Positions 1 through 64,000 of a stretch of DNA of 64,000 bases are shown here, piece after piece. The first letter of the stretch is position 1. The number at the start of each line of letters is the position of its first letter. Position numbers and translations under genes: made by a program. The notes beneath the pieces are model-generated. The model had not been told where the DNA came from. It saw nothing but the letters and a program-made list of their open reading frames with translations, and did not search any database. This stretch comes from Rhodotorula mucilaginosa. Lineage: Eukaryota; Basidiomycota; Microbotryomycetes; Sporidiobolales; Sporidiobolaceae. The stretch spans positions 558,001 to 622,000 of the forward strand of contig CP137868.1 of NCBI GenBank assembly GCA_034406715.1, in the 5' to 3' direction.

Positions 1-1906
1 CTAGGTCTCCTGCGTGTACACTCGGCGTCCTTGCACCCAGACCGCCTTCCGATCCGCCTCACTTCCGTTGCACCACCACCGCTCCAGTTTCTCCTCAACC
101 GAGACCGCTTTGATCTGCCCGTCCTGGTCCGGCAAATCGAACCACTCGACGCGCGACCCTTTCCCTCCGACTCGGATCCATTGAGCGTCGAACGCGGAGC
201 CGACCTTGAGAGTGCCGACGTTCCGCTCACGATCCAAGCCGAGCGCCTGCGCGCCGCCGAGAGTGGCGAGGTACACCGCCTCCTGCCAGGTGATGGCGAC
301 ACTGTTACTGCCCGGTTCCGCCGCGTCGAGATGCTGCCCTTGACCTTGTCGCAAGCGGGAGATCCCCACTGCCCATCGCATGTTCTCGTCGAGTCCGACG
401 CGGTACCCTCCCGAAATGTCGGAACCGAGACCGACTTTGACGCCGGCTTGCCACGCTTCGCGCAGTGGCAGTTGTCGCTCGGCGCTGAAGTAAACGTTGG
501 ACAGCGGGCAGTGGGATACGGCTGTTCCGGTGCGAGAGAGTCGTGCCAGGTCGGCGGAAGAGACATGCGTGCAGTGAGCCATCAGAGACCGGTCGTGGAG
601 CAGGCCGACCTGTGCGATAGATCGAGTCAGCGCGGTTTGCCTATAGAGCAATGTGATATACCTAGCGGGTATTACTTGCGGCAAACCGCAAGCCAGGTTT
701 CCCAAAGCGAAACAAGGAAATGACTGACCTCGTCCAACACCTCGACGTCGCTCTTGCCACCCAACATCTCCCGACAAGCCTCCACCATCCCTTGACTCTC
801 GCACATGTGGGACTGCACTCGAACTCCCGTCTGTTCCGCCAGAGTGGCCAGTCCGCGCATCAACTCGATCGAGCAAGTCGGCACGAACCGAGGGGTGACG
901 ACTGGTTCGACAATCCTTTGCTCGTCGGGTAAAGCCGCCGTTAGGTCGCGCACTTTATCGATGAAGGTTTCTGTGTCGGCGAGCGACGAGGCTGTCGTTT
1001 CGATGTAGGAGGGAATCGAGTTTTGATCCATCGCGACTTTGCCAATTTGACCGCGCAGACCGGCTGCGAGGAAAGCCCGCACGAGTACCAGACTGCACAA
1101 CATAGTCAGCTTGACTCAATACACTCGGAGCGACTGGAGCAAAATACCGACTTGGCTTCCGTGCTGATGGTCCCGAAAACGCTTGCCGCGGTGGTTCCGT
1201 TCTGAAGCATTCGTTGCACGAGTTGTTCGTAGACTTTCCGACCCAGCCCGTGCGGATCCCTGTCAATGCTGGACTCTGCGCGGAATGTGTAGTGCTCCAG
1301 CTTTTGTGGTCCGATGGATGCGAGGGAAGACAGAACATGGGCCGAAAAGGAAAGCGAAATAAGGGTCAGCGAACCTGGTACAGATTTTGGCGAGATGCCG
1401 AGTTTTGCGGACCCGCGAGCACGTACCCATTCCATTAGAGGCTTGTCGAGAGCGAGCCCGGCTTGAATGTACTGCGGCGCGTGGACTGGAGGCCAACAGA
1501 TTTCGGTCCAAAGTTCAGCCGCCCGCCCAGTCGAATAGATGTACGCCCGTGACCTGGAAGCGTCGCACTGGAGCAGAGCAAAATGACCCACTGTGCGTAT
1601 CGACGAATCCGGGCAGAATCCAACCGTCCTTGCCAATCTCGACGAAGCAGTCTCGCGGCAGGTCGCGGCCGATCCGGCTCAGCAGCTCCTGAGAGGCCGG
1701 CGTATCCGCAGCTTCGAAATGAGCGATGAAGCCTTTGCCATCGACGCCTGCCAGGTCGAGCACGTTCAGCACACCCTTGCCGTCAAATCAAGAGGAAACG
1801 GGATGGGCGAACCGATAAGCGAGTTTTCTCGAACGAGCAAACTGCGATCGACCCGCGAGGTCGCGACGGTACCTCGGAGCAGGAGCGCTATTTCCTGAGT
1901 GTCCAT
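1..1906 (-). CDS. GUD1: Guanine deaminase, six exons
   Basis: Predicted to hydrolyse guanine to xanthine in cytosolic purine salvage. Splicing gives exons 1813-1906, 1592-1747, 1427-1485, 1152-1300, 729-1092 and 1-609, an exact 476-residue frame ending in TAG at 1-3. The amidohydrolase signature is clear. GFVDTHIHAPQY carries the metal-binding HxH pair and is assembled across the 1486-1591 intron. It is followed by MDQNS, a QSHMCES segment, AHCTHVS, HCPLSN and finally GSDISGG with the catalytic/metal Asp. The first intron (1748-1812) has a GTTCGC donor and a CTGAAC branch; reading through it would hit a stop. The start is the first ATG (1904-1906), giving MDTQEIALLLRG, which suits the family. 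The length is normal for fungal guanine deaminases. It is transcribed divergently from the acetyltransferase gene at 2327. Confidence 0.93.
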
Positions 1907-2326
1907 CGGCTGTGCACGGCGTTATAACGGCAGTCAAGGTGGGTCTCGACCGAGGAGAGCAGCTCTGGCTCGGCCGAGAGGTTGGCTCGGTCACGTGATC
2001 GAAATCCAACTCCGCGCGGTCCGCCGGCTGACCGTCCTCTCGCTTCCTCCTACACACCCTGCACGGCGACTATCGCCGATTGAAACCCTACGTTTCGCAT
2101 CTCGCTTCCTCCACTCTCGCTCTTTCCGGACCCAAACCCTTCGCAGTAGCGACGACCCGCTTCTCCCTCGCTCCTTCTGACCGGACGTACGCTTGGCACG
2201 ACTCGGAAACTCCGCTGGCCTCTCTACCACAGCAAGTCGATCTTAGTGCACACACGGCGGCGAGATCAACCAAACCATCCGCGCCCACCCCCGCTTCCTC
2301 AAGAAAATACCAAAGTCTGGCGCAGC
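1907..2326. promoter_or_regulatory. Divergent intergenic region, guanine deaminase / acetyltransferase
   Basis: These 420 bp separate two start codons pointing away from each other, so both promoters must lie here. I see no clear TATA box and no other gene. Open frames in the stretch have no recognisable content. Confidence 0.5.
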
Positions 2327-3343
2327 ATGTCCGGTGCGAACGGCAACGTCACTTGGAACGGGATCGACCTCGCCGAGAACCGCAGGCGCATGGTCCGCGG
2401 CGAGCTCTACACCGCCTTCGTTCCCGATCTCACCAAGGAGCGTCGCGCCGCCTCGCAGGCTTGCGCGGCCTACAACCGGTTGGCGACCGAAGTTAGCCGG
2501 CGCGAACAGGTCGAGTTGTTCAAAAAGTGAGCGACCGCGCCGGGACGCAAGGCTCGAGGACGAGAGACGGCGTCGCTCACAATTGCTCTTGGGACAGGAT
2601 CGTGACTTCGACGCCGGATCTCCCGCCAGCGAAAGACGACCCCGACGAGGACGAGGCGCAGTTGACGGCGTTTCCGTGGGCGGAACCGCCGTTCAAGGTC
2701 GACTACTGCGGCAGGATCTCCATCGGCGAGAACTCGTTCTTCAACTTCAATTTCATCGTCCTCAACACTTGCGAAGTCCGGATCGGCTCGCGCTGTCTCT
2801 TTGGCCCAAACGTGTCCCTGTTCGTCTCCCATGGCCGGATCCCTTTTTCTCTCTCTCTCTCTCGTTGCGCACTCATCAACGTGCTGAGCGCTAAATCGGG
2901 CGTGCCTCTTTTCTCACCCCACCTACAGTTTTGCGGGCACGCATCCACTCGACCCTGCAGTCCGGAACGGCACTGCTGGCCCCGAAGGCGGTGGGCCGAT
3001 CACGATCGGGGACGACTGCTGGTTCGGTGGGAACGTGACCGTCTTGCCGAACATCACGGTCGGAAGGGGCGTGACGGTGGGGGCAGGAAGCGTGGTCACC
3101 AAGGTTTGCCCTCTCTTCCCCATACCCCCTTTCCCCCTTCTCAGCAAGTACCCATACCGGTAGCCGGAGCCTCCTCGACCCGATCAGACCTGACTTTTTC
3201 TTGTCTTGCAGTCTGTACCACCTTTCGCCGTCGTAGTCGGCAACCCCGCCCGTATCGTCCGCAAGATCGAATCGGAATGGGCCGACGAGCACTTCGCTGC
3301 CCATCCTGAGGAGCAATGGGAGATGCCGCCCAAGAAGCAGTAG
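2327..3343 (+). CDS. Sugar O-acetyltransferase (maltose/galactoside type), four exons
   Basis: A predicted acetyl-CoA-dependent transferase acting on a sugar hydroxyl; the physiological acceptor in fungi is unknown. Exons 2327-2526, 2598-2819, 2929-3103 and 3212-3343 give an exact 242-residue frame. Residues 10-65 match the N-terminal maltose acetyltransferase cap (ENRRRMVRGELYTA...). The rest is a left-handed beta-helix of hexapeptide repeats, including IGENSFFNFNF, IGSRCLFGPNVSL, ITIGDDCWFGGNVTVLPNITVG and VTVGAGSVVTK. The active-site His is the one in AGTHPLDP, created by joining exons 2 and 3. The C-terminus VVVGNPARIVRKI is standard for the family. The second intron contains a (CT)n run at about 2848-2863. 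Confidence 0.9.
2848..2863. repeat. (CT)n microsatellite inside an intron
   Basis: A short pure CT run within intron 2 of the acetyltransferase gene, probably serving as its polypyrimidine tract or slippage-prone filler. Confidence 0.8.
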
Positions 3344-3575
3344 AACACCCGTACATACGTAGAGATGAAATAGACACTGGAACGTTTCTGTCGACTTAGG
3401 AGATGCAGGGCCGCCCTTGTGAGCAACGCAACACGCTCGTCATTGGGCAGGTTGATCTTACAGACAACATTCTATTAACTGCCTACCAAAAAAGTATTAG
3501 ATCAAGGGCCAAGGACTGCGGGAAGTCGAAAATCGAAAGTATAGCCTCTCAAGTTTGGAGGACGATGCGCGTTGG

Positions 3576-5051
3576 TTAGACGGCACACTTGTTCGGATCG
3601 AGGCGGTACGTCGTCGCGCCCTGCAAAAGAGGAAGCACACCACGCACGGTCAAGATCCTTCACTCTCACGCCTCAACGCTGCGGCAAACTAGAAAAACCG
3701 GCCAGGGGGGGGGACGCACCTTGACGACAGCTTTGACGACGACTTTGGCGCGGGCGAGCGCGAGCAGGCACTCGTTGATGCGGACTTGAGGTACGGTTTG
3801 CGACGGGCCGCCAGAGGCGAGACTGGCGACGAGGTCTTGCACTGCGCGCGCCACGCGGGCGGGGGCGGCATCAGCGAAACCGCCAAGGGAAGGGAGAGAG
3901 AGAGCATCAAAAACACGCTTGAGACTTACTGGTGGTACCGTTTGGCCGTTCTCGCAAGGCCCAGAGAACTTTTTCCGTCTCGGCTCGTCGCTTTTCGCGA
4001 ATGTCGATCGGGAGGAGGGGCAAGATCGGATCGGCAAAAGTCTGCGCGCGTGCATGGAGTCGGCCCCCGTTCACAGAGATATGGGTCACTACCTTTCTGC
4101 AGGCGACGCGCCCGGGCAATGAATAGCAGAAGACGGGCAAGACCACGGGAGAGAGGGGGAAAAACTCACGGCCATCTCTTCTTTTCGTTTCCGGGCGGCG
4201 GCGGCACCACCCCCCGCCGCCATGGCTCCACCGCGTGCGCCCCCTCGTCCACCTGCAGCACCGCGACCACCTCGAATGCCTGCACTGCCGCCCCGGCCCC
4301 GGCCTCCTCGAGTCGCCGGCACTGAATCGTTGAAGCCTTGGTTCGAGACGAAGGAAGCGTCCGCGCCGCCGCCGCCGCCGGAGGACACAAAGGTGTTGTC
4401 CCCCGCACCGTAGCGATTCCGCGCTCCGTCGTCTTCGTCGTCTTCACTACTGCCGACATTGTGCTGCCGCGCGACCTCGACCGAGAGCAAGGCCTTGACT
4501 CGTTCCTCTTCCTCCTTAACAGCGCGCTCATGCTCCCTCTGCCTGCTCAACTCGAAGTTGATCCGGGTCGGAGCCTCGACAAAGTCGACCGTGTAGCCGT
4601 TGGCCCTCAAGCCCAACAACCACGCGGCGAGGGCGTCGTTGAAGCCGTCCAAGCGGGCGTGGACGAGTTCGAGCTGGTCGAGGTTCGAAGTCAAGTCCGA
4701 GACGCTGTCTGCGAGTTCGGCGAGGATCGGCGCGAGGTGAACGAGCGGCGCTTCCTCCCCTCCTTGGTGGTGGTGGTGGTGGTCTCGAGGGATGTGTGAA
4801 TCGACCGCGTCTCCTCCTCCTTCTCCTGGATCTGCTGCTGTCGCGTGACCCCCTCCGGCATGGGATCGCCTTGAAGCGCTATGGGAGAGGGAAAGAGCGC
4901 GCAAGGACGAAGACGAGATGCGGCGGAGGGGCGTCGTCGGTCGTTGCGAGTGCGAGTGCGAGTGGTGCAGCGGGTTGGACGAACTCGATCGCGAGAGGGA
5001 CGAAGCGCGCGAGCGGGACAGCGCGGCGACGGGCGCAGGGTTCGCCGACAT
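3576..5051 (-). CDS. DAM1: DASH complex subunit Dam1 with C-terminal extension, four exons
   Basis: Dam1 is a subunit of the kinetochore DASH ring that couples chromosomes to spindle microtubules. Exons 4170-5051, 3930-4041, 3720-3841 and 3576-3620 give an exact 386-residue frame. A Ser/His-rich N-terminus is followed, at roughly residues 105-160, by the Dam1 signature: LAPILAELADSVSDLTSNL..., then FNDALAAWLLGLRANGYTVDFVEAP. Next come an acidic stretch, a Gly/Arg-rich RGG-like region (about 235-285) and a basic KRKEE patch. The last ~90 residues form a compact segment (REKRRAETEKVLWALRERPNG ... VRINECLLALARAKVVVK ... GATTYRLDP) that looks like a small winged-helix fold. The frame is open upstream of the chosen ATG (5049-5051), but that part reads as leader. 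Convergent with the acetyltransferase gene, divergent from chitin synthase. Confidence 0.9.
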
Positions 5052-5424
5052 CTTTTGGTGTCTAGCTGCGGCCTCTCTTCGGATCGCGGTCGCTGATTGA
5101 ATCAACCGCAGCGAGGCGGGCGAGTGGTGTTGAGTGAACGAGGCGGTGTTGCCAATTCGGAGCGAGCGAGCGAGGTGCTTGTCTCGTGCGAGTGGCAGGC
5201 GGGCTATAGCTGGTCTCGTCGCCTGCGCTGGCTGCTCTAATACGCTCACAACAGCCCAGTTAGAGTGCAGCGCCGCTTGTCGCTCGCTCTCCGACGCTGA
5301 GTTGACCCCGCCGTCGGTCCGAAGCTTCCGCGCAGCAGCAGCGCCACAGCCAAGCCAAGCCTCTCTCCAGCTCCTCCGCCAGCACAGACAGTGACACACG
5401 CTGCCAGACACAGGGCAGAATTGA
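5052..5424. promoter_or_regulatory. Divergent intergenic region, DAM1 / chitin synthase
   Basis: 373 bp between two divergent start codons; both promoters are expected here. It is rich in cagc/gccgc tracts. No additional gene seen. Confidence 0.5.
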
Positions 5425-8400
5425 ATGGCGGGCTATGACCCGTATGCTGGGCACTATGCGCACCTGCCAGGGACAACTCCGCCTCCTCGCCCCGTGCACA
5501 GCCTCGCTCAACCACAGCCCTACGATGACCGCACCGACCCCTTGCTGAGCCAGCAGCCGCAAGATCCCTTTGCGACCCCGTCTTATCAACTCAGGGACGA
5601 ACCCACGTGGCCGAACCCAGCGGCAACCGGAGACCTCGCAGACGGGCCCGCGCAGCACCACCACCATCAAGGCGGGACGTTTGTCGGCGCAGGCACCTCC
5701 TCGTACCCCGGAGGACAATACCATCTCTACGATCAACAGCAAAACAACATGTCGTACGACTATCTGCAGAATCAACAACCCCAACAGCAAGGTCCCGCAG
5801 GAGGAGCAACTTACGACGACGATCAGGCCCCGCTCCTCTTGCACGGACAGGGTCAGCAAGGGGGCCTGGGCTGGTCGACTACTTCCGGTCCTGCGCCGGG
5901 ACAAGCAGACCCAACGTTGCAACTCCCGGGCGGGTTCGATCCGACACAACAAGGACCGTACGGACTGCCGCCGCCACAGCCACAGCCACAGCCAAGTCCC
6001 GGGTTCGGAGGTCCACCTTTCGCCGGATCTGGGTTTGGGGGACAGCAGGGTCCGCAGCAGGGATATGATGACGACGCCGTCGTGAGATATGGTCGGATCC
6101 CGCAGCGGCAACCGCGGCGGTACAAAACCGTCAAGCGTCAGTTCTCTCTCTCTCTTCCCTCCCCTCCATCCTCCCCTCCCCCAGAACTCTCTTTCCCTTC
6201 TGGCATCGAGGCGAGTAGCGCGAGAGTGAGTCTTGACTTACATAATATTTCATCTTCAACACAGGCGTCCAACTGTACCACGGCAATCTCGTCCTCGACT
6301 GCCAGGTCCCGCCGAAACTGCTCGAGCGCTGTCCGCGCAAGGACGACCGCGAGTTTACCCACATGCGCTACACGGCCGCCACCTGCGATGTGCGTCAGGA
6401 ACCAGTTTTCGTCATATGCACCCGTGATCTCGAGTGAAACGCTCCTTCCGTCGTTCACTTTTACTCACGTAAGGCCATCTGATTTACGCACAGCCCGACG
6501 AGTTCCTCAACGAGCAATACGCGCTCCGGCAGATCTTGTACCAGACTCCTCGACGGACAGAACTCTTCATCGTCTTGACCATGTACAACGTGCGTCTGCT
6601 GTTCCTCGTCCCTTCCGTCACAGATTCAGCCGTTCTGGCCCCTGCTCAAACGCATCACCTATGCAGGAAGACGAAGTCTTGTTCTGCCGTACGATGCACG
6701 GTGTCATGAGTGCGTCGGGCCCGTGCAAATCTGCCTCCTCTGGATTGGCTCGGAGATTGTTTTCTTTTACTCTTTCTTCGAGTTTTGCTGACCTAAGCCT
6801 CGACGCACAGAAAACATCCAGCACTTGTGCGAGCGGAATCGGAGCAAGATCTGGGGTGCCGATGGCTGGAAAAAGGGTGAGTTAGCGAGAGCGAGCGTTC
6901 GACCTCGTCGCCGACCGGCACCGCGTCCCCACATGTTTTTCTCGAAACTGACGAAGAAGATCGCAAAACAGTCGTCGTCTGCGTCGTCTCGGACGGGCGC
7001 GCCAAGATCAATGCGCGCACCTTGTCGGTTCTGGCGGCGATGGGCGTGTATCAAGATGGCGTGGCCAAGAACGTCGTCGCCGGCAAACCCGTCACGGCTC
7101 ACATTTACGAGTACACGACTCAGAGTGAGCTTGGCTGTTGCTGCTGCTGCTACTGCTTTTGATGCCCTTGTGCGACCACCGCTTGCTGGGGTGGGAGATA
7201 AGAGCTGACGTCTTGCGATACGGCGCGCCTCACAGTTTCGATCGACCCGGAGCTCAAGTTCAAATCGGCAGAGAGGGGGATCGTGCCCGTGCAGAGTGGG
7301 TCTGGTCTCCTTGATCCCCGGAGGATAGTGAGCTGACCTGCATGTGCGGGCCGTGAACACAGTCATTTTCTGTCTCAAGGTACGTCCGAGATTCCGATCG
7401 TTGCAAGCCTCGGCCTCGTTGTGAACAAACGAGGATCAGACCAGCTGACTCGTTCGTGTCCTCTGGCAAACAGGAGAAGAAGTCGGTCTTTGGATGCTCG
7501 CTCGCTGCAGATAAGGCTCATCGAGAGAAACGTTGAATTGACCTTATTGTCCCCGCCCGCCCTCTCGCAGCGCCAAAAAGATCAACTCGCACCGCTGGTT
7601 CTTCAACGCGTTCGGCCCGATCCTGCAACCCAACGTGTGCATCCTCCTCGACGTCGGCACCCAACCGGGACCGACGAGCCTGTACAAGCTCTGGAAGGTA
7701 TTTGACGTGCGTCCCGGAACCTGTTTGTCGCATTCAGGACATGTGCACACCCTTCGTGTGCTGTGAGCATGTGTGACTGATACTTAGCCTGTGTTCTGTT
7801 GCGCACAGCTCAACTCGAACGTCGGAGGAGCGTGCGGAGAGATCGTCGCCCTCAAGGGCAAATACTTCCGCAACTTGTACGTTTTCCCTGGGTTACTCGT
7901 TTCGCAGCTCCTCAACGTCAGGTATACTGACGAGTCTTTTGAGGGACGTGCAGGATCAACCCGATGTATGTTTGCGCTACGGAGCAGGCTTTTCAGAGCC
8001 CGAGACTGATTTTTTTGACGGATCTTCGCAGTGTCGCCGCCCAGAATTTCGAGTACAAGATGTCCAGTACATGATTCTGCTCCATCCGCGAGAGAGCTTT
8101 CGGATCACGAGACTCACCTCCGACTGCCCGCACGCAGACATCCTCGACAAGCCGCTCGAGTCGGTCTTTGGCTACATCACCGTCTTGCCCGGCGCTTTCT
8201 CTGCCTGTTCGTGCCACGATTTCTTAGCTGGAGCACCCGATGCTTGAAACTGATGCAGCCGCTCTACCAGATCGGTACATCGCCTTGCAGAACAATGCGC
8301 AGGGGGAAGGACCGCTCAAGGAGTACTTCAAGGGCGAGACGCTGCACCACTCGGTCGACGCAGAGTGGGTGTTTCCCTCGAACCCTCTGGGCCGGCAAGC

Positions 8401-10469
8401 TATACCGCATACTGACGACGACCGACTTTGCAGCTTGTGGACCAAGAACATGTACCTCGCCGAGGATCGCATCCTGTGCTGGGAACTGGTCGCCAAGCGC
8501 GGCAGCGCGTGGGTCCTGCACTATCAGCGAAGCGCCTACGCCGTCACGGTGAGCTCCACCCTACCCTAGCTCCACTTTTCCGGTATGGCGAGGCACGTCG
8601 TTTCTCACTGCTGGCCCTTCTCTGTGTCACCGCAGGACGTGCCGGATCGAGTTCCCGACTTGATTGCGCAGCGTCGTCGTTGGCTCAACGGGTCGTTCTT
8701 TGCCGGGATTCACTCGACCTATCACTTTGGTTACATTTATCGGTGCGCCTCATATCTCAGACACGCGGTATCGGTGCCTTCGATGTCCTTCTCGATACTG
8801 ACTTTACACCTGTTGATCGTTGTCGCTTTCCTTGGCGCAGGTCTGACCACTCTTTCATGCGGAAACTGTGGCTCCACGTCGAACTCTTCTATCAGACCTA
8901 CAACATGCTGTACGTGCTCTGTCTTTGTGCTGGTCCGACCTCCCGAGCTGACAGCCTTCCTCATGCAGCTTTGCGTGGTTCTCGCTCGGCAATTGGTGTA
9001 AGCTGTTACTCTCGCTTCAGCATCGTATTGCGCAATTCGACTGACGCCAGTCTCTCGCGTGCAGACATTATCATGTATATCCTCACGACCTCGATGGAAG
9101 ATGCCTCGTTCGGCCTGAAGGGGATCCACTACTTTGTGCGCGATTTTTCTCGGTCGCGATTGGCACCGCCGGAATCCAAACACTCACGCCCCAAAACGCA
9201 ACTCTACAGAACCGCGTCGTGCAGTACTACTACGTGGCCCTCTTGCGTAAGCGTGAAGCAATCATCCGGTCGAGTATCTGAAAAGCTGACTTTGCTTTGC
9301 CGCAGTCTGCTGCTTCATCCTCGCCCTCGGCAATCGTCCGCAAGGCAGTCACGGCTTCTACCTCATCATCATCATCTCTTTCGCCTTGATCATGGTCTAC
9401 ATGCTCGTGAGTGTGCCACGCCAGCGTAGTTTTTCGCAGCTGCTGCAACAGCCTCGCTCTCCTTGTTCTTCCCTCCCTGACACTCGCCGTTTCCCTTCGC
9501 AGGTGGCCGCGGGAGTGATCACGTACTACAGCATCGTGAATGCCAAGGACGCGATCGAGGCGAGTGGAGGAAAGTTCTCCATCAGCGACGTCTTTACCAA
9601 CACGACCTTCCGGTGCGCACAATTTTCTTACGGCCTCGAGCTTTTCTTCTTCTGACGCCTTTTTACACGGGGCAGGAACATCGTCATCTCGCTGCTGTCG
9701 ACTTACGCCCTGTACCTGATTTCGTCGCTCATCTTTTTCGACCCGGCGCACATGATCACGTCCTTTTTCCAATACCTCTTGTTCTCGCCGGCCATGACGA
9801 ACTGCATCATGGTGTACGTCCTTGCCCCATGCCGTTTTCAGAGTGGCTGCGATCGAAGAATAAGCCCTTCTGACGCCTCGGACCCAACCACAGCTACGCT
9901 TTCAGTAACTTGCAGGATGTGACCTGGGGCAACCGACCCGAGGAGAAACCTTCAACCGATCTCGGTATCGCTCCGGTCAAGGGCGACGGTGTCGACGTTG
10001 CTGTGCCCTCGACCGACCAAGACATCAATGCTGCGTACGACGACGCCGTGCACGTACTCGCGAACAAGCCGCCGCCAGAGGTCAAGACCGTCAACCCGGA
10101 AGAAAAAATGAACGACTCTTACCGCGCGATCCGGACCAACGCGAGTCTTTACTTCATCGCAGACATCGGCTCACCATCTCGTGCATCGCTGACATGTTGG
10201 ACTGGCTGCGCAGGTCTTGCTCGCTTGGACGCTCACGAACGGCGGCCTCGTCGCCGGTATTCTGAGCACGAGCGCCGGATCGAGCGTCACCAGCACTCAG
10301 AGCAACGTGTATATGGCTTTCTTGCTGTATTCAGTGGCTGGTGGGTCCGAATTCTCAGTGCGAAGACGCGCCGGCAAAGGTCCTGACGCTTGATCCGCAA
10401 ACAGGTCTCGCCGCGATCCGCTTCCTTGGCTCGACGTTCTACTCGATCGTTTGGGTGTTTGCGCGATAG
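5425..10469 (+). CDS. Chitin synthase, division 1 (class I-III), more than 20 introns
   Basis: A plasma-membrane GT2 enzyme polymerising UDP-GlcNAc into chitin. The N-terminal ~230 residues are disordered and rich in Gln, Pro and Gly. The conserved core begins with [12 protein letters not shown], joined to YKTVKR across the 6136-6264 intron. The division-1 landmarks appear in order: [76 protein letters not shown], the NFEYKMSN-type loop, [12 protein letters not shown] and YLAEDR with the catalytic Asp (about 8453-8470). [12 protein letters not shown] follows at about 8670-8705. Several C-terminal membrane segments come next ([42 protein letters not shown] and others), and the protein ends VWVFAR. 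The gene is cut into very small exons by short introns with CTGAC branch sites. Confidence 0.92.
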
Positions 10470-10817
10470 GCGGCGTCCGTGTCGACCTATCTTTGACGGT
10501 CGCGAGGAGGGTAGGATACCATAAGCCTGTGAATAAAGACACTTTGTACAGGAAGAACTCGCTTTCCGAGCCGGTACTGCTCGCGCCGCGACTGTTCTTG
10601 CGCTCAACCTCTCGAAGATGCACGCCGGCGATGAACAGCAATCACACTGAAAAGCACCACAACAAGCTACCAGTATGTACTCCACTCGCTTTGTCCCTTC
10701 GGGTCAACGCCGACCGGCCGATCCCTTCTCTTCACCCGAAGCTGCCGGCGTGCGGATCAGAATCAGTTGCTGGTACGCAGAGAGTCGCGCACGAGGAAGA
10801 GAGGGCGAGAAAAGAGC
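10470..10817. other. Convergent 3' region between chitin synthase and RGS-LOV gene
   Basis: 348 bp between two convergent stop codons, containing both 3' untranslated regions. AATAAA-like text (gtgaataaag) at about 10528-10537 could be a polyadenylation signal for the plus-strand gene. Nothing else recognised. Confidence 0.45.
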
Positions 10818-13559
10818 TCACATCGCCACAAAGTGCGTGACCTGGTCCTGGGCCGATTTGAGTGGCGTCAAGTGCAGCACGGCGTGCTTGAAGTCTTCAG
10901 TCTTGGACGCCTTGGTCGTCTTTGCGCTGCGTTGAGAGCGACTGACAGTCAGCAGCGATGCGACTTTACCGCGAAACGGAGAGTGAACTCACAGAAGCTT
11001 GTTCATGTTCGTCTGCGGCTTGATGCGCACGAATCCTTTGTACGCGTGCCCTTGCTCCATCGCCGTACCGACGTTGCGCCTCAGTCGGCGCGTCTGCTCC
11101 TTGACTTCTTCGTCCTTGTGCGAGCTCGCAGAACTGGGCAGTGGCGCCTTGAGCAGGTTGACGAGCTCGACGCCGGCGAGCGAAGCGTACGCGGCGCCCG
11201 AGAGTCCTGGTCATGACCCGGTGAGCCTCGCACTTTGTAGGTCAGAACAGCGGAACTCGCGTGCACGTACCGACGAGCCTCGCCAGCTCCGGCGTCGCGT
11301 AGAGAACCTTGTAATCACCGCCGCTGACGAGCGCAACCCGAACGTAGGTATCCGAGGGCGTGAAATCGGCCGTCTGCGAAGAGAAAAATCGTCAACAAGT
11401 TGCGCGAGCTCAGAGATCCCATTCAACGCGATCGCGAACGCACCAGCCCGGGATCGGTCGCGAAACTCGGCGCGATGGAGGCCTTGTCGGCCTCGCTCGA
11501 GTTCTTCCTCTTCCCGTTCGCTCCGTTGCCGATCGAGCCGTCGTCGTCGCCGTTGTCCTTGTTGTGGTTGCGTTTCCAGACCTTGGAGAGACCACGACCG
11601 CGTTGCAACAGTGAAGGACGCGCGCCGAGGCCTGGGCCGGGAACGGGGAGCAAGTCCGAGGGCGTAGAAGCGACGGGTGGCAGGTAAGGATACTCGGGTT
11701 GAGGTGAGACCAGAGCGGCCGTAGACATCGAGGGCGTGCCGTGCGTGACGAAGGCGGAACCGTTGCCACCACCGTGGTTTATCGAGGGCTGAAGGCGGTC
11801 GAGCTGGTCTTGGACCGTCGCCGAGAAGTTCGGCGGAGCCTGGCGAATGCCGGAGCGGCCCACGGGAAGGATCTGCTGCATGGTCTCGGTGGCGTCGGTC
11901 TGACCGCCGAGGATGAAGCGAACTTTGCCGTGCGAATCGCGGAGCGGGTTCAGGCAGATCAAGTTGTAGTACGGCGTGCCGTCGCGGCGGTCTAGCGGGG
12001 CGTGGTCTGAAGGGTCAGAGAACGTCCGGGAAAGAGCGATGCCAAGAGGACGGGCTCACAGTTGAAGACGGTCCAGGTGACGCGTTCGCCGCGCTGCAAG
12101 GCTTCGCGCAAGGGCTTGACCGAGGCGGGCGAAGTTCCGGGACCTTGAAGGAAGCGGCAGTTGCGGCCGACGATTTCTGCAACTGGATACCCCGTGACCA
12201 TAGCGAAGCCAACCGACGCGGCGACGATCGTGTTGTCGTGCAAGCTGGGGTCGGTCAGGCAGAACGACTCGGTCAAGCCGTCCGTGCGCTCGTCGGGGGT
12301 GCCTGCACCTGCAATGATGGACCGGCCCGTCCAGCCGACGCCGACTTGCCACATCCCGAGACGGTCGTTGAGTTTCTTGATCGCCGTCTCTTGGACCCAG
12401 CGCTCGACGATCTGCTCGTCGACTTCGCGTTTGATCGCTTGGAGGGGCTCATTCAAGCCGTGCCCGACGGCGGCGGTGCGGTACAAGACGGCGAGGGTCG
12501 GACCGCGCTGCGAGATGTTGAGCGAGAGCCGGAGCGGCGAGTTGGCGAGGAAATAGCTCGACGAGATGGCCGAAGAGGCGAGGCGCAAGGTCGCCGCCTG
12601 GCTTGAGAAGGCCAAGAGGTCGGTATAGAGACTCAAGAGCAAACTCGCGCGCGGGTCCGGCAACGTCGCTGCGAACGCGCGGAGCGACTCGAACGCTTGC
12701 GGATCGCCGAGGACGGCATCGAGGCGGTCTCCGCTGTTGAGGCGGGCGAGTTCGACTTCGCGCTCGGCGAGGACGTGCCAGTTTGGATACGCGGTCGGAT
12801 CCGCCGACCCTTGCTCGAGTTTCGGGAGGTGGTCGAGCGGCAAGGCGTTCTCGAGCGCGTCTTGGTGCTGCGAGGCAGCGATCGAGAGCGGGTGCGGGTG
12901 CGAGGCGGCGTTGAGCGGGAGGGCGAGCGGATCTCCGAGCACGTCCTGCTTGAAGCGTTTGCTCGAAGACTCGTTCGCCTGAGCTGCCGCTGCGATCAAG
13001 GCGGCCGTCTCCTCCTCCGAGACGTTGAGCTCCTGGCCCGAGATGGCTGGCAGCCCCGAAGGCATGCCCGTCGAAGATTCGGAGATGAGCGACGGCATCG
13101 TGCGCACGCGGGTGAGTTTTCCCGGTCTCCACGGCGGCGGTCCCTCCTGGATGGGGACCGAAGCGGTGCCAGTACCAGAGTGGTAGAAAGAGTACTCTGG
13201 TCCGAGGTCGAGCGCGTCCGCAAAGAGTTGACCGCTCGCGGGCGATCCCGCTTCGCTTGCTGCTTCCGGTTCGTTCAACGTCCCGCCGCCAGGATGCCCG
13301 TCAGCCACACTCCCAGGGACGCCTCGGATCGAGATGCGGCATGCCGGAACGCACTGATAAGAGAGTCTTCATGCATCCGGCGCTGCTTCCGAGGCGATCC
13401 ACGCGGAGGAGCAGCCGGCAACGGCAGCGGCGGTGGAGCGGTCCTCTTGCCTTCGCCTCTGGATTGCGGCGGCTCCGGGCGCGAGCGGGTAGCCGGACTA
13501 GACTCGGACCAGTCCGGATGCTCGGAGTCACCCTCTGTGGGCAGAGAAAAGCGGTACAT
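10818..13559 (-). CDS. RGS-LOV blue-light photoreceptor, six exons
   Basis: Predicted flavin-binding light sensor fused to a regulator-of-G-protein-signalling domain. Exons 13355-13559, 12060-13259, 11444-12006, 11271-11373, 10993-11206 and 10818-10926 sum to an exact 797-residue frame. Residues 1-245 are low-complexity. About 247-365 is helical and RGS-like (RLDAVLGDPQAFESLRAF ... VQETAIKKL). About 401-505 is a LOV domain with the photoadduct motif GRNCRFLQ (Cys436), GYPVAEIVGRN before it, and DGTPYYNLICLNPLRD then FILGGQTD after it. A Ser/Gly linker follows. A second PAS-like segment (YVRVALVSGGDYKVLYATPELARLVGLS) and a conserved-looking tail ending HFVAM close the protein. The architecture matches fungal RGS-LOV proteins such as Botrytis BcLOV4 (family knowledge). 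The first exon is the least certain part: the long second exon has no in-frame ATG, and the 13260-13354 intron was chosen by phase and splice sites. Confidence 0.85.
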
Positions 13560-15023
13560 TTTTCGTCGCGGTGGTGGTGAGATGAGGGGAAAGAAAAGGT
13601 CGGGCGCGCCTTGGCCCTTTCTCTCCGACACAAGCTCGGCCGCGAGCTCTGCACTTCACGGACCCGCTCGGCTATTTTCCATAGCTTAGACGCCTGCAAA
13701 TGGAAAGGTATTCTGCAGTGCGGAAGACTTGCCACCCCGACAAGACTGGGGCGATTGGGCGACATCTCCAAAAGCTAACCGGATTGACCGGAGAAAGACG
13801 AACGCCAGCTAACAAGTTCATGCAGAAGAGAGGAAGCCGATACAAAGAGAATTTTCGAAGAGGACGGGAAGCCCAGGTGGGTCCGACCCTTCGTCAGCGC
13901 GTTAGCGCAGGTGTGCGCCGAACAGATCGATTCGGGAAACGTGGCATCGCCGAACCTGTAGAGGGAGGAGTACCTTTGTAGTGGCTGGTCTCTGCCCCGG
14001 AAGCGCTCAGGTCCGATGCCTGTGGACACGCAAAAGGGCGTGCTAACCGGGGTCACCAAAGCTTGATCCGGGACTTGGTCAATGGCGGCCATGAAACAGC
14101 AAGATTTCTGGAACTGATCCGAAGTGCCCCAGAAAGCTGCAATCTGGAGAATCACTCCACTGCAAGATGGACCTGTAAAACGGCCACATTAGGCCACGAG
14201 AGAGACGCTTGAAACCTTTCCGACAAAACGCAAGCCGCTTTGTGCTCCCCCCCCCCTGCACTTTTTGGCCCATAGCGTTCTCCGGAGGACTCGTCACGGC
14301 CCCAAGCAAGCCTCTCTCCACCATTTGAGCTATCGAGTACGATCCCTGACCAGCAGCGAGCCGAAATGGGAGGCTCATGCAGACGCCCGGGTCTGAGATT
14401 GAGTGGCGGCGCGAACTTGCCACAGTGACCTGCGGCATAACGGACACATCCGGACTTCTTCCCTCCGCCGTTGCACACAGGAGCACAGGAGCCCTGTGTC
14501 ATCCCTTGCCGGGGACCCAATGTACAGTCCAGAAGAAGTCTGATTGGGAGGACCTGCAGAAAAGCCGGGCTTTTCTGCAGGTCCGCCGCGCAGCCGTGAG
14601 CTTGGCTGCCATGCTCGTCGACCGAGCGGAACGGAGGGTTCTCTCTCCTCGGCGGCGGCGGCGGCAAAGGGAAGCGAAAGACGGGCCCGCGTTCGCGGAG
14701 CATAGGGAGCGAACGAGGACGGAGAGAAACCGCCCAGCGTTGAACGGCATGCGCAGAAAGAGTCGGCTTTTTCTGCCGCTGCCGCTGACAAATTGGACCC
14801 GGGAAGAGGTCGACGTTGCGGCAGGTAGAGTCTGGGCAAGGTCTTGTGAAAGAACGGGAGCGAGAGGTCGACTCGGAAAACGACTGAGAGCGAAAAGACG
14901 CGCGTCAACGGGAACGCAGGGGAAGAGTTCTCAGGCGCATAGTGAAGCTGAGAAAGCAAAATGAAGATACAGACAAGCGCATGCCAATAGAAGACTCAGA
15001 CGTGTCTACGCAAGTAGATACGT
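13560..15023. other. Gene-free stretch of about 1.46 kb
   Basis: Open frames on both strands here (for example 14377-14964 plus and 14375-14959 minus) have no family signature and no splice logic. The region includes the promoter of the RGS-LOV gene at its left end. It also has a long palindrome at 14550-14584 and an imperfect hairpin at about 15008-15023, just past the stop of the next gene. I cannot identify a transposable element, although the palindrome would fit a relic of one. Confidence 0.5.
14550..14584. repeat. Near-perfect 35-bp palindrome
   Basis: The 17-nt arm GGACCTGCAGAAAAGCC (14550-14566) is followed by one G and then its exact reverse complement (14568-14584). Flanking bases do not extend the pairing. 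It could form a very stable cruciform or RNA hairpin. There is no T-tract after it, and it lies in gene-free DNA. Confidence 0.9.
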
Positions 15024-17310
15024 CTAAAACCCAAAATCGACGTCGTTGTGTTCGACCCACTCCTCTTCCCCGTGGTCGACGACGTGCCAGTTTCGGTCCC
15101 TTTTCTCCCAGCAGCGGTCACTGGCCTTCATCTCCGCCGTCAATCCCGCCTTGTTGTTGCCTCCGCTCTGCGCCGCCGAGACTGACTCGTCGCCGCTGTC
15201 GCCCTTCTGGTTGCGGACCGCCGGGTACTGCTTCTGGCGGGGCGGCGTCTTCTTCATCGAGCGGGCGATCTCCTTGCCAGTATCCCACCTGTTGACATTC
15301 TTGCTGCGATCCTTGACGTCGAGCAACGCTTTGTACGCCTTGTCGCGCTCGGCGCGAGTGGTGAGGAGGCGGATCGGGCGCTTTTGCTTCGCCCAGATGT
15401 CGTCGGCGACGGCGACGTCCTTGAAGACGTTGCGGGTGTGGAAAGCCCAACAGCGACCCATGAAGATTGCCTCCATCGTCGACGCCGTCAACGGTGCGGC
15501 CTTGTGGAACTTGTCGTGGTTCTCGATAAAGAATGCGTGGGAGATGTGCGTCCTGGTCTAGGGGGTGGGAGCAGGGTTGTCAGCGGTGAATTGCAACTTT
15601 GGCGCGCATTACAAGAGGGTCAACGCACAGGGATGCGGATGCCATTGTTGTCGAGCGGCGACAGGTTGTCAAGGACGACTTTGACGAGTGCGATCAATTC
15701 GTGGACGGTAATACGGTGTTCCCAAGCGGCGGCGTCGAAAGCATTAACATTAACGCCGCAACGAGTCGCATCGGCAGCCGAGATCGCGAGGTGCTCCACC
15801 CAGTAAAGAACAAAGTGCGCAAACGTCGGAGCAAGTTCGGTGGGCGGAGCGTAGATCATATGTTTCTGCCACTTCTTGAAGGGCAATTCTGCGGGTCAGA
15901 TGGTGGAGCATCAGCAGGGGTACAGAAAAAATAATTATGGACTGAAAATCATTCACTTTTGTGAGCCAAAGCCATCGCAAGGGAAATGCACTGCTTGATG
16001 TGCTCCTCGAGGCGTTCGCGCCCGCTGCGACCAGTCATCCCGAAATAGGCGAGCAAGCCCTGCAGATCACCGCGCCGAGATGAGCTGGAGCATCAACAGA
16101 CCGTTGCCGCACAGACTCATGACGAGCATGTAGACACAGCTAGAGTCGCAGTCCTTCATTGCAACGCCGCAAACAAAGTCCTTCGGGTCCGCTCTCCAGC
16201 TCTTGAGTTTGCCCTTCTTGTCAGCATCGGCGGCGCTGCAAGTATAAAGGCATGGTCAGAGTCTTGACGGGCAAGGGAAATTGGGACTCCGGGGAAAGTA
16301 ATCTCACCTCTCGTAAATCTTGGTCCAGTGTGGAGCCGAGATGAGGAGGAACAAGAACAGCAAGCCTCCGTAGGGGAGGAGGTGCTTCTTCCTGCTGCGC
16401 GCCAAATCTCTTGTGAGCACTGGGATCACTCGGATTTGGACTTGCGCAGAGAGCTGCCATGCACCAGAAGCGGACGGTCGTCTCCTTGAGGAGCTTGTTG
16501 CTCCAGCTCGGGCTCTGCCACGTGAATTTCTTCTCGAGACGAACGTTGCCGTCGTCTTTCTTGACCCTGTAGCCCGGCAGGAGGCGGTCAGCGAGCTCGT
16601 GAGGACGCCAACGAATCGCCGGACACTCACTTGAAGTGGGCTGCGTTCCGCAGGGCCTGAAGCCGCTGACAAACCTCCCACAGATCGAGATAGTGTTTGA
16701 GCTGGTGGGGACGACAGGTCAACAGTGCCCATGCGCGCCCAGAAACGGGTCAAGGCGCTCACCTTTTCGGCGTGCGTCAAGTTTGCTTTCACGTAAGCTT
16801 CGACGACCTCGTCGAGGTATTCGCGAATCAGCGAGGGCTTCTCCTCCTCGACCCGTTCAAAATCGATCTCCTCCTGTTGCCTGCGGCATGGCAGTCGAGC
16901 AAGTGTAAGCGAAGCGGGGTCGAGAGCCGATGTCAATCGGACGTCAAGCCGGTCCCAGAGGAAGAAAGATTTTCCTCACCTCGCGCCTCGGCAGCCGATT
17001 CGTCGTCCGTGCCTTCGTTTCCCTCCGACTCGACACTCTCGACATCGCTATCTGCTGCGCGCCCTTTGCCCTTGCGTTTATCGAGGCTTTGCTGCTTCGA
17101 ATTCCGCTCAATCGCCTCCTCGCTGCCGACGTCTGCCGCGCCGCTCGAACCGCTCTTGCTGCTGCTGCTCTTCGCCGAGCTAGGAGTTTTCTTCTGAGCG
17201 GGACCGGTGTTGCTCTTGGTCTCAGCGGCTTCGACGCGACGTTTCTCGGACGAGGGACCGGCTTCTGTTCCGCCCTGAGTGGTCGGCGAGGGAGGACGGC
17301 GGGGCGGCAT
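15024..17310 (-). CDS. Hypothetical multi-exon protein, basic/acidic N-terminus
   Basis: I do not recognise this family. The ATG at 17308-17310 starts MPPRRPPSPTTQGG, followed by about 110 residues rich in Ser, Lys and acidic residues. After that the gene is split by many short introns. Readable conserved-looking exons include IDFERVEEEKPSLIREYLDE, KKFTWQSPSW, RKKHLLPYGGLLFLFLLIS, WRADPKDFVCGVAMKDC and YAPPTELAPTFAHF, with VHELIALVKVVLDNLSPLD further on. The final exon (15024 to about 15540) is rich in basic residues and ends VDFGF. One intron (about 16398-16464) has a GTGCAT donor. The helix-rich central part has no catalytic motif I can name. It is transcribed divergently from another unknown gene starting at 17714. 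Exon boundaries in the middle are approximate. Confidence 0.65.
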
Positions 17311-17713
17311 GATGAGGCTGTGCGAGGGTCCCCGAGGGTCAGCAGACGGTCTGTAGAGCGGTCCTGTGCACTCACCCCGAGTTTGACGCACTGAGAGTGA
17401 GTATACGAGTTGAAAGCCCGAGCTCGAACTGATCTCGCCGCTGCTTTCGGCGAGAGACGCGACTTGCGACGTTCCCGGCTCAACGGCTCAGCTCGCTTTT
17501 CCGACTCTTTCCCTCCTCAACCTCTCGGAACAACTGTAAGCCCACCTTTTTGCACTGCTCGACGCGTCGTTGGACTTGTGGAACCTTTACCTGGTCCCAA
17601 ACACGCACTCCTACGCCGTGCTCGCAAGTTGACGCGTTCTCGCTCGCCTCTCTCCCCCTTTCCCTCTCCCCCAAACCCTTGAACACACGCCTTCCCCGTG
17701 CCTCGCAGCAACC
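17311..17713. promoter_or_regulatory. Divergent intergenic region between two unknown genes
   Basis: 403 bp separating divergent start codons. The half nearest 17714 is pyrimidine-rich (ctctccccctttccctctccc at about 17650-17670), common just upstream of fungal start codons. No gene recognised. Confidence 0.45.
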
Positions 17714-19675
17714 ATGCCTCCGGTGCAGTCAAGGCTCCTTGCTCTGCCGCAACCTCCCGCATCTTGCGCGGACATCCTGCGTCGTCTGGAACCGCTCCCC
17801 GACGAGGTCGGAGAGTTTCCGACCGACGTCTCGTACCTCCCCGCGCACGTCGTAAAGTTCGCGGGCAAAGACATCCTCCCCATTGAGCTGATCTCCACCC
17901 TCACCAAGTCAAAGGCGTACATCAATCACCGCCTTGCGAGGGCGATCCGCTCCTGTGTTGGTGCGTTTCACTTCTCTGATGCCACATCTCGACAGGCTTG
18001 GGCTGATTAAGCTCCACTTCCAGGGATCGATGACTTGACCCGTGCGGGTGGGAACAACAGGACGTGGTATACAAGCGTACAAAGGAGGAAGTTCTACGAG
18101 AAGAACCCGCCGGATCAGCAGAGCACGGCGCTGACCGCGCTTTTCGAAGCTGGTGCGTGGGGGGTCACGTTGTGGCCGCTACACCCTTGTCTGAGCTGAC
18201 TTTATGTGTTGCTCTCTCGCATCAGAGAACGCTTCAGAGCTTACCAACAAGAGGCGCACGCTGCTCCAACTGATGGTCGAACAGTTTGAAGACGTGAGTT
18301 CACTCGAGCCGTTTTCGGGTTCGAGTGGGTGACTCAAGACCAGTGCTAATTGAGCACTTGTCAGAACAACCACGTCTCGTTCAACGACATCAAGAACCAC
18401 ATCAAGCATACGCCGTCGAGGCCGCAGGAGCAGTCGGCGCCCGAGCGGTGGGCCGAGTTGCTCATCGAGCTGTCCTGTGAGTTCTCGCTAATTTGTGATC
18501 ACCGCGAGACCCACGAGTGACAAGTGCTGTATTTTGCTAGCGTTCTACTCGTGGATGCGGGATCACGGCCGCCATGCCCACGTCTGGCTCCTGCTTGCAA
18601 GCCCGACGGGCGAGCAGATCACCTCGTTCCAGCACAAGCAGACGACCTACGTCTTCAAAAAAGACCACAAGAACAACGTGGGTGCCCTCCTCGGGCAAGT
18701 TGCTCGCGTATGTCCACCCTTCTCTCCTCTCTCCGCATCTCTCTGCCTGCGACTCCCGCAGACGCAAGCTGACTCAGAATTGCCCGCTCTTCATTACAGA
18801 CCCTCAACATTGACAAACCGCGCTTCAAGCGCCTCATGCACGTCCTTGCCAAGACGGCCAAGGAGGTCAAGAAGGAGGAAGAGCAGAAGCTTGTTCAACT
18901 CGTCGAGCACGCCTGTGAGTCCCTTGTTCCCGTTGATCTTATTTTGCGTGACGAGCGCTGGCAATGATGCTGATCAGAACACGCGGCAGCTCTGTCTGCA
19001 GGGGTCATTCTGGCCAAGGACGACCGGGCCACTCAGCGCCCCGCTGAGCTCCGCCCGCTCCTCGCCGCCGCCGCTGGCCGTGTCAATGGCGTTGTGAAGG
19101 AGCTGCGCCTTCAATCCGGCTACCACGTCGCCTTCTCGAGCGCCGAAATCAAGGCCGTCGTCAAGTGAGTGCTTTCCGTTGCCATCCTGTTCCCTTGTCA
19201 GGATCTGACGATACTCGTCTCTCCCTTGCAGGTTCCTCGCCTGCCGCTCATGCTCGCTGTCCACAAGGCAAGCCGTTTCCTCTGCCTTTCGTTTCACCGC
19301 TACCTCCACCCCTTCTCTGGCTGACTCTAAAGGATCTTGCTACAGGCCGGGTACAACCTCTCGCTCATCTGGCGCGACGACTTGATCAAGAACGCGGGGT
19401 TCATTGAGGACGGGGAGGCGCCGACCGGGTGGTTCCACCCTTCGACCGCTGGCGACAAGGACGAGGACGAGGAGATGGCCGACAAGTGCAACAACAACAA
19501 CAAGAAGGAGGATGAGGACGAAGAGATGATGGGCGGCAAGGAAGAGAAGGAGGAGGAGGAGGAGAACCCCTTCGAGGGCCTCCTCACCCTCGACGGCATG
19601 CTGGAGGACGAGGACTTTGACGAGCTCGACGACGAGCTCAACCCGGACGACGACGACGAGGAGGAGGAGGAGTAG
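17714..19675 (+). CDS. Hypothetical multi-exon protein with long acidic tail
   Basis: Unrecognised. It starts MPPVQSRLLALPQPPASCADILRRL at 17714 and ends in a run of Asp/Glu before TAG at 19673. Exons decoded in order carry PIELISTLTKSKAYINHRLARAIRS, TWYTSVQRRKFYEKNPPDQ, ELTNKRRTLLQLMVEQFED and NHVSFNDIKNHIKHTPSRPQ, then FYSWMRDHGRHAHVWLLLASP, NIDKPRFKRLMHVLAKTAK, AELRPLLAAAAGRVNG and AGYNLSLIWRDDLIKNAGF. The body is helical and moderately basic. The last 90 residues are extremely acidic with a short Asn run, which suggests a nuclear or chromatin/ribosome-linked protein, but that is only inference from composition. One intron near 19277 appears to use a GC donor (AAG, then GCAAGC). Confidence 0.65.
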
Positions 19676-20414
19676 GTGGCTAGGGGGCTTGAGTGGGTGG
19701 CGTCGTTTGGGGGGTTGCGCTTGTCAGCTTGTTGAAGTCTCTCTCTCTCTCTCTCTCAGCTTGTCGTTCTTCCTCGCTTGAAAAAAAAACCCATTCATCT
19801 CACATGCTTGCGCAGGACTATGGCTTCTGCTGTGCTACCAGCGAGTGGTGAGATGAACTGTTCTCTGGGGCTTGCGCAAAGCGAGAGCTTCCCCGCTCGC
19901 GAGCGATCCCGCTTCACTCGCCGCTTCCGTAAGGTCGCGAAGAATCTGTACCAAGGAGTCGCTCTTCTTTGTATGCCTTAGAACAGGATGTGGTACGCCT
20001 GCATGTACAGAGAAGAGGCTCTTCGAAGGCCGGTCACCGCTCGGAAGGAGCCAAGCTGCCTCCTGCAGACGGCTCCTTTCTCCACACCTCAGTAGAGCCT
20101 AGTATAGGTCCACTCGCATACAGCAACGTCATTTCTCACCCTCGCCGAGGACGCGAAAGTGTGTAGACTGCGCCGTAGCGACGGATCTTTTTGCATTGCG
20201 AAAGGTTCTCGCCACCCGCATCCACGACAAGACGGAAGGAAGGGAGGAAAGAGGAGAGATCGGATGCGGAGAAGCAAATATGTGTACAAGCACAGAAGAA
20301 GGCAAAAAAGAGACATGCAGTAGGTCATAGAACGGAAGGGAGGAAGTCCGCCGCCGAGTTGCGAGATCGCGAGGGAGAGGAAGAAGAAAACGTGAGAAGG
20401 CGATCCTTCCACCC
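19676..20414. other. Convergent intergenic region with (CT)n tract
   Basis: 739 bp between convergent stops. A pure CT microsatellite lies at about 19738-19758. A ~37-bp stretch at about 19892-19928 is nearly identical to RGS-LOV coding sequence near 13229. The rest gave no credible gene on either strand. Confidence 0.5.
19738..19758. repeat. (CT)n microsatellite
   Basis: About 21 bp of uninterrupted CT repeat in the 3' region of the acidic-tail protein gene. Confidence 0.85.
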
Positions 20415-23020
20415 TTAGTAGTCTTCCGGCAGGATGTATTCCGCTCCACGTCGGACAGCGCCCCATCCAATAAGACGCCAGTGCTGCAAGAGGGCGGGGA
20501 AACGTCAGAAAGAGGACGGGTAACGGTAAATTCGCGAGCCGATTCGCGAAGTCGACGAAAACGCACCTTGTCGATTCGTCGCGACAACGCAACCTTTTCG
20601 CCCATGTCGCATGCGGCTGGCGTGTTCAAGAGCACGCGAGCAAGCTATAATAGTCTCGAGGTCAGTGGGCGAGTCTGGAGGTCGAGAGAAACCGAAAGAA
20701 GGCCAGCTCACGTCTCCCTTGACCGAGATGATTCGTCCACCCTCCGAAGTCGAACCGCTGCACACGTACGATATAGTCAGCCTCTATACACTCGCCAGAG
20801 CAGGAAGGAGAAGAGGTGAACGCACATGTTGACCATGAGAATCTCATTCTTGGCGAGTTTCGCCACCTTGGTCTGCTTCTTGTCGTCGGACCGGACTCCG
20901 AGCAGGCGACGGAGCAAAAAGTAGTTGACCTCGATCTCGGTGTAGATCGAAGGGAGCGAGCCCTTGGAGCCGAGGACTTGGCCGACCAGTCGGTCACCAC
21001 GGGTCAACTGCGGGTCGATCACTGTGCGGGCGCCGACGCGTCAGCTCCTTACACTCCCTCGAATCGTAGATTGAAGGCAGACGGGGGGCCACCCACGGGT
21101 ACCGACACCGATCAAGCCGCCGGGGACGGCAAACTTGAGCTCGTTCTTCTCGGCGAGGAGCGAGACAATCTTGCTCCGGATCGGCTTGCAATTGATCTTG
21201 CCCTCGGCATCCTTCGAGACGACACCCGGGCGGACTTCAATCTCTTGGCCGAGCTGTTGCGCGGGGCGCGGGAAGGGTCAGCACCAACAGAGTCAAAACG
21301 AACGGGAGCATTTCAACGACCCGGCGCGCACCTTGAGAACACCCTTGAGGAGCGAACCACCGGCGACACCACCCTTGAGTTCGTGCACCTCGGAACCGGG
21401 CTTGTTGACGTCAAAGGACCGAATCACAATCAACTTGGGCGCGGTCGTAAAGTCGCGCACGGGGACCGGAATCTTGGTCACGATGTACTCGACGAGGGCA
21501 TCAATGTTGTACCTCAACTGGGCCGAGATCGGAATGATCGGAGCCCCATCCGCCACGGTTCCCTTGACGAATTGGAGGATCTGCTGGTGGTGTTCGTCGG
21601 CTTGCTGTTCGCGGATCAGGTCGACCTTGTTCTGGAGGACGAGGATGTGCTTGAGTTTCATGATCTCGATCGCGGCGAGGTGCTCGGACGTTTGCGGTTG
21701 CGGGCACGTTTCGTTCGCGGCGACGAGGAGCAACGCGGCGTCCATCACGGCGGCACCGTTCAGCATGGTGGCCATCAAAATGTCGTGACCCGGGCAATCG
21801 ACAAACGAGACGTGTCTGAGGGGGGCAGTCACGAGGTCAGAATCTTTTCGAACTTCGCGACGGAAAGAGGCGGCAGAAAAAGAACCCACCGGAGGAGCTT
21901 CATCTTGCCGCCGCATCCCGGGACCTCGCAAGGCGGCTCGACCTCCTTGTCCGAACTGTACGACCGGTAACTTCCCGGACGTTCACAACTCGGGTTCTGG
22001 CACTTGTAGATCTGTGCGCCCGTCGCAAGGATGCATCCAGAATCAGTTTCCTCGTCGGCGGAAGGGGAATCCCTGGCCGACAAAACGGTTGTCGCGGCGC
22101 ACCTTGGCATTCGCGTATCCGAGCTTGATGGTAATGTTTCGCTCGAGCTCGTTCTTGAACCGGACCGTGTGAACTCCCGAGATGGCCTTGACCGTTTGAG
22201 ACTGTGTGTTTCGGGGTTTCCGGGGGGCAAAGAGATCAGTCTCGTCGTCGGGACACGTCCACCACGTAGACATGCAAGACATCCTCGAGAAGAAACAGCA
22301 AGCGGAAACTGCAGCGCACCTTTCCGTGAGCGACGTGACCGATGGTACCTGTTTGCAAGTAGGGAGGAGGAGCGTTCGGAAGAAGAAAGGTCAGTCGGGA
22401 GGTTCATTTCAGCGTCGTCTGCTGTTCCGGGCTCGTGGCGATTCGTCGCTCGCTCGGATAACAAAGCGGCGCTTGTGTGCGGCCACAGGGAGGGATGGCA
22501 GCTGATGCCGTCACACGTCGCGCCGCTCCTTCTCGTGAACCCGCGCGCGCGCGCGCGTGTGCGTCCGCGCGAGCCATCTCGAGAGAGTATCTGTTTGACC
22601 ACGCCGGCACATGCGCGCTGTGCGTTCTGGTTCCCGCGAATTTGAGGAGGAGCAAGGCGGTGCAAAACCACGCGTCTCGTCCGGGCCCGCCGCCTCGCCC
22701 GCTCGCCTCGCGAGCTGTGAGGAGTGAGCCCGGGCAGAGCAAGCAGGAGGATGCAACTGACCGATGTTGATGGTGGCCTGGTTTGCGATGACTTCCGGGG
22801 TGAGAGCGTCGAGCTTCGAAGTATCAATGTCGACCTCTTTGATGAGGGCGAGTTGGGCGAGGCGTTCCTGGACGGACTGGACGGCCGGGTTGACGGCCGA
22901 CTCGGCTGCTTGGGGCTTCAGCTGCTGGTGCTGCTCGTCCGAGTCGGATTCCGAGTCGGAGCCGGCGTCGGAGCGGGGCGGGCGGTGAGCCTGGGCGAGA
23001 GGTGACGGGGCGGCGGCCAT
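20415..23020 (-). CDS. GCD11: Translation initiation factor eIF2 subunit gamma
   Basis: The GTP-binding subunit of eIF2, which delivers initiator Met-tRNA to the 40S ribosome. The ATG is at 23018-23020 and the stop TAA at 20415-20417. GTPase motifs appear in order: GHVAHGK plus S (P-loop), [14 protein letters not shown] (switch I), VDCPGHD (G3), NKVDL (G4) and PISAQ (G5). A zinc-ribbon insert with two Cys pairs (CQNPSC and CEVPGCGG) is characteristic of eIF2 gamma. The C-terminal domains run to EYILPEDY. Exon 1 (22762-23020) is separated by a 413-nt intron from a 29-nt exon (22320-22348) that encodes little more than the P-loop. The phases are exact: 259 + 29 nt = 96 codons. The residue after GKS is Gln where other eukaryotes have Thr. 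Confidence 0.95.
22541..22558. repeat. (CG)n run inside the eIF2 gamma first intron
   Basis: Alternating C and G over about 18 bp, followed by further cgcg-rich text. It lies wholly inside the unusually long 413-nt first intron and is potentially Z-DNA-forming. Confidence 0.85.
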
Positions 23021-23766
23021 TGGGTTCAGCAGCGGGCGGGTGAGGGTGAGGGGCGGGCGGAGGGATCGGAGTGACGGCTCTCTCTCTCTGTACGGCGCTG
23101 AGCTCCCTGGCTTGTTGCGTTTGCGCGACTGCTGTCGACTCGGAGTTGGGCGAGCTGGGAAAGCGAGTCTGCGCGGAACGATTCAGACTCCGAAGGCGAG
23201 TCAACCTCTCTCCGGGCAGCTCTCCTTCAGATCCCCGGCTCACCCTGTATGATAGGTGCAGCTGGTCTCTGCGGTTACACCTACCCGGCCAGCTAGGCGC
23301 GTCCGCGAAGCGGTCAGCTGAGCCTCTCATGCGACGAGCTAGTTGAACCGTCGCCGCCAACGGCAACTGCTTACGCCCTCAACCGGTCGAGCTAGAAGGG
23401 CAGGTCTGTAGAGTGTGGAGAAGAGTCTATGTATGCACCAGCTTGGAACGCAAGCTGCACGAGAGCTGCGAGAGGCGGACTTGGTCGATTGACGTGTCCG
23501 ACATGACCTTCTGCTCCGTACCGCATCGTCTGGACCGCACTGTGAGCAGAGCCAAGCAAAGAGCAACCAAGGAGCCGTGCGAATTCCTGACCAGCGACTA
23601 TCTAGGACCGCGAGCAGCGAACGCCCCGACGTGGGGACTGGCACGCCGTCATCCAACCCTTGGCCCCACACACACCCTCACCCACGCTCAGTGCAGTGCA
23701 GCTGATCCCGTGGACCTCAGCCACGAGGAGGGGCGAGACCACCGATTCGCCTCCCGCCCGCCCGCG
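23021..23766. promoter_or_regulatory. Divergent intergenic region, eIF2 gamma / Rab GAP
   Basis: 746 bp between divergent starts. The plus-strand frame of the GAP gene stays open back to 23413, but that extension has no GAP-like or low-complexity character matching the protein, so I treat it as leader. Confidence 0.45.
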
Positions 23767-26700
23767 ATGCCCTCGTCAGGCGCCGCAAGCCTGCCCCACT
23801 ATGCCACCAACCGATCCGTCGACGACGACGATGACGGAGCTTGGGACGAAGCGAGCGACGACGAACGAGGAGGAGGAGGAGACGGTGATGCCGCTACTCT
23901 CTCGGCTCGACTCGGCGCCATCTCGCTCAAGCCAAGGGGGACGACGACCGTCTCGCCGATCCAGACCACCAATCTGGACAAACCGCTCGCGGGGGATCAC
24001 AAAAAGAGTCCCTCGTCGGCTGCAACGTCAGCGTCGACGTGGTCCTTCAACCCGTTCAGCATGCGACCCTCGGCGCGCCCTTCCCACGCTTCGACCTCGT
24101 CGTCTCTCTTTGGCGGACCTTTCTCTTCCACCATCACAGCCGCTTCTTCCACTTCGACCTCGCCCCCGTCGAATCCGATACCCACACCCTCGGCCTTGTA
24201 CGCCTATCCACGAGCAGCCACGTCAACCTCCTCTTCCTTCACTACCACCACCATGGGCAACACGCCGCCCGCATCCCCTTCACGCCACCACACCTCGACC
24301 ACCGCATCCACAGCTCCGATCGTCTCCCCCTCGCTAGGAGCCGAAGCCGTCGCCGCAGCCTTGTCCGGTCGTCCGCCCCTACCCCTCCACCACCACCACG
24401 GCGGCGTTGCCTTGCGAGGTTCCTCCTCGACTCCCGCGTCGGCGTCAAATGCTGCTGCTGCTGCTACCGACCCGCCGCCAAGACCGACTCGAGGAGCGAG
24501 TTACCTCGCCGGTGCGAGTCGAGTTCAGGCAGAAGCGGATCGGTGCGTCTCGGAGCAGGAGGAACAGAAGAAACGGAGAGAGTCGTCATCGAACGGTGCT
24601 GGCGCATCCGGTGGCGAATCGGCAGCAGCGGAGCAAGAACAAGCACAGAGTGGACAGGGAAATAGTAGCGGCAGTAGAAGGAGGAGTGGCAGTAGCAGCA
24701 CTACTGGCGGCGGGGACGGCGGCGACGGGTCGCACGATAAGGAGCTAGGAAAGGGAGATGGGTACGCCAAGGAGCAGTACCGACGTGCGGTCCGGCAAGA
24801 CGTTGCCGATCTCGTCAGAGGTACGTTTAATCCAGCCTACTTGAATCCTCATCCGTGGCGTCAAAGAAGAAGGGAGAAGAGGGAAGCCTCCCTCTCGCAT
24901 CGGCTTTGTTCGCCACAAACTGGCGAGAGACTGAGCAGCCACCGAACCAAAATAATGCTAACGCCTACGGCCCACTTCTTCGTCATTCAGATCCGGCTCA
25001 CGTCCTCGCACGGTTGAAGGTAGCATGGCGACCGCGTCCACCACCTTCACCTCGCGTCCAGCCGACCACGTCGTCCTCTCCGGCGCAGCAACCGGGTCGT
25101 AGTGACGGATCTGTTCCGACAGAGACAGTCGCCGATGGCCCTTATTCTTCTTCTTCCGAATCACCGTCGCGCGCGTCGCACGCCGCTCACGACCCCGATC
25201 CGGAAGCAGAAGATGACGGCGACGACGACGGCGTCGATGGTCCCCTGGCCGGTGTCAACAGCAGCAGTACCGGCGGCTACGTCAACCTGAATGCCCCCTC
25301 GATCTCTTCACGAGAAGCGACCTTGCTCGCGGGGATTCACTCACCCGAGACGGTCGTCGTGCCCGCCGATCCGGAAGAAGAAGGCGAAAAGGGGCGCGAG
25401 AATCGGAGAAAGAGGAAATTCTTGCAGGTGTTGGAAGGAGGCGAGCAACAGGGAGGGGGAGCGGGAGCGGGGGGCGAAAATGTCGATTTGGCAGAGTTGC
25501 GCAAGTTGGCTTGGAGTGGAGTTCCGAACGAGTTGCGGCCGATGGTGTGGCAGCTCTTGCTGGTGAGTTTCTTTTTTTTTTTCGACATTCCCCCCCCTAG
25601 TCCTGCTCTCTACGCTACCTTCTTGTGCCCTCCCTGACAATGGCTGATGTCGACCTGTGACGGTGCCCATCCTGCAGGGCTACCTCCCCGCCCCGACGGC
25701 CCGTCGCGCCGCGACCCTCGCGCGCAAACGATCCGAGTACGCCTCGCTCGTCAAGCAAGCCTTCTCGCGCGGCGTCAAAGGCCTCGACGGCCCCCTGTGG
25801 CACCAAATCAGTATCGACGTGCCGAGGACGAGGCCGGGCGTGCCGCTCTGGCAGGCGGAAGCGACTCAGAGGAGTCTCGAGCGCGTATTGTATGTTTGGG
25901 CGATACGACACCCCGCGAGTGGGTACGTGCAGGGGATCAATGACCTCGTGACGCCGTTCTTTCAAGTCTTCTTGGCGAGTTACATCGGTTGAGTCTCCGT
26001 TTTGCCTCCTCTTTTTTCGCTTCGTCGCCTTTCTGTTCAAGAGCTGACCCTTGCGCCGACTCGTAGATGCCGACCCCGAGACGTTTGACGTATCGGTCCT
26101 CGCGCCCGAAGTGCTCGAAGCGCTCGAGGCCGACTCGTTCTGGTGCCTCTCGAAACTGCTCGACGGGATTCAGGACAATTACATCTTTGCGCAACCGGGC
26201 ATTCAACGGTTGGTCAAGAAGATGGAGACGCTCTGCGGTCGAGTGGACGGTGCGTCCGATTGCTTCGCAGTGATTTTGGCGCGCGCCTTCTTCTTTCGTG
26301 ACAGGAATGCGAAGACTGATGCCTGGTCTGCTACGTGTCCGGCCGCACAGCCCCTCTTGCCGCCCACCTCAAGGAGCAAGGTGTCGAGTTCATTCAATTT
26401 GCGTTCCGATGGATGAATTGCCTGCTCATGCGCGAGCTGAGCGTCAAGAACATTGTTCGGATGTGGGACACGTATCTCGTGAGTTTGGTTGCAGCTTGAA
26501 CCGTGCCAATGTCGTCTCGCCGGGACCGGTTCTTGTCTCGGAGATGGCGACGACATCGATCTTCGCGTTGCAAGCTCAACTGACGTATCTACCGTCGCAA
26601 TCGCAGGCCGAAGGAGGTGACGCCTTCTCAGAGTTCCATCTCTACGTCTGCCTCGCGTTCCTGGTCCGCTGGTCCGACCAACTCCGTGAAATGGACTTTC

Positions 26701-26900
26701 AGGTGCGTCATCGACTCCACCCCCCGTCAGAGGGAGCGTGTGTGTCGTCCGAAACTGACTTTCTTTTGAGTTGCCGTTGCACACCACAGTCAATCATCAT
26801 GTTCCTCCAGTCGTTGCCGACCCAAAACTGGTCAGATAAGGACACGGAACTCCTCCTCTCGGAGGCATTCATGTGGTCGAGGACATTCGTAGCTCGATGA
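23767..26900 (+). CDS. GYP1: TBC-domain Rab GTPase-activating protein, Gyp1 type
   Basis: Stimulates GTP hydrolysis on a Golgi/endosomal Rab (Ypt1 for yeast Gyp1). The first ~430 residues are disordered and rich in Ser, Thr, Pro and acidic residues. The TBC domain starts at LRKLAWSGVPNELRPMVWQLLLGYLP, joined over the 25564-25677 intron. The Arg finger lies in ISIDVPRTRPG and the Gln finger in SGYVQGINDL, the dual-finger arrangement of active TBC GAPs. Later blocks are EADSFWCLSKLLDGIQDNYIFAQPG, HLKEQGVEFIQFAFRWMNCLLMREL, VRMWDTYL and FHLYVCLAFLVRW, then LLSEAFMW. An in-frame intron-1 join (G from AGAG plus ATCCG) links the N-terminal part at about 24820/24990. The protein ends soon after SEAFMW, slightly earlier than relatives, so the last few residues are uncertain. 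Confidence 0.9.
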
Positions 26901-27121
26901 CCGCCCCTAGAGGGCCGACTCCCTTGAAAGGAAACAAAACGTTCATCACTCGCTCTCGGACCGTGCCGGTGTCTCCGACTCCTTGAACGCTGCAATTGCC
27001 TTTCAATCGCTGTCGTGTATGTAGCGCCCGCTGGCAGGCCGTATGCCTATGCTGGAGAGCCTTCTCGGCCGGTTCGGCAGCCGCGATTGATCGAACTTTT
27101 GGCTCGTTCTCCTTCTCCCGG

Positions 27122-27739
27122 ATGGCAGCACTACAGAAAGACATGTGAGGACCGCTCCGTCGTAGTACACTAGGCCTTAGCTTACTGAGGACAACATATC
27201 CAACAGGGAAACCGCACACGAAGTCGGCGTCCTCTGCGTGCGTTTCTCCTCCTCTCCATCTCGTCATCGTTTGGGAGGCTTTCGGTCAACCTGCATACAC
27301 CATCCACTGACGCTAGCTTACATCAACAGGTAGCGATCAAGGAGCACGGAACCAGGAACTCGCAGACGGGGCGATACGAGGCTCCGTACGGTGTCATCTT
27401 TGAGAAGACGGCGCACCTCCGTTAGTGGATCGTCTCCGACCGACACTTCCGTTCGAGCTCAGCTGACGCATGCTTCGCGATCGACAACAGTCGAAGCATT
27501 GAACGGGACTTTGCGGGCGGCAAAGAGACAAAAGAAGGTGCGTTCCGGCTGTCCTCAGTCTCGCGGAGGAACCTCGCCTACGACCTGGGCGGAACCGCTG
27601 ACCCTTCAATTCGGAGGAGATACAGGTCACATTCGAGGGAGAGTTGCTCATGATGCCAAAGGACGCCAATGTGCCGCTCGTTCTGCTCGAAGACTCTCCA
27701 GACTCGGTCGACAAAAAGGCGGACGCGACCTTGCCGTAG
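27122..27739 (+). CDS. Costars-family protein (ABRACL-like), five small exons
   Basis: A small actin-associated protein related to animal ABRACL and the C-terminal actin-binding part of STARS/costars. Exons 27122-27144, 27207-27237, 27330-27420, 27491-27537 and 27626-27739 give an exact 101-residue frame. The family pattern is evident: METAHEVGVLC (the EV-LLV helix), IKEHGTRNSQTGRYEAPYGVIF (matching RLG-KNADGK-SVKFGVLF in animals), LEALNGTLRAAKRQKKV and TFEGELLMMPKDANVPLVLLED. Every intron has a good GT donor and CAG acceptor. No single exon exceeds 114 nt, so ordinary ORF searches miss it. It lies between the Rab GAP and the secreted DPBB gene. Confidence 0.88.
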
Positions 27740-27991
27740 CGGGACATTCTGCATTGCCGAGGGACACTGCCATCAATACCCGCACAGACGGAAGCTATGC
27801 GAGGGAAGTGAATCTCCAGGATCTAGTTGCGACAAAGAAGGGGTGACTATGGCTACAAGGTATTAGGTCTACGAATTTGCGAGCACGCGACCAGCGCGGC
27901 CGCCTCAAAATGCAAAGTGTCTGTCTTTTCTCCATGTTCTAAGCTCGCTCTTTCTGCCCGCGACGACCGGCGTCGAGCAGAGCATACCGAT

Positions 27992-29097
27992 CTACGAGGA
28001 GGGGAGGAAGTACCAGCTGATGTCGAAGATGCCCATGTCCTCGGTTCCTCCGAGGGCGGAGAAGGCGCCCCAAGACAGGTCGAGGCAGTTGTCGTTCACG
28101 CCTGCACGCCCGCAAGAAGAGAGTCAATTTCATGCTCTCGATTGAAGTAAGGATTCGAGCCGCAGACGAAAGGGGCAGGACGTACAAGAAGGGCACGAAT
28201 CCGCGACGAGAGCCTTGATGCTGTCTCCGGTGTCTAGCCGAGTGATGTGCACATACTGCCCGCAGTACTTTCCGTTGGCGTACGTCCTAGTGCGGATGAT
28301 CTGGGCGTCAGTACGGGTAATCGGTGAGAGCGGACCGAGGGGAAGGAAAAGACGCACGCTGTCGGCAACGCGACGAGGAGAGTCGAGTCGGATTCGTACC
28401 AACCGCAGTTTCCGGCATTGCCACCCTGGTAGAAGAAGGTCGCGATTCCTCCCTCATAGATGTGCGGAGCGGGAGAGGTCGGCGCCGGTGATGCAGAGGT
28501 GGTGGTGGTGGTCGTCGTCGTCGTGGTGGTGGTGGTGGTCATCTTCGTCGACGTTGGCGCCTCAGTGGTGGTAGTGGTAGTGGTGGTGGTTTCGGTTGTT
28601 CCAGGCAACTCGGACGAGGACGAGGTCCACTGTGTAGTGGCAGGCGGCAGAACGACCGCCGACGAGCTCGGAACGACCGGAACCGTCGTGGGGTCCGGCG
28701 AAGTTGTGCTGCTCGCGCTCGAAGTGGCGGTGGTCGTAGCCCACTCGGTGGTCGAGGGAGGAAGAAACGCATCCGTGGTGGGCGGAGGCGACGACGATGG
28801 CGTCGACGACGACGAAGTAGGATCCATCAAAGCCGCCACGCTGCTCGAGTAGTACGGGTTCTTGGGGTTCAGGACGACCTTGGGGTTGGCGACAAAGTCG
28901 CGCCTGCGTTGTTGCTGCGTCCGAGAGGACCTGACGCGGGCGACGCCGACGCCGCCGCGGCGAGTGGCGGCGTTCTGGTTCAGTGCCGGGACGGGGATGG
29001 CTCGCCAGTCGCCGTACGCCTCGAGCGGGAGCGCATCGACAAGAGTGGAGGAGAGGACGACGAGAGTCGAGACGACGAGGGGCAAGGCGGTGAGCAT
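27992..29097 (-). CDS. Secreted double-psi beta-barrel (RlpA/expansin-like) protein with Thr-rich linker
   Basis: A predicted extracellular or wall-associated protein. The ATG at 29095-29097 opens a signal peptide (MLTALPLVVSTLVVLSSTLVDA). Residues ~25-210 are a disordered, heavily O-glycosylatable Ser/Thr/Pro region with long Thr runs (around 28500-28600). The C-terminal domain, GGIATFFYQGGNAGNCGWYESDSTLLVALPTA joined to TYANGKYCGQYVHITRLDTG, then VADSCPSC and DNCLDLSWGAFSALG, is the RlpA-like double-psi beta-barrel. It resembles plant barwin and fungal expansin-like proteins and has conserved Cys. The acceptor CACTAG at about 28290 keeps phase and restores the family motif. The stop TAG is at 27992-27994. 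Catalytic activity is not implied; many family members are non-enzymatic wall binders. Confidence 0.85.
28480..28600. repeat. Trinucleotide-rich Thr tract in coding sequence
   Basis: Interrupted ggt/cgt (acc/acg on the coding strand) repeats encode two poly-Thr runs in the linker of the DPBB protein. Such tracts often vary in length between strains. Confidence 0.8.
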
Positions 29098-30160
29098 CGT
29101 GGCGAGAAGGTGCGTGGAGCGGTAGTTGGTGTGGAAGTCGACAAAGGCGATCTATCGGAAGGCGACTGGATGGGAGGACGAGCCAATCTGTTGTGTGGAA
29201 CTGAGAAGAGCGGTATGGACGGCAGCACAGAGTCGATGATGAAGGTCACGGAAGGGAAACAAAGTGGAATGGGGGAAGAGAGAAGAGGTGAACGAGGGGA
29301 CAACCCGTTTACACGCCCAGGGTCGATCTGCGCGAGCGATCGGAAGGGGAGCACAAGGAAGCCAAGCAGCAAGCGAACCGAATGGTCGCATAGTTTGGGG
29401 GGAGCACGTCCCAACGAAGAAGCGAAGGATCGGCTTTAGATTACGTTTCTTTGTCAAAGTCAAACGCGTCGGGGACCTCTTCTTGTTGACGTCGCATGTG
29501 AAAAAGTCGCGTGTTGTGGCTCCATTCGGCAAGCTGCGTAGTCGCGCTCGGCACGTCCGGGGATCGTTGTGCGCCTGAACGGGAGGATGCCATTTGAGCG
29601 CAGAGGAGCAACTGCCTGAACGGTCAGCATGCCCCGGGAGGAGCATGAAGCACATTGCAAGCCACGTCTCAGTATTCAAGTGGAAGCGTCTGATCGAGTA
29701 AGCGCTGCCTAGACGGGCAGAGATGAGATGGCGAGTCCGACTGCCTCGACGGGTCGAGATGGCGGGTCGGACAGGTCGGCGAGCTGCCCTTTCGGCAATA
29801 GGATCCACTGGCGGCTATGCAAGGTAGCCGGAGGCGCCAGAAAGCGATCGACTGACCGACATCCGGCACAAAGACTCTATGGCGCCGTCGACTCTGCGAG
29901 CAAGAGGCGCGGCGGAGTCGAGGTGATGATGAAAATTGTGTCGGAGCTCTCCTCTCTCGTCCAGCTTTTTTCGTGCGCTGTATTCCTGGGACCGAGCATT
30001 TGTAAAGCCACGTGATTCTACCCGTCAAGGCTCGGCGGCGTGAATGTGTGAAGTACTGTCAAGAGGTCCGACAGAAAGTCATCATCAGCGGCGAATCTGT
30101 TCGCCCAACGTCTCGCCAGCACATTAAAGGGTACATAGATCGGTTGAGGTCGACTCGACT
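29098..30160. promoter_or_regulatory. 1.06-kb divergent intergenic region, DPBB protein / glucosidase I
   Basis: One of the longest non-coding stretches of the window. ORFs on both strands are unsupported. It should hold both promoters; a TACATA element lies at about 30131, 30 bp before the glucosidase start. Nothing else recognised. Confidence 0.45.
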
Positions 30161-33100
30161 ATGCGACCATGGCCGAAGCTTGCAGCGCTCGTCGGCTTGC
30201 TCTCGGCATCTGGTGCGGCAGCTCAGAGCGCGGATGAGTCTCCGCTGCTCGCCGCCGCCAACTCGTCGCTCCTGTGGGGCACGTATAGGCCCGGACTCTA
30301 TTTTGGACTCAAGGCCCGCATCCCAGACTCGCTCCTGACCGGCCTCGTCTGGTTCGGCGCGCACGATTGGCAGTCCTATGCTCGTCAGTCGAGCCTTTTA
30401 CCCCACCACCCGATCCACACTTCGGCACGCTCCTCACCCTTTACACCCGCACGCAGACTCGAGGCACGAATGCGATCAGCGAGACGGCTTGCAGTACAGC
30501 TACGTGGAGCACGATGGACGGAGCGCAGCGAAGGAGGTCATCAAGGACCCGCTCAACAATGTCCAGTTGACGATCCGCTGGGTCAAAGTCGCGGGCCTGC
30601 AAGAGACTGACGGTCAGTTCCGTCGTTGACCAGTCCACCTTGATGAGAGTTTGACTCACAAGACGCAACGCCGGACACAGGCGGAAGCTGGGCAGTCCGC
30701 ATCGAGGGCGAGCCGTTGGATGCAGGTGCGCCGCAAATTGTTCTCTCTTGCGCCAATCCCCTCTGGAATGTACCGCTGACGTTTTCCTTTCTCGGCAGCG
30801 AAACTGTCCCGCGTCTCGCTGATCAACTACTTTGGCAACGACGGCGCGCTCGGGTCGCTCACTCTGGAAAGCGAGCGGAACGAAGAGGTTCGTTTCCGCG
30901 CGCTCGAATTTTTGACGCCAAAGCTGACCTTGGCTATTCTAGGGAATCGATGGACCGGTCCACCTTGATGGCCTCAGCAGCGGCCTCGGTCGCTATTCTA
31001 TTCGGATCGAGAACCGTGAGCACTCGCCGTATTTTCTCGGCGCAGTTCGGCGGTTTCGGGCGAGCTGATGGTTAAGCCTCCTGGTCGTCACAGACGAGAC
31101 GAACCAGCCCGTCCAGCCCGGCCCGCATGCATCAGATTTCGGCGAGCGGGTCGACCGAACGCAGTACCTCGGTCTGACCGTCCCGCCTGGAGCATCTTGG
31201 CAAGCCAAAAGTGCGTTTCCTCGAAGGGGGCCATTTTCGCGCACGATTAGCAAGTTAACCGCTGCCTTGCACTCTGCTCAGATGCCATCATGAACACGAT
31301 CGTGACGCGTACTCGCTCCGTCCTCGCCTCTTACGACCAGTCGAACCCGCCGGATCCGGTCGTCCTCTTTGCCCTGCCGAATCAAGTCAATCCGGATGCG
31401 AATCTGTTCTCCTTTCAAAAGGCCTATACGGGCCGCTGGGGCGTCGACATCTTCTTCGACTCGGAAGACTTGCCGGCTCGCCTGGACCGTGCGTGATGCG
31501 CTCGTGGCGCGACAAAAAAGTTACTGCGGCTGGAGGAGAATTGACGCGACCTTTCTACCCCAGATGCTTCGCTTACGGCTGCACTTGATGCATCGTCAGC
31601 CGCGTACCAAGAGCGATTCGATGCGCTCTTCCCGCAGATCGCCTCGTCGTTCTCTCCGCGCCAGAGAGAGTTTGCTCAAGCGATCACGGCCAACCTCGTC
31701 GGCGGCATCGGCTACTGGCACGGCCCTTCCATCGTCGACCGAACCTTCTCGCAAGAATGGGACGCCGACAGCTCGGGGTCCGCTCCGGCGCGGAACCCTC
31801 AGCGGACGGAACCGCACGAGCTGTTGTCGGCGACGCCGAGTCGGAGCTTCTTCCCCCGCGGGTTTTACTGGGACGAAGGGTTCCACCTCGCCCTGATCGG
31901 CGCGTGGGATAACGATCTCGCCCTCGAGATCTTCCGAAGCTGGATGAACCTCGCGGATCAAGATGGATGGATCGCGCGAGAGCAGATCCTCGGCGACGAG
32001 GCTCGCAGTCGAGTGAGTCGCGGTGGCCAGCGAACCACCTTAGGATAACGTCTGCACCCACTGACATCGCCTCGCTTGCAGGTCCCCGAGGATTTCCAAG
32101 CGCAATACCCGTCGTATGCCAACCCGCCGACACTCATCATGGGCTTGACCGGGTTCATCGCCCGCTTGCGACAAGCCGGCATCTCGCTGGCATCTTCGGT
32201 CGAAGAAGAGCAGCTCACATTCGGAGGAGCGAACGACTACGACGACGTCGTCGCTTCCCCCGCCGTGCTCGGCTCGCTGCACTTGTCATCGCCCACCCTC
32301 GCCGCGACGTACCTGCACTCCATCTACCCGACGTTGAAGAGACACTATGAATGGTTCCGGCGCACGCAGCGCGGATCGATCCGGCAGTTTGGCCGGAGAG
32401 CTAGGTCGAGCTCGGAAGCGTACCGCTGGCGCGGTAGGACGGCCGATCATGGTGAGTCGACGGCCTTATCCTCTTCGTATCGAGCGGCGCGCGAAAGTAG
32501 CGCCTGTACTTATACCCTTTCGAACTCCAACAGTCCTCACTTCGGGTCTCGACGACTATCCGCGTGCGGTTCCGCCTCATCTCGGCGAGTTGCACGTCGA
32601 CCTCGCGTCGTGGATGGGCTTTTTCTCTCGCACCATGCGGGATGTTGCCGAATTCCTCGGCGAGGAAGAAGACCTGGAAGATTTTGAGGAACAGCACGAT
32701 GCCATTGTTGGCAATATCGAGGATCTGCACTGGAGCGAAGAGGAGCAGATGTACTGCGATGCGAGTGTAGATGAAGACGGTGCGTTGTTCTTGGCTCTCC
32801 CCATCAATGCGCTCACGAGCGCAAAAGTCACTGATACCCTTGCTCTTCGCTCAGACGAGTCGTATCACGTCTGCCATCGCGGCTACGTCTCGCTTTTCCC
32901 CTTCTTGCTGTCCCTCCTGCCGGTCGACTCGTCACATCTCGGCGCCACTCTCGAGCTCTTACGCGATCCGGAACAGCTTTGGTCGCCCTACGGACTCCGC
33001 TCGCTCAGCAAGAACCATCCGCTCTTTGGTCAAGGCGAAAACTATTGGCGCGGACCGATCTGGATCCAGATGAACTATCTCGCGTTGGCCGCGCTGAATC

Positions 33101-33575
33101 AGGTTCGTCAGAGGTTCTCTGATGACCCCGACAGTGCAGTGCTGATGGTGCATGCGCTCCTGTCTGCAGAAATACGCGAAAGAAGCGGGACCGTACCAGA
33201 CTCGGGCTGCCGAGATCTACGACGAGCTGAGGAACAACGTCATCAACAACGTTTATAAGGTGCGCGTCGACCTCTGCAAAGCTCTCCCCCGTCTGGCAAA
33301 TTTTGCTGATCTGCTTTTCGCAGGAGTGGGAACGGACCGGCACCGTTTGGGAGCAGTACGACTCGATCACCGGCAAGGGTCAGAGAAGGTGAGCAGATCG
33401 TTCAGCACCTGTAACGTGTGGAGACTGAGACTGCTGTGCGCGCAGCGATCCTTTCACCGGCTGGACAAGTTTGGTCACGCTCAGTAAGCTGCCGTGTGCT
33501 CCCACTCTCACTCACGCGCATAAGCTGACAACCGTTCCCTCGCCTCTCGCAGTCATGGCAGAGCAATACTACTAG
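30161..33575 (+). CDS. CWH41: Mannosyl-oligosaccharide glucosidase (glucosidase I, GH63)
   Basis: An ER enzyme removing the terminal alpha-1,2-glucose from the Glc3Man9GlcNAc2 glycan on new glycoproteins. It starts [21 protein letters not shown], a signal peptide or anchor. N-terminal domain motifs are [31 protein letters not shown] and [12 protein letters not shown]. The (alpha/alpha)6 catalytic domain shows [41 protein letters not shown] and [11 protein letters not shown], followed by [43 protein letters not shown] and the C-terminus [39 protein letters not shown] and GLDDYPR carry the conserved acidic residues of GH63. At least ten introns are present. It converges with the next gene, only 122 bp separating the stops. 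Confidence 0.95.
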
Positions 33576-33697
33576 AGCCGCCGTGCGGGGATGCAATAAA
33601 TGAGAATGTACAGAGCACCGGCCTCGAAGAACACAAGAAGGGAAAACAAGCGTATGTACTTTGCAAGCTATCGAGAGACAACACACGCAAGTCGCCG

Positions 33698-35341
33698 CTA
33701 CGGCTCCAGAATGCCGGTGTCGTCGTCGGGGGCGAAAAGCAGGCCGGGAATGAGGACGCGCCGACCTGGAAGCGCCGCTGATTGTTGACTGACATCTTCG
33801 GCATCAGGGTCCCAGCCCTCGTCGTCGTCGTCGTCGCGGCCCGTGGCATCGCCTTGACCGTCAATACCGTCCCTGCCCAGCTGCTGCAGACCCGGCTTCT
33901 CCTCCGTATCGCTGCATTTTTCTTCTTCCTCGTTCGAGCACCACTCGAACGGCATCACACCCGAAGCGCGCATCGCCATCTCGCGCTTGACCAACTCGTC
34001 GGCTTGCTGCGCCGTCAACGCCTCACAGCCGAGGCCCATCTGCTCCGACACCAGCAAGACTTTTCCCTCGAGAGCAGCAAAGGTCGTAATGGTCGCGATC
34101 TCGTCTGGTTCGTGCAGGGCAAAAGCTTCGTCGCGCAAGTGGGCGAGGTGGTGAATCGGCGGGAGGTCCGGGGGCGCAGGGAGGAATCCCTGCATGTCGC
34201 GCCACATCGCTTCGAGGTCCCATTCTGCAGTCGCCGCCGCCGCAGGCGAAGGCGAAGGCGAAGGTGAAGGCGAGGGGAAGTCATCCTGTGGAGAGGGAGA
34301 AGGCGCAACATACTCGTGAAAGGCTGGGGAGGCTGATCCGGACGGCGGGGGTTCCACGGCAGGCTGCGCGGGAGGCGAAGCGGCGACGAGAACTGTTTCC
34401 GTCTCTTTTTTCGGCTCTTCTTGCAGCTGCTGCGCATCAACACTTCGGGCTGCAAGCTTCTCGATCACGGGTCCGACTGCTTGCTCCTCGTCCTCCTTCA
34501 CTTGGAGGGCCCCGCCGAGATCACCATCGGCTGTCGACTGATGAGGCGAAAAATTAAAGAGCTCAAGCGAATCATGCGGCGTCGGCTGTTCGGTCGTTGG
34601 CAATGGTGACGCCGCGGACGGCTTGTGGGACTGGTCTTCGAGAGAGAGGCCTCCAACACCAGAGAGATCTCTGAGCAAGTCTTGATCCTCCTCTTCTTCG
34701 ATCTCTTCGACCTTGGCGAGCGAGGCAGACATTTCTTGGGAGCGGGGAGGACGCAGGCAAGGCGGAGGAGATCCGAAGTTGCGGCAGGAAGCTGTTGTTG
34801 TTGCGGCGGCGAGTCTTTTGCGCGCCGACCATTGGAACTGAGCGCCCTGCAAGGCAATCGAGATGGTCTTTCGCGCCTCTGTTTGGGCGAGCGAGCCTCG
34901 TGCCTGATCAGCGAAGAATGCGAGAGGGTCAATCGAGCCGGGACCGTCTTCGGACCGATACATCCCCGTCGCTCCAGATTGCCCGCGTTCCGGCAACAGA
35001 ATCACCGCGTCTTCGACCTCGGAGCTGTAATCTGCGGCGGACTGGAAGGTCGTCTCTCGTTCTTCTTCTTCCGCTTTCGTCCCGCCGTCATCATCATCAT
35101 CGTCGTCGTCGGAAGCGAGGTCGACCGAAGATCCGCGCAAAAAGCCACCCCGCGGAGGCGGCGTCAAGGGCGTGTATTCCGGAGAAGGTGTGCGAGTGCG
35201 AGGACGTTTCGTCATCCTGGACGAGGAGAGCTCCACCACGGGACGAGCCGGTTTCCAGTTTGAGGAAGAACCGAGACCGGCCCAATCCCCCGTGGCCAAG
35301 ACGCGGCGGCGCTGGTCAGAGAATGTTGCGGAGGAGGTCAT
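33698..35341 (-). CDS. Intronless disordered protein with VLATGDWAGL motif
   Basis: An uninterrupted 547-codon frame from ATG 35339-35341 to TAG 33698-33700, unusual beside intron-dense neighbours. The N-terminus MTSSATFSDQRRRVLATGDWAGLG fits a motif seen near the start of many fungal nuclear proteins of unknown function. It is followed by SSRMTKRPRTRTPSPEYTPLTPPP, a likely nuclear-localisation and phosphorylation-rich segment. The middle has acidic runs, a (Ser-Pro)n stretch from a hexanucleotide repeat at about 34240-34275, and a helical patch (EWDLEAMWRDMQGFL). A semi-ordered part (HEPDEIATITTFAALEGKVLLVSEQMGLGCEALTAQQADELVKREMAMRASG) lies near residues 400-455. I cannot assign a function. 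Confidence 0.8.
   Translation of the reverse strand: MTSSATFSDQRRRVLATGDWAGLGSSSNWKPARPVVELSSSRMTKRPRTRTPSPEYTPLTPPPRGGFLRGSSVDLASDDDDDDDDGGTKAEEEERETTFQSAADYSSEVEDAVILLPERGQSGATGMYRSEDGPGSIDPLAFFADQARGSLAQTEARKTISIALQGAQFQWSARKRLAAATTTASCRNFGSPPPCLRPPRSQEMSASLAKVEEIEEEEDQDLLRDLSGVGGLSLEDQSHKPSAASPLPTTEQPTPHDSLELFNFSPHQSTADGDLGGALQVKEDEEQAVGPVIEKLAARSVDAQQLQEEPKKETETVLVAASPPAQPAVEPPPSGSASPAFHEYVAPSPSPQDDFPSPSPSPSPSPAAAATAEWDLEAMWRDMQGFLPAPPDLPPIHHLAHLRDEAFALHEPDEIATITTFAALEGKVLLVSEQMGLGCEALTAQQADELVKREMAMRASGVMPFEWCSNEEEEKCSDTEEKPGLQQLGRDGIDGQGDATGRDDDDDEGWDPDAEDVSQQSAALPGRRVLIPGLLFAPDDDTGILEP
34240..34275. repeat. Hexanucleotide (GGCGAA)n repeat encoding Ser-Pro dipeptides
   Basis: Repeated ggcgaa/ggtgaa units on the plus strand read as Ser-Pro repeats on the coding (minus) strand of the intronless protein. 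Confidence 0.8.
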
Positions 35342-35404
35342 TGGCGGCGGCGGCGGCGCAGCTGGGTGATACGGACTATAAGTCAACCACCGACGTTTGC
35401 CAGG

Positions 35405-36600
35405 TCAAGCGGAAAGAGGCGTGCCTCGTTCAAGCGGGTTGTTGGGATCGTAAGCGTCGTCGGGATAGAGATTGCGCATCCTCTCCTCCGCGGCAGTCGC
35501 GTTGTCCCTCCTTCGTTGTTGTTGGTCGACCTTCTCCTGCTGCGCAAAGCTGAACTCGAAGCGAGGCATGCCGGAGGCAGCAGTAGCACTACTCGTCGGG
35601 CGCCTGACGCCGGACGGTTTCTTGAAGGTGTTCCGGTGCGACGTGAGGTGGATCGCCGCTGAGCGACTCGGAGCGGCGACGCGGTAGCTCGGAGCGCCGG
35701 TAGCGTCGAGCTGTCTGTGTGCTTCCAATCGCGAGTCAGTCCGGCGGCCTACGTTGGTCGCGTAGAGAACGCAAAGTCGCCAAGTGGGGCCACATCTCGA
35801 GCGAAAGGAGGAGGCAAGGACGCACGACTTGCGAGCGACGCGACGGTGGGCTTGGCGAGATCCACCTGTATAGTTGACGGTCATAGCGCACGCTTGACCA
35901 TCCTCCGCTCCGGGCTGCGGAGCAGAAGCTGGCAATCCGACTTCGGCTCGGACGCGGCTTCGGCGGCGAAAAACTTCGCACTCGCGACCACGGCGCCTGC
36001 GCTCGGAGCTTTCAGCAGCACGGGCTGTTCGCGACGGGCGACGGGATGCGTCGACTGCGCTTGACCAGGCTGCGCGCGACGCCGTCACCGCTGCGCACTT
36101 GCTCATCGAAGCTTCCGACTCCGATGAACGGCACCGTCGCTGCCTTGAACCGAATCCCTCGATCGTACACAAGCGGTTGGAACTGCGGACAAGTACGAAA
36201 AGACTGCTACAGAGGTCCTTGACGTGTAACAGCTCCCGGACCGAATTTGTCTCGCCCCCCGACGAGCGTGTGGGCTGGCGAATCTTCGCCTTCGCGTATG
36301 CGTCGCGTGCAATGTCGGGAGATGACCGCTCACCCTCGGGAGACAACACATACTACTGCGTGCAAGTTTGGCGGCATACTGCTCAACCACTGAGCTTACA
36401 CGCCCCCGCTCTGGCAGAAACTGGCTCCCTGGCGTCAGCCCTCCTGCTCGGCCAATGTGCGCGCTCGCTGCGACAGCGCCACCATTCCTGCCGCTTTCTT
36501 CCGCCTCCAACGTCTCAGCCCGCCGTTCCTCCTTGACTCTGGTCAGCGCGATTATGCGCTTTGCCGCTTTTGCGGATGGTGATTCAGTATCGATATCCGC
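35405..36600 (-). CDS. Hypothetical protein, multi-exon, 5' end unresolved
   Basis: The C-terminal exon is clear: SGMPRFEFSFAQQEKVDQQ ... LYPDDAYDPNNPLERGTPLSA, stop at 35405-35407. Upstream exons inferred from frame and splice sites carry VDLAKPTVASLASRASLPPPF, QPVLLKAPSAGAVVASAKFFAAEA, FQPLVYDRGIRFKAATVPFIGVGSFDEQ and RIIALTRVKEERRAETLEAEESGRNGG. The 38-nt intron with GTAGGC donor and CTGAC branch just upstream of the QLDATGAPSYRV exon is convincing. The others, one as short as 33 nt, are not certain. I found no good initiator ATG in the first exon seen; one candidate lies near 36760 (MAQLLMLNILPL), inside duplicated DNA. The family is unknown. Its stop lies only 63 bp before the start of the intronless gene on the same strand. 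Confidence 0.5.
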
Positions 36601-36728
36601 ACGTGCAGTTCAAGCTGACCCGGTCATATAGAGGTGGCCGTAAGCATAGACGACCCTGAAAACTATCGTGTTCTTAGGCAGGTCACGAAAGAGGGAGAGG
36701 CCCGGCGGACACAAGAGCTCAGGAGTTA

Positions 36729-38460
36729 GTGGCAAAATGTTGAGCATTAAAAGTTGGGCCATGCTACTCGAAGCTACAGAGACATCTTGCAGTGATTCAG
36801 CCAGAATGCTTCAGTTCGGTAGGGAAGGGTGGACTCCGGCCTCCTGGCCCTGGTCCTATATATCGAACTGCGTATACACGGAGGGCAAGGCAAGGCGGCG
36901 ATACCAATTCATGTCCAACCAATCAGGGGGGAGGTGTTGTGGATCTCGCGACCAGTCATTTGGGTTGTATACCTCTCGGTCAAAGGCAGGATCTGACTCG
37001 CAAAGCGGAAGACCCAGTCCGATCTGTCCGTGAGTGGCAAAAGGTGCGCCACTTTCAGTCAGTTGGTCGTGGCGGCTCTGAAACTGCAGGGACTCACCAC
37101 CCTATGCCTGATCATTGTGGCGTTCCAGTTGGTCTGCACAACTCGTTGCCCGCAGCCCCGTCATCAGCTCTGCTTGCCAGCACGATCGAAGGCCAAGAAG
37201 TTTCCGCTGCTCACAAAAAGCTGGACAACTCTTGTATGGTTCATGTCTTGACGAGCCATGGGGTCATACGCCGACCCTACCGGAAGCTGATGCAACAGGT
37301 ACAGGAGAACTACTTCAAAGCGGATAAGCAGCGAGATGAGGCTGGTCTTCTCGACCACCGTCCAGGAGTTGCGCATGCGTCGGTTCAGATCGATCACCTC
37401 GCGGTGCCACTGATCACAGACCGTGATGATCTGCAAAGAGGTAGAGTAGGCTTGCACGTTCAGCCGAATCGAGGTGATTCGCGACTCCACTGCGCCGAGT
37501 TCTGGTCTGTCATCCATTGCCGGCGCTTCGAGTATCCGTATTATTTCGGCATGTCGCTGCTGGAGGTCAGCTTGATCTTCCCGCTTCTGCTGCTGCTGTT
37601 GCTGCTTGTACTCTTGCTCCTTCTGCTGCCCAGGAAATCCCAAAGTGCTTTGTGCGGGCGCACTTGGTCCGTTAACCTGCGACACCCATTTCACAAGATC
37701 AGTTCACCAGAGAGGAGCTGATATGCTGGGGAAACACTTCACAATCTGCTTGGCCAGTTTAAGCACATCAATTTCAAGCTGCCATCGAGAGTCAGGACGG
37801 GAAAGAAATCCAAGCTGACTAGTTGCCGTAAGAGGAGAAGCCACGCACCACTGCGTCCAAGACGTCAATCGGCAGGATGTCTCCCCGGTTGAGCGCATCA
37901 AGAAGCACCTGGTGCTTACGGAGGAGCCATAGATAGGTTTGTCTCTTGACATTCCAGAGAGGTGTGCCGGCCGTTATGCGAGCGTCCTGGAAGGCTTTGA
38001 TCCCTTCGTGCGCGATCTCGTACCACCTGACCGCGCGGCGAGCAGACGCATCGACCGTCTCCGGCCTGTGATCCCGATACTCCCACGCTTTTTGCGACAT
38101 ACCCGATGCCAAACGTCCAAGTTTGCTCAGAGGTGTTTTCAGGTTGAGATATGTTATGGTCGGAGTCGCGGCCTCTAAGTGCGTTTGTGGCATCAAGGCG
38201 CGGATAGCGTCCTGCGCAGCGCGGTATCAAGTCCCGTGTCGTGTCGTGAAGAGCAATAAGCAAGGCAGCGCTGATTCGGCAATCTATCGAGGAGAGAAAG
38301 GACAAACGTCGGTCGCAGAACGGCCCACTCCGCTTGACACTCGTGTCCGCGGACAAGCCGAAGCGCCACGAAGGCTCGAGCTCAGCGCGTTCAGCAGCTT
38401 TAGCCCTGGTGCACTTCGAAAAAAAAAAAATTCATTGAGCAAAAAAGAGGGCACCCTATT
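36729..38460. repeat. Tandem direct repeat, unit 1
   Basis: Nucleotide similarity to 38511-40217 runs through 3' flank, five exons, introns and about 260 bp of upstream DNA. Near the right edge of both units is GCACCCTATT; near the left edge, gtggcaaaa and gctacagagacatcttgc. The offset is about 1.78 kb. Divergence is substantial, so the duplication is not recent. Confidence 0.85.
36856..38193 (-). CDS. Unknown-family protein, tandem copy A, five exons
   Basis: I do not recognise the family. Exons 37849-38193, 37743-37778, 37215-37676, 37098-37133 and 36856-37023 give an exact 348-residue open frame. The order is: SKLGRLASGMSQKAWEYR and ASARRAVRWYEIAHEGIKAF (residues ~25-70), then LWLLRKHQVLLDALNRGDILPIDVLDAV. 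A 12-residue exon LEIDVLKLAKQI comes next. A Gln-rich coiled coil (KEQEYKQQQQQQKREDQADLQQRHAEI) is followed by a helical region (CDQWHREVIDLNRRMRNSWTVVEKTSLISLLIRF ... YLLHQLPVGSAYDPMARQ). After a second 36-nt exon the tail ends DMNWYRRLALPSVYTQFDI. There are no signal peptide or membrane segments. Its paralogue lies 0.46 kb upstream with matching exon structure. Confidence 0.82.
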
Positions 38461-38650
38461 GGAAACGGCGGTTGAGAGAGGCTAGCGCACACGAGTACCA
38501 AGAGAATGTGGCAAAAGTCGAGCTTGTTTTGGGCTCTGTAGCCCTGTTATACAAAGCTACAGAGACATCTTGCGATGTGTATGTCCACAAACATAACACT
38601 TCTTCCCTGCAGGAAGGGGATCATTCAAATCCGGCGCCCTGGACAGGATT
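38194..38650. other. Spacer between tandem copies A and B
   Basis: 457 bp. The part next to 38193 is duplicated promoter DNA shared with the region upstream of copy B, including the text gaaggctcgagctcagc. A run of 12 A lies at about 38409-38420. The remainder is the 3' flank of copy B. Confidence 0.6.
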
Positions 38651-40217
38651 CTATAGATCGCGCCGCGGATCCGCGCAAGACAAAGCAAGGCGGCGATACC
38701 AATTCATGTCCATCCATCTCAGAGGGGGACAATGTGGGTCCTGGGCCAACTGGCCTGAGTTCTCCTCCTCTCGGTCAAAGGCAGGATTCGACTCGCAAAG
38801 TGGAAGCCCCAGTCCGATCTGCCCGTGAGTGGCAAAATGTGCGCCACTTTCAGTCACTCAATCAACGCGCGACCGTGGTATTGCATTGACTCACCACCCT
38901 GTGCCTGATCGCCCTGGCGTTCCAGTTGGTCTGCACAACTCGTCGCACGCAGCGTCATCATCAACTGTGCTTGCACGGCCGAAGAGGAAGGAATTTCCGC
39001 TGCTCACAAAAAGCTCAATGATTCTTGTACGGTGTGTACCTTGGCGGGCCATCGGGTCATACACCGAATTTGCCGGGAGCGAGTGCAACAGGTACCTGAG
39101 AACACCTGTAAAGCGGATAAGCAGCAAGACGAGACTGGTTTTCTCAACTTCCGTCCAGCTCCTGCGCATACGTCGGTTCAGATCGGCCATCTCGCCCCTC
39201 CACTGGTTGCAGACCTCGATGATCCCCGGATCAGTGATGTACGCTAGCACAATCTTCCAGATCCAGGTGATTTGCCTGTTCACGCCGTCCTCTGCGCCGA
39301 GTTCTGCGTCATCTTCGAGTTTCTGTTTTATTTCGGCATGTCGCTCTTGAAGCTCAGCTTGATCTTCCTGGTCTTGCTGCTGCTGCTTCTGCAGCTCCTG
39401 CTTCCCAAGGGATTTCGAAAAGGTTTGCGCGTGTACGCTGCATTCTCGGACCTGCAACAGGACTCGCAAAACGCACTTTACGATCAGTTCATCAGGAGGA
39501 GCTGGTACGTCGGAGAAACACTTTACAATATGCTCCGCCAGTTTGAGTACATCAATTTCAAGCTGCAATCGAGAGTCAGGACGTGTCAAGGCAATCAGGC
39601 TGGGATATATAGGGAGAGGAGAAGCCACGCACCACTGCGTCCAAGACGTCAATCGGCAGTATGTCTCTCCGGTTGAGCGCATCAAGAAGCACGTCATGCT
39701 TACGGAAAAGCCACAAGTAGAGTTGCTCTTTAGAGGGCCAGAGCGGGTCGCCCCGCTTTACCGAGTTGAAGGGTTTGATCCCTTCTCGCGCGATTGCGCA
39801 CCACCTATCGGCGCGGCGCGCAGATGCGTCGACCGTATGCGGCTTCCGCTTCCGCGCGTTCCACGCCTCTTGCGTCATACCCGACGCCAAACGCGCGAGC
39901 TTGCCCAAAGGTGGCAGCAAGATGAGTTGTGGTGTGGTCGGATACGCGGCTGCCGATAATTGCGTTTGCGGCATCAACGAGGGCGTGCAGCGTTTCACGG
40001 AAGTGTTTCTTGCGGGGGCAACAAGCAATAGAGCCTGAATTCTGCAGTGGAACGAGGAGGGCAAGTACACCCAGGCGCTCAGGATCGGTTCAGCAGGCTC
40101 GAACACTTGACTCCTGCCGTCCCGCGGAGAAGCCGAAGCACCACGAAGGCTCGAGCTCAGCAGCCCTGGCACACGTAGTCTGTCAAAACCCCCTTAACCA
40201 TAAAAGTGCACCCTATT
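38511..40217. repeat. Tandem direct repeat, unit 2
   Basis: Partner of 36729-38460. It carries copy B and its upstream region, ending at the GCACCCTATT text immediately before the stop codon of the next gene at 40222-40224. Confidence 0.85.
38651..39974 (-). CDS. Unknown-family protein, tandem copy B, five exons
   Basis: Paralogue of copy A. Exons 39633-39974, 39527-39562, 39008-39451, 38895-38930 and 38651-38818 give an exact 341-residue open frame. Exons 2, 4 and 5 are the same length as in copy A (36, 36 and 168 nt). Shared blocks include GKLARLASGMTQEAW, ASARRADRWCAIAREGIKPF, LWLFRKHDVLLDALNRRDILPIDVLDAV and LEIDVLKLAEHI, then a Gln-rich coiled coil, CNQWRGEMADLNRRMRRSWTEVEKTSLVLLLIRF, YDPMARQGTHRTRIIELF, RHRV, IGLGLPLCES and DMNWYRRLALS. 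Both copies keep open frames and splice sites despite clear sequence divergence, which suggests selection on the protein. Function unknown. Confidence 0.82.
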
Positions 40218-40221
40218 AATA

Positions 40222-41683
40222 TTAGTCACTGCCCTTGACCACCCTTGCCTTGCCCGCTTTTCGAACCTCTCCATCCGGCGACATGATCCTCCAGATCGGG
40301 AAAGCCAGCTAGTTACCAGCGATTAAGGATCAGCCTCAGACCGGCAGCGGCCGACAAAAGACGTGTGGGGCGAGAGGGGGGCACTCACCGTGCCGATGAG
40401 TCCCCAGAAGGTGTCCAAGAGGAGGTTGTTGCGCGGAGTGATGCCGCGACTGTTGCGGAGCATGTGCCCGACCGGTTCGTACGTGATGTAAAAGTCGTTG
40501 CGCTCGAGTCCTGGCAGCGGCGCGAGACGTACGTATGCAAAAAGGGTCCAATCGTCAGTCCTGAGATGCGAGAACTCCAGTGTGTGAACAGGCGCGGCCG
40601 CACCTTTGAGCATTTCCCTTGCCACTCCGTCAGGCGACATTCCCTCGTCCGGACCCTCGATCTTTTTCGTCACGTCTGGCTTGAGGCGCTGTTCGTTCTC
40701 GAAACCGGGAGAATAGATCGTGGCGGGGAGGAACAGGTGCACCGAGATGCCGTAGAGCTGGAGTTCGTTCCGGAGCGCTTCGGCGAGACCTGCGTCCGGC
40801 GGAGCTCTCGTGCAGTCAGCGACCGCTTATTATCGAGGTTTCGAAAATCTGCAGACAAGACACAGCGGCCCACCTCGAATGGCGTATTTGCTCGGCGAGT
40901 AGGTCGAGTAGCCCGCAAAGCTCATGAGCGCGAGGACCGAACTCGTAAGGACGACCCTGCCGCCCTCCTTGCCCTCCTTCTTCATGGCGCACACCGCCTC
41001 ATGCACCGCGTTCAAACAAGTCCGGAAGTTCCACTCCATGCATTCCCAATGTTTCGCGGCGGGCATGTCGGCGAAGAAGCCCGGGACGCAGCCGCCGGCG
41101 CAGGCAAAGACGTAGTCGGGAGAGGAAGACGTGTGCGCTCGGCAGGCCGTGTGCAGGGTCGAGGCGGCGGCGGAGGGGTCGGTCAAATCGCATGCGTACG
41201 CTTGAAAGATCTGAGTTGGCGATTGGCGATGAGTCTGCGGGAGATTCGCTGACCGTGTCAGCGAGGTGGAGTGAAGAAACCGCCCTCCCGAGTCGGCGTC
41301 AACGGTACGGACCTGGATTTCGGCTAAAGCCTTGTCGAGCTTGGCCTGACTCCTCGAGAGGATGGTGACATGCGCACCGCGCTCCGCCAGCTGACACGCG
41401 AGCGAGAGTCCGAGTCCTTCGCTCCCGCCTCCGATGTAACAGTGCTGCCCGCGTGTCGATCGTGTCAACTTGGGTCGCCCCGATCACACGGGACCCAAGT
41501 TCTGCTCACCTTTCCGCGTGGATTGAAGCGCTCCTTGCGGCGGATGCGTGGAGAGGACGAGAAGAGCGGCATGATGAGCCAACTCGAGACGATCAAGACG
41601 GCGAGGGCGGCAAAGCTCGCCTGCGCGAGGCGGTTCGCAGAGACGCGTTCGTAGTGCTCTGACAGTCCGATAAAGGCGCTCAT
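40222..41683 (-). CDS. TSC10: 3-ketodihydrosphingosine reductase (SDR family)
   Basis: Reduces 3-ketosphinganine to dihydrosphingosine with NADPH, the second step of sphingolipid synthesis, at the ER. The N-terminus MSAFIGLSEHYERV is followed by a membrane segment (SFAALAVLIVSSWLIMPLF). The Rossmann motif is GGGSEGLGLSLA (family GGSxGxG), then HVTILSRSQAKLDKA, ACDLTDPSAA, FACAGG, VVLTSSVLALMSFAGYSTYSPSKYAIRG (catalytic Ser, YxxxK) and LFLPATIYSPGFENEQRLKP. The C-terminal part contains NDFYITYEPVGHMLRNSRG and a short hydrophobic end (TLAFPIWRIMSPDGEVRKAG), reached over a GTGAGT intron at about 40303-40386. The ATG is at 41681-41683. It is divergent from the fluoride exporter with 138 bp between starts. 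Confidence 0.92.
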
Positions 41684-41821
41684 CTCATAGCTTCGCCGGT
41701 GGTGCAAGAGTATGAGGTCATCGCCAAAGCCAACTTGAAGCTGACCGAACGCAGACTTTGCTGGCGACGCTCAGCTTGCTCGAAGCATTCACAAGCAGGA
41801 GCGTTCGCCTCTTGTGTGTGT
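41684..41821. promoter_or_regulatory. Compact bidirectional promoter, TSC10 / FEX
   Basis: Only 138 bp separate the two divergent start codons, so the promoters must overlap if the upstream FEX start is right. If FEX starts at the second ATG (about 41874) the gap is about 190 bp. No canonical TATA box is apparent. Confidence 0.55.
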
Positions 41822-43231
41822 ATGGCAGTGCACCACCCGGCCGACTCGTCTCGGTCGTCGTCGTCGCGCACCATGACCGCCTCCTCCGCCGCATCAGACG
41901 CCCAGCCGGCGCCGCACTCGCGCAGTAAACAAGCTCTCCGAGAACAAGACGAAGACGGCGAAGAGTCTCGCGAGCACGATCTCGAAGCGGCCGACACCGA
42001 GGCGGAGCAGAAACGAGAGAAGGAACGCGGGCGCAAGGACATTGTCCCAAACTCGGAGGGCTTGCGGCCAGCGACAGAGGAACCGCCGTTGCAGACCGGT
42101 CACGCCAACCTGAAGCAAGACGCCAACAAGCTCCCGCCGAAAGAGATCGACTCGGTCTACAAACCGCTGTACGGGCAGTGGACCGTCCACTCGTTCTTGC
42201 TGTTCGGGTCCCTCTGGGGCATCTTGACCCGCCTCGGGATGCAGTGGATCGGAGGGTTCGCGTCCAGTCAGGTGTTTGCCATCGTCTGGGCCCAGATGGT
42301 CGGCTGCTTCGTCATGGGGTTCAGCGTCCGCAAAAAGAACGAGATCGAGCGCGTGCAAGTCCTCCTTCCCTTCTCCGTGGATCTCCTTGCCAGTCCACCA
42401 TGCTGACGAGCGTAACTGCAGCTTCCCGCCCTTCTTTGTTTTGCTCGGTACCGGCTACTGCGGGTCGGTGACGACCTGGTCAACCATGTCGAACGACATC
42501 TTTACCGCCTACGCCAACCTGAGCGAACCCGCCGGCACCAGCCGCTTCACCGGGGTGAGCCAAGTCTGGGTTACTCTTCCTAGTCTAACCACCCATACTG
42601 AGTGCCTTACACCCTTGTGCAGTTCCTGTCCGGCATGGCGATCTTGTTGATCACGCTCGCGGCCGTCCAGGGGGCTTTTCAAGTCGGGATGCACCTCGCC
42701 ATCACGACGCCGATGGTCCCCCGCCACCCACGCAAGGCACCCCGCTCTCAGCAACGACTCTTCAACCTCCTGACCGTCTTGATCGGCTCCCTCTGTTGGC
42801 TCGGAGCCCTCTTCCTCCTCATCTTTGGTCCGGCGTCGTACCGTCCCAATTTCTCCTTCGCGATCGTCGTCGGTCCGTTCGGCGCCATCGCGCGCTACCA
42901 CATCTCGCGCCTCTTGAACCCGATCAGTTCCACCCTCCCGTATGGGACCCTGTTCTGCAACACCCTCTCGACCACCATCGTCGCCGTGATGCAACTCCTC
43001 GCGCGGCATCCGAGGAACGCCCTCGGCTGCGCCGCCCTCAAGGGCGTCATCGACGGCTTTTGCGGCAGCCTGAGCACCATCTCGACTATGGTGGTGGAAC
43101 TGCGCGGCCTGTCGACGTTCCACAGCTATCGGTACATCCTCGTCAGTTGGGCGGCCGCGCAGTGCGCGTTGGTCGTCATCCTCGGCAGTTGGGTCTGGTC
43201 GGGCGCTCGTGCTGGCCTCTGCTGGCAGTGA
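41822..43231 (+). CDS. FEX1: Fluoride exporter, double CrcB domain
   Basis: A plasma-membrane fluoride channel of the eukaryotic two-domain type. The N-terminal ~125 residues are charged and cytosolic. The first CrcB half contains LLFGSLWGILTRLGMQWIGG, VFAIVWAQMVGCFVMGF and LLGTGYCGSVTTWSTMSND. The second half has VVGPFGAIARYHISRLLN, YGTLFCNTLSTTIVAVMQLL and GVIDGFCGSLSTISTMVVEL, followed by the last span ILVSWAAAQCALVVILGSWVW. Both halves keep the G-CGS-TT/STxST signature that lines the fluoride path. Two introns interrupt the gene (about 42355-42420 and 42554-42622). Two possible starts (41822 and about 41874) differ only in the disordered leader. Confidence 0.93.
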
Positions 43232-43695
43232 TGCCTTCCCCTCCATTTATCTATCTCTAATTTATTGACCCGCATAGATTCCTCTAATTTGCAAATAGAT
43301 GACTGCTTGTTGTACCCTGGCGGAGGAGAATGGGCCTCAGGCGTTCCTACGGCAGCTTTCGCCCTGACGGAGGGCGGCTGCGAGGTTCGATGCCTTTTGA
43401 GCCACATGGTTGCATGGCTTGAGTGTGCTCGCGTGGTCGCGTGGCTCGCGGGACGTCGCGTGTCGCGAGCGAGCTGGGCCCACCGACGCGGTCGCGCCTT
43501 TCGTTTCTTTCTCTTCTTCTCCTCACTCCCCCCTCTCCAAACTCCTCTTTCCGCCGTACTTTCACTCTTGGTACGTACATTCACGCCCCTCTACGCCTGC
43601 ACTAACCTCTTCTGACCAGCCGCGCCGTGATCGAGCGCAGGCGGCAGGCCCGCTCCCTCTCTGCAAACTTTGCTCTCTCAAGCTCCCGCTCCAGC
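43232..43695. promoter_or_regulatory. Intergenic region upstream of ferritin-like gene
   Basis: 464 bp between two plus-strand genes: the 3' end of FEX, then the promoter of the secreted protein. The last ~150 bp are pyrimidine-rich. A B-box-like string at about 43384 was checked and rejected as a tRNA. Confidence 0.45.
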
Positions 43696-45872
43696 ATGAC
43701 TCGCTTCGCTCTGCTGTCCCTCGGCCTCGCTCTCGCCCTTGCTTGTATCGCACCTGTCGCCTCGTCCGAGTCCCCCGCGCCCGACAGCGTCGGCGTGCTC
43801 GAGCGCCGCCGTTCCGAGCAAGGAGATCGTCAACCTCGCCACGAAGCTCGCTCGCAGCACGGCACTGCCAGCACGTCCTACGCCTCGGACACGTCCACGT
43901 TCCAGTCTGCTCATTACTACACTCCCGTGAACGACCAATCAAGCGCGAGTGGCGTCGCGTACGCCAGCAGCAGCAAGACGTCCGAACCAGCCGCCGCCGC
44001 CGCCGTCTCGACGACGACCGATTGGACCTCGGCTGCGGGCTCTTGCTCCTCGGCCGGCGCGGGTGGAGGGGCCGCCACTCTCTCCAGCTATGCGTCGTCC
44101 AGCACGAGCGCCATGTCTCCCGCTCCGAGCAGCACTGCCGCCGCTGCGAGCCCTCAATCTGTTGACATTGTCGTTCTTCAACTCGCCGTCGTCCTCGAGG
44201 TCCGTCCAAGCCTCGCACGACCTCGGTCTCGCCCTCCGCCTGCTGACTTACTTCTTCACTTCTACCCCGCAGGCATTCGAAGGGTCGTTCTACCGCGAAG
44301 GTCTCAAAAAGTTCGGCTTGGTGGAAATGATGAACGCCGGTCTCTCGCGCGTTCAGGCCCTCATCATGTAAGCCTTCCGGCTCCGATCCTCCTACTCCAG
44401 CTTCGAGTATACTGATCTGCACCCTCTCTATGGTACAACAGCATCGAGCAAATCCAGATCATCATCGTCGACGAACAGAATCACTTTGATGCGCTGTCGA
44501 GTGCCCTGGTCGCTCTCGGGGCGCAGCCTCCCGCCGGCTGCGGCTTTGACTTTTCCAAAGCTCTGAGCGATGTCAGTACAATCTCCCCCGAGCACAGTAC
44601 GGCACGAAAGAACTCGCTGACGCACGCTGTGCCCCCGACCACAACGCAGCCTTTGACGTTCCTTGCTACCGCGCGCTCGATCGAAGCCGTCGGCGTTTCT
44701 GCCTACCTCGGAGCCGTACGTCGCCGCCGGATCTCAACACTCTTGGTGAACACGCCTGCTGACTTTTCGGTGCCGCCTGTTGAACAGGCTCACCTCCTCG
44801 AGAGCGCCGACCTTCTCGAAGCCGCCGGTTCGATCCTGACTCTCGAAGCGCGCCACCAATCGCTCCTCAACGTCCTCAATGGCGGTTCCTACGACCCACA
44901 ATCCTTTGACATCCAGCTCACCCCTCAAGCCGTGTTGGCCCTCGCCGGCGGGTTCTTGACCGGTTGCGAGGCGAAAGATCTCGGCCTTACTGCGAATCAG
45001 CCGCTCTCGGTTCGCTCGAGCGATGGGACGAATGTCTACCGTACCGGCTCGCAGCTCGTCTTTGAGGTCGTCGACGTCAATGTCCAGATCGAGGTGGGTT
45101 TGCGCGCCCCAAGGCTGGGTTGCGTGGACTTCGGCGAATGCAGGTTTGCCGTGACTGACGCTACCGTCCATGTGTGCTCGGCCCCACAGACGCTCTTCTG
45201 CCAGATGACTGTCGGCGGATCGCCTGTCGCGTTTGTCGCCCCCGCCAACGCATGCTACGTCCCCTCGGGGCTCGACGGTCGTGAGTTTCGTTTCGCTTTC
45301 GTTTGACCTTCTCAGCCGCTCGCGCCTTCGTTACCCTAAAGCTGACCGTCTTCTCTCCATTGGCGTGGACAGCTGTCGCGGTCTACTTGACGAGTAACGA
45401 TACGCCGCTTGCGAGTGACGTGGTCATTCAGAACCAGCTCACCACCGTCGCCGGACCTGGGTAAGTGGTTGGGCGGAACAAAGTGCTTCTTCACCCCCCG
45501 GCTCAGATGCTGACGGGCTACCCTCTCTCCTCCCTGCATGACAGTCTCATCTTTGTCGACGAGCAAATTACGATCCTGGCCGTCCTCCTTGGCCCCGCCG
45601 GAGGAAACAACGGCAACGGCACCGCTTACCGCACTTTGCCTTGCGTCGACCTCGGAGGATGGGCCGTCGACTCGATGCGCCAGCTCGGCTCCTCGGCATC
45701 TTCTTCGACGTGGTCGACCGGAGCGAGCGGATGGAAGACGCCTAGCTCGTGGCAGGCATCGGAATCGACCGCCGGCGCCTCCTCGAAGACGGACTCCGCC
45801 ACGATCTCGCAGCCCTACCCGACGTACCGCATGACGCGTCGTCACCGCCGCGACAATTCCCACCGCGTCTAA
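43696..45872 (+). CDS. Secreted ferritin-like domain protein (Rds1 type)
   Basis: Related to fungal stress-responsive Rds1 proteins, whose ferritin-like domain has no proven enzymatic role. The chosen ATG (43696) gives the signal peptide MTRFALLSLGLALALACIAPVASS; an upstream in-frame ATG at 43627 would bury it. A Ser/Ala-rich spacer follows to residue ~155. The helical ferritin-like core spans AFEGSFYREGLKKFGLVEMMNAGLSRVQALI, IEQIQIIIVDEQNHFDALSSALVALGA, PLTFLATARSIEAVGVSAYLGAA and LLEAAGSILTLEARHQSLLNVLNGG. A beta-rich C-terminal portion (SPVAFVAPANACYVPSGLDG, VAVYLTSNDTPLASDV) and a Ser/Trp-rich tail end the protein. Acidic/His pairs (DEQNHFD, EARHQS) match metal-ligand positions of the superfamily. 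About eight introns. Confidence 0.85.
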
Positions 45873-46428
45873 GGCGTTTCCTACACACCGACTCGAGCTC
45901 GTTCCCAAGTTTGTTCCCCCCATTTGTTTCGATTTTCTCGCTTTTTTGCCTGTTCCCGCTTTTCGCTTTTTCCGTCGCAGCTGTCCTCGGTTGTAGTGCG
46001 CTGGCGCCTATGCAACCTAGAAGACAGCTTGTTCTTCGCAAAGAGACTCGAAGTCGGGGTTATGCGACAGTTCCCCCTTAGGCTCCTCGCCCCTGACGTC
46101 GCCGGAGCGAAAAAGGCCGACGCGGACCTCGATCAATCAAGCTGCGCAAGCTCCTGACGAGGCTCTGTTCACCCCCTTGGCAGTCTCTGCATCGCATATC
46201 TTTTGCTTGCCGCCCTCTGTACCTCGCTCGGCACCGTCTCAACACGCTTCTCGACCCGACCAGTCGACCTCTCTCGACACCGACACCGAACGACGTCATC
46301 GTTTCTGTCGCCGATAATCTTCCCGCCCGACCGTCAGGCCCCCCGCCGCCGTACACGCGACTCGCCCTGATACACACCCACTCTCGACAAGCTCAATATT
46401 ACACGAGGAAAACGACCAACTAGCAGCC
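45873..46428. promoter_or_regulatory. Intergenic region upstream of PP2C gene
   Basis: 556 bp; T-rich stretch 45900-45975 is probably the 3' end of the ferritin-like gene. No gene seen. Confidence 0.4.
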
Positions 46429-48193
46429 ATGTCTGAAGGCAACGCGCGTGTGACAGAAGAGACGGTCGCATCGTCGGCAGAGACGTTCGGCGTGCGTTTT
46501 GATTCCAGGGAGCTCTACGCACGGTCAGAAGAGAATGCTGACGGATACCTTGTCCTGCAGCGCCTGAACCAGCACCCTGATGCCTCGGCAAAGACCCCGT
46601 GGCGCATCGGAGTCAGCAGCGACCCGAACGAGCAGTGCCGACGAGTCGACGAGGAGTGAGTCGTCCGGTCGTCTCTCCTGCTTCATACCGCTTGATGGAA
46701 ACGGCACTGACATGCCGGGACCCCCTTTCTGCAGTGCCCACGCCTTCATCTACGATTTTGCAGGATTGCGAGGACAGGGTTACTTTGCCGTCTTTGATGG
46801 CCACGCCGGCAAGAAGGCTGCCGAGTATTGCGGATTGCACTTCCACGAGGTACGTAGCAAATCCCTGTACTGGTACCAACGAGGGCACAGATTCGCGAGC
46901 GTGGAGAACTGATCTGAATCGCCCTCCGACGAAACAAAACAAAACAGCACCTCCTCGAGAACATGCGAAAAGACCCGTCGACTCCGATCCCGCACCTCCT
47001 GAACGCCACCTTCCACTCGGTAGACACTCAACTGTCGGCCCTCTCGGCCGCAGAAGGGACCCACTCTGGCTGCACCGCCGTCACTTGCCTCCTCCGCCTC
47101 GAGGACGAGAACGGCAACCCCGTCGGCGAAGGTTCGGGCGTCGCGCCGCACATCGTCGGTGGAGAGAAGGGGAAGCTGGATGGGAAGCCGGGCGAGGCGT
47201 GCGAGGCGGCGGAAGCGGTTGGGATTGACCCGACTGAGGGCAAGCCTGGATCGGGAGAAGGTCAACATCCGGGAGGTGCGCATGCCGATCTTTCCTTCGC
47301 ATCGATGTACTGTTGTTGCTTCGGCTGGATACTGATATCGGCGAAGTTTTTGACTACGCACAGGCTCACCCCACGATGGCAGCGTCAAGAGCAAGATCAA
47401 GAGCATGCTCTCGTCGTCGGGCAGCAAGCTGAGTTCGCTCACGAACTCCACCTCGTCTACGCCGTCGAGCCAGAACCCGGTCTCTGGACCTGCCGAGGTA
47501 GTCAAGGCAGCGAAGCGAACGCTCTACACCGCCAACGCCGGAGATGCGCGCGCCGTCCTCTGGTGAGATACTTCACCTCGAGGCTCAGCTTCGCTCAAAA
47601 GCCGCGGAAGCTGATCACTGTATTCGCCGTCACACAGCCGCGGAGGTCGCGCGATCCGCTTGTCGTACGACCACAAGGCCGGCGATGCCAAAGAGATGCA
47701 GCGAATCGAAGCCGCCGGGGGCTACATCGCGAACCAGCGAGTGAACGGTTACTTGGCTGTGACGCGCTCGCTCGGCGACTCGCAGATGAAGCAGTTTGTG
47801 GTCGGCTCGCCCTACACGACCGAGACGACCCTCCGCGACGATGACGACTTTTTGATCCTGGCTTGCGACGGCGTGAGTTTGGCGCTCCTCCTCTTCCTTT
47901 GGTGGCGTTTCCTTCCAAGTCCCGTGCACTGACTGGGGCGTCGACGTTTGCACAGCTCTGGGATGTCTGCACTGATCAACAGGCGGTCGATACCATTAAA
48001 GACATCCGTGACCCTCAAGAAGCGAGTGACAAGCTCGTCCAATACGCACTCGGGTGAGTGTTCTTTTCCAATTCCCGCCGCAAGCTCGCTCGTCACTGAA
48101 TCATTTCGCATGCTGCGTGGTCCGATGTACAGCCACCACAGCACCGATAATCTGACTGTGCTCGTCGTCAACCTCCGCACCGACTCTGCATAA
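46429..48193 (+). CDS. PTC1: PP2C-type Ser/Thr phosphatase, Ptc1-like
   Basis: An Mg/Mn-dependent phosphatase; yeast Ptc1 dampens the HOG and other MAPK pathways. The PPM motifs are present in order: [18 protein letters not shown] (metal-binding Asp), [85 protein letters not shown] and [14 protein letters not shown]. The wording of the DHKAGD and SLGD blocks is closest to Ptc1. Between the third and fourth motifs is an insertion of about 110 residues rich in Ser, Gly and Glu (around 47110-47490) that budding-yeast Ptc1 lacks. The first 60 residues are also extra. At least six introns; the one at about 47276-47370 is phase 1. Confidence 0.92.
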
Positions 48194-48759
48194 GTGCCTT
48201 TCGCCCGAAGGTCTTCGCCGCCGATACCTTTTCACTTCCTGCTTTGTAGAAGAACGATATCACACAGTCTGTGACGACGACTCTGTTTCGACTCATCCTC
48301 TTCACTCGAGAGGCTGTTGACATCAGGCCGGACAGCATGCCTCAGGCTGGACATGTGCTCTCGAGTCGACCGCGGTTGAGGAAGTCGAACGCTTCAAAAG
48401 TGAATGGAGCTCCGGCAGACGAACGCTCCTCCTCTACTGTGAAGCTGTTTCAGAAAAGGTCGGTATAGCCTCGCTCTCAGCGATTTGCGAACGCTAGAGG
48501 GCCCGAGCTTCGCGCGTGACTTCGAGCGTGACTTCGGCGAGTCCTGAGACGGCGACGCTCGGCTACTGTTCCTCCTTCATTCGTCATACGCATTCGGACC
48601 GGCTAAGCGAGCACCTGCTCAAGACTCGTGCATCCCGCAGTCCCGCCCCCGAGCGCTCTCCGCAGAACTTTGCAGCTCCTCCTTCATCCCGCCCCACTTC
48701 GCGTCTCGAATCTCTCGAGTCAGGACGCCCGCCAGCAACACCAAGGACGCTCGACAAGG
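48194..48759. promoter_or_regulatory. Intergenic region upstream of F-box-like copy 1
   Basis: 566 bp, no gene recognised. The last ~130 bp (ctctcgagtcaggacgcccgccagcaaca) resemble the DNA before copy 2 (caacattcgcccaccagcaagacc), consistent with promoter duplication. Confidence 0.45.
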
Positions 48760-50098
48760 ATGGCTACTGCTTTTAGAGTCGACGTTTCACGTCTCACGGC
48801 GTCGCCCGAGCCGATGCCGACGGACGTCGCAGCCCCGAAGGCCTCGCTCGCCACGATTCCGGAAGAGATCAAGACGATGATCGCCAAAGCACTCGCCGAG
48901 CGGACGGAGAAGCCTACGCTTGAGCACTACTATCCTCGAGACGTGCAGCTCTACCAAGTCGGCAAGTTCTGGGCGCTTGCTCGAGTCAATAGCGAATGGT
49001 CGCTCGTTTGCGAGTCGCTGCGTTCTCAGGTGAGCGTGTCGCGCGTGGACACTCGTCGGTCCAGAGACTGACAGAGATGGAGAGCTTCACCAGCACCTCA
49101 CTCTCAAGGCTTCGACCGTAAAAGAGGTCGCCGCCAGCTGCGGGAGCGAGGCAGTCAAGTCCCTTTCGATCCATCTCGACAACGCCAACCTGGACTCTGT
49201 CGCCGCGCTCTCACACGTGCTCGCAGCTTGCCCCAACGTTGACCGCCTGTCTCTGAATGTAATCCCGGCGCCCACCTCCAGTGATGCGATTCAGCAGATG
49301 GCTTCGACGATCGGCGACTGGATGGACTCTCGTACCTTCCAGTGCCTGCGCATCTTTTTCCGCAGCGACCTTTTGCTCGCGCAGGTTCTCCGTGGGCAGG
49401 TGAGCACCAAAATCCTGGACTTGGTGACCCAGCCAGACTCGCACGGCAGGGCCAATACCGCGCGCGCGATCTTGAGCCCGTCGGCTTGTCAAGCTCTCTC
49501 GCATGTTCATGGCGTGGAAGACTTCACCGCCGACTGTGGCATCCCACGCGACGCTCTCACCAAGTCGGACCCGACCAAGGACTGGTCGCTCGTCACGATC
49601 GCCGCCCTGACCCCCGACGGGTGCGCGACTTCGTCGGCCAACCTCGTGACGCTCCTTCAGCTGCACGCCAAGACGATCGAGTCGCTCCGCATCGAGGACG
49701 AGCTTGACTATGGCGATCTGGAGGCGCACGCTCCGCTTCCACAATACAGTCTGGTCCTGCCGCGCTTGAACAAGCTCGAACTCGTGGTCACCGTTCCGAC
49801 AATGTCGTTCGAACCGTTGGAGTCTCGCTGCTCGACCTTTCTGGACGTCCTGCATCCGACTACGCCGGTCGAGTTCCTCCGCTACCACCTCAATACCGAC
49901 TCGATGGCGAGCTTGTGTGACTTTATTAAAACGCAGAATCCGCCTCGTCTTCGTCGCGTCGAAGCATGCGTCCGCGTCCGCGCCAAGTGGTATCTGGGAT
50001 TGTTGCCCGAGGAAGAACAGTCGGCGGCGTTGAGGTCGTTGTGCGAAGCGAAGGGCATCGAGCTGGACGACGTGAACTATGTCGAGTACACACGGTGA
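48760..50098 (+). CDS. F-box-like protein, tandem copy 1, two exons
   Basis: Exons 48760-49029 and 49094-50098 give an exact 424-residue frame. Residues ~28-88 (LATIPEEIKTMIAKAL ... KFWALARVNSEWSLVCESLRSQ) have the LPxEI...NxxW-LC pattern of an F-box, which would dock on Skp1 in an SCF ligase. The remainder is repeat-like and Leu-rich (VKSLSIHLDNANLDSVAALSHVLAACPNVDRLSLNVIP ... LLQLHAKTIESLRIEDEL ... LDVLHPTTPVEFLRYHLNTDSM), resembling irregular leucine-rich repeats used for substrate recognition. The assignment rests on pattern, not on a close known homologue. The join at CAG/CAC is phase 0 with CTGAC 20 nt before the acceptor. Confidence 0.78.
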
Positions 50099-50670
50099 AG
50101 TGTTGGCGGTGTTTTGTGGCGTAGCTTGGCGTAGCGGTTGGCGCGGAGGAGCGCTTGTTTGTGCGTAGCTTTGCTTGCTTTTCTCGTCGGATTTGCACGG
50201 CTTCGGTACCGTTTCTTCCTTGTGCTTTACTTATCTGCACGCACCTGTCGTCCGTTCGGAACGGGGAACACTGGACGCCCGGCTACGGAGGAAGTCTGGC
50301 AGCGTGATCCGCGCTCTTCCAGCCTTTTATAATTCTGAATGGGCGCAAAATGTTTCGGGGGAGCATGCCACTCGCGGAGCTTGTGACGCTGCATAGGATA
50401 CTTCAGTATGAGCTTGCTGCAGGCAAATAGTCATAGAGACCGCGGGAACAAGGGTCCGTTCGTCAGAAACCACTCTTAGTTACGCTCACCTCGTTGCACA
50501 GCACGCTACGCACGCGCTGAGTGACGGCGTACGCCTGTGCATAATCTGCGTACTCAGCGAACCCAGCGCCTTGCACCCAACGCTCTTCGCGGCAGCTCCC
50601 CTTTAACGCCCCACTTTGCGCTCAGCTCTCAACATTCGCCCACCAGCAAGACCAACGAAGCTTGACGAGG
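50099..50670. promoter_or_regulatory. Spacer between F-box-like copies
   Basis: 572 bp separating the tandem pair: 3' region of copy 1, then the promoter of copy 2. No gene seen. Confidence 0.45.
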
Positions 50671-52013
50671 ATGGCTAGCGTCATCTCAGACGAAGCTACA
50701 CGCTTGACGGCGTCGCCGGACTCGGTGCCGACGGACGTTTCAGCCTGGAGTGCCTCGCTCGCCACGATGCCAGAAGAGATGAAGACGATGATCGCCAAAG
50801 CGCTCGCTGAGCGGACGGAGAAGCCTACGCTGGAGCACTATTATCCTCGAGACGTGCAGCTCTACCAGGTCGACAAGCTGAAGCACCTCGCTCAAGTCAA
50901 TCGCGAGTGGGCGCTCGTTTGCGAATCGCTGCGCTCGCAGGTGAGCCTATCCCGCGGGTACATCCGCTCGGTCCAGAGACTGACAGGGATGGGGAGCTTC
51001 ACCAGCACCTCACCCTCACGGCTTCGACCGTCAAGGAAGTCGCCGCCAACTGTGGGAGCGGGGCGATCAAGTCCCTTTCGATCCATCTCGACGAGGCCAA
51101 CATGGACTCTGTCGCCGCGCTCTCACACGTGCTCGCAGCTTGCCCCAACGTTGACCGTATCTCTTTAAATCTGTTCCCACTGGATAACCCTAGCGAGGCA
51201 ATTCAGCAGATGGCCTCGACGATTGGCGACTGGATGGACTCTCGCACGTTCCACTGCGTGCGCGTCTTCTTCGACAATCACAACGATTTTCTCCTTGCGC
51301 AGGTCCCCCATGGCCACGTGACGACCCCGCTCCTGGACTTGGCGACGCAGCCGGGCTCGTACAACAGGGCCAACTCCAGCGGCTCGTGGTTGTCTTTACC
51401 GGCTTGTCAAGCTCTCACTCACGTCCGCGGCGTTCAGGACTACACGGCGGACTGCAACATCCCGATCGAGTACCTCACCCAGGTAGAGGCGACCAAGAAT
51501 TGGTGGCTCATCCAGATCGCTGCGATTCCGCGCAACGGCACCGCGGGCTTGTGGGCCAGGCTTGTCCCGCTGCTTCAGCTGCACGCCAAGACCATCGGGT
51601 CGCTCCGCATTGAGGACGAGCTCGACTCCGGGGCCGCGATCGGCACTCCGATACCAGAACGTAGCCTTGTGCTGCCGCGCCTAACCGAATTGGAGGATGT
51701 CGTCGCCGCCCCGTCACTGAGCGTACAGCTGTCGGATCGTCGTCGCTTAACCTTCTTGGACCTCCTGCACCCGACTACGCCGGTCGAATTTCTCCGCTGC
51801 CACCTCAACACCGACTCGATCACGAGCTTGTGCGATTTCATCAAGGAGCAGAATCCTCCCCGTCTGCGTCGCATCGAAGCGTGCGTCCGCGTTCGCGTCA
51901 AGTGGTATCGCGGGAACTTGCCTGAGGAGGACCAGTCGGCGGCTTTGAGGTCGTTGTGCAAAGCGAAGGACATTGAGGTGAGGGACCCAAACTGTGTCGA
52001 GTACACCGGGTGA
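50671..52013 (+). CDS. F-box-like protein, tandem copy 2, two exons
   Basis: Exons 50671-50940 and 51006-52013 give an exact 425-residue frame. Exon 1 is the same length (270 nt) as in copy 1, and the intron position is identical. Much of the protein matches copy 1 residue for residue, for example KALAERTEKPTLEHYYPRDV, STIGDWMDSRTF and HPTTPVEFLR. Differences cluster in the middle (residues ~170-310), where copy 2 reads FFDNHNDFLLAQVPHGHVTTP and copy 1 reads FFRSDLLLAQVLRGQVSTK. This pattern fits a conserved scaffold with a diverging recognition surface. No stop or frameshift in either copy. Confidence 0.78.
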
Positions 52014-52333
52014 TCCTTTTGGGGTGATTTGCGGCGCAGCGGGTCGGGTTGGAGGAGGAAGCGCTTGTTTGTGCATGATCTTGCTTGATTTGTCCCTTTC
52101 CGACGGGAAGGCAATGCGCTTGGAGAGAAGCCTCAACCGGCAGCTTGTGAAGGAGAGAAGGGAGCACTGAAAGTAGCCGGGAGAACGCCGAGAGCAGGAT
52201 CAGAGCTTCAACTTGCCTGTCCAGTCTTGTGAGGATAAGGGAATAGCCACGACCAAAAACCTGCATCGAACAAGCTTACAACAACGCTACGAATGGACAC
52301 CCCGAGAGGAGAAAGGGAGACAAGAAAGGCAAG
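52014..52333. other. Convergent 3' region, F-box-like copy 2 / MCM5
   Basis: 320 bp between convergent stops; nothing recognised. Confidence 0.4.
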
Positions 52334-55383
<3,050 letters not shown>

Positions 55384-55956
55384 CCTGTACGCTCTGATCT
55401 GTGCGTGCTCGAGTGCAGACCTGCGTGCGCGCGTACGAGCGGGCAAGCGAGATCAAGGAGAACGAGTCTCGACGCGCTCGATTTTCGCAAAGTGGAAACG
55501 CGTCGAGGCGCGTCGACGACGGGCCGAAAATTTTCTCAGCTCTCTCTCTCTCCCCTCCGCGCTCTTCGACTTGCCTCCGCCTTGGTCGCCTGCTGCAGTG
55601 TAACAATGCAAGAGAGAGAGGGACCGCTCACGTTGCGGTCGAAAGGACCAACTCCGGACCCTTTCTCTGGTCATCCCGACCGACATGATCGGGAGCAGCT
55701 GCATCGGACTACGCTCATCAATGGGCTACATATGCAGGCACCTACACGACTATACTTTCGGACGATACGCCGCGGAGACTGCCTCGAGTCGGACTAGGAC
55801 GCCCGTCCCGCATCTCAAGCTCCATCGCTGTCCCGACGAGCTCATGATGCAGCATGCTCGTGACCTCTTCGTCCCGTCCTCCTTTCGTCGCTTTCAACTT
55901 TGCTCGGACACCTCTTTCCTCAAGATCTACCCACCGCACTCTTGGAAATCAACACA
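55384..55956. promoter_or_regulatory. Divergent intergenic region, MCM5 / small mitochondrial protein 1
   Basis: 573 bp between divergent starts. Includes a short (CT)n tract at about 55542-55553 and an (AG)n tract at about 55612-55620. No cell-cycle MCB element (ACGCGT) is obvious near the MCM5 start, although acgcg strings occur at 55469 and 55498. Confidence 0.45.
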
Positions 55957-56519
55957 ATGCTCGCCCGTACCTCGTTGCTGTCCGCTCGCGTCGCTCGTCA
56001 GGCCAATGCACGTCCAAAAAAAACTCCCCGCTCGGAACTCGTCGTCGGCGACGTCACACTCCCTCCGGACCCGGCTCGCTGACCTCGCTACACCTCGGTC
56101 TCACTGCAGACTCTGACTTTGGGTCGCTCCTCGTACGCCACGATGCCCGGAGGCGGTGGTCCGGTCGGCAAGGACGCGGAACAGAGTCAGCGCAACATGC
56201 TCTTGCTCGGCGGAGGCGCCGTCGCCGCTATCGGCGCTTGGTACTTCATGAAGTCCTCGCCGGTACGTCCCACAGGTCTATCCCTACCTCTAGATTCAGG
56301 TCCGAGGACTCCGGCGGGGTCCAGCCGTCCCTTCGAGGACGGACGATTCTGCTCGAGTCGAACAGTCCCGAGAGGCCTCGGACTTGCGCTCTAGCATCCG
56401 GTTGAGCTCCACTTGCCCCAAAATCATCACTCACTGATCTGAGATGTACACAGGAGGCCCGTAAGGAATATGAGCACATCAAGGAGGGAGTCAAGCAGAA
56501 CCCCGGCCCGACCAAATGA
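55957..56519 (+). CDS. Small single-span mitochondrial-type protein 1
   Basis: Unrecognised small protein. A first exon begins MLARTSLLSARVARQ, an Arg-rich amphipathic leader. The second decoded exon (from 56107) reads TLTLGRSSYATMPGGGGPVGKDAEQSQRN, followed by one hydrophobic span (MLLLGGGAVAAIGAWYFM). After an intron from 56263 a short charged tail, EARKEYEHIKEGVKQNPGPTK, ends at 56517-56519. The exact donor of intron 1 is unclear; several GT sites keep frame, the acceptor at about 56106 is good. It resembles a mitochondrial inner-membrane protein of HIG1- or assembly-factor size and heads a cluster with the next two genes. Confidence 0.65.
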
Positions 56520-56967
56520 GCGACCACTCTTCTTCCAGCTTTCACAACCCTGTCATACCTCGCCTCTCGTCTCTTCCACTCGCGCGAAATGATTTTCGCT
56601 GCCCCTGTAGCTTGTCGTTTCTGTCAAAATCTTGAGATCAAGCAGTCAGGTATCGCGGAGCGGATCCTTTTGTTTTTGGACCAAGCCGACCGACAAGCTT
56701 GTTCCGGGACAACCCTCTTGATCCGGTAAGTACTACGACGCTCCCGACAGTCGACCTCGTTTCAAGAGTATTGGGACGGCTCAAGGACGGCTAGCTCGAG
56801 CTCTCGATCCGGCGCTCTCCCCTCGATGTTGACCTTTCGACGGGGCTGAGATGTCAAAAAGTCGGCCGACGTCACCTTTCGCCCCTTCCTTCACCCGCTC
56901 TGGTTGCCGTTCTCCCTTGCTTTTCTTCTTCACTCTTTCCTCAAAGTTCTTTCCAGCTCGCGTCGCC
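56520..56967. promoter_or_regulatory. Intergenic region upstream of small mitochondrial protein 2
   Basis: 448 bp, pyrimidine-rich before 56968; no gene seen. Confidence 0.4.
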
Positions 56968-57687
56968 ATGCTCCGCTCTCCTGCCACCGCCTCGATCCTC
57001 CGCTCGGCCGTCGCGCGCCGCTCCCTCACTTCGACCGCCGCCGTCCGGACCACTCACCCCGCCCATTCGTCGGGAGGTCAGAGTGTCGGTCAAGATATGG
57101 GAGACGTCAAAGCCAAGAACTCGATGGTGCCCGTCTTCATGGCGATCGGCGCGGCGAGCGTTGGGTGAGTGCACAAGCTGCAGGACCCTCTGCTCTTGAC
57201 TTGGCTAGGAGCATGTGAAGTACTCGGAGTTCTGGAGATTGTGGGCCGTCTCTGACGCTGCTTGATTTACCGGCTCTCGTACAGCTACATCATCTACGCA
57301 CAGATGGTGAGTAACAGAACGGAACTCCGAACTCACTCGCTTCCTGCCAAAACTCGTCCAGCTTCAACCGGGTCAGCCTCGAGAAGCTAACGTTCGTCGG
57401 AGCTTTCGTGTGCTTGTAGAGTGCAGGTCAGGCAGACCGGAAGGCGCAGGCGGAAGCGCCCAAGAGCGGTAACGACGGACCGGTGGTGAGTTCTCAGTCT
57501 CTTTCTGGCCTCGACCTGCTTTCGGATCTCTTCTCGGCCCTCGTCTTCCCTCTTCCTGTGGCGATTGGCTTCCCGATCCGGCCCACATGCGCTTGCTCCA
57601 GTGCCTTGGCGAACCAGCTCGCATTGCTCACCTTGAGCTCTGTTCCAGGTTCTCGGCGACGGACCCAAGAAATCGATGAGGGGTTGA
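56968..57687 (+). CDS. Small single-span mitochondrial-type protein 2, four exons
   Basis: Exons 56968-57164, 57285-57306, 57420-57485 and 57649-57687 give an exact 107-residue frame. The leader MLRSPATASILRSAVARRSLTSTAAVRTTHPAHS is basic, Ser-rich and free of acidic residues, a good mitochondrial presequence. It is followed by GGQSVGQDMGDVKAKN, a single hydrophobic span (MVPVFMAIGAASVGYIIYAQM) and a hydrophilic tail ending KKSMRG. Exon 2 is only 22 nt. The next gene has the same first three exon lengths (197, 22 and 66 nt), so the two arose by tandem duplication. I do not recognise the family. Confidence 0.78.
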
Positions 57688-57951
57688 TCCGGCCCGAATT
57701 GCACGCGCGACCCACTATATACATGTAATATCCTCGTTCTTACACTGTCCTCGAGTAGCCTGATTTGGGTCATCTCCGAGGAGAGAGAGCAAGCTGTCGA
57801 CGGTTGGCCTTCTCGACTGGACGAGAGGCGACTGCGTCACGTTGGCTCGCTCGCGACTCATCGCAAACTGCCCCACCACACTCTCGGACTGTCCTTCTTC
57901 TCTTCTAGACCTCACACGTACAAGGGACCTTTACAACCACAACCGCAAATA

Positions 57952-58573
57952 ATGCTCGCCTCCACCGCCGCCCGTACTATGCTCCGAGTTCCATTGACTC
58001 GCTCGCTCGTTGCGACGAACGCAAGGCGGACGACTCACCCCGCCAAGGCCCCTGTGGAACAGCAAAGCGTAGGAGAAGACATGCAGGAGACGCAAGTCAA
58101 GAATGCGACAGTGCCGGTACTGATGGCTGGAGGCGCGGTCTTTGTAGGGTGAGTCCGAGTCCGGAACCGACCTCTACGAGTGAATCCGCGCGCTTTTTCT
58201 TTTCAGCCGGGCCAGCGGCTAACGCTGTGGACCTTTTTGCAGATACATCCTCTACAGTCAACTTGTCAGTCCCGTTCGACTTGCACATCGTTGGGTTCTC
58301 AGTCAAGCTGCGAGGCCATCACGCGCGCGCGACGGCCCCATTTCACCGTGAGAGCAGTCGGACCGGGAAGGCGAACCAAAAAGCTAATCAATGATCGCGT
58401 TTCTCTTGCATATACAGAGTGCCGGTAAAGCTGCTCGAGAGGAGAAGAGCCAAGCCACGACCGACCAATCCAAGTCGAAACCGGTGCGTCCCTGGCTCGC
58501 TTTTTTGCTCTCAAATTGGCGTGTCTCGACGTCGTGTGTCCTACCGCAGGATGTCATTCGCGCTTGCAGTTGA
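57952..58573 (+). CDS. Small single-span mitochondrial-type protein 3, four exons
   Basis: Paralogue of the preceding gene. Exons 57952-58148, 58243-58264, 58418-58483 and 58550-58573 give an exact 102-residue frame. The presequence MLASTAARTMLRVPLTRSLVATNARRTTHPAKA is followed by QQSVGEDMQETQVKN, the span ATVPVLMAGGAVFVGYILYSQL and a charged tail starting SAGKAAREE. The block SVGxDMxxxxxKN and the Gly-Tyr-Ile split by the first intron are shared with gene 2. The two proteins differ most in their C-terminal ends (KKSMRG against IRACS). Likely mitochondrial inner membrane; function unknown. Confidence 0.78.
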
Positions 58574-58932
58574 TGTAAAACGCGACCCGGGCGGAGATTG
58601 GGTGCTGACAGGGGTCCTTTGGCCGTCCAGGTCGCGGGAGAGAAGCCGAACACTGGCACGCGGGGCTGAAAAGTCAGGCGGAGGGGGAGGAAGAGACCCG
58701 TCTTTGTATATACATTCCAGAGCCTTGCAAAATCTCCATGTTCGGTTCGACAGGCAGAAGAAGCGGCACGGGGGAACGGAAGCAGAAAAGCACACGGAAA
58801 AGGAAACGAAAAGAGTGAAACGACTCTTTGAATTGGCACGAGTCTGCCCATGATTTTGCTCGAACCGCAAAACAATCTGCTTGTTGCTACAGATACATAC
58901 CACATGACCTCCCGCTTCTTCCGCCGAATCGC
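58574..58932. other. Convergent 3' region, small mitochondrial protein 3 / MYG1
   Basis: 359 bp between convergent stops. Purine-rich 58750-58820. Nothing recognised. Confidence 0.4.
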
Positions 58933-60563
58933 TTACATGTCGAGGGCTTTGACGGCCATCTGCAGCGCACCGTCTTTGGTTTGGTTGCCTGTGCGTTCAC
59001 GCGGGTTCGGGCATTTAAGTCAGCACCCCCTGCTCTCAGATCAAAGAAGGCATACAGCGAGACAGAATGCATCTCGAGACGAGCGGGAAACGTACCGCCG
59101 ATGAAGCCCGCCGCGTGGACAAAGACGCAGCCGTCGATGCCCGAAACCTGCGACAGCGCATCGTCGCGAACTCCGCGCCAACTGTGAGGATTCCCGACAT
59201 CAGTGATCTAGCTTGATTGAGCAGCAGCAGCAGCCGCAGCAACAGCGGACTCTCCAAGCATGTCCAGGCGAGAAGGAAGGCCAACAACTCACGCCTCGGG
59301 GAGGGCTTTCCTGCTCTCGAACGATTCGGGCGAGACGGCGACGGCCTGGACGCGCCACTTCGAGTCGGGCTTTTCCGATTCGGGGTACAAAGCGTACAGG
59401 GGCAACTCGTTCTCGGGGATCGAGAGGTCTTGCTCGAGGAGGTGGAGATGTTCCTGCCGTGCGAGATGGGACGGAGCGGGAACAGGGGAGGGGAAGCCAA
59501 AGCGTCAGTTTTGATGATGCTCGAGCAGGAGGCGAACCGTACGAGGTAACAGGGCGATGTGATTGGAAAGAAGGGACCCCGTGGGAGAGAGGGGACGACG
59601 GACCTTCCACGGCGCAAACTCGTCAAAGATGAGGACTTTGCCGCTCGGGTGAACCTCCTTCCTCTTTTCGACCGCGCGCTTGACAATATCCCTCGCGGGC
59701 AACCACGCCTTGGCCAAGTAGTCCAACCGTTCCTTGAACTCGGTCCCGGCCATCTCGCTCGCCTTTTCGAACCGCTCGAGCAGGACGTCGTCGTTCGAGG
59801 GTTCGTTCCAGCGCGGGTTCAAGGCGCCGACGCGCGAAGAGATGTCGGTCCGGGAACGGTAGCGAGGGGGTTCGGACGAGACGTATTGGCTGATGCCGTT
59901 GTCGATGCCGTCGAACGCTTCGACAAAGTCTTGGTACATCTTGAGGTAGAGGGTTTCGATCGTCGGCGACGAGACGGGCTCTTGCAGAATGGTCGACAAG
60001 ATCTCTTGACCATAGTGCCTGTTTCAATTGCGGTTGCACGCTCCACGTCAGACGTATGGTTCGGAGAAACAAGCCAAAAAAAGAAGAAGGGGAACGCAAC
60101 TTGTAGATCAAGCCAGCCGAGCTGAGTTTGGTGTTGAACCCGTGCCCAAAGACATGGTCGAACCCACGCTGGTGGTGATCGAACCTGCGGCGTTCGGCGT
60201 CGTACTCGCCCGAGACGTCAAACACGACGGTGGCCTCGTCCCAGTCTTTTGGGTCGCGCGAGCGGCGCAGTTCGGCGTGGGCGTACTGGGGCAGGACGCG
60301 GAGGAGAGCGGCGGCGAGGGCGTCGTCGGCGTGGAAGGTTCCTGTGTGCGTGTGCGTGTCAGTGAGGTGTCGTTTGCTCTGCGGAAGAGAGGAGGGAGGG
60401 GGGACGGACCGCTGTGAGTGCAGAGGATGGGGCGGTCGGTGCGCTGCTTCTTGTTGGCGGCGGCGGTTTCGATGGCAGTGGACATGATGCTCGGCTGGGT
60501 AGCAAGGTGCCTGGCAGTGACGAGAGAGCGGAAGACGAGCAAGGATGAGCGACTGCTGAGCAT
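58933..60563 (-). CDS. MYG1: MYG1 family exonuclease (UPF0160)
   Basis: A DHH-related metal-dependent 3'-5' RNA exonuclease; human MYG1 acts in nucleolus and mitochondria. Motifs are ILCTHSGTFHADDALAAALLRVLPQYA, DWDEATVVFDVSGEYD, RRFDHHQRGFDHVFG (the DHHQ metal site), TKLSSAGLIYKHYG and GIDNGISQY, followed by LNPRWNEP, GKVLIFDEFAPWKEHLHLLE, WRVQAVAV and ALPEAWRGVRDD, then GIDGCVFVHAAGFIGGNQTKDGALQMAVKAL. The first ATG (60561-60563) adds a leader MLSSRSSLLVFRSLVTARHLATQPS with mitochondrial character. A second in-frame ATG at 60483-60485 (MSTAIETAAANKKQRTDRP) would give a nuclear/cytosolic form with a basic patch. About five introns. Confidence 0.93.
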
Positions 60564-61046
60564 GCGCACGCCGCGAACGCTGCCAGGCTGGAGGCGACGA
60601 GGAGGAGGCGGAGGGAGATAGAGAGCGGGGTGCTCAGGAATCTGATGGTTGTCGTCAATCCAACGGCTAGACTCACTTTGGAACAGCTCTGTCTCTCGGC
60701 GAGTCTAGAGAGTCCAAGTTGGCGCGCACCGAGGTGGAGCCGCGCGTTGAACGAGAGATGACGCGATGACGTGGCAGTCTCCGACCCTGCGCGGGGGAGC
60801 AAACTGCTGTCTACACTCGCTCTCGCTCTCAGTGCACGAGTATAGCCAGCCTTGAGCGTGGACCGAGTACACTCCCAGCCCTAGGCACCGCCCAACCGAC
60901 GGGCGCACCAAACCAGAAGGAGGTCCGGCAGCGGCGGGCCAAGTGACGTTATCCGGAAGCCAGCTGGCTCTCACCGTTACCTTGCGCCGCGCTCGATAAA
61001 CACAGGCAGAGAGAGGGGAGAGAAGCCTGGAGGAGCTGCGACGGAG
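60564..61046. promoter_or_regulatory. Divergent intergenic region, MYG1 / LDB17
   Basis: 483 bp between divergent start codons; no gene recognised and no clear TATA box. Confidence 0.45.
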
Positions 61047-64000
61047 ATGGAGTGCGGTCAAGAGTACGCGTTCGACTCGCCCGACCAATTCTGGAACGGT
61101 CCGTAGTCTCTGCCCCTCTCCCTCTTTCCGAATTGCTCAACTCACCGCTGCCCCTGCAGAGCTCGAGGAATTGATCAGAGTACCCGATGATGCACCTCTC
61201 GAGGATCTCGACTATGCACTCCGGAACTATATCGCCTTTGCGAGTCGGTTCATGGGCGAGTTTCTCTTTCTTTCAGGCCCCTCCCATGTCAGGCGGCCCC
61301 TTCGACTGCCCGAAGGAATGCTTATCTCAGCTCGAACGCGCAGACGAGTACTTGTCGACTCCCGGCACGCTCGCCCACGCCATCCACATGCTCCTCGACG
61401 CTCCCCTCTTTACGTCCCACGTCGACCGCATGATGGACAACGTCGTCTCGTCGATCGCGGACCCTAACGCTTCCTCGTCGACCCTCTTCATCTCACTCAT
61501 GATTGTCCTCTTTCTCCGAGACAGCGTCAACCCCCTCACAGCCCTCACCCAGGCGAAACCCAGACCACCACCTCCTCCCTCTGCCTCTGCCTCGACATCC
61601 CGCGGCGACGGCGCTCCCCGTTCCCGAACCAAGCCTAGAAAATCCACCCACTCAGGCATCACGGTCGGGAGTTCAAAGATCTTTCGGAGGATGCGCAAAA
61701 GGTGGAAAGAGGTCGTCCCCGTCTTGATGAAGTGGGTCTGGGGCGCCGCGGCCGTCCAGGTCGACCCGACCCAACCCGATCAGGTCCTGCAAGTCGATGG
61801 GTCCGGCAACGTTAAACATCTCGGGATGCCTGCGGAAGGGTGGGAGGAACGGGTCGGGACGACGGCGGTCGCCGTCTTGTACGAGATGTGTCGCGTGCAG
61901 AAACTCGACCCGGAAGAGCTCGGTGCGTCTCAACACCCTTTTCTCTTTTCGACGCGGTCCGTCAGCACAAAGGAGTATGTATGGAGAAAGTTCATCTTTC
62001 GCTTTTCGTTTACCCCCCTCTCCCAGCCGACTTTTCGTACGAATTCGTTTCGCACCTGTTCGCCCTCGTCGAACGAACCCGCGACGTCGCCGACGAGACC
62101 TTCAACTATACCCTCATCAAACTCATCATCGCCCTCAATGAGCAGTTCATGGTCTCGTCCGTCCCGGTCCACGCGACCGGAAATGGCAAACTCCCGCCGC
62201 CGATCTTGCCGACCGTGGTCGGGTCGCACAAGCGAGAACGAGGTCCGAATACGGTGCTCGAAGTGCTCAAGGAGAAGGAGTACAAGACTTTTGGCGAGAA
62301 CGTCATCTTTATCCTGAACCGAGCCGGTATGTCGACTTGACTTTAAGAGAATTCTTGGTCTCTCTTTCTCGGTGAACCGCTGCTCACCGATGAGATTGGC
62401 GACTGACTCTTCTTTTGCCATGACCGCCCGCCGCTCTGCTATCGCACAGACGATAGCCCAGACTCGCTCTGCGTCTCGTTGCTCATCCTCAAGATCCTCT
62501 ACCTTTTGTTCACCACCTCGGGCACGCAAGAGTACTTTTACACCAACGACCTCTGCGTCCTCGTCGATGTGTTTATCCGGGAGCTGTACAACCTGGGGGA
62601 AGATTCCGAAGGGGTCAGTCCTTTCTGCGATTGGTTTGCGCGGGCGATTAAAGAGTGGAGAAATCGTACTTTACTATGTTGCTGACAACACTGATTCGCT
62701 GGCGGTTGATGTGAGAACAGCTCAAGCATACCTACCTGCGCGTGTTGCACCCACTTTTGACCAACACCCAACTCCGCCACTACCCGTACAAGCGGCAAGA
62801 GTTGCGCGAATGCCTCGAGTCGCTCCTCGCCGGCGCGCAGTACCGCGACGTCGATCCGACCACGCGCCGACTCGTCGAACGCAACTTGAGAGGAACGTGG
62901 TGTCAGGGGTTGCGTAATAATGACGTCGCCGCGGATGCTCCCGCCACGACCACGACAGCGGGAATGACTCGCGATGATGGAGGACAGGGTGGCGCGAGTA
63001 CGCTGAGCGTCGATGCGGTCGCGATCGCGGAGGGGGACGAGCCCGCTCACCTCGGGACCGCAGCAACAACAACGACGGCGGCGACTACCAAGGCGCGGAG
63101 GCACCCGCGGCAGCCGTCGACGTCCCTCTCTGGCGGGGAACCCCACCGCAAATCGCGCAAGCACGCCAGCGCCGACGATTTGAGACATCATCACCATCAG
63201 CATTGGGTCCCGAGCGCTCAGGATGGTTACCTCGTTACGGGCGACGAAGGTGCTGGCGATGGTGCGGAGGCGGTGTTCTATTCACAGTCTCCGACAATGG
63301 CCGAGTCGTCCTTCTCGCCGCATGCTCTTGCGCAAGCACGGTTCGACGACGAAGGAGTGGCGGCAATTCAGAAGATTCGACTTGCCCCGTCTTCGGTCCC
63401 CGAGCGGATCGACGTCGTGCGACCTCCTCCTACTTCTCCTTCTTCTTCCGCCGCTGTAGAGTTGGCGCGCTCGACGCCGTCGCTCCGGATCCCTCCTCCT
63501 CCATTACCACCCCCGATCGCGACGCAAGATCACCTCCCAAGCTTGCAACACCCTCGACCGCGCTCGAGTTCACTCTCTGCTGCTGCGTACCATACCTCTC
63601 TCGGTCTCGCCGGCAGCGGCAGCAGCAGTCGAGCGTCTCCTGCACTTCCTCCTTTTCCCACCGCCCCCGCCTCACCTGTCCCACCTTCTCCGGCACTGTC
63701 GAGCGTCTCGCTGACGGGATCGATCGATTCTCCGACTTCTCCTACTTCTCACTCGGTATCGAGCCGGTTCAGCGAGGCGGGAGGACATCGACGACGACGG
63801 CGACCTCCTCCGCCGCCGATAGATGCGGGAGGAGGAGGAGGGGGTGGCGCCCTCGCCGCCGCTGCCGCCATCTCTGGCTCGAGACCGCTCACGCCCGTCT
63901 CGCGCGCTTCGACGGTCGACACAGTCGAGAGCGAACAATCCGCCACTGCGACCGATTCCTCCTGTGGTGTCTATGCGGCTACAGTGCAGTCTTACGACCA
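61047..64000 (+). CDS. LDB17: SPIN90/Ldb17 (Dip1) family Arp2/3 activator, 3' end outside window
   Basis: Dip1/Ldb17/SPIN90 proteins activate Arp2/3 without a pre-existing filament, seeding actin patches at endocytic sites. The first exon (MECGQEYAFDSPDQFWN) joins after about 61100 to ELEELIRVPDDAPLEDLDYALRNYIAFAS. The armadillo-like core contains MIVLFLRDSVNPLTAL, KWVWGAAAVQ, AVAVLYEMCRVQKL and FNYTLIKLIIALNEQFM. The family hallmark [75 protein letters not shown] follows, in several exons. From 62900 onward comes a long low-complexity tail with Thr, His, Ser and Pro runs, including proline stretches that could bind SH3 domains of endocytic partners. The frame is still open at 64000. Confidence 0.92.

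What the first reader, a model, noticed from the sequence alone, without database searches (positions are those of the whole stretch)
10818..13559. RGS-LOV fusion: a candidate blue-light-gated G-protein regulator
A helical RGS-like region (about residues 247-365) sits directly before a LOV domain with an intact GRNCRFLQ photoadduct motif (Cys436), and a second PAS-like segment follows. Known fungal RGS-LOV proteins (BcLOV4 type) move to the membrane on illumination. This basidiomycete version has a ~245-residue disordered N-terminus and a PAS-like C-terminus that may define a variant architecture.
Basis: partly seen in the sequence, partly recalled or inferred. Interest (0 to 1): 0.75.

Follow-up and report, generated by a model that had tools for sequence, protein, structure and literature searches.

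The report
Paired RGS-LOV photoreceptor with pseudo-RGS domain
A Rhodotorula-like fungus carries this gene for a predicted blue-light sensor of the known RGS-LOV family, one of two such genes found in its genome; its G-protein-regulator part lacks a residue pair that a tested regulator needs to switch G proteins off, so light would more likely move the protein to the membrane than make it a G-protein off-switch.

Summary
A minus-strand gene encodes RGS-like helices, a LOV domain with GRNCRFLQ (Cys436), and a second PAS-like domain. Two corrections to the gene model: seven exons, 13559-10732, 794 aa.

New here: the genome holds a second, anciently separated RGS-LOV paralogue. The Glu-Asn pair needed by RGS4 for GTPase activation is absent in all 51 basidiomycete RGS-LOV rows aligned, present in 7 of 27 ascomycete rows and in one canonical RGS of this genome. 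I read the protein as a light-gated, membrane-recruited photoreceptor whose RGS is a non-catalytic lid or G-alpha binder rather than a GAP. Flavin binding, membrane binding and G-protein effects are untested.

The parts
10732..13559 (-). whole gene, 7 exons, 794 aa, ATG at 13559, stop ending 10732
   Evidence: homologue-guided model
13355..13559 (-). exon 1 (disordered N-terminus)
   Evidence: matches R. pacifica P0001 N-terminus
12060..13259 (-). exon 2 (rest of N-terminus, RGS, first part of LOV)
11444..11991 (-). exon 3 (rest of LOV, linker)
   Evidence: acceptor 11992 gives NYRRDG as in P0001 and P0002
11271..11373 (-). exon 4 (start of C-terminal PAS-like domain)
10993..11206 (-). exon 5 (PAS-like domain)
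10822..10926 (-). exon 6 (PAS-like domain)
   Evidence: VAIFG or VAVFG near the end of several relatives
12343..12759 (-). RGS-like helical domain, residues 236-374, without the Glu-Asn pair
11870..12273 (-). LOV domain, residues 398-509 (interrupted by intron 12059-11992)
12157..12159 (-). codon of Cys436, predicted flavin-adduct cysteine in GRNCRFLQ
11564..11611 (-). basic and amphipathic patch LLQRGRGLSKVWKRNH, residues 596-611, in the LOV-PAS linker
   Evidence: 6 of 500 shuffles; 0 of 300
10735..11352 (-). C-terminal PAS-like domain, residues 659-794 (spliced)
   Evidence: fold of the orthologue; profile homology

Best explanation
This gene encodes one of two RGS-LOV proteins found in a Rhodotorula-like fungus, predicted to bind flavin at Cys436 and likely to be drawn to anionic membrane in blue light through a basic patch between its LOV and a predicted PAS domain; its RGS domain lacks the Glu-Asn pair that RGS4 needs to activate GTPase and is therefore likely a non-catalytic lid or G-alpha-binding part. 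Shown: domain order, intact LOV motif, RGS homology, absence of the pair, related C-terminal domains in other RGS-LOVs, the paralogue, and G-alpha genes in the genome. Inferred: light forms the flavin-Cys436 adduct, the LOV-RGS contact loosens, the linker patch (residues 596-611) is exposed and binds acidic lipids, as reviewed for BcLOV4; the PAS domain probably mediates dimers or holds the linker in the dark; the RGS, brought to the membrane, may bind or sequester G-alpha or another partner rather than speed GTP hydrolysis.
Against: The basic patch stands above shuffles in only 4 of 26 rows by a charge-plus-hydrophobic score and 15 of 32 by a charge-weighted score, and not in the Sclerotinia relative, so a shared membrane mechanism is not proven. 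The BcLOV4-like (Sclerotinia-type) RGS and C-terminal parts are not matched directly by the Sporidiobolales profiles (E 0.0033 and 0.0088, probabilities under 10); the link runs through other basidiomycetes. No fold search of the RGS alone was possible. MoRgs5, an ascomycete RGS-PAS/PAC protein, interacts with the G-alpha MagB (PMC3248559 passages) and its mutant is reported with higher cAMP (PMC10056346 passage); a Pyricularia relative (P0156) lacks the pair too, so lacking it need not mean no G-protein role. Of three Pfam RGS loci in this genome only one showed the pair by pattern.
Confidence: 0.55

Rival explanations
1. Light-switched GAP: the RGS domain does speed GTP hydrolysis of a G-alpha, through contacts other than the Glu-Asn pair, and light controls it by moving it to the membrane.
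For: RGS homology; four G-alpha loci over the cut-off in the genome; MoRgs5 interacts with a G-alpha, and a Pyricularia relative lacks the pair.
Against: The Glu-Asn pair is absent in 51 of 51 basidiomycete rows; in 16 of 16 window-type rows the position of RGS4 Asp163 is not Asp and in 15 of 16 that of Asn128 is not Asn.
Confidence: 0.2
2. Light-gated scaffold without lipid binding: flavin photochemistry occurs, but the output is dimerisation or protein binding through the PAS domain, without direct membrane recruitment.
For: Conserved C-terminal PAS-like domain; linker patch not uniformly conserved.
Against: Basic patch strong in this protein and its R. pacifica orthologues; BcLOV4 precedent.
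Confidence: 0.17
3. Decaying duplicate: the gene is a fast-evolving paralogue on its way to loss.
For: Window-type copies are less conserved than the other paralogue's in four of four species compared (RGS 37.7 against 58.2% for R. toruloides, but 87.1 against 87.7% for R. pacifica).
Against: Open frame across seven exons with usual splice sites; LOV more conserved than RGS in four of four comparisons and the four pocket patterns kept in 15 of 15; kept since before the Sporidiobolales radiation.
Confidence: 0.05

Closest known systems
BcLOV4 (Botrytis cinerea RGS-LOV)
   Same: RGS, then LOV, then a linker, then a C-terminal domain (review passages; Sclerotinia relative modelled)
   Different: Longer disordered N-terminus (about 230 against about 78 residues in the Sclerotinia relative); one of two paralogues; Sclerotinia-type RGS and C-terminal parts linked to this protein only through other basidiomycetes. 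BcLOV4's own sequence was not in hand.
MoRgs5 (Magnaporthe oryzae)
   Same: N-terminal RGS with C-terminal PAS/PAC (PMC3248559 passage)
   Different: MoRgs5 itself was not aligned. A Pyricularia sp. relative (P0156) lacks the Glu-Asn pair as this protein does, Gaeumannomyces P0151 and P0152 keep it
Rhodotorula pacifica JCM10908_004965 and _002599
   Same: Orthologues, each 87% identical over residues 228-520
   Different: Two window-type copies there, one found here
Canonical GTPase-activating RGS proteins (RGS4, RGS17, locus L001 of this genome)
   Same: RGS-domain homology
   Different: No Glu-Asn pair, no Pfam RGS score, LOV and PAS attached

Membership tests
Fungal RGS-LOV (BcLOV4 type) | RGS domain directly before a LOV domain | tested here: met
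   by sequence homology, not by fold search
Fungal RGS-LOV (BcLOV4 type) | LOV with photoadduct cysteine motif | tested here: met
   GRNCRFLQ, Cys436
Fungal RGS-LOV (BcLOV4 type) | polybasic amphipathic stretch between LOV and C-terminal domain | tested here: inconclusive
   clear in this protein (6 of 500 and 0 of 300 shuffles), not in the family at large
Fungal RGS-LOV (BcLOV4 type) | C-terminal domain after the linker | tested here: met
   E 2e-23 to other basidiomycetes, 5.4e-8 to one ascomycete subset; Sclerotinia-type only via other basidiomycetes, 1.3e-6
Fungal RGS-LOV (BcLOV4 type) | flavin photochemistry and light-dependent lipid binding | not testable with these tools
   needs protein
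GTPase-activating RGS | Pfam RGS above cut-off | tested here: not met
GTPase-activating RGS | Glu-Asn pair between helices 4 and 5 | tested here: not met
   requirement from a PMC10794492 passage
GTPase-activating RGS | GAP activity on G-alpha | not testable with these tools
   needs assay
PAS superfamily (C-terminal domain) | PAS fold | tested here: met
PAS superfamily (C-terminal domain) | Pfam PAS hit on that domain | tested here: not met
   none listed at E 10 (protein 3)
White collar (WC-1) | GATA zinc finger | tested here: not met
   no such family in the Pfam scan
Phototropin | kinase domain | tested here: not met
   no such family in the Pfam scan

The most novel reading that the evidence does not exclude
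Basidiomycete RGS-LOVs form a family of light-gated pseudo-RGS receptors: the RGS has lost GAP chemistry and serves as a photo-released lid and G-alpha trap at the membrane, and in Microbotryomycetes an ancient duplication keeps two such receptors, the window's copy being the fast-diverging one with its own partner.
Probability: 0.3. Interest if true: 0.72.

Novelty: new member of a known kind. Interest (0 to 1): 0.5.

Why it matters
RGS-LOV proteins are used as single-part optogenetic membrane recruiters, yet the nature of the domain after the linker was still open in the review passages seen. Three points become directly testable: that this C-terminal domain is a PAS fold, that most RGS-LOVs are not GAPs while a recognisable ascomycete subset may be, and that red yeasts keep two RGS-LOV receptors side by side. 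The new sequences are also candidate optogenetic parts.

Tried and rejected
Variant architecture: rejected, since related C-terminal domains occur in other basidiomycete and in ascomycete RGS-LOVs. Splice acceptor 12007 gave a five-residue insert in the LOV and was replaced by 11992; the stop at 10818 was replaced by exon 7. One search read exon 2 in a wrong frame and was not used.

Structure search for the RGS alone: not obtained. The C-terminal domain of the Sclerotinia model had no row of its own; its strand order is read. Searching the genome with Pfam RGS found three other loci, not this gene or its paralogue.

The first profile comparison of the RGS (E 1.7e-38) had three Microbotryomycetes near-relatives on the 'other basidiomycete' side; repeated without them it is 5.6e-19, the figure I use. 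The linker patch as a family-wide trait is not supported. Whether the two paralogue clades are sisters is not resolved (AU p 0.298); a Rhodotorula-only duplication is rejected (p 6.9e-9).

Rows dropped: Leucosporidium P0258 from the tree (motif GRNCRFLT missed by my pattern; used), P0133 (truncated RGS), P0140 (motif not found), P0134 and eight ascomycete rows (start of the last domain not recognised). In the second paralogue's clade the four pocket patterns matched 17, 14, 9 and 15 of 17 rows; the patterns were loose and the misses were not examined.

Full report
What is there. The window lies on contig 5 of a 20.35 Mb, 19-contig genome. The closest named orthologue is from Rhodotorula pacifica, 87% identical over residues 228-520, so the host is a Rhodotorula-like red yeast (inference). 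The gene runs on the minus strand. My first splice model was corrected against homologues: seven exons, 13559-10732, 794 aa, Cys436 in GRNCRFLQ. Intron 2 ends at 11992, restoring NYRRDG; a sixth intron (10821-10742) leads to the ending FVAIFG, seen also in relatives. The finding's 13559 end is right and its 10818 end is 86 bases short.

LOV. Pfam PAS_9 at E 1.8e-14; PDB matches to aureochrome and phototropin LOV down to 1.7e-24 (first model). NCRFLQ, NY, the Asn of the next strand and GGQ match in 15 of 15 rows of the window's clade. These are pattern tests; flavin binding is not shown.

RGS. There is no Pfam RGS hit, even at E 10 and on the domain alone. Three lines show homology nonetheless. 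First, profile against profile: nine Sporidiobolales sequences, for none of which a Pfam RGS is listed, match 11 distant basidiomycete RGS-LOVs, all with a Pfam RGS listed, at E 5.6e-19 over 157 columns, probability 99.1, against 0.72 and 0.82 for unrelated parts. My earlier figure, 1.7e-38, had three near-relatives on the other side. Second, relatives pass Pfam's RGS cut-off of 23.9 bits in 5 of 10 scanned (Phenoliferia of the same class at 28.8) and 5 of 10; 4 of 17 have a hit at E <= 0.1. Third, a 16-row profile finds 44 PDB sequences, 40 named RGS, GAIP, GRK2, axin, an RGS-RhoGEF or CG5036 and 4 NLRP14; seven Sporidiobolales rows alone find three, all RGS10, weakly (E 0.27-0.34). The orthologue's model is all-helical there with pLDDT 92-96 for residues 261-370, but no fold search of this part alone was possible. 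The RGS parts of ascomycete RGS-LOVs are harder to join: other basidiomycetes match the Glu-Asn-bearing ascomycete subset (2.9e-8, probability 95.2) and the Sclerotinia-type subset weakly (4.5e-5, 68.8), and the Sporidiobolales rows match neither directly (0.019 and 0.0033).

Linker. Residues 596-611, LLQRGRGLSKVWKRNH, carry net charge +5 with five large hydrophobics; 6 of 500 shuffles of the linker match, and 0 of 300 by a charge-weighted amphipathic score. At the family level the first score passes (25 or fewer of 500) in 4 of 26 rows, the second (15 or fewer of 300) in 6 of 15 window-clade and 9 of 17 C7-clade rows. So it is suggestive here, not a family proof.

Two paralogues. A search of the genome with the orthologue gave, besides this gene, a match on contig C7 that proved to be an RGS-LOV-PAS gene with GRNC on a small exon before a GC-AG intron (its start and end are not fixed). 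Two further LOV loci, C16 and C6, look white-collar-like (not analysed further). Homologues of the C7 gene occur in many Basidiomycota (120 of 336 listed). A tree of 48 RGS-LOV regions puts the window gene in a clade of 15 (support 95/100) and the C7 gene in another of 12 (100/100), with Sporobolomyces, Rhodosporidiobolus and Rhodotorula in both (the tool warns of long branches among the ascomycetes). This genome and five named sources (R. pacifica JCM10908, R. paludigena, Rhodosporidiobolus lusitaniae JCM8547, R. odoratus JCM11641, R. poonsookiae JCM10207) have a row in each. One clade of all Rhodotorula rows is rejected (p 6.9e-9); joining the two clades is not (p 0.298). The window copy diverges faster in RGS: 37.7 against 58.2% identity to R. 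toruloides, 48.7 against 55.9 to R. paludigena, 40.9 against 52.6 to R. poonsookiae, 87.1 against 87.7 to R. pacifica.

Is it a GAP? [quoted passage not shown] PMC8252600 (passage) names Asn88, Asn128 and Asp163 as critical contacts. In an alignment with three canonical RGS sequences, one from this genome, Glu and Asn are both present in 3 of 3 canonical rows, 7 of 27 ascomycete RGS-LOV rows and 0 of 51 basidiomycete rows (16 window-type, 17 C7-type, 18 others). Loop placement is uncertain by a residue or two, but in this protein the loop AATLPDPRASLL holds neither residue. The rows are those I picked from the hit lists. Of the three Pfam RGS loci of this genome, only L001 showed the pair by pattern. 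The Sclerotinia, Drepanopeziza and Pyricularia rows also lack it. Against a non-G-protein reading, MoRgs5 binds MagB and its mutant has raised cAMP, though the MoRgs5 paper itself says its role may be independent of G-protein signalling. The genome has four G-alpha loci over the cut-off (C9, two on C8, C16), so a partner is available.

Verdict. A genuine RGS-LOV photoreceptor gene, a new member of a known kind, with three new points: a predicted PAS fold for the C-terminal domain, absence of the GAP pair in the basidiomycete rows, and an old retained pair of paralogues. The listings of searches (40 and 41 capped) show no paper on RGS-LOV in Rhodotorula.

Noticed in passing
window 14550-14584: Inverted repeat (17-base arms around one base), GGACCTGCAGAAAAGCC and its complement, upstream of the gene (read by eye).
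   Followed up: no
window about 5425-10470, plus strand: Neighbouring gene that reads like a chitin synthase (by eye, from ORF translations); it converges on the RGS-LOV gene, whose 3' end is roughly 260 bases away.
   Followed up: no
L016 (G000:C7:1243600-1248600): Second RGS-LOV gene with a small exon encoding GYTPNQIIGRNC before a GC-AG intron.
   Followed up: yes
L017 about 2498-2767 and L018 about 1928-3745: Two LOV loci resembling white-collar proteins; in L018 the GRNC part and the following coding stretch are separated by a stop-containing stretch, probably an intron.
   Followed up: partly
P0012 (Sporobolomyces koalae, 1031 aa): RGS-LOV-PAS-RGS-LOV-PAS-like order in one predicted protein (by eye): a true tandem fusion or two genes joined by the annotation.
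   Followed up: no
P0019, P0022, P0124, P0134, P0031, P0041: A flavin-pocket Asn (FxN) is Cys (FFC, FYC, FHC) in these Wallemia, Athelia and rust RGS-LOVs, but Asn in the window's clade.
   Followed up: no
P0199 (Rhodotorula toruloides): C7-type RGS-LOV by similarity, deposited as 'potassium voltage-gated channel Eag-related subfamily H member 8', probably a PAS-driven misannotation.
   Followed up: no
P0148, P0151, P0152, P0277, P0279, P0283, P0299: An ascomycete RGS-LOV subset that keeps the Glu-Asn pair and may be true light-gated GAPs.
   Followed up: partly
P0132 (Pseudohyphozyma bogoriensis): Predicted protein also holds cyclin and mitofissin domains, probably neighbouring genes joined by the annotation.
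   Followed up: no
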